From: a virus
Virus record (IMG/VR): IMGVR_UViG_3300043425_000972
Span: 1-28,729 of that record
Length of the DNA stretch: 28,729 nt
Strand: one strand, 5' to 3'
Part shown: one piece after another, positions 1-28,729 of the stretch
Numbering within the stretch: position 1 is the first letter of the stretch
Layout of the letters: each line of letters starts with the position of its first letter
Translations under genes and position numbers: made by a program
The notes under the pieces: model-generated
What the model was told of the DNA's origin: nothing
The model's input: only the letters and a program-made list of their open reading frames with translations
The model's database searches: none

Positions 1-29
1 ACGATTAGCGTCAGTCCGATGGTTGTCAT
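1..29 (-). CDS. Start of an unidentified leftward gene (partial)
   Basis: Only the first ten codons are present (MTTIGLTLIV) before the window edge. The ATG overlaps the TGA stop of the upstream gene in an ATGA arrangement, the same coupling used elsewhere in this arm, which is the only reason for calling it. Nothing can be said about its product. Confidence 0.45.
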
Positions 30-322
30 TTAATCCATCCTCCGATGCGTACTTCGGTCGCTTCGACATTGATGCCTTGCTCCGTCATCCAGTAATCGAG
101 CGCGATTTCAAACGATTCGTGGTCTTCGGGGTCTAACAGCCTGATGCCTTCGATGTCGGTGACGAGGAAAGTCTGCGGCTTGCACCACCCGAAGAATCCG
201 AGCATGCCCGTGATGACCCATTCGTTGCCGTTGTGGCTGATGCGAACATCTTCAAACGAACCTTGTTTCGGGTCGTGTTCTGATTCATCACATCGGCGGT
301 CGTTAAATTCATCTTCAGTCAT
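26..322 (-). CDS. Hypothetical acidic early protein, 98 aa
   Basis: A 98-residue protein, strongly acidic at the N-terminus (TEDEF..., ESEHD) with a hydrophobic, Trp- and Gly-containing middle (around residues 36-52: WVITGMLGFFGWCKP). There is no signal peptide, catalytic motif or family that I recognise. The start follows a GGAG ribosome site seven bases upstream, and a GATTAAAC variant of the recurrent octamer lies just before that site. It is the penultimate visible member of the leftward operon and is translationally coupled (ATGA) to the partial gene beyond it. The reading frame is convincing from context, but the function is unknown. Confidence 0.8.
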   Translation of the reverse strand: MTEDEFNDRRCDESEHDPKQGSFEDVRISHNGNEWVITGMLGFFGWCKPQTFLVTDIEGIRLLDPEDHESFEIALDYWMTEQGINVEATEVRIGGWIK

Positions 323-338
323 AATTTGCTCCGTTTAA

Positions 339-599
339 TCAGCGTTGAGTAACGGTGATAATGGTTGGGGTCGGTTTTTTTTCTGCATGCGGCTTGGTGG
401 AACAAACCGCAAACTGGTGTCCGTGTTTACGGACAACGCAGTCTGCGACCTGTTGGGTGACGCGCTTGGTGCGGATGCGACAGGTTTCGGTCGGCATCCA
501 CCCAAGCAACGCCGACCGCTTGCCATCGCCGTTGATGACGATGACAAGCGAAGCCGATGGATATTTGTTCAAGATGTCCACGACTTCAGCGGCTTTCAT
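339..599 (-). CDS. Hypothetical small basic protein, 86 aa
   Basis: An 86-residue protein. Its N-terminal half looks like a small alpha/beta fold: KAAEVVDILNKYPSASLVIVINGDGKRSALLGW, an amphipathic helix followed by a beta strand. The C-terminal half is basic. The ATG overlaps the stop of the upstream 80-residue gene (ATGA), so the two are likely translated together. Its own TGA stop is followed at once by TTAAAC and the next Shine-Dalgarno. I do not recognise a family and see no catalytic residues. Confidence 0.75.
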   Translation of the reverse strand: MKAAEVVDILNKYPSASLVIVINGDGKRSALLGWMPTETCRIRTKRVTQQVADCVVRKHGHQFAVCSTKPHAEKKPTPTIITVTQR

Positions 600-838
600 G
601 CGGCGACTTCCGTGTTGCCGAACATGCCCTTTGCGGTGAGCGCGAGAGCTTCCATCATGTCGGCGAGTTCTTCGGCGGTGTAGCCGTCATTCAGCGCGGT
701 GATGGCGGTACGCATCGGGATGAGGTAGTCCTCCTCCCTTCTTGCGTCCTTGTTCTTGTCCATCGCCAAGACGGCGAACATCAGGACGGCATTGGCGAAA
801 GACGAGTTCATTTCTTTTTTCATGGTTTCTTGGTTCAT
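596..838 (-). CDS. Hypothetical helical early protein, 80 aa
   Basis: An 80-residue protein predicted to be almost wholly helical: an N-terminal Lys/Met-rich segment, a short hydrophobic helix (residues about 14-26, ANAVLMFAVLAMD), then a charged stretch and a C-terminal helix (AEELADMMEALALTAKGM). The hydrophobic helix is too short and too interrupted to call a membrane segment. An AGGAG site lies upstream of the ATG. It follows the ADP-ribosyltransferase-like gene by 28 bases in the same operon and overlaps the next gene by four bases. Function unknown. Confidence 0.75.
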   Translation of the reverse strand: MNQETMKKEMNSSFANAVLMFAVLAMDKNKDARREEDYLIPMRTAITALNDGYTAEELADMMEALALTAKGMFGNTEVAA

Positions 839-866
839 AGTGCTTCTCCTGTAGATGGGATTTGTG

Positions 867-1508
867 TTAGTTGCGTTTAACCATTACATCTAAATCGACT
901 TGCTTTGGAATCCAAACGATTTCTTCTTCTTGCCTATCGGTCAGGTAGGCGATTGCCTTGCTCTTGGGGATGGTGATTTCCCAAACAGGAAGATGGTCAT
1001 CTTCCTCCCTGAAACGGCGCGAGAACCACTCGGCAGTCTCTTGCTTCAGCGACCACGACAGCCCATCGGGTGTGCCGCCACGGTACACGGTAATCATATC
1101 GGGAAGTTCCGAAAGAGTGTTGAACACATCCTTGCCAATGAACGGCTTCAAGATGAGTTTCCACAGCCCGAAGTTCTGATAAATATTCTCGCTGTCCGTC
1201 CAAACATCGCGCACGATTTCGGGATACTGGTCGGCGGGAATCATTTTGCGGTAGCGTTTAATCACCTCGATGCGCCACGGGCGTTCGTACAGAGCAACCA
1301 TGCGGGGGAAGTTCTTTTCGGCGATTGCTTTGCGCATGGCTTCGGACTTGTGTTGGAACATGGCGTTGGCATGTGCCGACTGCCATTCGTCCCCGTAGTA
1401 GGGGACGCAATAGACGAGAGGGTGTTGCAGTACAGTCCAACCGTTGTCCATCGTGAACAGGAAGCGTTTCAGTTCGGGGTGAAGGTCTTCAACAACAGGT
1501 GCGTCCAT
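867..1508 (-). CDS. Putative ADP-ribosyltransferase-like early protein, 213 aa
   Basis: The C-terminal half carries the layout of arginine-type mono-ADP-ribosyltransferases (R-S-E class): VYRGG with Arg143, a GLSWS strand with S-x-S at 151-153 followed by a helix (ETAEWFSRRF), and an acidic EEE at 194-196 (RQEEEIVWIP) in the place of the catalytic ExE. The N-terminal 130 residues are helical and unassigned. Family knowledge: phage enzymes such as T4 Alt and ModA use this fold to modify host RNA polymerase and ribosome proteins. That role here is inference. I chose the ATG at 1508, preceded by GGAGG, because an upstream in-frame ATG at 1562 lies inside the promoter. The gene has its own strong TTGACA/TATACT promoter. 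No N-terminal secretion signal is seen, so it would act inside the infected cell. Confidence 0.6.
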   Translation of the reverse strand: MDAPVVEDLHPELKRFLFTMDNGWTVLQHPLVYCVPYYGDEWQSAHANAMFQHKSEAMRKAIAEKNFPRMVALYERPWRIEVIKRYRKMIPADQYPEIVRDVWTDSENIYQNFGLWKLILKPFIGKDVFNTLSELPDMITVYRGGTPDGLSWSLKQETAEWFSRRFREEDDHLPVWEITIPKSKAIAYLTDRQEEEIVWIPKQVDLDVMVKRN

Positions 1509-1532
1509 AAGTGCCTCCGTTAGCATTGTAAT

Positions 1533-1562
1533 AGTATAGACGATACAATGTGCGATTGTCAA
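1533..1562 (-). promoter_or_regulatory. Sigma70-type promoter for the ADP-ribosyltransferase-like gene
   Basis: On the minus strand TTGACA (1562-1557) is separated by 18 bases from TATACT (1538-1533). An inverted repeat with arms ATTGTA (1525-1530) and TACAAT (1544-1549) spans the -10 box and is a candidate operator. The GGAGG ribosome site and ATG follow about 25 bases further on. Confidence 0.7.
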
Positions 1563-1596
1563 TAGGTAATTAGTATTATTTTTTCAGGGACTGCGG

Positions 1597-1776
1597 TCAT
1601 CGTTTTTTGGTGTCTTCGTTCCATGCCGAAATCCAAATGCTCAGACCAAGACACACGATGCCCCACAGCGCGGATGGGATGACCTCCTTGGGATAGGCGA
1701 AGGTCAGCGCGAAGATGAAGAGGAAGAGCGCGGTTGCGCCCAGTAACAGGGAGAGGTAGTACAGGGCTTTGTTCAT
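1597..1776 (-). CDS. Small two-helix membrane protein, 59 aa
   Basis: This 59-residue protein has two hydrophobic segments, about residues 5-25 (LYYLSLLLGATALFLFIFALTFA) and 33-52 (IPSALWGIVCLGLSIWISAW), joined by a short YPKEV turn and ended by a charged tail (NEDTKKR). It is therefore likely an inner-membrane hairpin. The ATG overlaps the TGA of the preceding gene (ATGA), which fixes the start. A holin is one possibility for a small two-helix phage protein, but no endolysin is nearby and its place in the early arm argues for another membrane role, such as superinfection exclusion. It is the last gene before the promoter of the ADP-ribosyltransferase-like gene. Confidence 0.75.
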   Translation of the reverse strand: MNKALYYLSLLLGATALFLFIFALTFAYPKEVIPSALWGIVCLGLSIWISAWNEDTKKR

Positions 1777-1943
1777 GGGTGTCCTTGGTGGATTGGCTGT
1801 GAATGATTTAAACGCTCTGCTTTCGGCGGAGCGGTGTCGGGGCGCAGTTGCTCGACTGCGGCTTGATGGTTGATGTACGCCACCTTCCAATCGAGCAGAC
1901 GCTCGACTGGGGTGGGCTGACGGGTGTCAGGCATGATAATCAT
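1773..1943 (-). CDS. Hypothetical protein, 56 aa
   Basis: A 56-residue soluble protein (MIIMPDTRQ...), with a central helix (VERLLDWKVAYINHQAAVEQL) and a Pro/His-rich tail. The start at 1943 is chosen because its ATG overlaps the stop of the upstream gene in an ATGA junction; the stop in turn overlaps the next start. An internal ATTTAAAC copy of the recurrent motif is read here as Leu-Asn. No family recognised. Confidence 0.65.
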   Translation of the reverse strand: MIIMPDTRQPTPVERLLDWKVAYINHQAAVEQLRPDTAPPKAERLNHSQPIHQGHP

Positions 1944-2281
1944 TCGCCATCCTCCGACTCGATAGGGAACATTTGGTCGGCAACGATTTCGATGGTGTCC
2001 CAGTTCATTCCGATACTGGCATCGTGACCGTCTTCGCATCCAACCAAGACTTGAAACGATTCCTCATCGTTTAAATCTTCCCGAATACTTTGGACATCTT
2101 CGATGCTCCAAGCAAACATGACGGTGTGTGTTTCGAGAATTCTGACCCACTCGTTCAGTTCATCGAGCGTTTTCCATCCCGAATGTTTGCGGTCGCCGGA
2201 CGGGTCGATTTCGGGGAGCATCCCCTCAAGGTCGGCGATGGCACAGCGCATGACGGACACGATTTGATTTTGAGTGTTCAT
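1940..2281 (-). CDS. Hypothetical acidic early protein, 113 aa
   Basis: A 113-residue acidic protein that looks like a compact alpha/beta domain: an N-terminal helix (QIVSVMRCAIADLEGML), a central helix-rich part (GWKTLDELNEWVRILETH) and an acidic C-terminus ending PIESEDGE. Its ATG follows the motif directly (GTTTAA then ATG), so the octamer variant at 2280-2287 supplies the stop of the upstream gene and the spacer before this start; GAGGG just upstream is the ribosome site. I do not recognise a family. Confidence 0.8.
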   Translation of the reverse strand: MNTQNQIVSVMRCAIADLEGMLPEIDPSGDRKHSGWKTLDELNEWVRILETHTVMFAWSIEDVQSIREDLNDEESFQVLVGCEDGHDASIGMNWDTIEIVADQMFPIESEDGE

Positions 2282-2470
2282 TTAAACGCCCTCCTTTGCT
2301 TCATCGAATCTGCTGAAGTCGGTGACACCGCATTCGTAGCCCGACTTGTATGTTTGGTGGAAGACATCGCCACGCGATTGCGCTTCCTCGACAGATTTTT
2401 CCTCGCCGAAGTTGCGACCATCGAAGTAGCCACGGGCAAACCAGTATTGCTCTAGGTATGTGGTTTTCAT
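2282..2470 (-). CDS. Hypothetical protein, 62 aa
   Basis: A 62-residue protein rich in aromatic residues and glycine (YLEQYWFARGYFDGRNFGEE). The YWFARGYFDG segment recalls short phage proteins with a repeated Gly-aromatic helix, but I cannot place it. The ATG is preceded by AAGGAAG-TTTAAAC, so an exact octamer (2471-2478) forms the ribosome-site spacer. The stop codon TAA also lies in a copy of the motif, which makes the gene bounded by it on both sides. Confidence 0.75.
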   Translation of the reverse strand: MKTTYLEQYWFARGYFDGRNFGEEKSVEEAQSRGDVFHQTYKSGYECGVTDFSRFDEAKEGV

Positions 2471-2472
2471 GT

Positions 2473-2688
2473 TTAAACTTCCTTTTGTTCGGATGTTATT
2501 GGGACATACTTTGTGTGAAACTCAACAATCAGGCGCGGGAGATATTCGCCCACGGTTTCCTGAATCCAGTCTTCAAATCCGTTATCGAGGTGCTTATTGA
2601 AAACTTCTTCTGCTTTGTTCGGATTAAGGCTGAAGATTTTCTCGTAGTCTGTGGAGGTGATGACGATATGGACTTGGTTAGAAGTCAT
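2473..2688 (-). CDS. Hypothetical protein, 71 aa
   Basis: A 71-residue protein with an N-terminal beta strand (VHIVITST) and a helical middle (NKAEEVFNKHLDNGFEDWIQETVGEYL), ending Glu-Val. The stop is the TAA inside an exact GTTTAAAC. The start has AAGGAGA upstream, itself overlapping the 3' end of the preceding gene. The region is visibly more A/T-rich than the head genes. Function unknown. Confidence 0.75.
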   Translation of the reverse strand: MTSNQVHIVITSTDYEKIFSLNPNKAEEVFNKHLDNGFEDWIQETVGEYLPRLIVEFHTKYVPITSEQKEV

Positions 2689-2690
2689 TG

Positions 2691-2966
2691 CTATTCTCCT
2701 TGTTTAAATGAAATAACACTGGCTTTGATTTGCTTGTCGTAGGTGACGGCGAGGAACGCATACTGCCCCGATTCGATGTCGGTGATGATGCGCTCAAGCG
2801 TTGACGGACGCACCGACTTGCACGATGAGTGGAACAACGGATTGACACCGGCTTTCTTTGCGCGAATGACGAATGCCCGTTTCGGAAACAGAATCGTTTC
2901 GTCACTAAGCACGGCTTCTTTCAGGTCGCCGGTCTTGATGCCTTGGATGATTTGATTGCGGTTCAT
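2691..2966 (-). CDS. Hypothetical basic protein, 91 aa
   Basis: A 91-residue protein with an N-terminal helical segment (NQIIQGIKTGDLKEAVLSDE), a Lys/Arg-rich strand region (RAFVIRAKKAGVN) and a C-terminal part that looks like two strands (YAFLAVTYDKQIKASVISF). The ATG overlaps the stop of the upstream gene (ATGA). Near its 3' end TTTAAAC is read as Phe-Lys-Gln and lies immediately before the next gene's ribosome site. No recognised family. Confidence 0.75.
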   Translation of the reverse strand: MNRNQIIQGIKTGDLKEAVLSDETILFPKRAFVIRAKKAGVNPLFHSSCKSVRPSTLERIITDIESGQYAFLAVTYDKQIKASVISFKQGE

Positions 2967-3163
2967 GCAGACTCTCCCTTGGTAGATGCGGTTGCAAGCA
3001 ATGGCTCATTGCTGTTCCAGTCGTAGATTTTCACGGTCAATCCGTCAGCGGTTTCTTCGATGCGAATGCTGTACTTGTTGATGCCAAGCCACAGCGGATT
3101 GTCCTTCCGGATGTTGATGATGAAGTCGTTCTGAGACGAATGGTCTTTGGTAATGAATGGCAT
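2963..3163 (-). CDS. Hypothetical protein, 66 aa, first gene after an early promoter
   Basis: A 66-residue, probably all-beta protein (FIINIRKDNPLWLGINKYSIRIEETADGLTVKIYDWNS). It is the first gene downstream of a TTGACA/CATACT promoter at 3187-3215, so it should be among the most strongly transcribed genes of this arm. The start has AGGAG upstream. Its stop overlaps the next start (ATGA). No family recognised. Confidence 0.75.
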   Translation of the reverse strand: MPFITKDHSSQNDFIINIRKDNPLWLGINKYSIRIEETADGLTVKIYDWNSNEPLLATASTKGESA

Positions 3164-3186
3164 TGGATTCTCCTGAGTAGATGATT

Positions 3187-3215
3187 AGTATGGGCGTTAT
3201 TTGTGAACCTGTCAA
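3187..3215 (-). promoter_or_regulatory. Sigma70-type leftward early promoter
   Basis: On the minus strand TTGACA (3215-3210), a 17-base spacer and CATACT (3192-3187, four of six matches to consensus). The ten-base string ACCTGTCAAC covering the -35 box is shared with the leftward promoter at 8222-8249, suggesting a common regulator. Confidence 0.6.
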
Positions 3216-3248
3216 CTGAGTGACAGAATTATTTGTTGATGTTTAAAC

Positions 3249-3518
3249 TCAAAACTTTTCCCACGATTGAAGCGGCTCGGCTTTGATGGTGAATTGTTTG
3301 TCGGCATGCTCAAGGCATTTAATCGGGAAGTAATGCCAGTCCCCGTCATCCAGTTGGACTTTAATCCACCCTAGCCCACCATGAAAAATTGAAACTTCGG
3401 GAGCGAGAATTTCTGCGCAATGCCCGTTCCATTCTTCTTGGTCAGAACTCCATCCAAAAATTTCAAGCGAGTCGGGCTTGAAGATTTTTACCTTGTCGCC
3501 TTTCTTGAAAGTGGTCAT
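3249..3518 (-). CDS. SH3-like hypothetical protein with EPLQSWE tail, 89 aa
   Basis: An 89-residue protein that begins FKKGDKVKIFKP, the usual first strand of SH3-barrel/KOW-like folds, and continues with beta-type segments (GLGWIKVQLDDGDWHYFPIKCLE). It ends with EPLQSWEKF. The neighbouring 182-residue protein ends EPLQSWERL and also contains a KGDKVIV strand, so the two are paralogues or share a domain. The start has AGGAGAAAG upstream, and the stop is followed directly by an exact GTTTAAAC. The role is unknown; an adaptor or nucleic-acid-binding function would fit the fold but is inference. Confidence 0.75.
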   Translation of the reverse strand: MTTFKKGDKVKIFKPDSLEIFGWSSDQEEWNGHCAEILAPEVSIFHGGLGWIKVQLDDGDWHYFPIKCLEHADKQFTIKAEPLQSWEKF

Positions 3519-3536
3519 TGCTTTCTCCTGTTTAAA

Positions 3537-4085
3537 CTAGAGACGCTCCCATGACTGGAGCGGCTCGTCTTTGTCGATGGTGAACACGGGAACAGCAGAA
3601 GATGCTTTCGGTTTCGGTGCGTCACCCGTGTACAGTTCAAGGCAGTCAATGCCGTACCACCATTGTCCTGTCTCGGTTTTGAGCAACACATCGCTGAAGC
3701 CGATACTTTTTTCATAGCTTACTTCGTACACCTTGCCAAGCGTTCCGTCCATGCCGCCGCCTGAAGCCCAATGGGGAATCGTGCCTTCGGCATGACGGGC
3801 AACGATTACCTTGTCGCCTTTCCGAAAATAGGCGGTGTCTCCGCGCTTGATTAAACGCAATACAGACGGAGGGAATCCGTAGTTCACGCCGCTTCCGCTT
3901 GGATTGTTTGCCGCTCCAAATCGGATGCCCGTTGTGCTGATGGATTCAATCGTGAAGCATTTGCCCACATAGGAATCCATAACAGGCGACCACCCGTTGT
4001 TCCAATTTTTGCTTCGGCGAACATTCGTGCCGTTGCGCTCGACAAGGACGGTATCACCGACCTCAAAACCTTTTGGGACTGCCAT
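3537..4085 (-). CDS. Two-domain SH3-like hypothetical protein, 182 aa
   Basis: A 182-residue protein that reads as two tandem SH3/KOW-like barrels: the first at about residues 5-80 (FEVGDTVLVERNG ... TIESISTTGIRFG) and the second at about 85-150 (YFRKGDKVIVARHAEG ... GKVYEVSYE ... LLKTETGQWWYGIDCLELY). The C-terminus ends DEPLQSWERL, matching the tail of the 89-residue downstream protein (EPLQSWEKF). The start has GGGAGAAA upstream. The stop TAG abuts the octamer at 3530-3537. A duplication within or between the two genes seems likely. Function unknown. Confidence 0.8.
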   Translation of the reverse strand: MAVPKGFEVGDTVLVERNGTNVRRSKNWNNGWSPVMDSYVGKCFTIESISTTGIRFGAANNPSGSGVNYGFPPSVLRLIKRGDTAYFRKGDKVIVARHAEGTIPHWASGGGMDGTLGKVYEVSYEKSIGFSDVLLKTETGQWWYGIDCLELYTGDAPKPKASSAVPVFTIDKDEPLQSWERL

Positions 4086-4100
4086 GATTGTTTCTCCCGT

Positions 4101-4484
4101 TTAAATGATGCCTTGCTCTTTGGCGGCGGCGTAGATGATTGCGTCCATGCGCTTTTCGGTTTCATGGAACATGTGATTGCACGGCTCGGAAAATCCACCT
4201 TTGTAGCGAATCATGTAATCGTTTACACGCATTCCGAAGACGCGACTGAAAGACCGCGCACGATTCCACAGCCCGTTGTTGTACAGGTCGTAGTAAGCGT
4301 TGGATGCGATGCGGAAGGTTTCGAGGTTGCGGTTGCGCGACTTGTTCGGAACAGAACCCGAAGGCGGCACAAGCGCATTCAGCGCGTTTGCCATCCATTG
4401 GAGACGACCACGCCGATTCCAGTAGGTGTAGGTCGGCATGTCGTGCGGCTTGGTAACGATGTGCGGAAGAGACAGTACGGTCAT
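4101..4484 (-). CDS. Hypothetical basic protein, 127 aa
   Basis: A 127-residue basic protein rich in Asn, Arg and Tyr (NRRGRLQWMANALNALV, NKSRNRNLETFRIASNAYYDLYNNGLWNRARSFSRVFGMRVNDYMIRYKGGF). It is mostly helical and may bind nucleic acid, but I see no catalytic pattern. The start is preceded by AGGAGAAAA. The stop is ATT-TAA inside a GTTTAAAT-type motif copy (4099-4106). Function unknown. Confidence 0.8.
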   Translation of the reverse strand: MTVLSLPHIVTKPHDMPTYTYWNRRGRLQWMANALNALVPPSGSVPNKSRNRNLETFRIASNAYYDLYNNGLWNRARSFSRVFGMRVNDYMIRYKGGFSEPCNHMFHETEKRMDAIIYAAAKEQGII

Positions 4485-4513
4485 GGTTTTTTCTCCTGAG
4501 TTTAAACGGATGG

Positions 4514-4717
4514 TCAGATGTCGTTGGCAACGCAGTAGCGAGTCTCGGCTTCATAAGCCTTCTCTAAACTGCACTGGTAATGCGGAAACTTCCGCTTGAA
4601 AATCTTGTTCAGGTATCGATAGCTGATGCCCTTTCTCCATGTCAGGGCAATCAGGTCAGACGGAGTGAATGATGAGTTCAATGCTTTGATGATGTCGATA
4701 TTGGTGATTGGTTTCAT
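4514..4717 (-). CDS. Hypothetical basic protein, 67 aa
   Basis: A 67-residue protein with a helix-turn-helix-like layout: IDIIKALNSSFTPSDLIALTWRKGISYRYLNKIFKRKF, where a first helix is followed by a short turn and a basic helix. This could be a small DNA-binding protein, but the match is by eye only. I chose the ATG at 4717, which has AGGAG eight bases upstream, over an in-frame ATG at 4927 that would overlap the preceding gene by about 150 bases. Exact octamers lie upstream (4733-4740) and downstream (4500-4507). Confidence 0.7.
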   Translation of the reverse strand: MKPITNIDIIKALNSSFTPSDLIALTWRKGISYRYLNKIFKRKFPHYQCSLEKAYEAETRYCVANDI

Positions 4718-4772
4718 GGATGAATCTCCTGAGTTTAAACAGATGGTTGGTGATGGTGCGGAGAGGGGCGGC

Positions 4773-5573
4773 TTACGCCGCCACCTCTTGCCACAGTTGG
4801 TTGATGCGCTTGATGCTCGATTCCTTGGTGTCGTGCAGTTCGCGCTCGTCCTTGATGGACGGGATGAAGACATCGGCTTCGGGATAGGCATCCTTGTAGT
4901 TGGTCGGCATGCCATAGCATTCGTCATAGTACGGGCTGACGATTTCCTGAACCCGAAACATCAGGCGGCGAAGGAAGGACGGATGGGCGAGGGCGAAGCT
5001 GACGCGACCCCAGTCGAGGTCTTCTTCAGGGCGTTTAACTACTACGCTGAACAGGTTGCGCTTGTTGCCGCCTGAGCGATTCGCGCTGTTGCACACGGCG
5101 ACCAGTTCGACACGGCGCAAGCCGTCACCTTCGATGGAGTCGATGAGGTTCACGATAGCCGCGCCCCGATTCATAATCTGTGTCGAGGAGGTGTGCGCCC
5201 CTGCCGACACATTCATGTAGATGCGAATGATGGGCTTGGGTGCGCTCATGCCGTCATCTATGGGCATGAACATGTCTTCGGGAATCCCTGCCGCATGGGC
5301 AGGGATGCAGGGGAACACGCCCACGGGGGCGATGTCCCACATCGGAGCGGCTTCCATCTTCTGACGGGCGGCGGTCTGATACAGTTCTTCGCGGAGAGCA
5401 GGGACACCCTGCTCTGCGAGTTTAATCGCCTCATCAAGCGAGGCAGACCCGTACCATTCGGGCGAATCCTTCCCTTTGGAATCGCACCGCTTCCAACCTT
5501 TGTTGGTCGGCTTGGTGCGTACATCATGGAGCAGTTCGTCCCATGAACGGGCGTGGTAGGTGATGTCAGTCAT
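4773..5573 (-). CDS. vWA-like partner protein of the AAA+ ATPase, 266 aa
   Basis: A 266-residue protein. The N-terminal part (1-65) has the phage-type pattern SWDELL ... GW ... SLDEAIKLAEQG. Residues about 115-245 look like a von Willebrand A-type Rossmann domain: strand IIRIYMNVSAG (118-125, with Asn where the metal-binding DxSxS aspartate would be), helix RGAAIVNLIDSIEGDG, strand RVELVAVCNSA. It resembles phage proteins usually encoded beside CobS/MoxR-like ATPases. Family knowledge: MoxR-type ATPases act with vWA proteins to remodel or load metal into targets. Here the gene follows the ATPase by nine bases, so a complex of the two is likely. Its ATG is placed by GAGG-TTTAAAC-ATG, the octamer serving as spacer. 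Confidence 0.6.
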   Translation of the reverse strand: MTDITYHARSWDELLHDVRTKPTNKGWKRCDSKGKDSPEWYGSASLDEAIKLAEQGVPALREELYQTAARQKMEAAPMWDIAPVGVFPCIPAHAAGIPEDMFMPIDDGMSAPKPIIRIYMNVSAGAHTSSTQIMNRGAAIVNLIDSIEGDGLRRVELVAVCNSANRSGGNKRNLFSVVVKRPEEDLDWGRVSFALAHPSFLRRLMFRVQEIVSPYYDECYGMPTNYKDAYPEADVFIPSIKDERELHDTKESSIKRINQLWQEVAA

Positions 5574-5582
5574 GTTTAAACC

Positions 5583-6674
5583 TCAGATGGTGGGGATGGG
5601 CGGAAGACGGGCGATGTCCGATTGCGACATCGATTTAAACAGGGTGAACTTGGCAACCTTGTCGATGGGCATGCCTGCGGCGAGCAACTTGCCGCCGTTC
5701 TGCGATGCACGGGGGCTGATGACAAACGGCATGCGGTGTTCCGCGACAACCTTGCGAACGGCTTGCACATAGCGCGTCCACACATCGTTCGGGGTGATTG
5801 CCAGTTCGAGGGTTTCATCATAGACGAACGGGATGAACACGAAACGGTCGAGCGTGGCGGCATCCAGTTTCGACCGACCGATGTACTGCGAATCCGCGCC
5901 GTTGCCGTAGGTGTTCGCGGCGGCGATGATAACGAAGTCGGGGTGGCGTTTAACCGTGCCGCAGGGGAAAGCGGCGAGGTCGTTGGCGGCGATGGCGTTG
6001 AAGGCAAGCAGGGCTTGCGCAGACGAACCATCGATTTCATCGAACAGGAACACGCCGCCTTCGGTGTACGCACGGTACAGGTCGGTCGCCATGTAGTCGC
6101 CCGATGCGTTGATGAATCCTTGCAGTTGGTACGCCATGCCAACCGCGCCAGTCGAATAGAACGGGAGGTCGAGAGCGGCGGCGGCTTTCGATGCCACGGT
6201 GGTCTTGCCCGACCCTGCACCGCCGACCAAGTAGATGTTCGTGCGAACCGACAGGCACAGCAGGATGTCGGGGAAGGCTTCGTGATGGTGACCATCGATG
6301 ACCTTGATGGCATCGTCTTTCTTCACCTCGATGCGGTTGACGCGATGCACCTGAACGGCTTCGATGGCGGCGGCGACAGCGGCATCGGTCGCGGCTTTCT
6401 TCACGCCCTTGGCGATTTCCGTGACCTTCTCACGGGCGGCTTCGACCAGTCGCTCGGTCACAGGTTGGCGCAGTTGCTCGGCGACCTCGGCGGCGGTGAC
6501 AGTCGGCGGCACGGGTTGCGCGGCGACAACGGGAGCGGCAACGGGTGTGCCGTTGTAGATGGCAATCAGGGCTTCGTCAGACTGGGCAGGGCTTTTGCCG
6601 ATACTGGCGGCGTGAAGGCGCAGGGTGGCACGGTCTTGGTCGTTCAGGGGCAGGGAATAGGTCGGTGCAGTCAT
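5583..6674 (-). CDS. MoxR/CobS-like AAA+ ATPase, 363 aa
   Basis: This is an ATP-driven remodelling enzyme. Visible motifs: Walker A GGAGSGKT (about 151-158), Walker B GGVFLFDEID (206-215), sensor 1 with ANTYG (253-257), arginine finger in LDRF (275-278) and a sensor 2-like SPRASQNGGK (321-330). Residues 1-130 are a helical, Ala-rich extension. The pre-Walker segment and the GFINASGDY insert before Walker B match MoxR/CobS-type ATPases (dynein/MoxR clade). I chose the ATG at 6674 (MTAPTYSL), which has GGAGA upstream; a longer frame to 6731 lacks a ribosome site. The genes downstream (vWA-like) and upstream (SprT-like protease) suggest a chaperone-protease module acting early in infection. The substrate is unknown. 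Confidence 0.85.
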   Translation of the reverse strand: MTAPTYSLPLNDQDRATLRLHAASIGKSPAQSDEALIAIYNGTPVAAPVVAAQPVPPTVTAAEVAEQLRQPVTERLVEAAREKVTEIAKGVKKAATDAAVAAAIEAVQVHRVNRIEVKKDDAIKVIDGHHHEAFPDILLCLSVRTNIYLVGGAGSGKTTVASKAAAALDLPFYSTGAVGMAYQLQGFINASGDYMATDLYRAYTEGGVFLFDEIDGSSAQALLAFNAIAANDLAAFPCGTVKRHPDFVIIAAANTYGNGADSQYIGRSKLDAATLDRFVFIPFVYDETLELAITPNDVWTRYVQAVRKVVAEHRMPFVISPRASQNGGKLLAAGMPIDKVAKFTLFKSMSQSDIARLPPIPTI

Positions 6675-6755
6675 GGGCATATCTCCAAGTGATGGGTGTG
6701 GAACAGGGGGAAAATGTTTCCCGTGGAACATCCGCCACGGGTCGGCGTTTAAACA

Positions 6756-7364
6756 TTAGTCGTTCAGGAAGACACCGAGCGAGTCATTGCCACAGCACGG
6801 GCAGATGGCTTTCTCAGGAACACGCGCCCATTGGGTCGCGCTGATACGGGCAGTCCACTCGCAGTCGCCGCACCACATTTTCAGCAGTCGAGTACCCTGC
6901 TTTTTGCGGCTGTTCGGGTCAACCTTGGCATGCGGATACACGCCCAAGGCGGTCACGATGTCGGTGATTTTGGCTTGCAGTTCTTCACCGGCAACGGTGG
7001 AGGTCAGCGCACCGGTCAGACCGATGGCACGGGCGATGCGTTTAAACTCACCCTTGTGACCTGCCTGAACCCCTGCGAAGACATGCACAAGTTCGTGGGC
7101 GAGGACGGCGATGACATCGGCAGGGTTGTCGAGGATGGGATTGATGAACACCTCGCAAGTGCCGTCTGCGGAGATGGACGGGTCAAAGGCTTGCCCGATG
7201 GTGACCTTGCCAGTCCGTGAGCCACGGAAGCCGATAGGGAAACCGCAGGACACACGGTACTTTTTCGATTCCCAGTCAGACGGGGCGATGTCGGCGGCGG
7301 TGAAGACGCTGTGTTGGAGCATGACAGCGGCGGCGGCAAGATAGGTTTCGCGTTCGGTAAACAT
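6756..7364 (-). CDS. SprT-like zinc metalloprotease, 202 aa
   Basis: This is a predicted zinc-dependent protease of the SprT/Spartan type. The active-site helix is VLAHELVHVFAG with HELVH at 90-94 and a third ligand in GHKGEF (His103). A C-terminal zinc ribbon follows: WCGDC (Cys165, Cys168) and CPCC (Cys188-191), the arrangement typical of SprT-family proteins. The N-terminal 80 residues have the beta-rich RVSCGFPIG ... VFINPILD lead-in. Cellular relatives cut DNA-protein crosslinks; in phages the role is unproven. The start has GGAGA seven bases upstream. It is the first enzyme of the three-gene SprT/AAA+/vWA-like set. An exact GTTTAAAC is embedded in frame as Phe-Lys-Arg (7040-7047). Confidence 0.8.
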   Translation of the reverse strand: MFTERETYLAAAAVMLQHSVFTAADIAPSDWESKKYRVSCGFPIGFRGSRTGKVTIGQAFDPSISADGTCEVFINPILDNPADVIAVLAHELVHVFAGVQAGHKGEFKRIARAIGLTGALTSTVAGEELQAKITDIVTALGVYPHAKVDPNSRKKQGTRLLKMWCGDCEWTARISATQWARVPEKAICPCCGNDSLGVFLND

Positions 7365-7386
7365 AGGTAAATCTCCGTTGGTTGGA

Positions 7387-7500
7387 TTAGCGGTTGATGA
7401 GAAAAAAGACCGTGCCGTTCAGCACGAAAAACGGTTGGATGTCGGCTTCATCGAGCAGGAAAATGCCGCCGTTTTGGAACACTTGATTCAGGTCATTCAT
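7387..7500 (-). CDS. 37-aa micro-protein resembling a Walker B segment
   Basis: A 37-codon open frame with a GGAGA ribosome site and a leader nearly identical to that of the next upstream gene, which supports translation. The peptide contains DLNQVFQNGGIFLLDEAD. This matches, position for position, the Walker B region of the downstream AAA+ ATPase (DLYRAYTEGGVFLFDEID): ten of eighteen residues are identical or close. It lacks Walker A and everything else of an ATPase. It could be a remnant of a duplicated ATPase gene or a peptide that docks on the ATPase. Either view is inference. Confidence 0.6.
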   Translation of the reverse strand: MNDLNQVFQNGGIFLLDEADIQPFFVLNGTVFFLINR

Positions 7501-7597
7501 GGGTGATTCTCCGTTGTTGGATGGTGGTGGATGTGTGATGCGGTAGTACGCAAAAGCCGCCCCGATGGGAGCGGCTTTAACCTATTACCGTTTAAAC
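7498..7597. repeat. Duplicated intergenic unit, copy 1
   Basis: This unit contains, in plus-strand order, the start region CATGGGTGATTCTCCGTTG, a short GGATG-rich stretch, TACGCAA, a hairpin with AGCCGC/GCGGCT arms, TAACCTA, and TTTAAAC. The same order and much of the sequence recur at 7820-7913. Both units lie between two leftward genes and carry the ribosome site of the gene to the left. Confidence 0.75.
7550..7580 (-). terminator. Terminator-like hairpin behind the acidic early gene
   Basis: Arms AAAGCCGC (7553-7560) and GCGGCTTT (7571-7578) with further CCC/GGG pairing inside. On the minus strand the hairpin is followed by TTTTG, a short T run. It would give partial termination between the 74-residue gene and the 37-residue gene; a leader function is also possible. 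Confidence 0.5.
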
Positions 7598-7822
7598 TTA
7601 TTCTTCGCCGCCTTCGTCTTCGTCTTCGTCTTCGGTTTCAAGTTCGGCGAGACGGGCTTCAAGGTCGGACAGTTCAACGCTTCGAGCGATGGTGACGCAC
7701 AGGCGGTACAGGTCGATGGCGGCTTGCGCCTCATCGATGGACTTGGTGTTCTCAAAATTGTCCTCGCATTCCTCAAGGGCGGCGAGGGTGTTTTCAAAGC
7801 GGCAATAGGACAGGTTGTACAT
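7598..7822 (-). CDS. Hypothetical highly acidic protein, 74 aa
   Basis: A 74-residue acidic protein with helical heptad-like text (FENTLAALEECEDNFENTKSIDEAQAAIDLYRLC...LSDLEARLAELE), ending in a run of Glu/Asp (ETEDEDEDEGGEE). Such acidic tails occur in phage DNA-mimic and inhibitor proteins, but no specific family is recognised. The GGAGA ribosome site lies in copy 2 of the duplicated intergenic unit. The TAA stop is followed directly by an exact GTTTAAAC (7590-7597). Confidence 0.75.
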   Translation of the reverse strand: MYNLSYCRFENTLAALEECEDNFENTKSIDEAQAAIDLYRLCVTIARSVELSDLEARLAELETEDEDEDEGGEE

Positions 7823-7913
7823 GGGTGATTCTCCGTTGTTGTGGATGGGTGATACGCAACAGCCGCCCTGAACATGAGCGGCTGTAACCTAGCACCGTGG
7901 ATACGGTTAAACG
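7820..7913. repeat. Duplicated intergenic unit, copy 2
   Basis: This is the second copy of the unit at 7498-7597, with the same start region, TACGCAA, a hairpin with arms ACAGCCGC (7859-7866) and GCGGCTGT (7878-7885), TAACCTA and GGTTAAAC. Compensating differences in the hairpin arms (AAAGCCGC/GCGGCTTT against ACAGCCGC/GCGGCTGT) keep the stem intact, which argues that the stem matters. Confidence 0.7.
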
Positions 7914-8215
7914 CCGCATTGCGCGGCTTGATTGAGGTCGATGGCGTTGCGCCCCCTCATGGTCATGCTGTCCTGCGTTGCGCTAGGACGAGCCTTTAGA
8001 CTCTCTCGGACGAAGCAGGGACTACCTACCACTCGTTTCCGCTCAGTATGTTTATCGTGGCGTTCAGTTTCCACGGGTCAGGGCGGTTAAACCCGACAGG
8101 TATCGCGCCTGTCCCCACGCACCCAATCCTGTAATTTCGTTCTACCGGATGGTCGCATCGGCGTTTCGCCTCTGCACTTCGACCAACTGCCGGAAGCTGT
8201 GTCCGCGCCGTTGAT
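7905..8215 (-). ncRNA. Structured leader or non-coding RNA candidate
   Basis: This roughly 300-base segment lies between the leftward promoter at 8222-8249 and the first well-supported gene at 7822. Hairpins visible by eye: nested CCGG/TGGTCG/GGCG arms pairing across 8145-8193, GACAGG/CCTGTC (8095-8113), CGTGG/CCACG (about 8056-8075) and GTCCT/AGGAC with inner GCG/CGC (about 7970-7988). I could not match it to a known RNA class; group I and II intron hallmarks were looked for and not found. Two short open frames cross it (7907-8074 and 8087-8221), so the non-coding call is tentative. Confidence 0.35.
7907..8074 (-). CDS. Possible small early protein, up to 55 aa
   Basis: A frame open from a GTG at 8074 to a GTT-TAA stop inside a motif copy at 7907 reads METERHDKHTERKRVVGSP... 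and ends LNQAAQCGV. The valine-TAA ending in the recurrent motif is the same as in other genes of this arm (2282 and 2473). The GTG lacks a good ribosome site. An internal ATG at 7966 has AGGA upstream and would give 19 residues. The segment also folds well as RNA, so it may instead be an untranslated leader. Confidence 0.35.
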   Translation of the reverse strand: METERHDKHTERKRVVGSPCFVRESLKARPSATQDSMTMRGRNAIDLNQAAQCGV

Positions 8216-8221
8216 GTACAC

Positions 8222-8249
8222 AGATTACCGGTTTCCAGTCACCTGTCAA
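8222..8249 (-). promoter_or_regulatory. Leading leftward early promoter
   Basis: On the minus strand TTGACA (8249-8244), 16-base spacer, TAATCT (8227-8222). It is the only good promoter seen between the divergent arms that faces left, and would drive the structured leader and the operon from 8215 downwards. The -10 box is a weak match. Confidence 0.5.
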
Positions 8250-8254
8250 CAGGT
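8241..8254. promoter_or_regulatory. Palindromic operator candidate over the -35 box
   Basis: ACCTGT-CA-ACAGGT is a perfect 14-base inverted repeat covering the -35 box of the leftward promoter. Its first ten bases recur over the -35 box of the promoter at 3187-3215. A repressor or activator dimer site is the natural reading; no regulator gene is identified in the window. Confidence 0.5.
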
Positions 8255-8291
8255 AACAGTAAAATAATCCTGAAATGGCGGTAAGTGACTG

Positions 8292-8396
8292 ATGGAGAAG
8301 GAAAAGAATTTTCGATTTAAACCCCTTTCAGCACCGAAATCGCGGCGAAATCCGTCTAAACTGCGCAAGATTTTCGACCCTGCACGACTGCCCTGA
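8292..8396 (+). CDS. Possible 34-aa basic micro-protein
   Basis: A rightward open frame reading MEKEKNFRFKPLSAPKSRRNPSKLRKIFDPARLP, strongly basic. Its stop overlaps the ATG of the next short frame (TGATG), as in coupled genes. The ribosome site is poor (GGTAAG) and no clear rightward promoter precedes it. It contains an ATTTAAAC motif copy read as Phe-Lys. Weakly supported. Confidence 0.3.
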   Translation: MEKEKNFRFKPLSAPKSRRNPSKLRKIFDPARLP

Positions 8397-8476
8397 TGGA
8401 TGCGAAATGGATTAAACGCGATGCAGTAGAAAACGCTGAAAGCCGCATGGTTACTGGGCTACAGCATCATGTGTAA
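8396..8476 (+). CDS. Possible 26-aa micro-protein
   Basis: This short frame (MDAKWIKRDAVENAESRMVTGLQHHV) starts on the A of the preceding TGA. It contains ATTAAACGC read as Ile-Lys-Arg. The only evidence is the overlap and ordinary codon use; it may be chance. Confidence 0.25.
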   Translation: MDAKWIKRDAVENAESRMVTGLQHHV

Positions 8477-8790
8477 ACATCGCATCAAGTAAGCGATAAC
8501 GCTACAAGCCGCGCCACGACTGGGTTTCAGGCACATCGATACAGATTCACACATCGCATCGCATCGATGACAAACATGCAGAACGCTACAAGCCGCGCCA
8601 ACACTCGCTCTCAGCACTACAGCATCACGCAACGCATGCAACGCAACGCGATATGCGCGGAACATCAACAGCACGGAAAGCCAAGCGCACCAAGGGCTAC
8701 AGCATGATTGCAATCACCGATAACACGCACCACGCATGCACATCGAATCATGCACACAACGCTACAGCCCGCGAACTACAAGGCTTTCAG
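8455..8790. repeat. Iteron-like repeats next to terS
   Basis: This non-coding stretch holds spaced copies of related strings. GGGCTACAGCAT occurs at about 8457 and 8692. ACGCTACAAGCCGCGCCA occurs at about 8510 and 8584. ACTACAGCATCACG is at about 8626, ACGCTACAGCCCGCGAAC at about 8759, and GCTTTCAGCATGG at about 8783. Spacing is roughly 40-75 bases, all in plus orientation, and ATCGCATCGCATCGATG is a nearby short tandem. Repeats beside the small terminase gene fit a packaging (pac/cos) or replication-origin site; which one cannot be told from sequence. Confidence 0.55.
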
Positions 8791-8814
8791 CATGGTCGAA
8801 AGTAATGCTACACT
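8786..8814 (+). promoter_or_regulatory. Possible extended -10 promoter for terS
   Basis: TACACT at 8809-8814 is preceded by TGC, an extended -10 arrangement. No good -35 lies 17 bases upstream (TTCAGC at 8786-8791). The same string CTACACTCGCAT recurs at about 18545, just before the 72-residue virion gene. Confidence 0.35.
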
Positions 8815-8843
8815 CGCATCAACAACGCAACGGAGACGCAAAC

Positions 8844-9317
8844 ATGGCAGGAAAAAAAGACACCTTCGGACTGACTGCAAAACAGCTAAGATTCGCTCAG
8901 GGCGCGGTCTCTGGCATGTCTCTGGCTGACGCATATCGTCAGGCATACGATGCCGAAAACATGACAGCGAAAGCGATTCAGGTGGAAGCAAGTAGGCTTG
9001 CAAGCCGCGCTGATATTGCCCTAGCGATGGAATCGATAAGTGCGAAAAAGGCGAAGGAAATGCAGGTTCTGACGGTCTCTGACCGTGACAATCTGCTGAC
9101 CAAGTTGCGCTCATGGACTAACGGAGAGGCTGTTGCGACAGCTTCTCAGCTTCGTGCCGCTGAGTTACTGGGCAAGGCATGCGGTCTGTATCGTGATGTC
9201 ATCGAGCATACTGGCACACGGTCTGCATCCGACATCCTCGCCGACATCGAGTCACGGTTAAACGCTATCGCTCCGACTACGCCAGACGATTCCGATTCAG
9301 CTCCGACAGCTCACTGA
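8844..9317 (+). CDS. terS: Terminase small subunit, 157 aa
   Basis: This is the probable DNA-recognition subunit of the packaging motor. The N-terminal segment FGLTAKQLRFAQGAVSGMSLADAYRQAYDAENMTAKAIQVEASRL matches the Terminase_2-like pattern: a LTxKQxxFxQ motif, then GxSxxDAYRxAY and a helix-turn-helix in which paired helices bind the packaging site. The C-terminal half is helical and acidic (oligomerisation and TerL contact in the family). I chose the ATG at 8844, preceded by GGAGAC; an upstream in-frame ATG at 8736 has no ribosome site and reads through the repeat region. About 650 bases separate it from terL, which is unusual because these genes normally abut. Confidence 0.8.
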   Translation: MAGKKDTFGLTAKQLRFAQGAVSGMSLADAYRQAYDAENMTAKAIQVEASRLASRADIALAMESISAKKAKEMQVLTVSDRDNLLTKLRSWTNGEAVATASQLRAAELLGKACGLYRDVIEHTGTRSASDILADIESRLNAIAPTTPDDSDSAPTAH

Positions 9318-9389
9318 CCACGGCACACTGGTCTGACCTGTGTCACCTGTTCCAGCCTGTTTAAATCCATCCGACATGATGGGCATCGC

Positions 9390-9540
9390 TCGCCCTCGCG
9401 TGCATGTGCGCGGTAGTAACCGTGCGCGTGCGCGTTACCCTTCGCGCTCGCATGCGCTCGCGTGCGCACTCGCCCGTGCGCGTTCCCTTCCGCGCATACG
9501 CGCATGTGCATACCCCCACACCCCCCTGTGCGTGCCTGAG
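9390..9540. other. GC-rich alternating purine-pyrimidine tract
   Basis: The segment is dominated by GTGCGCG, CGCATGTGC and GCGTGCGC strings, alternating purine and pyrimidine over most of 120 bases. A GTAAC/GTTAC inverted pair encloses one run (about 9415-9438). Such sequence favours Z-DNA. Open frames cross it on both strands, but their translations are low-complexity Ala/Arg/His text, so I regard it as non-coding. Confidence 0.6.
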
Positions 9541-9680
9541 CATGGGGTTGTATATACATAAGATTTTGCTCAAACGATGTCGCTACTTTGGCTTTATCCC
9601 ACCCCAAGTCGTTGATTTTGCGCAGTTTTTTATTTCACAAAAATTTTTTGCAAATTTTTTGGCATATTTAAACGAAAACC
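9541..9680. other. A/T-rich tract with phased A/T runs
   Basis: Directly after the GC-rich alternating tract comes an A/T-rich stretch with several runs of five to seven A or T (about 9622-9660) and an ATTTAAAC motif copy at about 9666. It leads into the promoter at 9682-9710. It may be bent or easily melted DNA. No gene is seen. Confidence 0.5.
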
Positions 9681-9681
9681 A

Positions 9682-9710
9682 TTGACAAAGCCAGAGAAAT
9701 ATGATAGAAT
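9682..9710 (+). promoter_or_regulatory. Strong rightward promoter for packaging and head genes
   Basis: TTGACA (9682-9687), 17-base spacer, TAGAAT (9705-9710): full match at -35, five of six at -10 and ideal spacing. A long leader of about 250 bases follows before the terL ATG. Confidence 0.8.
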
Positions 9711-9727
9711 CGGAATCGCAATACGAG

Positions 9728-9820
9728 ATGGGGACGAAGGAAACCATTCAAATCCACCCTGAAATTGAGGAATTGTTGTTTGGATGGGTGATTTTGGATG
9801 AGTCCACATCGATACTGTAG
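9728..9820 (+). CDS. Possible 30-aa leader peptide
   Basis: A short frame (MGTKETIQIHPEIEELLFGWVILDESTSIL) begins about 18 bases after the -10 box, near the expected 5' end of the transcript. There is no ribosome site, so it would be nearly leaderless. The amino-acid text looks ordinary. It could be a leader peptide or chance. Confidence 0.25.
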   Translation: MGTKETIQIHPEIEELLFGWVILDESTSIL

Positions 9821-9834
9821 GGTTGGTACTCTGA

Positions 9835-9880
9835 AATGGGACTTTGATACTGGGTTTTGACTCAGTGCTTCAGTCCCATT
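9835..9880 (+). promoter_or_regulatory. Leader hairpin upstream of terL
   Basis: Nine-base arms AATGGGACT (9835-9843) and AGTCCCATT (9872-9880) enclose a 28-base loop and are followed by TTC. It is a possible weak terminator, attenuator or mRNA-stabilising structure in the 250-base leader. Confidence 0.45.
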
Positions 9881-9883
9881 TTC

Positions 9884-9898
9884 ATTACACGGTGTAAT
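9884..9898. promoter_or_regulatory. Small palindrome upstream of terL
   Basis: ATTACAC-G-GTGTAAT, seven-base arms about one G, lies four bases after the leader hairpin. TTACAC is repeated once more directly after it. Candidate protein-binding site in the terL leader; role unknown. Confidence 0.4.
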
Positions 9899-9966
9899 TA
9901 CACTGGTAGTCTTTGGAAATATGATGGAAACGGGGCTATTGCGCCCTGCAAAAACGAGGATTTTCG

Positions 9967-11469
9967 ATGGGTTTGACCGCCGAGATGGTGCAACGGATAC
10001 GGGCTTTGCCGCCTTCCCAGCAACAGGAGTTCGCCCAGCTTCTGGAGGAGTACCAGAAGGCGGTTGATAAGGAGGAATGCCGGACGAGCTTCCTCAAATT
10101 TGTGGAAAAGGTGTGGCCGACCTTCATTTCGGGCCGTCATCACCGGATTATGGCCGAGAAGTTTGAGGCCATCGCCCGTGGAGACCTGAAGAGGCTCATC
10201 ATCTGCATGCCGCCCCGGCATACCAAGTCCGAGTTCGGCTCGTTTTTGCTCCCTTCGTGGTTTTTGGGGCTGTTCCCGCACAAAAAGGTGATTCAGGCCT
10301 CCCACACCGCCGAGTTGGCCGTGGGTTTCGGTCGAAAGGTGCGAAATCTGGTGGACACCGAGACCTACAGCGATATTTTCCCCGATTTGGAGCTTCGTTC
10401 TGACTCCAAGGCCGCCGGACGCTGGGATACCTCCAATGGAGGGAGCTACTTCGCTATCGGTATCGGCGGCGCGGTGACGGGTAAAGGTGCCGACCTCCTC
10501 ATCATCGATGACCCGCATGATGAACAGGAAGGCCAGTCCGGCGACCCCACCGTTTTTGACCATGCCTACGAATGGTACACCTCCGGCCCGCGTCAACGAC
10601 TCCAGCCGGGAGGGGCCATCGTCATCATCGCCACCCGCTGGTCGAAGCGCGACCTCATCGGCCAAGTCCTGAAGGCCGCCGCGATGCGCGAGGGCGTGGA
10701 TGAATGGGAAGTCATCGAGTTTCCCGCCATCATGCCTTCCGGAACACCGCTCTGGCCGGAGTTCTGGCCGCTGGAAGAGCTGGAGGCCATCAAGGCCGAA
10801 ATCCCGATTCACAAGTGGGAGGCCCAGTACCAGCAAAACCCGGTCTCCGAGGGGGCCGCGCTGGTTAAACGCGAGTGGTGGAAGCAGTGGCCGTCCACCA
10901 CCCCACCGCCCTGCGACTACCTGATTCAGTCGTGGGACACCGCTTTTCTCAAAAATCAGCGGGCCGACTACTCCGCCTGCACCACATGGGGCGTGTTCTA
11001 CCACCCCGACCCGGACACCGGCCAGACCGAGGCCAACATCATCCTGCTCGATGCCTACCGCGAGAAGATGGAGTTCCCGACCCTGAAGAAACGCGCTCAG
11101 GAGATGTACACCTACTGGCAACCCGACAATGTGCTGGTCGAGGCCAAAGCCGCCGGTATCCCCCTCATCTTTGAACTCCGGGCAATGGGCATACCTGTCA
11201 CGGACTTCACACCGTCACGGGGCAACGATAAAATTGCCCGTGTAAACGCCGTTGCGGATATGTTCAGCAGTGGTAGAATCTGGGTGCCACAGACTCGTTT
11301 TGCCGAAGAGGTGATTGAAGAGTTTGCATCTTTCCCCGCCGGAGAGCATGATGACTATGTGGACTCCAGCACGCAGGCGCTCATGCGTTTCAGAAAGGGC
11401 GGTTTCGTGTCGTTGCAATCCGATGCGTTGGAAGAACCCATTTACCGCCGAAAAAAGGAGTATTACTGA
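9967..11469 (+). CDS. terL: Terminase large subunit, 500 aa
   Basis: This is the ATP-driven motor and nuclease that cuts and packages phage DNA into proheads. ATPase motifs: Walker A-like MPPRHTKSE (81-89), Walker B LLIIDD (177-182) and the coupling motif ATRW (222-225). The C-terminal RNase H-like nuclease has SWDTAF (Asp324), a second acidic residue in NVLVEAKAAG (Glu392) and a third in GEHDDYVD (Asp462/463). Length is normal. Such terminases without a classical GxxGxGKS P-loop are common in podo- and myoviruses. GAGG lies upstream of the ATG. The stop overlaps the next start (TGATG). Confidence 0.95.
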   Translation: MGLTAEMVQRIRALPPSQQQEFAQLLEEYQKAVDKEECRTSFLKFVEKVWPTFISGRHHRIMAEKFEAIARGDLKRLIICMPPRHTKSEFGSFLLPSWFLGLFPHKKVIQASHTAELAVGFGRKVRNLVDTETYSDIFPDLELRSDSKAAGRWDTSNGGSYFAIGIGGAVTGKGADLLIIDDPHDEQEGQSGDPTVFDHAYEWYTSGPRQRLQPGGAIVIIATRWSKRDLIGQVLKAAAMREGVDEWEVIEFPAIMPSGTPLWPEFWPLEELEAIKAEIPIHKWEAQYQQNPVSEGAALVKREWWKQWPSTTPPPCDYLIQSWDTAFLKNQRADYSACTTWGVFYHPDPDTGQTEANIILLDAYREKMEFPTLKKRAQEMYTYWQPDNVLVEAKAAGIPLIFELRAMGIPVTDFTPSRGNDKIARVNAVADMFSSGRIWVPQTRFAEEVIEEFASFPAGEHDDYVDSSTQALMRFRKGGFVSLQSDALEEPIYRRKKEYY

Positions 11470-11642
11470 TGAAAGGTCGTACCGCGAAATCCGAAGCCGC
11501 CGAAGTCAAAGGCGCAATGAAGTACAAGAAAGGTGGCAAAGTCAAGATGGCAAAAGGCGGTTGCATGGCCGCTGGCGGTAGCACGGGTAAAGCCCGTGGC
11601 ATGGGAGCCGCCACCAAAGGTGGCAAGTTCACCGATTTGTAA
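11469..11642 (+). CDS. Small Lys/Gly-rich protein, 57 aa
   Basis: A 57-residue basic protein (MKGRTAKSEAAEVKGAMKYKKGGKVKMAKGGCMAAGG...). It starts on the A of the terL stop codon (TGATG), so it is translated by coupling. The KYKKGGKV and KGGC segments recall the C-terminal tag (KKGGxIDGCA) of the three small proteins at 21087-21999, suggesting a related short module. It sits between terL and portal. Small KGG-rich proteins near phage portals are common, but their role is not known to me; a minor virion component is a guess. Confidence 0.75.
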   Translation: MKGRTAKSEAAEVKGAMKYKKGGKVKMAKGGCMAAGGSTGKARGMGAATKGGKFTDL

Positions 11643-11657
11643 TCCAAGGAGAGTGCT

Positions 11658-14189
11658 GTGCCTGTTGACCGTCCCCTAAGCCCGAATGCGGGCGTAGCTC
11701 CGCCTGAAGCCGATTTGGAAGTCGCGCAAAACGACAATGGCTCTGTCGAAGTCATTCTGCCGGATGGTGGCGTGATGGTACAGCTTGGCCCGGAAGATGA
11801 AGCCGAGCAAGACATCGCGCACGATGACAATCTTGCCGAGTACATGGATGCCAGCGTGCTGTCATCGCTCGCCAACGACCTCATCTCCGATTACAAAGCC
11901 GACCGCAACTCCCGCAAAGAGTGGGAAACCACCTACATCAAAGGCCTCGATTTGCTGGGCCTGAAAATCGAAACCAGAACCGAGCCGTGGCAAGGCGCAT
12001 GCGGTGTCTTCCACCCGATGCTGGCCGAAGCCGTGGTGCGCTTTCAGGCGCAGGCGATTCAAGAAATCTTCCCGGCAAAAGGGCCGGTTGTCACCAAGAT
12101 TGTCGGTGATGTGACACGCGACCGAATTAAACAGGCCGAGCGTGTCAAAGAATACCTGAACTTCCTGATTACCGAACGGATGAGTGAGTACCGCGCCGAA
12201 ACCGAGCGCATGCTGTTCTCGCTCCCGCTCGCAGGCTCCGCCTTCCGCAAGGTGTACTACGACCCGAATCTGGGCCGCCCGGCCTCACTGTTCGTTCCGG
12301 CAGAAGATTTCGTGGTGTCGTATGGCGCAACCGATTTGCTGACTTGCGAACGCGCCACCCATGTAATGAAGAAGACACAGAACGAAGTGCGCAAACTTCA
12401 GGTCTCCGGCTTCTACATCAACGAAAAACTCCCGGCCCCATCGCCGGACATCAACGACATCCAGAAAACCTACGACAAGCTCAACGGCGAATCCCAGCCG
12501 TATGACTTGGACGACCGCCACACCCTGCTCGAAATGCTGGTGGACTACGACTTGCCCGGCTTTGAAGACAAAGATGCCGATGGCGAACCGACCGGTATCG
12601 GTCTGCCGTATGTCATCACCATCGATTTGTCGAGTTCAACAGTTCTCGCCATCCGCCGCAACTGGTACTCCGATGACCAATTCAAAAAGCGCCGTCAACA
12701 CTTCGTCCACTACACCTACCTCCCCGGACTTGGCTTCTACGGTTTTGGCTTGGTGCATATGGTCGGCGGTCTGGCGAAATCAGCCACCTCCATCCTCCGA
12801 CAACTGGTGGATGCCGGTACCCTTTCCAACCTTCCGGGTGGACTGAAAACACGCGGCCTGCGCATCAAGGGGGACGACACCCCCATCATGCCGGGCGAAT
12901 TCCGAGATGTGGACATCCCCTCCGGCACCCTGCGCGAGAACATCGCGTTCCTGCCGTACAAAGAGCCGTCCACGGTTCTGTATCAGCTTTTGGGGAACAT
13001 CATCGATGAAGGCCGCCGGTTTGCTTCGCAAGCCGACATGAAGGTCTCCGACATGAACTCGGAAGCCCCGGTCGGCACCACGCTGGCTTTGCTGGAACGC
13101 TCGATGAAAGTCATGTCGGCGGTTCAGGCCCGTTTACACGCCTCGATGAAGAAAGAGTTCAAGCTCATCTCCAACATCGTGCGTGACTGGGGGCCGGATG
13201 AATATCCGTATGAAACCCAAGGTCAGGACATGACCAAGGAAGATTTCAGCGATGCCATCGATGTGATTCCGGTCTCCGACCCGAACGCCGGTACGATGGC
13301 GCAACGGATTATGAAGTATCAGGCCGCCTTGCAACTGGCACAGGCCGCCCCGCAGATTTATGACCTCCCGCTCCTGCACCGTCAGATGCTGGATGCGCTG
13401 GGTCTGGCCGATGTCGATGAAGTCATCCCGCTGAAGGACTCGGTGCCGACCGACCCGGTTTCGGAAAACATGAATGTCCTGAACCAAAAGCCGGTCAAGG
13501 CCTTCAGCTACCAAGACCACGAAGCCCATATCCAGACCCACATGGCCTTCATGCAAGACCCGAAAATCCAGCAACTGGCTTCGCAAAGCCCGAATGCCCA
13601 GCTTATGGCCGCCGCCATGCAGGCCCACATCGCCGAGCATGTCGCGTTCCAGTACCGCAAGGAAATCGAGAAGCAACTGGGTGTCCCGCTCCCGCCCCAA
13701 GACGAACCGTTGCCGGAAGACATCGAGTACCGGTTGTCGCAACTGGTTGGCCCTGCCGCCGACCAGCTTCTGGGCAAAGACCAAGCCGAGGCCCAAGCCG
13801 CCAAACACGCCGCCGAGTCCGAAGACCCGATTCTCAAAATCGAAATCGAAAAGCTCAATCTCAAGAAGAAAGAGCTGGAAGAGAAGAATCAGCGGGAAAT
13901 GGCCGCCATCAATGCCGACCTCGAAAAAGCCCGCATCAAGGCAGGCATCTCCGAGAAGGAAATCGCCTCCCGCGAGCGTATGGAAGGCACCCGGCTGGGC
14001 GTGGACATCGCCAAAACCCAGACCCAGCAGGCGCAAACTGCCGAGCAGATGGCGAACACCGCCAAAGAAGCTGGCATGCGTCTGGGCATCGATATGGTGT
14101 CTAAACAGGAAGACCTCGCCCTGCGCCGCAAGCAACTGGAGCAACAAGACCAGCAGGCCCGTGATAACAACCCCACAGGTGAACAATGA
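11658..14189 (+). CDS. Portal protein with long coiled-coil C-terminus, 843 aa
   Basis: This would form the dodecameric ring through which DNA enters and leaves the head. Long portals with this N-terminal pattern (LISDYKADRNSRKEWETTYIKGLDLLGL ... TEPWQGACGVFHPMLAEAVVRFQAQAIQEIFPAKGPV ... LPLAGSAFRKVYYDP) belong to the P22-like portal group. The fold core seems to run to about residue 640. From about 690 to the end the sequence is charged and helical with many Gln, Glu, Lys and Ala (EIEKLNLKKKELEEKNQREMAAINADL ...), a long coiled coil like the P22 barrel. Translation starts at GTG 11658 after AAGGAGAG. The stop overlaps the next start by four bases. Confidence 0.9.
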   Translation: MPVDRPLSPNAGVAPPEADLEVAQNDNGSVEVILPDGGVMVQLGPEDEAEQDIAHDDNLAEYMDASVLSSLANDLISDYKADRNSRKEWETTYIKGLDLLGLKIETRTEPWQGACGVFHPMLAEAVVRFQAQAIQEIFPAKGPVVTKIVGDVTRDRIKQAERVKEYLNFLITERMSEYRAETERMLFSLPLAGSAFRKVYYDPNLGRPASLFVPAEDFVVSYGATDLLTCERATHVMKKTQNEVRKLQVSGFYINEKLPAPSPDINDIQKTYDKLNGESQPYDLDDRHTLLEMLVDYDLPGFEDKDADGEPTGIGLPYVITIDLSSSTVLAIRRNWYSDDQFKKRRQHFVHYTYLPGLGFYGFGLVHMVGGLAKSATSILRQLVDAGTLSNLPGGLKTRGLRIKGDDTPIMPGEFRDVDIPSGTLRENIAFLPYKEPSTVLYQLLGNIIDEGRRFASQADMKVSDMNSEAPVGTTLALLERSMKVMSAVQARLHASMKKEFKLISNIVRDWGPDEYPYETQGQDMTKEDFSDAIDVIPVSDPNAGTMAQRIMKYQAALQLAQAAPQIYDLPLLHRQMLDALGLADVDEVIPLKDSVPTDPVSENMNVLNQKPVKAFSYQDHEAHIQTHMAFMQDPKIQQLASQSPNAQLMAAAMQAHIAEHVAFQYRKEIEKQLGVPLPPQDEPLPEDIEYRLSQLVGPAADQLLGKDQAEAQAAKHAAESEDPILKIEIEKLNLKKKELEEKNQREMAAINADLEKARIKAGISEKEIASRERMEGTRLGVDIAKTQTQQAQTAEQMANTAKEAGMRLGIDMVSKQEDLALRRKQLEQQDQQARDNNPTGEQ

Positions 14190-14377
14190 CAGATGGCACC
14201 GTAACCGCGTTTATCCGCAAAAAGCTCCGTGAGGAGATGAACAACCTTGCCGACCACATCGCGGGCGGCGGGTGCGCCAGTTTCGAGGAGTACAAGCATG
14301 CCTGCGGCAAAATCGAAGGTTTGGCCGTGGCCGAGCGAGAAGTGCTTGACATCGAGAAAAGATTGCAAGATGATTAA
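14186..14377 (+). CDS. Hypothetical small helical protein, 63 aa
   Basis: A 63-residue, likely two-helix protein (FIRKKLREEMNNLADHIAGGGCASFEEYKHACGKIEGLAVAEREVLDIEKRLQDD). Small helical proteins directly after phage portals are frequent and unassigned. It starts by ATGA overlap with the portal. The stop TAA lies in ATTAAACGC, a variant of the recurrent motif. Function unknown. Confidence 0.8.
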   Translation: MTDGTVTAFIRKKLREEMNNLADHIAGGGCASFEEYKHACGKIEGLAVAEREVLDIEKRLQDD

Positions 14378-14453
14378 ACGCAGTAACGAATTCACTGCAT
14401 AACGCAGTGCGAACATGACTCCGGCATGCCAACTAACCGGTGCGAGGACAACA

Positions 14454-14810
14454 ATGTCAGAAGACAACGCCAAAACAGCAAGTCAGCTCCCCAAGCCCAC
14501 AGGTTACAAACTCCTCATTGCCCTCCCGGAAATCGAGGAAAAAACCGAAGGCGGTATCATCAAGTCCACCCAGACAGTGCAGAACGAAGAAGTCGGAAGC
14601 ATTGTTGGTTTCGTCCTCGATATGGGGCCGGATGCCTACAAATCCGAAGCGCGGTTTCCGACCGGGCCGTACTGCAAACAAGGTGATTGGATTGTGATGC
14701 GCTCCTACAGCGGCACACGATTCAAGGTACATGGTAAGGAGTTTCGTCTCATCAACGATGACAGCGTGGAGGCAACGGTTGAAGACCCGCGCTCTGTGGT
14801 GAAAGTATGA
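14454..14810 (+). CDS. GroES-like co-chaperonin, 118 aa
   Basis: This is a probable lid for the host or a phage GroEL, helping fold the capsid protein. The pattern fits Cpn10: a first strand PTGYKLLIALPEIEEKTEGGIIKS where the family has KPLGDRVLVKPxxxEExTxGGIxLP. Then comes a mobile-loop region, strands EVGSIVGFVLDMGPDAYK matching xGxVxAVGxG, a GPYCKQGDWIVMRSYSGTRFKVHGKEFRLINDDSVEATVED segment matching GDxVxFxxYxGxxxKxxGxxYxxxxxxDIxA. The ATG at 14454 has GAGGA upstream; an earlier ATG at 14415 has none. Family knowledge: T4 gp31 and relatives do this for the T4 capsid. A GroEL-type gene is not seen here. Confidence 0.8.
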   Translation: MSEDNAKTASQLPKPTGYKLLIALPEIEEKTEGGIIKSTQTVQNEEVGSIVGFVLDMGPDAYKSEARFPTGPYCKQGDWIVMRSYSGTRFKVHGKEFRLINDDSVEATVEDPRSVVKV

Positions 14811-15793
14811 CCAGTCCTGAAGACAAATTCCTCGGCGTGATGACCACGCTGGAGCAACCATCCATTAAGCCGGATGCGGTAAGTGATGACCCGATTGTCG
14901 TTGATGTCGTTGACGACCTCCCGAAGAAGCCGGAAAAGACCGGTGCCGCTCCGGAGGAAGAAAACGAAGACGAGCTGGCGGGCTACAGCGAGAAGGTGCG
15001 CAAGCGCATCGCCAAGCTGAAGTACCAACAGCATGAAGCCGAGCGTAAGGCCGAAGCCGCCGAACGCATGCGGGAAGAGGCCATCAGCTACGCCCAGCGT
15101 CTCGTTCAGGAAAACCAGCAGTACCAAAGCCTCGTTCAGCGTGGCGAAGGCGCTCTGGTTCACCAAATCAAAACCCGCGCCCAGCTCCAGTTGGATGCGG
15201 CCAAATCGAAATACCGTGAGGCCTATGAACAAGGCGACACGGACAAAATCATCGCGGCGCAGGAAGAACTCTTGACCGCGCAAACAGAATTCCGTGAGGC
15301 TGAAAAGCACGAACGCACGCTCCAGTCCCGACCCAAACCCCAAGCACCGGCCCAAGCTCCTGTCCAGCCCCAAGCCGCACCGAACGCGCAACCCCAGTTC
15401 ACCCCGCCAGCCCCAAGTGAAAAAGCACTCAAGTGGGCCGAGCGCAATCCGTGGTTCGGAGCCAAAGGCAACAAGGACATGACAGCCCTCGCTTACGGGG
15501 TACATGAACGATTGGTTCGTGATGAAGGCATCCAGCCGGACACGGACGAATACTACGCCGCGATTGACGCGACCATCCGGTCTCGCTTTCCGGAACATTT
15601 TGAGCAGGAGCCGCAAGCCCGGCAGACCCCTCAAAGACAACCCAACTCGGTAGTCGCCCCCTCCAATCGGAGCAACGGCGCAACACCGCGCAGAATCACC
15701 CTGACCAGCTCACAAGTCGCTCTCGCAAAGCGCCTTGGCCTAACCAACGAGCAGTACGCCAAACAACTCATCAAGGAGAGTAGCAATGGCTGA
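14807..15793 (+). CDS. Capsid assembly scaffolding protein, 328 aa
   Basis: A hydrophilic, mostly helical protein typical of internal scaffolds: an acidic N-terminus (DDPIVVDVVDDLPKKPE, EEENEDE), a long charged helix/coiled coil (about 58-185, KRIAKLKYQQHEAERKAEAAERMREEAISYAQRL...), a Pro/Gln/Ala linker (about 190-215) and a C-terminal part (KALKWAERNPWFGAKGNKDMTALAYGVHERLV ... DEYYAAIDATIRSRFP) that would contact the coat. The WAERNPWFG...D..MT..A....H..L pattern is common in phage scaffolds of this type. It starts in an ATGA overlap with the co-chaperonin gene, a neat link of folding helper and scaffold. Confidence 0.8.
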   Translation: MTSPEDKFLGVMTTLEQPSIKPDAVSDDPIVVDVVDDLPKKPEKTGAAPEEENEDELAGYSEKVRKRIAKLKYQQHEAERKAEAAERMREEAISYAQRLVQENQQYQSLVQRGEGALVHQIKTRAQLQLDAAKSKYREAYEQGDTDKIIAAQEELLTAQTEFREAEKHERTLQSRPKPQAPAQAPVQPQAAPNAQPQFTPPAPSEKALKWAERNPWFGAKGNKDMTALAYGVHERLVRDEGIQPDTDEYYAAIDATIRSRFPEHFEQEPQARQTPQRQPNSVVAPSNRSNGATPRRITLTSSQVALAKRLGLTNEQYAKQLIKESSNG

Positions 15794-16238
15794 AGATACA
15801 CAGCGCACCATTCGTGTCGAACGCAAAGACGAAGCCCGTCCCACGGATTCGTGGTTGCCGCAGTCATCGCTCCCGGTTCCTGCCCCCCGTGAAGGCTGGG
15901 TACACCGCTGGGTTCGCACCTCATCGCTTGGCCGTTCCGACAACACCAATGTCTCCCGCATGATGCGCGAAGGTTGGGTGCCGGTCGAAGCCAAAGACTA
16001 CCCGGAACTTCAAATCCTGTCCGACCACAATTCCCAGTTCAAAGGGAACATCGAAGTGGGCGGCCTGCTCCTGTGTAAAGCTCCGGAAGAAACGATGAAA
16101 GCGCGTCAGCGGTACTATCAAGAACTCTCGGACAAGCAAATCTTGGGCGTTGACAACTCCTTCCTGCGTGAAGGAGACCCCCGTATGCCTCTGCTCGCTC
16201 CTGAGCGAAGCACACGGACTTCGTTCGGTCGTCCGTAA
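15786..16238 (+). CDS. Hypothetical head-region protein, 150 aa
   Basis: A 150-residue protein with a SWLPQSSLPVPAPREGWVHRWVRTSSLGRSDNTNVSRMMREGWVPVEAKDYP segment and a C-terminal ARQRYYQELSDKQILGVDNSFL. Proteins with this text commonly sit between scaffold and capsid genes in phages; I know no assigned function. It overlaps the scaffold gene end by eight bases. A head-assembly role is inferred from position only. Confidence 0.75.
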   Translation: MAEDTQRTIRVERKDEARPTDSWLPQSSLPVPAPREGWVHRWVRTSSLGRSDNTNVSRMMREGWVPVEAKDYPELQILSDHNSQFKGNIEVGGLLLCKAPEETMKARQRYYQELSDKQILGVDNSFLREGDPRMPLLAPERSTRTSFGRP

Positions 16239-16277
16239 GAGACCGGAATCCCCAACCCCTTTCAAGAGGAATTCAAC

Positions 16278-17123
16278 ATGGCATCTGGTACCGAAGTATC
16301 AGTCCCCTATGGACTGGAGCCGATTAACCTTATCGGCGGTCAGGTATTCGCGGGTTCGACCCGTATGTACCCGATTCAATACGGCTACGCCACGGACATC
16401 TTCAACGGTGATTTCGTGAAAGTCGTGAAAGGCTCCGTCACTCGCGCCGCCATCGGTGCGACCACCAGCTCCAACGCCGTCACGGGCGTTTTCTTGGGCT
16501 GTTCCTACACTGACCCCGTGACCAAGCAGAAACGCTTCTCGCAATACTGGCCTGCCTCCGTGCTGGCTGGTGACGCTGTGGCGTACATCAATGACGACCC
16601 GGATACCGTTTACAAAGCGGCTGTCTGTTCGTCCGGCGTGGTGATGGCCTCCGGTGCGTATGCGCTGGTCGGCACCAACCTGTCGGCCATCGACAATGCG
16701 GGCAATGTCAACACCGGCAATTCGCGTAATGCCATTCTGGCCCCGGCTGATACGCCGGTCTCGACCATCCTGCCCCTGCGTTGCGTGGGCGTGGTGGAAG
16801 AAACCTCGTTCAGCTTCACCGCCACCGGTTCTTCGTCCGGCGCAACCTTGACCCTCACCGGTTCGGGTACTCCGCAAGCGATTCCGGTCGGTACCAGCGT
16901 GGCGTACTACGCCTCCAATGGCGAACTGATTCAAACCGGTTCGTTCGTGGATACCGCCGCCAACGCGGGCGCAACCAGCATCACGCTGAACGCCGCCGTT
17001 GATGTCCCCGGCTCCGTCACTGCAATCCCGGCGGCTTCGACTGTTGTGTTCACTGTGTATCGTGAACTGCTGGTCAAGCTGAATGTCCTCACCCACGGCT
17101 ACTACAGTAGCGTAACCGCCTAA
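16278..17123 (+). CDS. Putative virion structural protein, 281 aa
   Basis: A 281-residue protein rich in Ser, Thr, Gly, Ala and Val, almost all beta. The opening SGTEVSVPYGLEPINLIGGQVFAGSTRMYPI and the later VGTSVAYYASNGELIQTGSFVDTAANAGATSITLNAAV look like the jelly-roll or Ig-like domains of phage head proteins. It lies just upstream of the major capsid gene with its own GAGGAA site. A capsid decoration protein is plausible; an alternative is an unassigned minor head protein. Confidence 0.7.
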   Translation: MASGTEVSVPYGLEPINLIGGQVFAGSTRMYPIQYGYATDIFNGDFVKVVKGSVTRAAIGATTSSNAVTGVFLGCSYTDPVTKQKRFSQYWPASVLAGDAVAYINDDPDTVYKAAVCSSGVVMASGAYALVGTNLSAIDNAGNVNTGNSRNAILAPADTPVSTILPLRCVGVVEETSFSFTATGSSSGATLTLTGSGTPQAIPVGTSVAYYASNGELIQTGSFVDTAANAGATSITLNAAVDVPGSVTAIPAASTVVFTVYRELLVKLNVLTHGYYSSVTA

Positions 17124-17135
17124 AGGAGCGAACTC

Positions 17136-18044
17136 ATGGCAATTTCACGCGCTCAGATGTTGAAGGAACTCCTGCCGGGCTTGAACGCTCTGTTTGGTTT
17201 GGAGTACGCCAAGTACGAAGACGAACACACCATGATTTACGAAACCGAAAGCTCCGAAAAGGCTTTCGAGGAAGAAGTCAAGCTGTCCGGCTTTGGAACC
17301 GCACCGGTTAAACAAGAAGGTCAAGCCATCGCGTATGACAACGCGCAGGAAGCCTTCACCGCCCGCTACAACCACGAAACGGTTGCGATGGGTTTCTCGA
17401 TTACCGAAGAGGCAATCGAAGACAACCTGTACGACCAGCTCTCGGCTCGCTACACCAAAGCCTTGGCCCGTGGTATGGCGAACACCAAGCAAGTCAAAGC
17501 GGCGGCTCTGCTCAACAACGGTTTCAGCACCTTCCGCTCCGGCGATGGTGTGACCCTGTTCAGCACGGCTCACCCGCTGGTCAACGGCGGCACCAACGCC
17601 AACCGTCCTACGGTCGGCGCTGACCTGAACGAGACCTCGCTGGAAGACGCAATCATCGCAATCGCCAATTACACTGACGAACGCGGCCTCCTGATTGCCG
17701 CCCGCCCGCGCCGCCTCATCGTGCCGTCCAACCTGATGTTCGTGGCAGAGCGCCTCATGGAGACCAGTCTCCGTGTCGGCACCGCTGACAACGACATCAA
17801 TGCCATCAAGAACATGGGTGCTATCCCGGAAGGCTATGCCGTCAATCACTACCTGACGGATACCAACGCCTTCTTCATCATCACCGATGTTCCGAACGGC
17901 ATGAAGCACTTCGTTCGCACCGCCATGTCCACCGGCATGGACGGTGATTTTGACACGGGCAATGTCCGTTACAAAGCCCGCGAGCGTTACAGCTTCGGTG
18001 TGTCCGACCCGCTGGGCATCTACGGCTCGCCGGGTTCGTCCTGA
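17136..18044 (+). CDS. Major capsid protein (HK97 fold, Mu gpT-like), 302 aa
   Basis: The coat subunit. The text matches gpT-like capsid proteins of HK97 fold: an N-terminal LLPGLNALFGLEYAKYEDEHTMIYETESSEKAFEEEV, then the E-loop/spine region with GFSITEEAIEDNLYDQLSARYTKALARGMANTKQVKAAALLNNGF, and the P/A-domain ending FFIITDVPNGMKHFVRTAMSTGMDGDFDTGNVRYKARERYSFGVSDPLGIYGS. The N-terminal delta domain is short, so the separate scaffold upstream makes sense. The ribosome site is AAAGGAG. A strong terminator follows 20 bases after the stop, which isolates the head operon. Confidence 0.9.
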   Translation: MAISRAQMLKELLPGLNALFGLEYAKYEDEHTMIYETESSEKAFEEEVKLSGFGTAPVKQEGQAIAYDNAQEAFTARYNHETVAMGFSITEEAIEDNLYDQLSARYTKALARGMANTKQVKAAALLNNGFSTFRSGDGVTLFSTAHPLVNGGTNANRPTVGADLNETSLEDAIIAIANYTDERGLLIAARPRRLIVPSNLMFVAERLMETSLRVGTADNDINAIKNMGAIPEGYAVNHYLTDTNAFFIITDVPNGMKHFVRTAMSTGMDGDFDTGNVRYKARERYSFGVSDPLGIYGSPGSS

Positions 18045-18063
18045 CGGTTGTAGTGTCACCCCT

Positions 18064-18094
18064 GAAAGCCCCCTTGACTGGGGGCTTTCTTTTT
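18064..18094 (+). terminator. Rho-independent terminator after the capsid gene
   Basis: Ten-base arms GAAAGCCCCC (18064-18073) and GGGGGCTTTC (18080-18089), six-base loop, then TTTTT. Textbook strength. It should end or reduce the head transcript at this point. Confidence 0.9.
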
Positions 18095-18139
18095 GGTAAC
18101 ATGTGACTAAGTTGTTCTGGTAAGGAAAGTAAACGGAGA

Positions 18140-18238
18140 ATGGGAGTGGCTTGTTACCACGGATACCTCACCGGCCAGCGCAACTCCATTCATCAGACGC
18201 ATGACGATTGGCCGACCCTTGACCGGGCCACCAGATAA
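18140..18238 (+). CDS. Possible 32-aa micro-protein
   Basis: This short frame (MGVACYHGYLTGQRNSIHQTHDDWPTLDRATR) lies in the otherwise geneless stretch between capsid terminator and tRNA. GGAGA touches the ATG too closely; AAGGAAAG lies further upstream. There is no recognised family. Weak call. Confidence 0.3.
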   Translation: MGVACYHGYLTGQRNSIHQTHDDWPTLDRATR

Positions 18239-18285
18239 GTGTGGGTATAGTCGTTAAACCCCGCCAGCCGTCAGTCGTGTGGTGA

Positions 18286-18348
18286 ATGCGTTGGGAGTCC
18301 TCGGCGGGCTATAAGCCGGAGTTCAGCACCGGCCACCACTTCGTTTAA
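18286..18348 (+). CDS. Possible 20-aa micro-protein ending in the octamer
   Basis: A 20-codon frame (MRWESSAGYKPEFSTGHHFV) whose stop is the TAA of an exact GTTTAAAC, like several leftward genes. GGTGA precedes the ATG. It ends three bases before the tRNA. It could be chance. Confidence 0.25.
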   Translation: MRWESSAGYKPEFSTGHHFV

Positions 18349-18350
18349 AC

Positions 18351-18426
18351 GCCGTTTTAGCTCAGATGGCAGAGCAGTCGCCTTGTAAGCGACAGGTCGT
18401 GGGTTCAACTCCTACAAGCGGCACCA
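18351..18426 (+). tRNA. tRNA-Thr (anticodon UGU)
   Basis: A 76-base cloverleaf. The acceptor arms GCCGTTT and AAGCGGC pair over seven positions (one G-U), with discriminator A and encoded CCA. The D-arm has TAGCTCAGATGG. The anticodon arm GTCGC/GCGAC encloses CTTGTAA with TGT at 18384-18386, and the T-arm has GGTTCAACT. An exact GTTTAAAC (18343-18350) abuts the 5' end and a terminator follows two bases after the 3' end. It would read ACA (and wobble ACG) threonine codons. Confidence 0.95.
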
Positions 18427-18427
18427 G

Positions 18428-18449
18428 ACCCCTATTCGGAGGGGTTTTT
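18428..18449 (+). terminator. Rho-independent terminator after tRNA-Thr
   Basis: Arms ACCCCT (18428-18433) and AGGGGT (18440-18445) with loop ATTCGG, followed by a T run to 18449. It insulates the tRNA from the promoter five bases further on. Confidence 0.85.
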
Positions 18450-18454
18450 GTTGC

Positions 18455-18483
18455 TTGACAGACGGCTCTGTAAGGCGTTTAAT
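18455..18483 (+). promoter_or_regulatory. Strong promoter for the virion and tail genes
   Basis: TTGACA (18455-18460), 17-base spacer, TTTAAT (18478-18483), five of six at -10 with ideal spacing. The -10 box is itself part of GCGTTTAATC, a variant of the recurrent motif. It should restart transcription after the two terminators. Confidence 0.75.
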
Positions 18484-18569
18484 CATAGTACCGGGATAAC
18501 CGGTGTGCCTGACAGACCCGGCTGACGACATGCAGACAGGCGCACTACACTCGCATGTGAGGAATCATC

Positions 18570-18788
18570 ATGGCTCGTACCAAATTCTCTGGCCCGGTCG
18601 TATCCGACAACGGCTTCCAGACCAGCTCCACCATCTCGGCCAGCTCGCTGACCATCAACAACTCGCTGACCATCGGCTCCGGCTGGAACGCAAACTCCGG
18701 CACCGTCTCGGCGGCTATTGGCTACATCCCCGTCAATATCGGCGGTGTCACCAAGTACATCCAGCTCTTCTCCAGCCTGACTCCGTAA
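18570..18788 (+). CDS. Small putative virion protein, 72 aa
   Basis: A 72-residue beta-rich protein (MARTKFSGPVVSDNGFQTSS ... GYIPVNIGGVTKYIQLFSSLTP). Short proteins with this FSGPVxSxNGF start and GYIPVxxGGxTKYIxLF end occur next to capsid genes in many phages and are thought to be minor head or decoration proteins; I cannot confirm the role. It is the first gene after the promoter at 18455, with GAGGA upstream, so expression should be high. Confidence 0.75.
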   Translation: MARTKFSGPVVSDNGFQTSSTISASSLTINNSLTIGSGWNANSGTVSAAIGYIPVNIGGVTKYIQLFSSLTP

Positions 18789-18812
18789 TCTCACTGAAAA
18801 AAGGAGCATGAC

Positions 18813-19424
18813 ATGGGTAAGACTGTTCAATACGATGTTTGGGCTGTCACCCCTGAAGGCAATGACGCTTATTTCTATGCTTCCGCCACGATTGCAAGCA
18901 GTGGCTCGATTACACTGCTGAAAGAAAATCTTGGATACAACGGAACCGGATACAAAGTTGCCATTACCTCCAACGGTGCAGACGGAAACAAAAACTTCAC
19001 CATCACTGGCACCCGTGTCGGCGGCGTTGGATTTGATGCTGGCCCTCGTTCAGAGGTTCTTGTCGGGCCATCGGCATCAGTGGTGTATTCGGCAAACTAC
19101 TACACCAGCGTCCAAAGTATCCGTATCGATGCGGCTTCTACCGGAGGCGTGAAAATCGGCTTCGGTGGCGACCTCGCGTTCCCACGCGCACGCATCAAAG
19201 GCGTGATTTATCTCGCTGGTGCGGCAACCGGTAGCGTGACCTTCACCTCTCAGCCGTCCAACACTGTCGTTCTGAAACTTCCGACACCGCCATCGGCAAC
19301 CGCGCATCAAGATGTCTTGATTCCGGGCGAAGGCGTGCTGACGGTGAAAGGCGGCAAGGATGACTTTGCAGTGATGTCGTGGTCGCAAGTCGCAACATCC
19401 AACATCACCATCTTCTGCGGGTGA
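18813..19424 (+). CDS. Putative virion protein, 203 aa
   Basis: A 203-residue, Ser/Thr/Gly/Val-rich, all-beta protein (TVQYDVWAVTPEGNDAYFYASATIASSGSITLLKENLGYNGTGYKVAITSNG...). No catalytic motif. The composition is that of a phage structural protein. Its AAAGGAG site is 24 bases after the 72-residue gene and it is followed after three bases by the basic-protein run. Function inferred from place and composition only. Confidence 0.7.
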   Translation: MGKTVQYDVWAVTPEGNDAYFYASATIASSGSITLLKENLGYNGTGYKVAITSNGADGNKNFTITGTRVGGVGFDAGPRSEVLVGPSASVVYSANYYTSVQSIRIDAASTGGVKIGFGGDLAFPRARIKGVIYLAGAATGSVTFTSQPSNTVVLKLPTPPSATAHQDVLIPGEGVLTVKGGKDDFAVMSWSQVATSNITIFCG

Positions 19425-19427
19425 TGT

Positions 19428-19712
19428 ATGGCAGGCAAAGACCCGCGACTGGAACGAGCAGGAGTGTCAGGGTTCAACAAACCCAAGCGCACTCCTGACC
19501 ATCCGAAGAAATCGCATGTTGTTGTTGCAAAGTCGGGTGACAAGGTGAAAACCATTCGCTTCGGCCAACAAGGCGTTTCCGGCTCCCCGAAAAAAGCGGG
19601 CGAGTCGGAGTCGTATCGCAATCGGCGTGAATCGTTTAAAGCGCGTCACGCCAAGAACATCAACAAGGGAAACATGTCTGCCGCGTACTGGGCCGACAAG
19701 GTGAAGTGGTGA
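19428..19712 (+). CDS. Small basic protein of a phage-conserved type, 94 aa
   Basis: A 94-residue, very basic protein beginning AGKDPRLERAGVSGFNKPKRTPDHPKKSHVVVAKSGDKVKTIRFGQQG and ending FKARHAKNINKGNMSAAYWADKVKW. I recognise this text as a type found repeatedly in phage genomes: a short TIRFG-containing strand region and a conserved C-terminal SFKARHxKNIxxGxxSAAYWAxxVKW, without assigned function. It opens the run of very small basic genes that lies between capsid and connector genes. One GTTTAAAG variant of the recurrent motif codes Phe-Lys inside the C-terminal motif. Confidence 0.85.
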   Translation: MAGKDPRLERAGVSGFNKPKRTPDHPKKSHVVVAKSGDKVKTIRFGQQGVSGSPKKAGESESYRNRRESFKARHAKNINKGNMSAAYWADKVKW

Positions 19713-19716
19713 TGCG

Positions 19717-19899
19717 ATGAAGAAGCCGAAATCTCAAGTCAATAAGGCGGGCGTGTACACCAAACCGGGTATGCGCAAAAGCCTATTTGAAAAGATTAAG
19801 GCTGGCACCAAAGGCGGTGACCCCGGCGAATGGTCGGCACGCAAAGCACAACTTCTGGCCCGTGAGTACAAGTCCAAAGGCGGAGGGTACAAGTCGTGA
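19717..19899 (+). CDS. Small basic protein, 60 aa
   Basis: A 60-residue, strongly basic protein: KKPKSQVNKAGVYTKPGMRKSLFEKIKAGTKGGDPGEWSARKAQLLAREYKSKGGGYKS. The NKAGxYTKPxxRKxLFxxIKAGxKGGxPGxWSARKAQxLAxxYKxxGGGY pattern is a recurring one in phage and large-virus genomes with no known function. The 3' end overlaps the next gene by four bases (GTGA). It has the length and basicity of a nucleoid-type peptide, but that is inference. Confidence 0.85.
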   Translation: MKKPKSQVNKAGVYTKPGMRKSLFEKIKAGTKGGDPGEWSARKAQLLAREYKSKGGGYKS

Positions 19900-20126
19900 A
19901 AGACCCGCAGAAGTCCCTCAAGGATTGGACAGCCCAGAAATGGCGAACCAGCGATGGCTCGCCGTCCAATGGCAAGAAACGCTACCTCCCCGACAAAGCA
20001 TGGAATGCCATGACCTCCGGGGAAAAGGCCGCGACAAACCGAGCCAAAGCCTCTGGCAATGCCAAAGGCAAACAGTTCGTCCCTCAACCCAAAAAGATTG
20101 CGGCGAAGGCCGCCAGATACCGCTAG
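19896..20126 (+). CDS. Small basic protein, 76 aa
   Basis: A 76-residue basic protein starting at GTG 19896 within the previous stop (GTGA). The text KSLKDWTAQKWRTSDGSPSNGKKRYLPDKAWNAMTSGEKAATNRAKASGNAKGKQFVPQPKKIAAKAARYR is a type I recognise from many viral genomes: SLxxWTxQKWRT ... RYLP ... KGKQxVxQPKxIAxKxxRYR, with unknown function. It and the previous gene look like a conserved pair. Confidence 0.85.
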   Translation: MKDPQKSLKDWTAQKWRTSDGSPSNGKKRYLPDKAWNAMTSGEKAATNRAKASGNAKGKQFVPQPKKIAAKAARYR

Positions 20127-20135
20127 GAGATTCAC

Positions 20136-20342
20136 ATGCCCAAAGGTCAAGCCCCATACAAAAAGAAAGATGCCATAACCGCCGCTGGCGACCGACTGCG
20201 TTCCAAGCTGTCCAGCCTTCGTGGCCCGACTGAAGAACTCGGCAAAAAGATTCAGGGTGCCGCTCCGGCTATCTCCAACAAGTTCCCGGACAAGAAGGCC
20301 AAGGGTGGCATGATACGCAAGCCGCAGGGCCGGAAACGCTGA
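20136..20342 (+). CDS. Small basic protein, 68 aa
   Basis: A 68-residue Lys/Arg-rich protein (MPKGQAPYKKKDAITAAGDRLRSKLSSLRG ... KKAKGGMIRKPQGRKR) with one likely amphipathic helix at about 13-40. Its ribosome site is AGGAGA. It is part of the run of small basic genes; no family recognised. Confidence 0.75.
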   Translation: MPKGQAPYKKKDAITAAGDRLRSKLSSLRGPTEELGKKIQGAAPAISNKFPDKKAKGGMIRKPQGRKR

Positions 20343-20343
20343 T

Positions 20344-20538
20344 ATGGCGAAGTCGTCCAAATCCAAGAAGAAACCCGCGCCGTCAAAGGTGAAGGCTTCC
20401 GATGATAGGACGGTCAACACCGTGTCGTACCGGAACCAAGCCGATGCCTTCATGTCTCGGCACCGAAAGCACATGAAAGTCCAAGAAAACCCGTTTGCGG
20501 CGTTCCGCAAGAGCAAGAAGAAGAAATCCGATGGCTAA
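20344..20538 (+). CDS. Small basic protein, 64 aa
   Basis: A 64-residue protein with Lys-rich ends (AKSSKSKKKPAPSKVKA ... AAFRKSKKKKSDG) and a short ordered middle (DRTVNTVSYRNQADAFMSRHRKHMKVQENPF). It starts one base after the previous stop and overlaps the HNH-like gene by eight bases. No known family. Confidence 0.7.
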   Translation: MAKSSKSKKKPAPSKVKASDDRTVNTVSYRNQADAFMSRHRKHMKVQENPFAAFRKSKKKKSDG

Positions 20539-20809
20539 GGCATCCTCCCGCGATTACACCCGTGAACGGCTCAATGAGTCGCCACAGCGCGTGAAAGACC
20601 GGGCCATGCGCAACAAGGCCCGGCGCGAGCTGATGCGCGAGGGCCGCGTTGAGAAAGGCGATGGCAAGGTGGTTGACCACAAGCGTCCACTGAGCCGTGG
20701 CGGTAGCGTTGACCGGTCGAATTACCGTGTCCACAGCGACAAAGCATCCGACCGTCAGGGCGGAAATCTTCAACCCAAATCGGCGAAAGCCAAGGGAGGC
20801 CGCAAGTGA
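20531..20809 (+). CDS. Small HNH-like protein, 92 aa
   Basis: A 92-residue basic protein whose core AMRNKARRELMREGRVEKGDGKVVDHKRPLSRGGSVDRSNYRV matches the small phage HNH-type domain: VDH (Asp49-His50), the PLSRGGS loop and Asn64 in RSNYRV. The usual closing Asn-Arg pair is replaced by SDKASDRQGGNLQP, so catalytic competence is uncertain. I chose ATG 20531, overlapping the previous stop by eight bases; an in-frame ATG at 20495 lies deep in that gene. Phage HNH proteins often act in packaging, but those lie near the terminase. Here the neighbours are virion genes. Confidence 0.75.
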   Translation: MAKASSRDYTRERLNESPQRVKDRAMRNKARRELMREGRVEKGDGKVVDHKRPLSRGGSVDRSNYRVHSDKASDRQGGNLQPKSAKAKGGRK

Positions 20810-21084
20810 TTCAGATGTTTAAACGATTTTTCCAGAAAATTGGTCGATGGTTACTTTTCCGCAAAGACGAGGATAACGATATGGCAATGGGCCGTTCCAG
20901 CATGAGTCAGCAAATCACCAAGCCGGGCGTTCCGGCCAACCCCAAAAAGGTTGCGAAGGTGATGAAAGAATTTAAACAGGGTGACCTTCATTCTGGCAAG
21001 AAAGGGCCGGTCGTGAAGAGCCAGAAACAGGCAGTCGCCATCGCTCTTTCCGAAGCCCGCCGGGCCAAGAAAAAGAAGAAATAA
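20806..21084 (+). CDS. DUF6496-like small basic protein, 92 aa
   Basis: A 92-residue protein. The C-terminal half (about 44-88: PKKVAKVMKEFKQGDLHSGKKGPVVKSQKQAVAIALSEARRAK) matches the DUF6496 pattern (VMxEFKxGxLHSGxKxGPxVKxxxQAIAIAxSEAxxAxK), known across bacteria and phages, function unknown. The N-terminal 25 residues are aromatic and basic (MFKRFFQKIGRWLLFRK), unlike the family. Translation may start at GTG 20806 (GTGA overlap), at ATG 20815, or at ATG 20881, which would give just the family domain. The octamer at 20817-20824 overlaps the second of these. Confidence 0.75.
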   Translation: MIQMFKRFFQKIGRWLLFRKDEDNDMAMGRSSMSQQITKPGVPANPKKVAKVMKEFKQGDLHSGKKGPVVKSQKQAVAIALSEARRAKKKKK

Positions 21085-21086
21085 CC

Positions 21087-21569
21087 ATGAAGAAGAAATC
21101 CAAATACGCCTCTGGCGGTTCGCCTAAGCCCATGACAATGGCCGAGCGCGTTGCCGACCGAAACCGCCGTATGGCTCAGGCGATGGGTGACGCTCCTTCA
21201 AAGCCTAAACCGGCACCAAGGCCTGCTAAACCCAAGCCGTATGCCGCTGGCGGCCCGATTATGCAATCCTCTATGCCCATGTCTTCCATGAGGAACTTTG
21301 GGCTTTCCGGTGGCGCAGGAAGCCCCATGATGTCTCCTCCTGTGTCGGTTCCTCCGATGGGCGCAAACCCAATGGATGGCCGTCCTCTGCGTGCCGAGCG
21401 CGGTCTTGACCCTGCCGCGATGCGACAGCGGTTTGCCGAGCAAGCCTCCGGAATGGCTGGTCGTATTCGTCCCGGCGCTCCGTCCCCTGTTGGGCCGGGC
21501 GGCGGCTATAAGAAAGGCGGTAAAATTGATGGGTGTGCCACTCGCGGCATGACCAAAGGAAGGAAATAA
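21087..21569 (+). CDS. Gly/Pro/Met-rich protein with C-terminal KKGGxIDGCA tag, 160 aa
   Basis: A 160-residue, low-complexity protein: a basic N-terminus (MKKKSKYASGGSPKPMTMAERVADRNRRMAQAMGD), a Pro/Lys/Ala section, then Met/Gly/Pro/Ser-rich text (about 50-140). The last 20 residues, YKKGGKIDGCATRGMTKGRK, are nearly identical to the C-terminal ends of the next two proteins. Similar DGxAxRGxT ends occur in small phage proteins; I know no function. It likely belongs to the virion, by location. The stop overlaps the next start by one base (TAATG). Confidence 0.75.
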   Translation: MKKKSKYASGGSPKPMTMAERVADRNRRMAQAMGDAPSKPKPAPRPAKPKPYAAGGPIMQSSMPMSSMRNFGLSGGAGSPMMSPPVSVPPMGANPMDGRPLRAERGLDPAAMRQRFAEQASGMAGRIRPGAPSPVGPGGGYKKGGKIDGCATRGMTKGRK

Positions 21570-21814
21570 TGAAAGGTAAAGACCTGTTGGGAACCATTTC
21601 TCCCCTTTACGGTGCAATCACCGGCCACGGCGCGTTCGGCGGCGGCGGTCAAGGTGCATTGGGCCTGCTGGGCAGTCTCGGTGACAAAAAGAAGAAGCCG
21701 GTGTCGGAAGAGGTGGCATCCGATGTCGCCAACGCCGGTGTCGCCAAATTCAAGAAAGGCGGTCGCATTGACGGCTGTGCTACTCGCGGCCATACCAAGG
21801 GGAGCAAATACTGA
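21569..21814 (+). CDS. Small protein with C-terminal KKGGxIDGCA tag, 81 aa
   Basis: An 81-residue protein: a Gly-rich N-terminal half (KGKDLLGTISPLYGAITGHGAFGGGGQGALGLLGSLG), possibly membrane-active or flexible, a charged link (DKKKKPVSEEVASDVANAGVA) and the tag FKKGGRIDGCATRGHTKGSKY. The start at 21569 uses the A of the previous TAA; a longer frame to 21533 would lie inside the previous tag. The Gly-rich lead resembles short phage ejection or internal proteins, but this is a guess. Confidence 0.75.
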   Translation: MKGKDLLGTISPLYGAITGHGAFGGGGQGALGLLGSLGDKKKKPVSEEVASDVANAGVAKFKKGGRIDGCATRGHTKGSKY

Positions 21815-21999
21815 TGAAATCCCCCATGAATGGCAAAGGCATGCCGGTTGAGATTGAAATCACCATCGGCGAAGAGTCTGAGAGCGAAGACTCCGAAAAA
21901 GAGTCTCCGGAGTCTTCTGACAAGCCGAAGGGCTACAAGAAGGGCGGTCGGATTGATGGCTGTGCCATCAAAGGCCATACCAAAGGCACGGTGCGCTGA
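21814..21999 (+). CDS. Small protein with C-terminal KKGGxIDGCA tag, 61 aa
   Basis: A 61-residue protein with an acidic middle (IEITIGEESESEDSEKESPESSDKPKG) and the tag YKKGGRIDGCAIKGHTKGTVR. The three tagged proteins have unrelated bodies (Met/Pro-rich, Gly-rich, acidic) and one shared ending. The start shares a base with the previous stop, and the stop shares one with the next start, so the set is translated as a chain. Confidence 0.75.
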   Translation: MKSPMNGKGMPVEIEITIGEESESEDSEKESPESSDKPKGYKKGGRIDGCAIKGHTKGTVR

Positions 22000-22703
22000 T
22001 GGCGACCAGTGGAACAGCGATTTTCAACCCGGAGTTCTCTGAGCTGGTCGAAGAGGCCTACGAGCGTGCCGGGCTGGAACTGAGGACGGGCTACGACCTC
22101 AGAACGGCTCGCCGTTCCATGAACTTCATGGCTCAGGAGTGGCAGAACCGAGGCATCAACCTCTGGACGGTCGAGTCCGATACCATGACGCTGGTAGCCG
22201 GGCAGACTTCCTACAACATGCCTGCCGACACCATCGACCTGATTGAGCATCAGATTCGTTTAAACAACGGAAGCACGACCTCTCAGTCAGACTACTCGAT
22301 GACCCGTATCTCGGTCAGCGACTACGCGCAAATCAACAACAAGACCACTCAGGGCATGCCCCTGCAAATCTATGTTGACCGACAGCGCGACAACCCGGTC
22401 GTGTACCTCTGGCCGGTTCCAGACGGCTCCCAGACCTATACGCTGGCCTACTGGTATCTGCGCCGGATTCAGGATGTCGGTGCCGGTGGTGCCAACACCA
22501 TCGATGTCCCGGCCCGGTTCCTGCCGGTGCTGGTGGCTGGGCTGGCCTACTACATCGCCATGAAGAAACCGGAAGCCTCCGACCGTCTGGCGATGCTTAA
22601 ACAGGTCTATGACGAGCAGTGGGAGATGGCCTCCGGCGAAGACCGTGAGAAGGCCTCCAGTCATTTTGTGCCGTTCATCGGCTCCATCGGGCGTAACTGC
22701 TGA
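21999..22703 (+). CDS. Head-tail adaptor-like protein, 234 aa
   Basis: A 234-residue protein with the text of phage connector or adaptor proteins: an N-terminal helical part (NPEFSELVEEAYERAGLELRTGYDLRTARRSMNFMAQEWQNRGINLWTVESDTMTLVAGQTSYNMPADTIDLIEHQIR), a central beta part (PLQIYVDRQRDNPVVYLWPVPDGSQTYTLAYWYLRRIQD) and a C-terminal helix bundle (FLPVLVAGLAYYIAMKKPEASDRLAMLKQVYDEQWEMA). The VAGQxxYxxPxDxxDI motif and ending are typical of this group. It would bind the portal on the outside. An exact GTTTAAAC codes Leu-Asn within it (22258-22265). Confidence 0.8.
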   Translation: MATSGTAIFNPEFSELVEEAYERAGLELRTGYDLRTARRSMNFMAQEWQNRGINLWTVESDTMTLVAGQTSYNMPADTIDLIEHQIRLNNGSTTSQSDYSMTRISVSDYAQINNKTTQGMPLQIYVDRQRDNPVVYLWPVPDGSQTYTLAYWYLRRIQDVGAGGANTIDVPARFLPVLVAGLAYYIAMKKPEASDRLAMLKQVYDEQWEMASGEDREKASSHFVPFIGSIGRNC

Positions 22704-23083
22704 TGAGCGTACCGTTTTCATCGGGAAAGTATGCCCACGGCTTCTGCGACAGATGCGGAATCCGTGTGGACGAGCTGAACTCGATGAAAAACCAGCCCAG
22801 AGACCAGATGCCGACCGGAATCATGGTCTGCTCCGAGTGTCTGGACATTGACCATCCCCAGCTCCAGCTCGGCAAGCTCCCGATTAGCGACCCGCAGGCG
22901 CTCCGCCTTGCCCGGCCTGACACTACCTACTATGCCCCCGGCAACGAGGGTGCCAACGGTAGCCGTCAGATTCAGTGGGGCTGGAACCCGGTAGGCATGT
23001 CGCCCGGCTACGATGCCGCCCTTACCCCGAACGACCTTTTGAGCTATCCTGAAGTCGGCACCGTCACCATTATCATTTCGTGA
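22703..23083 (+). CDS. Zinc-finger-type connector-region protein, 126 aa
   Basis: A 126-residue protein with a four-cysteine zinc site: GFCDRC (Cys15, Cys18) and VCSEC (Cys43, Cys46), then DIDHPQLQLGKLPISDPQALRLARPD. This combination (FCDRCGxR ... VCxxCxDxDHPQ ... DPQALRxxRPD) is one I recognise from phage genomes directly after adaptor genes; role unassigned. The C-terminal half is beta-rich. The ATG overlaps the adaptor's stop (TGATG). Confidence 0.75.
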   Translation: MSVPFSSGKYAHGFCDRCGIRVDELNSMKNQPRDQMPTGIMVCSECLDIDHPQLQLGKLPISDPQALRLARPDTTYYAPGNEGANGSRQIQWGWNPVGMSPGYDAALTPNDLLSYPEVGTVTIIIS

Positions 23084-23092
23084 GTTTAAACG

Positions 23093-23731
23093 ATGAATTA
23101 TGCACAACTGACACAGCTCATCCAAGACTACTGCGAAACCAGTGAACAGTCGTTTGTGGACAATATCCCGACCTTTGTACAGGTCGCGGAGGAGCGCATC
23201 TACAATACGGTTCAGCTTCCGGCCATCCGCAAGAATGTCACCGGCACCATGACCTCCGGCAACAAATACCTGTCCCTGCCCGATGACTGGCTGGCGGCCT
23301 TTTCAATATCGGTAATTGCCCCGGTAACGCTGGCCCAGACCTTCCTCATCGATAAGGATGTGAACTTTATCCGGGAATGCTACCCGACCCCTTCAACCGG
23401 CGGTGTTCCCCAGTATTACGCCATTTTTGATGAAAATAGCCTGATTTTAGGGCCGACCCCGAATGCCAACTACGCGGTCGAGATGCACTACTACTACTAC
23501 CCAGAGTCCATTGTCACGGCGGGAACATCGTGGCTTGGGGACAACTTTGAGACGGTGTTACTATATGGTTGTCTTCGTGAGGCCTATCTGTACCAGAAAG
23601 GCGAGTCCGATGTCGTGACTTACTACGAAAACAAGTACCTTGAGTCGCTCAATCTGCTTAAACAGCTTGGCGATGGCAAGGATAGACGCGATGCTTATCG
23701 CAGTGGACAAGTGAGGATACCCGTACAATGA
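23093..23731 (+). CDS. Phage adaptor protein, 212 aa
   Basis: A second adaptor-type protein: N-terminal helices (YAQLTQLIQDYCETSEQSFVDNIPTFVQVAEERIYNTVQLPAIRKNVTGTMTSGNKYLSLPDDWLAAFSISV), a beta part (PQYYAIFDENSLILGPTPNANYAVEMHYYYYPESI) and C-terminal helices (TVLLYGCLREAYLYQKGESDVVTYYENKYLESLNLLKQLGD). This matches the adaptor family known from short-tailed phages such as SU10 and the tail-tube A proteins. It probably stacks below the portal. The ATG lies after TGAG-TTTAAACG, so the octamer forms the spacer. Confidence 0.8.
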   Translation: MNYAQLTQLIQDYCETSEQSFVDNIPTFVQVAEERIYNTVQLPAIRKNVTGTMTSGNKYLSLPDDWLAAFSISVIAPVTLAQTFLIDKDVNFIRECYPTPSTGGVPQYYAIFDENSLILGPTPNANYAVEMHYYYYPESIVTAGTSWLGDNFETVLLYGCLREAYLYQKGESDVVTYYENKYLESLNLLKQLGDGKDRRDAYRSGQVRIPVQ

Positions 23732-24018
23732 TTGGTCAAACTGGAACCAGTAATGTTGGCATTGTGAATGTGTTTGTTGCTGATGGCCGAGGCTTTACTG
23801 CCGAAGAAATCGCCGACCGCGCCATCGACAAAATCATCTTCGTGGGCAACGAGAGCGCCCCGGAAATTCGTGAACAGGCTCTTGCATATAAAGCGGAGAT
23901 TCGCGCAGTCGTCCTGTCCTACCTTGAGGAAGCGCAGGCCAACGAGCGGGTCACCATCCACAACAAGTTGTCTGAAGCAGGCTTCACTGAAGCCTCTGAA
24001 TTCGTCAAAAATCTCTAA
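23728..24018 (+). CDS. Phage-conserved hypothetical protein, 96 aa
   Basis: A 96-residue helical protein: EEIADRAIDKIIFVGNESAPEIREQALAYKAEIRAVVLSYLEEAQANERVTIHNKLSEAGFTEASEFVKNL. The pattern RAxDKIxxVGxxxxPxIRxQAxAxKxxIRxVxxxYxxEA is one often seen after adaptor genes in phages, with no assigned role. It starts in an ATGA overlap with the adaptor gene. Confidence 0.8.
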   Translation: MIGQTGTSNVGIVNVFVADGRGFTAEEIADRAIDKIIFVGNESAPEIREQALAYKAEIRAVVLSYLEEAQANERVTIHNKLSEAGFTEASEFVKNL

Positions 24019-24029
24019 GGAGCATCGTC

Positions 24030-24485
24030 ATGCCTATTTCGCAATCCATCACCACATCGTTCAAAACCGACATCCTGAGTGGCGGTATGAACTTCAATAC
24101 CACCAACCGGGCGCTGACCGTGAATACCCAAGATGTGTTCGTATTGGCTCTGTACACCACTTCGGCGACCCTCGGCCCGACCACAACCGCCTACACTGCC
24201 ACCAATGAAGTGCCGAACGGTTCTGGCTATACCACGCTGGGCAAGACCCTGACCATTTCTCAGGTTCCAACCTCGACCAGTACCACAGCATGGCTCGACT
24301 TCGCCGACCTGAGCTGGACAACGGCCTCGTTCTCGGCAGATGGTGCGCTGATTTACAACGCCACCAACTCCAACAAGTCGGTTATGGTTCTGAACTTCGG
24401 CGGCACTAAGACGGTGACAAGCGGCACCTTCACCATCCAGTTCCCGACCGCTGATAGCTCCAACGCCATCCTGCGCATCGCGTAA
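24030..24485 (+). CDS. Putative virion protein of beta type, 151 aa
   Basis: A 151-residue all-beta protein; FVLALYTTSATLGPTTTAYTATNEVPNGSGYTTLGKTLTISQV is a motif I recognise from phage structural proteins (LYTSSATLGPxTxxYxxTxEVxGxGYxxGGxxL), which are usually near tail or fibre genes. The ribosome site is TAAGGAG. A decoration or tail-associated role is likely; not proven. Confidence 0.75.
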   Translation: MPISQSITTSFKTDILSGGMNFNTTNRALTVNTQDVFVLALYTTSATLGPTTTAYTATNEVPNGSGYTTLGKTLTISQVPTSTSTTAWLDFADLSWTTASFSADGALIYNATNSNKSVMVLNFGGTKTVTSGTFTIQFPTADSSNAILRIA

Positions 24486-24497
24486 CGGAGGTTCCCC

Positions 24498-25397
24498 GTG
24501 CTTTTGTTGACATCCACAAGCGACATCATTCGTGTTGTTACCGGTTCTGCCGCGAGCGTACAGGTGCATGCTTCGTGGGTGGACAACGCATCCGGAACCA
24601 TCACGCCGGGGCGTACCAACACTCCGGCCATCACGACTGCAACGACCACAACGGTTGTTGCGGCTCCTGCGTCATCGACTCAGCGCAATGTGAAGCTCCT
24701 TGTGTTGTCGAATCTCAGTTCGACAGCAACGACCGTCAGTGTTCAGCACTTTGATGGAACAACCAGCTCGGAGCTTTTCAGTTGCACCCTGTTGCAGAAT
24801 GAAAACCTGACAATGGATGAAAATGGTGACTTCCATCACCATGATGCGCAAGGCGCGGATTACATGTACACCGTCCCTCCGGGCGCAAACCTTGGCCTGA
24901 CCGGAACCATCGCAGAAACCATTCCACGCGAGCTGTGTCCAGAGGTCAATACCACCGCTGGCGCATCGGGTACGCTGTTCCTGCAAGCCATCTATCTGAC
25001 TGCTGGGCAACTGGTGAGCAACATCACCATCTTTTCGGCAACGACTGCCACAGGCACCCCAACCAACAAGTTCTTTGCGCTGTACGACCAGAACCGAAAC
25101 CTTTTGGCGCAGTCGGCTAACGACACCACCAACGCATGGGCGGCCAACACCCAAAAAACACTGGCAATGACTTCGCCATACCGTATTCCGACCTCCGGCC
25201 TGTATTACATTGGCTTGCTTCAGGTTGCAACCACCATCGCTACCATCAAAGGCGGTACGGCCAAGACCGGCGGCCAACTGGCGGCGGCAGGCCCGATTTT
25301 GAACGGTACCTCTTCCACCGGCTTGACGACCGCCCTCCCCAACCCGGCGGCGGCCATTACTGCCGGTACAGCTTCGATTTATGCCGCCGTGAGCTAA
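24498..25397 (+). CDS. Putative virion protein, 299 aa
   Basis: A 299-residue Thr/Ser/Ala-rich protein with two parts. The first, about 1-140, has an all-beta repeat character (SDIIRVVTGSAASVQVHASWVDNASGTITPGRTNTPAI ... KLLVLSNLSSTATTVSVQHFDG), as in phage tail or spike bases. The second, about 150-299, looks like a carbohydrate-binding or jelly-roll domain (LFLQAIYLTAGQLVSNITIFSATTATGTPTNKFFALYDQN ... TSGLYYIGLLQV). It starts at GTG 24498 after CGGAGG. It is probably on the virion surface; role unknown. Confidence 0.7.
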   Translation: MLLLTSTSDIIRVVTGSAASVQVHASWVDNASGTITPGRTNTPAITTATTTTVVAAPASSTQRNVKLLVLSNLSSTATTVSVQHFDGTTSSELFSCTLLQNENLTMDENGDFHHHDAQGADYMYTVPPGANLGLTGTIAETIPRELCPEVNTTAGASGTLFLQAIYLTAGQLVSNITIFSATTATGTPTNKFFALYDQNRNLLAQSANDTTNAWAANTQKTLAMTSPYRIPTSGLYYIGLLQVATTIATIKGGTAKTGGQLAAAGPILNGTSSTGLTTALPNPAAAITAGTASIYAAVS

Positions 25398-25400
25398 GTC

Positions 25401-27353
25401 ATGGCAGAGCCATTAGGCATATTCGATAAAGAACTATTGCTTGAGGCTTGGTTTGGTGGACAACCTGTAGCGCAATGGTTTGATGACGACCTCGTTCAGT
25501 CTGCGGGCGGGTCAGTTGTCAATGTCCCCGTTACCGGCGAACAGGCCACAGCCTCTGTCGGAACCGTCACGGTTGTCACAAGCGCAACCGTAACCATTAC
25601 CGGCGAGCAGATTACTGCCTCTGTTGGCACCGTCACCGTCACCACGGCATCGTCCACCGATGTTCCGGTAACAGGCGAGGTCGCCACCGTTTCTGTTGGA
25701 ACCGTTGCCATTACATCCAGCCCAACGGCTGTAATTACCGGCGAGCAGATTACGGCTTCTGTCGGAACCGTCACCGCAATCTCTAGCGCCACCGTATTGG
25801 TCACTGGCGAACAGGCAACAGCCTCTGTCGGCACCGTAACAGTCACCTCCAGTCCGACAGTATCGATTACCGGCGAACAGGCCACTGCCTCTGTCGGAAC
25901 CGTTACCGCAGGCTCCAGCGTAACTGTATTAGTCACTGGCGAGCAGATTACGACTTCCGATGGAACCGTAACAGTCGCTTCCAGCTCGACAGTATCGATT
26001 ACTGGAGAGCAGGCAACCGTCTCTCAAGGTACTGTCACGGTCACTCTGAGTCCGACCATCGCTGTCACCGGAGAGCAAATTACTGCCTCTGTAGGCACCG
26101 TCACTACGGAAGCCAGCATTACGACAGCCGTTACTGGCGAATCTGCCACCGTTTCAGACGGAAGCGTCACTGTAACCTCCAGCTCAACGGTTGCTGTCAC
26201 TGGAGAGCAGATTACGGCCTCTGCCGGGACTGTTGCTGTTTCCACGGACGCTACGGTATCTGTAACCGGCGAACAGGCACTTGTGTCGGACGGCACTGTA
26301 ACTGTCCTATTCAGCGCCACGGTACAGGTTACGGGGCAGTCCATTACCGCCTTTGTAGGCGATGTCGGGATTGATACCGGCGGCACAACAACGGTTACGG
26401 TAACCGGTGAAATCCTTGTTGCCCTTTACCCCGGCATGGGCTGGGGCGATGTCCCGTGGGGCTTTGAGGGCTGGGGTTCGACCGGCGAAGAAGAAATCGT
26501 TGTCATCTACCCGGAAACGATTGTTTCTGTCACAGGCGAGCAGGCCACAGTCTCTGAAGGCACCGTATCGATTACTGAGGTCGAAGAGGTCGCCGTTACC
26601 GGCGAGGCCGCAACGGTATCGGCTGGAACCGCCATTGTCGAGGTCGGAACGCCAGTAGATGTCACTGGAGAAAGTTTAAACGCTCTGAATGGAACGGTTA
26701 CTGTCATATCCAGCCCGACAGTATCCGTCACCGGAGAGCAGGCGACCGTCTCGGTCGGCACCGTTACAGCCCTTCCAGTCACCATCGCCCTTGTTACCGG
26801 CGAACAGGCCGCTGTCTCGGCTGGCACCGTCACAGCAACCCCTGTCACCATCGCCACCGTTACCGGCGAGGAGATTACGGCCTTTGCTGGCACTGTAACG
26901 GCCTTCTCAGGCATTGCAATCCCTGTGGATGGTCAGGAGGCCACTGTAGCCGCTGGCTCCGTACAGGCGCTCACATTCCAAGATGTGCCGGTAACTGGCG
27001 AAGAGCTGACGGCCTCTGTCGGAAATGCGACTGTAACGATTGACCAAACCACAGTTGTCACGGGCAATCAGGCTACCGTGTCTGTTGGTAATGTTACAAC
27101 AGAGATAAGTATCCAAGTTATGGTTTCGGGCATTCAAGCCGTTGCAATGCTTGGCAGTATCAACATTTGGAGTATCATTAATCCAGACCAGAATGCTGAC
27201 TGGCAGAATTTAAACGATTCGCAAACAGCAGGATGGGCGGCTGTGGATAGTTCTCAGTCTGCTGGTTGGTCGCCCGTTACCGATACTCAACCTGATGGAT
27301 GGATTGAAGTTGACAGTACGCAAAACCCAAATTGGTCAGACATAGCGGCATAA
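25401..27353 (+). CDS. Large 22-residue beta-repeat protein, 650 aa
   Basis: Residues about 36-590 are built from some 23 tandem units of about 22 residues with consensus VTGEQATASVGTVTVTSSPTVS. About residues 340-370 the pattern is broken by a Gly/Trp-rich insert (LYPGMGWGDVPWGFEGWGSTGE). The N-terminal 35 residues (EPLGIFDKELLLEAWFGGQPVAQWFDDDLV) may attach it to the virion. The C-terminus holds four short units of the type DSQTAGWxxV (about 597-648). Such VTG repeats are known from phage structural proteins and form long beta stacks; a tail or head fibre is the likely role. Repeats differ at many synonymous sites, so they are old. Confidence 0.75.
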   Translation: MAEPLGIFDKELLLEAWFGGQPVAQWFDDDLVQSAGGSVVNVPVTGEQATASVGTVTVVTSATVTITGEQITASVGTVTVTTASSTDVPVTGEVATVSVGTVAITSSPTAVITGEQITASVGTVTAISSATVLVTGEQATASVGTVTVTSSPTVSITGEQATASVGTVTAGSSVTVLVTGEQITTSDGTVTVASSSTVSITGEQATVSQGTVTVTLSPTIAVTGEQITASVGTVTTEASITTAVTGESATVSDGSVTVTSSSTVAVTGEQITASAGTVAVSTDATVSVTGEQALVSDGTVTVLFSATVQVTGQSITAFVGDVGIDTGGTTTVTVTGEILVALYPGMGWGDVPWGFEGWGSTGEEEIVVIYPETIVSVTGEQATVSEGTVSITEVEEVAVTGEAATVSAGTAIVEVGTPVDVTGESLNALNGTVTVISSPTVSVTGEQATVSVGTVTALPVTIALVTGEQAAVSAGTVTATPVTIATVTGEEITAFAGTVTAFSGIAIPVDGQEATVAAGSVQALTFQDVPVTGEELTASVGNATVTIDQTTVVTGNQATVSVGNVTTEISIQVMVSGIQAVAMLGSINIWSIINPDQNADWQNLNDSQTAGWAAVDSSQSAGWSPVTDTQPDGWIEVDSTQNPNWSDIAA

Positions 27354-27362
27354 GGAACCCTC

Positions 27363-28729
27363 ATGGCAATCACATACAGCCCCAACTTGAAACTCACCCT
27401 CATCGGCACTGGCGACCAAGCCGGTACATGGGGCAACACCACCAACACCAACCTCGGCACGCTCATCGAGCAAGCCATTGCAGGCTATGTGTCGCAGACT
27501 GTCGCAGACAGCGCAGGTTCTCCGACCAGCTTGAGCATCGCAGACGGCACCGACAGCGTTGCACGCAATATGAATCTGGTCTTGCAAGGCGCATTGACCG
27601 CGCCCCGCGACCTGATTCTGCCGACCAACAAGAAGCTGTACTTCATTACCAATAATACCTCCGGCGGCCATGCCGTCACGGTGAAATGTTCCGGGCAGAC
27701 CGGCGTATCGATTCCTTCTGGCGCAAAGGCAGTGCTTGCCTGTAACGGAACCGACATCGTTGAAGCGTTTAACTACTCTTCAAGCCTTATCTTCCCGTCT
27801 TCCGCCACCATTGCCAATCTGGCTGGCACGAATCTTGTGTATTCGTCAGCAACGCTCGGCAATGTGTTTGCCAGCGGCAATGTCGGTATCGGCACTTCAA
27901 GTCCGTGGGAAAAACTAAGCATACCCTTTAATGAAGGTATTGCATTGGGAAGTTCCACCTATTCCTACAAAGTTACGCGCTCTGGCGCAGGCGACTTGGT
28001 AACGACATTTTCTGATACATACAACAGCAATGATGCTCGCGTTGACTTTACAATGAAGGCTGGCGCTGTTACTCCGCTTTCTATTCGAGGAAACGGAAAT
28101 ATCGGTATTGGAACTACTGCTCCTGAATACAATTTAGACATTCAGGGGGCGGCTGGTGTTTGTTTAAAGCTGTTTGAAAATTCATCTGGTGGCTCAAGAA
28201 GGTTGCTTCTGTCTCAAGAGTCCACCTATGTCAAATACAATGCGACATACGGCTCTGGCGGTAATGGACATTCATGGTGGGTCGGCGGTACGCGCTACAT
28301 GGATATGGACAATTCTGGCAATGTCGGTATTGGCACCTCAAGCCCAGCAACAAAACTGCATGTATCCGATTCGGCTGGAAGCACATTTGCTGGAACATTC
28401 CGTGGCTCAGGCGGCTCTAACCTTGTCGCTATTGGTACGACATCATTTGGTGCCTCTATCAATGCTTACACTTCAGGGTTCGCCGCAACTGCCGACTTGG
28501 TACTTCAGCCGAATGGCGGCAATGTCGGCATCGGTACGACCCCAAGTGCTTGGAGCGGATTGCAGGCGCTTCAGCTTCCTAATTTCGGAACAATTTCAAC
28601 AAGTGGAGACTCGTTTTGGAGCGGCTCTAACTTTTATTATGAGTCTGGAACTCATAAGTATATTTCCAACGGCTTTGCAACAAAGCATACTCAGGCGGCA
28701 GGAACATATACATGGTACACCGCGTCATC
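27363..28729 (+). CDS. Tail fibre protein, partial (455+ aa)
   Basis: This open frame runs off the window end. The N-terminus (ITYSPNLKLTLIGTGDQAGTWGNTTNTNLGTLIEQAIAGYV ... TAPRDLILPTNKKLYFITNNTSGGHAVTVK) is a common phage tail-fibre anchor domain. Four copies of GNxGIGTxxP (at residues about 172, 245, 319 and 386) mark the repeats of fibre shafts and often precede a C-terminal intramolecular chaperone, which would be outside the window. The function would be host recognition. It starts at 27363 with AAGGA upstream, nine bases after the repeat protein. Confidence 0.85.
   Translation, partial: MAITYSPNLKLTLIGTGDQAGTWGNTTNTNLGTLIEQAIAGYVSQTVADSAGSPTSLSIADGTDSVARNMNLVLQGALTAPRDLILPTNKKLYFITNNTSGGHAVTVKCSGQTGVSIPSGAKAVLACNGTDIVEAFNYSSSLIFPSSATIANLAGTNLVYSSATLGNVFASGNVGIGTSSPWEKLSIPFNEGIALGSSTYSYKVTRSGAGDLVTTFSDTYNSNDARVDFTMKAGAVTPLSIRGNGNIGIGTTAPEYNLDIQGAAGVCLKLFENSSGGSRRLLLSQESTYVKYNATYGSGGNGHSWWVGGTRYMDMDNSGNVGIGTSSPATKLHVSDSAGSTFAGTFRGSGGSNLVAIGTTSFGASINAYTSGFAATADLVLQPNGGNVGIGTTPSAWSGLQALQLPNFGTISTSGDSFWSGSNFYYESGTHKYISNGFATKHTQAAGTYTWYTAS

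Follow-up and report, generated by a model that had tools for sequence, protein, structure and literature searches.

Three consecutive genes in a 28,729-nucleotide stretch of viral DNA (IMG/VR record IMGVR_UViG_3300043425_000972; the whole stretch is called the window below) encode proteins with unrelated bodies and a common C-terminal tag. We lean towards reading this tag as a portable docking or targeting peptide that would bring accessory proteins into the phage head or neck via a common partner. So read, the tag is an element of a known kind, a targeting peptide, in a new form.

Three consecutive proteins of the window end in one tag

The three ORFs lie head-to-tail on the plus strand. ORF A (21087..21569; 160 aa) has a Met/Pro/Gly-rich basic body and ends in ...GYKKGGKIDGCATRGMTKGRK, with the tag KKGGKIDGCATRGMTKGRK encoded at 21510..21566 (+). 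ORF B (21569..21814; 81 aa) has a Gly-rich body and ends in ...KFKKGGRIDGCATRGHTKGSKY, with the tag KKGGRIDGCATRGHTKGSKY at 21752..21811 (+), and ORF C (21814..21999; 61 aa) has an acidic body (VEIEITIGEESE) and ends in ...GYKKGGRIDGCAIKGHTKGTVR, with the tag KKGGRIDGCAIKGHTKGTVR at 21937..21996 (+). Their common ending is KKGG(K/R)IDGCAxxGxTKG. In the best 17-residue register, 13/17 residues are identical in all three, whereas 2000 shuffles of the proteins averaged 1.7 identical residues and never exceeded 4. The first-pass annotation had described consecutive unrelated proteins with a common C-terminal tag on Met/Pro-rich, Gly-rich and acidic bodies, and the analysis confirmed this description, with net charges of +21, +7 and, counting its basic tag, −1, respectively. 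The ATG of ORF B overlaps the stop codon of ORF A (TAATG), that of ORF C overlaps the stop codon of ORF B (TGATG) and the ATG of the following portal-tail adaptor gene, at 21999, overlaps the stop codon of ORF C (TGATG); because of these overlaps, the three ORFs and the adaptor are probably translated together.

The tag block is bounded on the left by the gene for the major capsid protein (17136..18044, +; Pfam Phage_capsid_4 and Mu-like_gpT) and on the right by that for the adaptor (21999..22703, +; Pfam SU10_adaptor), and both products are candidate receptors. Upstream lie two markers of the lineage, the terminase large subunit (9967..11469, +) and the 843-aa portal protein (11658..14189, +). 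Between the capsid and tag genes, positions 19428-21084 encode a series of small proteins with a high positive net charge (+12 to +17), several of which are frequent across the lineage (g19717, g19896); the series includes an HNH-like protein (20531-20809) and, directly before ORF A, an untagged DUF6496 protein (20806..21084, +) whose relatives elsewhere in the lineage are tagged. The gene next after the adaptor (22703-23083) encodes a zinc-ribbon-like CDRC...CSEC arrangement, and that at 25401-27353 encodes a 650-aa protein consisting mostly of ~20-residue repeats of the type VTGEQATVSVGTVTV.

The tag recurs at the C-termini of other phage proteins

The sample for the tag profile consisted of three IMG/VR scans, the isolate relatives and the window. 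The first scan used a degenerate DNA pattern for GGxIDGCAxxGxTKG and matched at least 119 stretches, and the second and third used RGDGIA-type and RGDGCA-type patterns; the position of the match within the gene was free in all three. The tag counts are samples, because chosen patterns were used and only the matches listed were counted. Among these, every ORF with the strict motif had it at most 19 aa from the C-terminus, and 98/130 ORFs had it exactly 3 residues before the end. At least 758 matches were C-terminal (at most 25 aa from the C-terminus) against 43 internal ones among the matches listed, and several of the 43 are chance matches in repetitive proteins. The tag ended exactly 3 residues from the end in 533 of the 758 listed C-terminal matches (~70%), while 8–20 further residues followed it in about one quarter of the copies listed; a second length class has ~11–12 extra residues ending in K-x-C. 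Because about a quarter of the copies are extended and a related motif is N-terminal elsewhere, the tag does not strictly need a free C-terminus at a set distance. The first-pass annotation had let its reading hang in part on conservation beyond this phage, and the matches listed comprise at least 684 distinct tagged proteins, with 1–5 per locus; on this count the outcome speaks against refutation.

The 3-residue class follows the profile R-(A/G/I)-D-G-(C/I)-A-x-(R/K)-G-K-T-(K/R)-G-(R/K)-hydrophobic-hydrophobic. Among the matches listed, G-13, G-8, T-6 and G-4 are invariant in this class, with zero exceptions in 376 distinct tails, and D-14, A-11 and K-7 exceed 90%, although invariance at pattern-fixed positions is partly built in because the patterns selected them. 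Lys and Arg interchange freely at -9, -5 and -3. AlphaFold2 gave the tag a pLDDT of about 32–36, compared with 70–80 for body helices; for the 81-aa ORF B, pLDDT was low over the full length.

The Cys, present in 3/3 window tags, had been taken as invariant and as a possible means of attachment. Its invariance holds in the window only: across the 758 matches listed, the position is C in 407, I in 279, V in 66 and another residue in 6 (54%, 37% and 9% for the first three), and neighbouring C and I copies occur within a single genome. Attachment by disulfide, thioether or metal through this residue, for which Cys in about 54% of all copies listed would speak, is disfavoured to the point of being highly improbable by Ile or Val in ~46% of copies, some in the same genome as Cys tags. 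Cysteine linkage, an AT-hook and the encapsulin TVGSL peptide were all rejected as identities of the tag on the tail profile.

Querying isolate phages by BLAST-type search, with either short tag peptides or complete tagged proteins, yielded no useful match, but these blanks are not evidence of absence, because low-complexity filtering and the search statistics blind such queries; the tag of Planktothrix phage Pag-Yong1 was revealed only by translating its genome. The libraries searched (Pfam, NCBIfam and PHROGs) held no family model containing the tag, which escapes them, being shorter than a domain and attached to unrelated bodies. Literature searches for the motif letters returned no phage paper, and no prior description was found. 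The strict pattern was absent from the 84,980 cellular genomes scanned, and hence no prophage source was seen.

Unrelated bodies occur with and without the tag

The tagged proteins listed (at least 684) fell into 213 body clusters, of which 152 were singletons. Because the biggest cluster, with 298 members, is probably chained via low-complexity repeats, we state the diversity as at least dozens of unrelated bodies. Among the matches listed, the tagged proteins have a median length of 123 aa and 84% of the bodies have no cysteine of their own. The bodies are small and of low complexity; order-promoting residues make up a fraction of 0.16 in them, compared with about 0.27 in the window's structural proteins. 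Almost none of 125 body representatives matched Pfam or NCBIfam, or any PHROG of known function.

Several body families occur in the lineage both with and without the tag, which lies outside the models that cover them. Among the loci collected, the DUF6496 family (PF20106) was tagged in 27 cases versus 18 untagged, the phrog_16759 family in 80 versus 31, and the SFCARM/DUF6321-like family (PF19846) in 13, with 154 untagged; neither DUF has a known function. Untagged SFCARM proteins stop at a conserved RAW(N/K)C, whereas tagged ones run on via a short linker into the tag. At locus L059, the counterpart of the window's untagged DUF6496 protein is fused to an ORF C-like acidic stretch plus the tag. 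The phrog_16759 model and the N-termini of phrog_22033 and phrog_25121, which are annotated as virion structural proteins, match the first ~40–50 residues of one body set, and bodies of the phrog_16759 type have relatives in phiKZ-like phages. Small proteins of phiKZ-like jumbo phages (phiKZ PHIKZ165.1) likewise match the N-terminal ~40–50 residues of bodies such as L185:2460-2876. The PHROGs 'virion structural protein' matches were rejected as direct evidence for the tag, the match being to the body N-terminus.

The composition of tag and bodies bears on the main rival to docking, nucleic-acid binding, in which the tag would be a DNA-condensing end and the tagged proteins nucleoid-like, coating or neutralising packaged or replicating DNA. 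The tags carry a net charge of +3 to +6, 98% of the bodies listed are at zero or above (median +7; 2% acidic), the adjacent untagged small proteins of the window are strongly basic as well and the free exchange of Lys and Arg would suit a role for charge. However, variation is lowest at the Gly, Thr, Asp and Ala positions and not at the basic ones, suggesting a defined conformation or pocket; in 70% of copies the distance from the motif to the C-terminus is also constant, ORF C combines an acidic body with the tag, and no conserved Pro provides the GRP core of an AT-hook. We regard nucleic-acid binding as a credible but lesser possibility, and the two readings are not mutually exclusive.

The tag is constrained as protein sequence

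Comparison of ORF A and ORF C with their orthologues gave pN/pS values of 0–0.07 for the tag and about 0.4–0.55 for the body. ORF B departs from this pattern, its body being conserved as much as or more than its tag, and in the SFCARM family the body is more conserved than the tag. The tag is thus under constraint at the protein level, but the contrast of a frozen tag and a drifting body is not universal. An orthologue of ORF B (L102:1858-2154) has an eroded tag end (GCAIRGKTNCKMKSYK) and may be a natural case of tag loss.

A functionless hitchhiker spread by local duplication or recombination in a variable locus might also produce many tagged genes, and adjacent tagged genes are indeed common. 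At several variable positions, tags within one genome agree more than in shuffles (0.62 versus 0.47 at position -12), but gene conversion and a shared partner would both give such agreement. Among the three window copies pS is 0.47–0.61; about half of the synonymous sites differ, so these are not fresh DNA duplications, and the protein is nevertheless conserved. Together with the exceptionless, partly pattern-forced Gly and Thr positions of the 376 tails, this makes hitchhiking very unlikely. Within-genome agreement was also considered as a clue to the receptor and was dropped because kinship and the choice of patterns both confound it.

The tag is confined to the head-to-neck region of one phage lineage

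In a comparison of the window's proteins with all loci except the window, 337 of the 346 tag loci listed possessed one or more structural genes of this lineage; the remaining nine are the window itself and eight fragments of 1.1–5.6 kb. Among the matches listed, all 730 placed tagged ORFs were on the strand of the structural genes. The interval from the major capsid protein or cement gene to the adaptor contained 721/730 placed copies (63 of these with the adaptor beyond the fragment end), and the other nine followed directly after the adaptor. In 31 long records (30–67 kb), there were 56 matches to the tag pattern, spread over 29 records; each lay on the same strand as the adaptor and at most ~6.6 kb from it (55 upstream, 1 downstream), while a reversed control pattern gave zero matches in the same 31 records.

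The terminase, portal, scaffold, capsid and adaptor are all present in the tag lineage, which comprises aquatic, mostly uncultured bacteriophages. Relatives by portal or capsid include the Pelagibacter phages HTVC023P and HTVC027P, the Roseobacter phages CRP-901/902, phage DSL-LC04, Caulobacter phage RW, Alcaligenes phage QDWS535 and Pag-Yong1; for the last, MinM2 and Pra-JY27 gave the same length and match. Short fragments excepted, the tag-bearing phages are one podovirus-like lineage, relatives of HTVC023P and Pag-Yong1. The capsid protein had no sequence relative among solved structures. The adaptor occurs in a short form (~235 aa) and a long form (~310 aa) with a ~75-residue insert (L129, L130, L134 and others). 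The long form is commoner with Ile/Val tags, an association that kinship and the choice of patterns confound, and for this reason the pairing of Cys/Ile class with adaptor length was dropped as a receptor clue.

Presence of the tag varies within the lineage. In a sample drawn by capsid similarity, independently of the tag, 25 of 40 informative loci were tagged, and some of the 15 'untagged' loci carry variant (NG for DG) or degenerate tags. A gene-content comparison of tagged and untagged loci found no gene unique to the tagged ones. Among eight isolate relatives whose genomes were read, only Pag-Yong1 has the main tag, in UMO75986.1 between cement and adaptor, and this tagged phage offers a usable host–phage pair; HTVC027P, CRP-901 and Caulobacter phage RW showed no main tag. 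Because several relatives in the lineage have no main tag, the tag is not essential to head assembly.

The tag genes are co-located with those for the scaffold, GroES and capsid, and this setting would also suit assembly-only accessory factors, scaffold- or chaperone-like, whose tag binds a prohead component transiently and which are gone before maturation. The low-complexity Met/Lys/Gly-rich bodies and the absence of tagged proteins from some relatives fit such factors as well, but the turnover of the bodies resembles accessory cargo more than a conserved assembly factor, and we consider an assembly-only role unlikely.

Related motifs mark other small proteins

The 57-aa ORF between the terminase and portal genes (11469..11642, +), which the first-pass annotation had taken for a looser version of the tag, proved related but distinct. 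It has no DGCA..GxTKG block and belongs to a separate class with RGMGAATKG (codons 11595-11621) followed by 6 residues; it has only the core R-(G/A)-x-G-x-A-x-(K/R)-G in common with the main tag. This second class, RG-x-GAA-(T/I/V)-(K/R)-G, stands 6–8 residues before the C-terminus and was found in 189 ORFs of 188 loci, one per genome, with 22 body clusters, mostly at a fixed neck position between g22703 and g23093. HTVC023P, which has no main tag, has two unrelated second-class proteins (L122 13873-14610 and 24698-25081). A third form, DG(I/V)..GKTKG, stands at the N-terminus of ~63-aa proteins, also between g22703 and g23093; in examples such as L250:1244-1435, L271:2247-2441 and L280:4620-4814, NLGDSGP follows the motif. 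The core G-x-A-x-(K/R)-G is only loosely common to the main tag, the second class and the third form, and we do not claim common descent.

A docking peptide best accommodates the evidence

The docking or sorting signal proposed by the first-pass annotation is the best-supported reading once attachment through the Cys is set aside. A docking peptide with a common receptor fits because the tag is portable, optional on one and the same body and fixed in its position at the end. It fits also because Gly, Thr, Asp and Ala are invariant, rather than charge, and because the tag is predicted to be unstructured and is restricted to the late head genes. Accessory proteins ending in the 15–20-residue tag would be made together with the products of these genes, the tag would bind one common partner in the virion or prohead (the capsid inner face, scaffold, portal or adaptor) and unrelated small, mostly basic proteins would thereby be incorporated into the head or neck. 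We infer three things: the existence of such a receptor, its location in the head or neck, and the arrival of the tagged proteins in virions.

More tentatively, the tag may define an open-ended cargo system in which any small protein that gains it is loaded via one receptor, so that virion-delivered accessory proteins are quickly gained, lost and swapped, with the second motif RGxGAATKG marking a single protein of the neck block. If the docking reading is true, the tag would serve these phages as an address label recognisable from the sequence by itself. Accessory virion proteins could then be listed for a group of aquatic phages that is large, abundant and for the most part uncultured, their bodies matching no known family yet being recognisable by the tag, and the use of such a C-terminal tail as a simple handle to load proteins into phage heads would become testable.

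Comparison with known targeting signals

On the docking reading, the tag would act in the manner of the capsid-targeting sequence (CTS) of T4 internal proteins, though from the other end of the protein. The T4 CTS is N-terminal and is removed by the prohead protease. The tag described here is C-terminal (at least 758 matches versus 43 elsewhere, among the matches listed), and the annotated or scanned genes of the module included none recognisable as a prohead protease. Between the T4 CTS and the tag, no sequence relation was found or is claimed. The likeness lies in diverse bodies under one short signal, here with 213 body clusters and with tagged and untagged versions, and in a late structural gene context, basic proteins and a signal that is portable. 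The T-even internal proteins are highly diverse and have only a conserved targeting sequence in common (PMC3012670).

Family 1 encapsulin cargo-loading peptides are short, mostly C-terminal, carried by unrelated proteins and read by the interior of an HK97-type shell (PMC8346489). Like them, the tag is a short C-terminal peptide on otherwise unrelated proteins; unlike them, it has no TVGSL-type motif, its tail profile being RxDG(C/I)Ax(R/K)GKT(K/R)G. Because a defining feature of each is absent from the tag, we class it with neither the CTS nor the encapsulin peptides. Encapsulins are cellular compartments, whereas the tag is encoded together with a phage terminase, portal, scaffold, capsid and adaptor.
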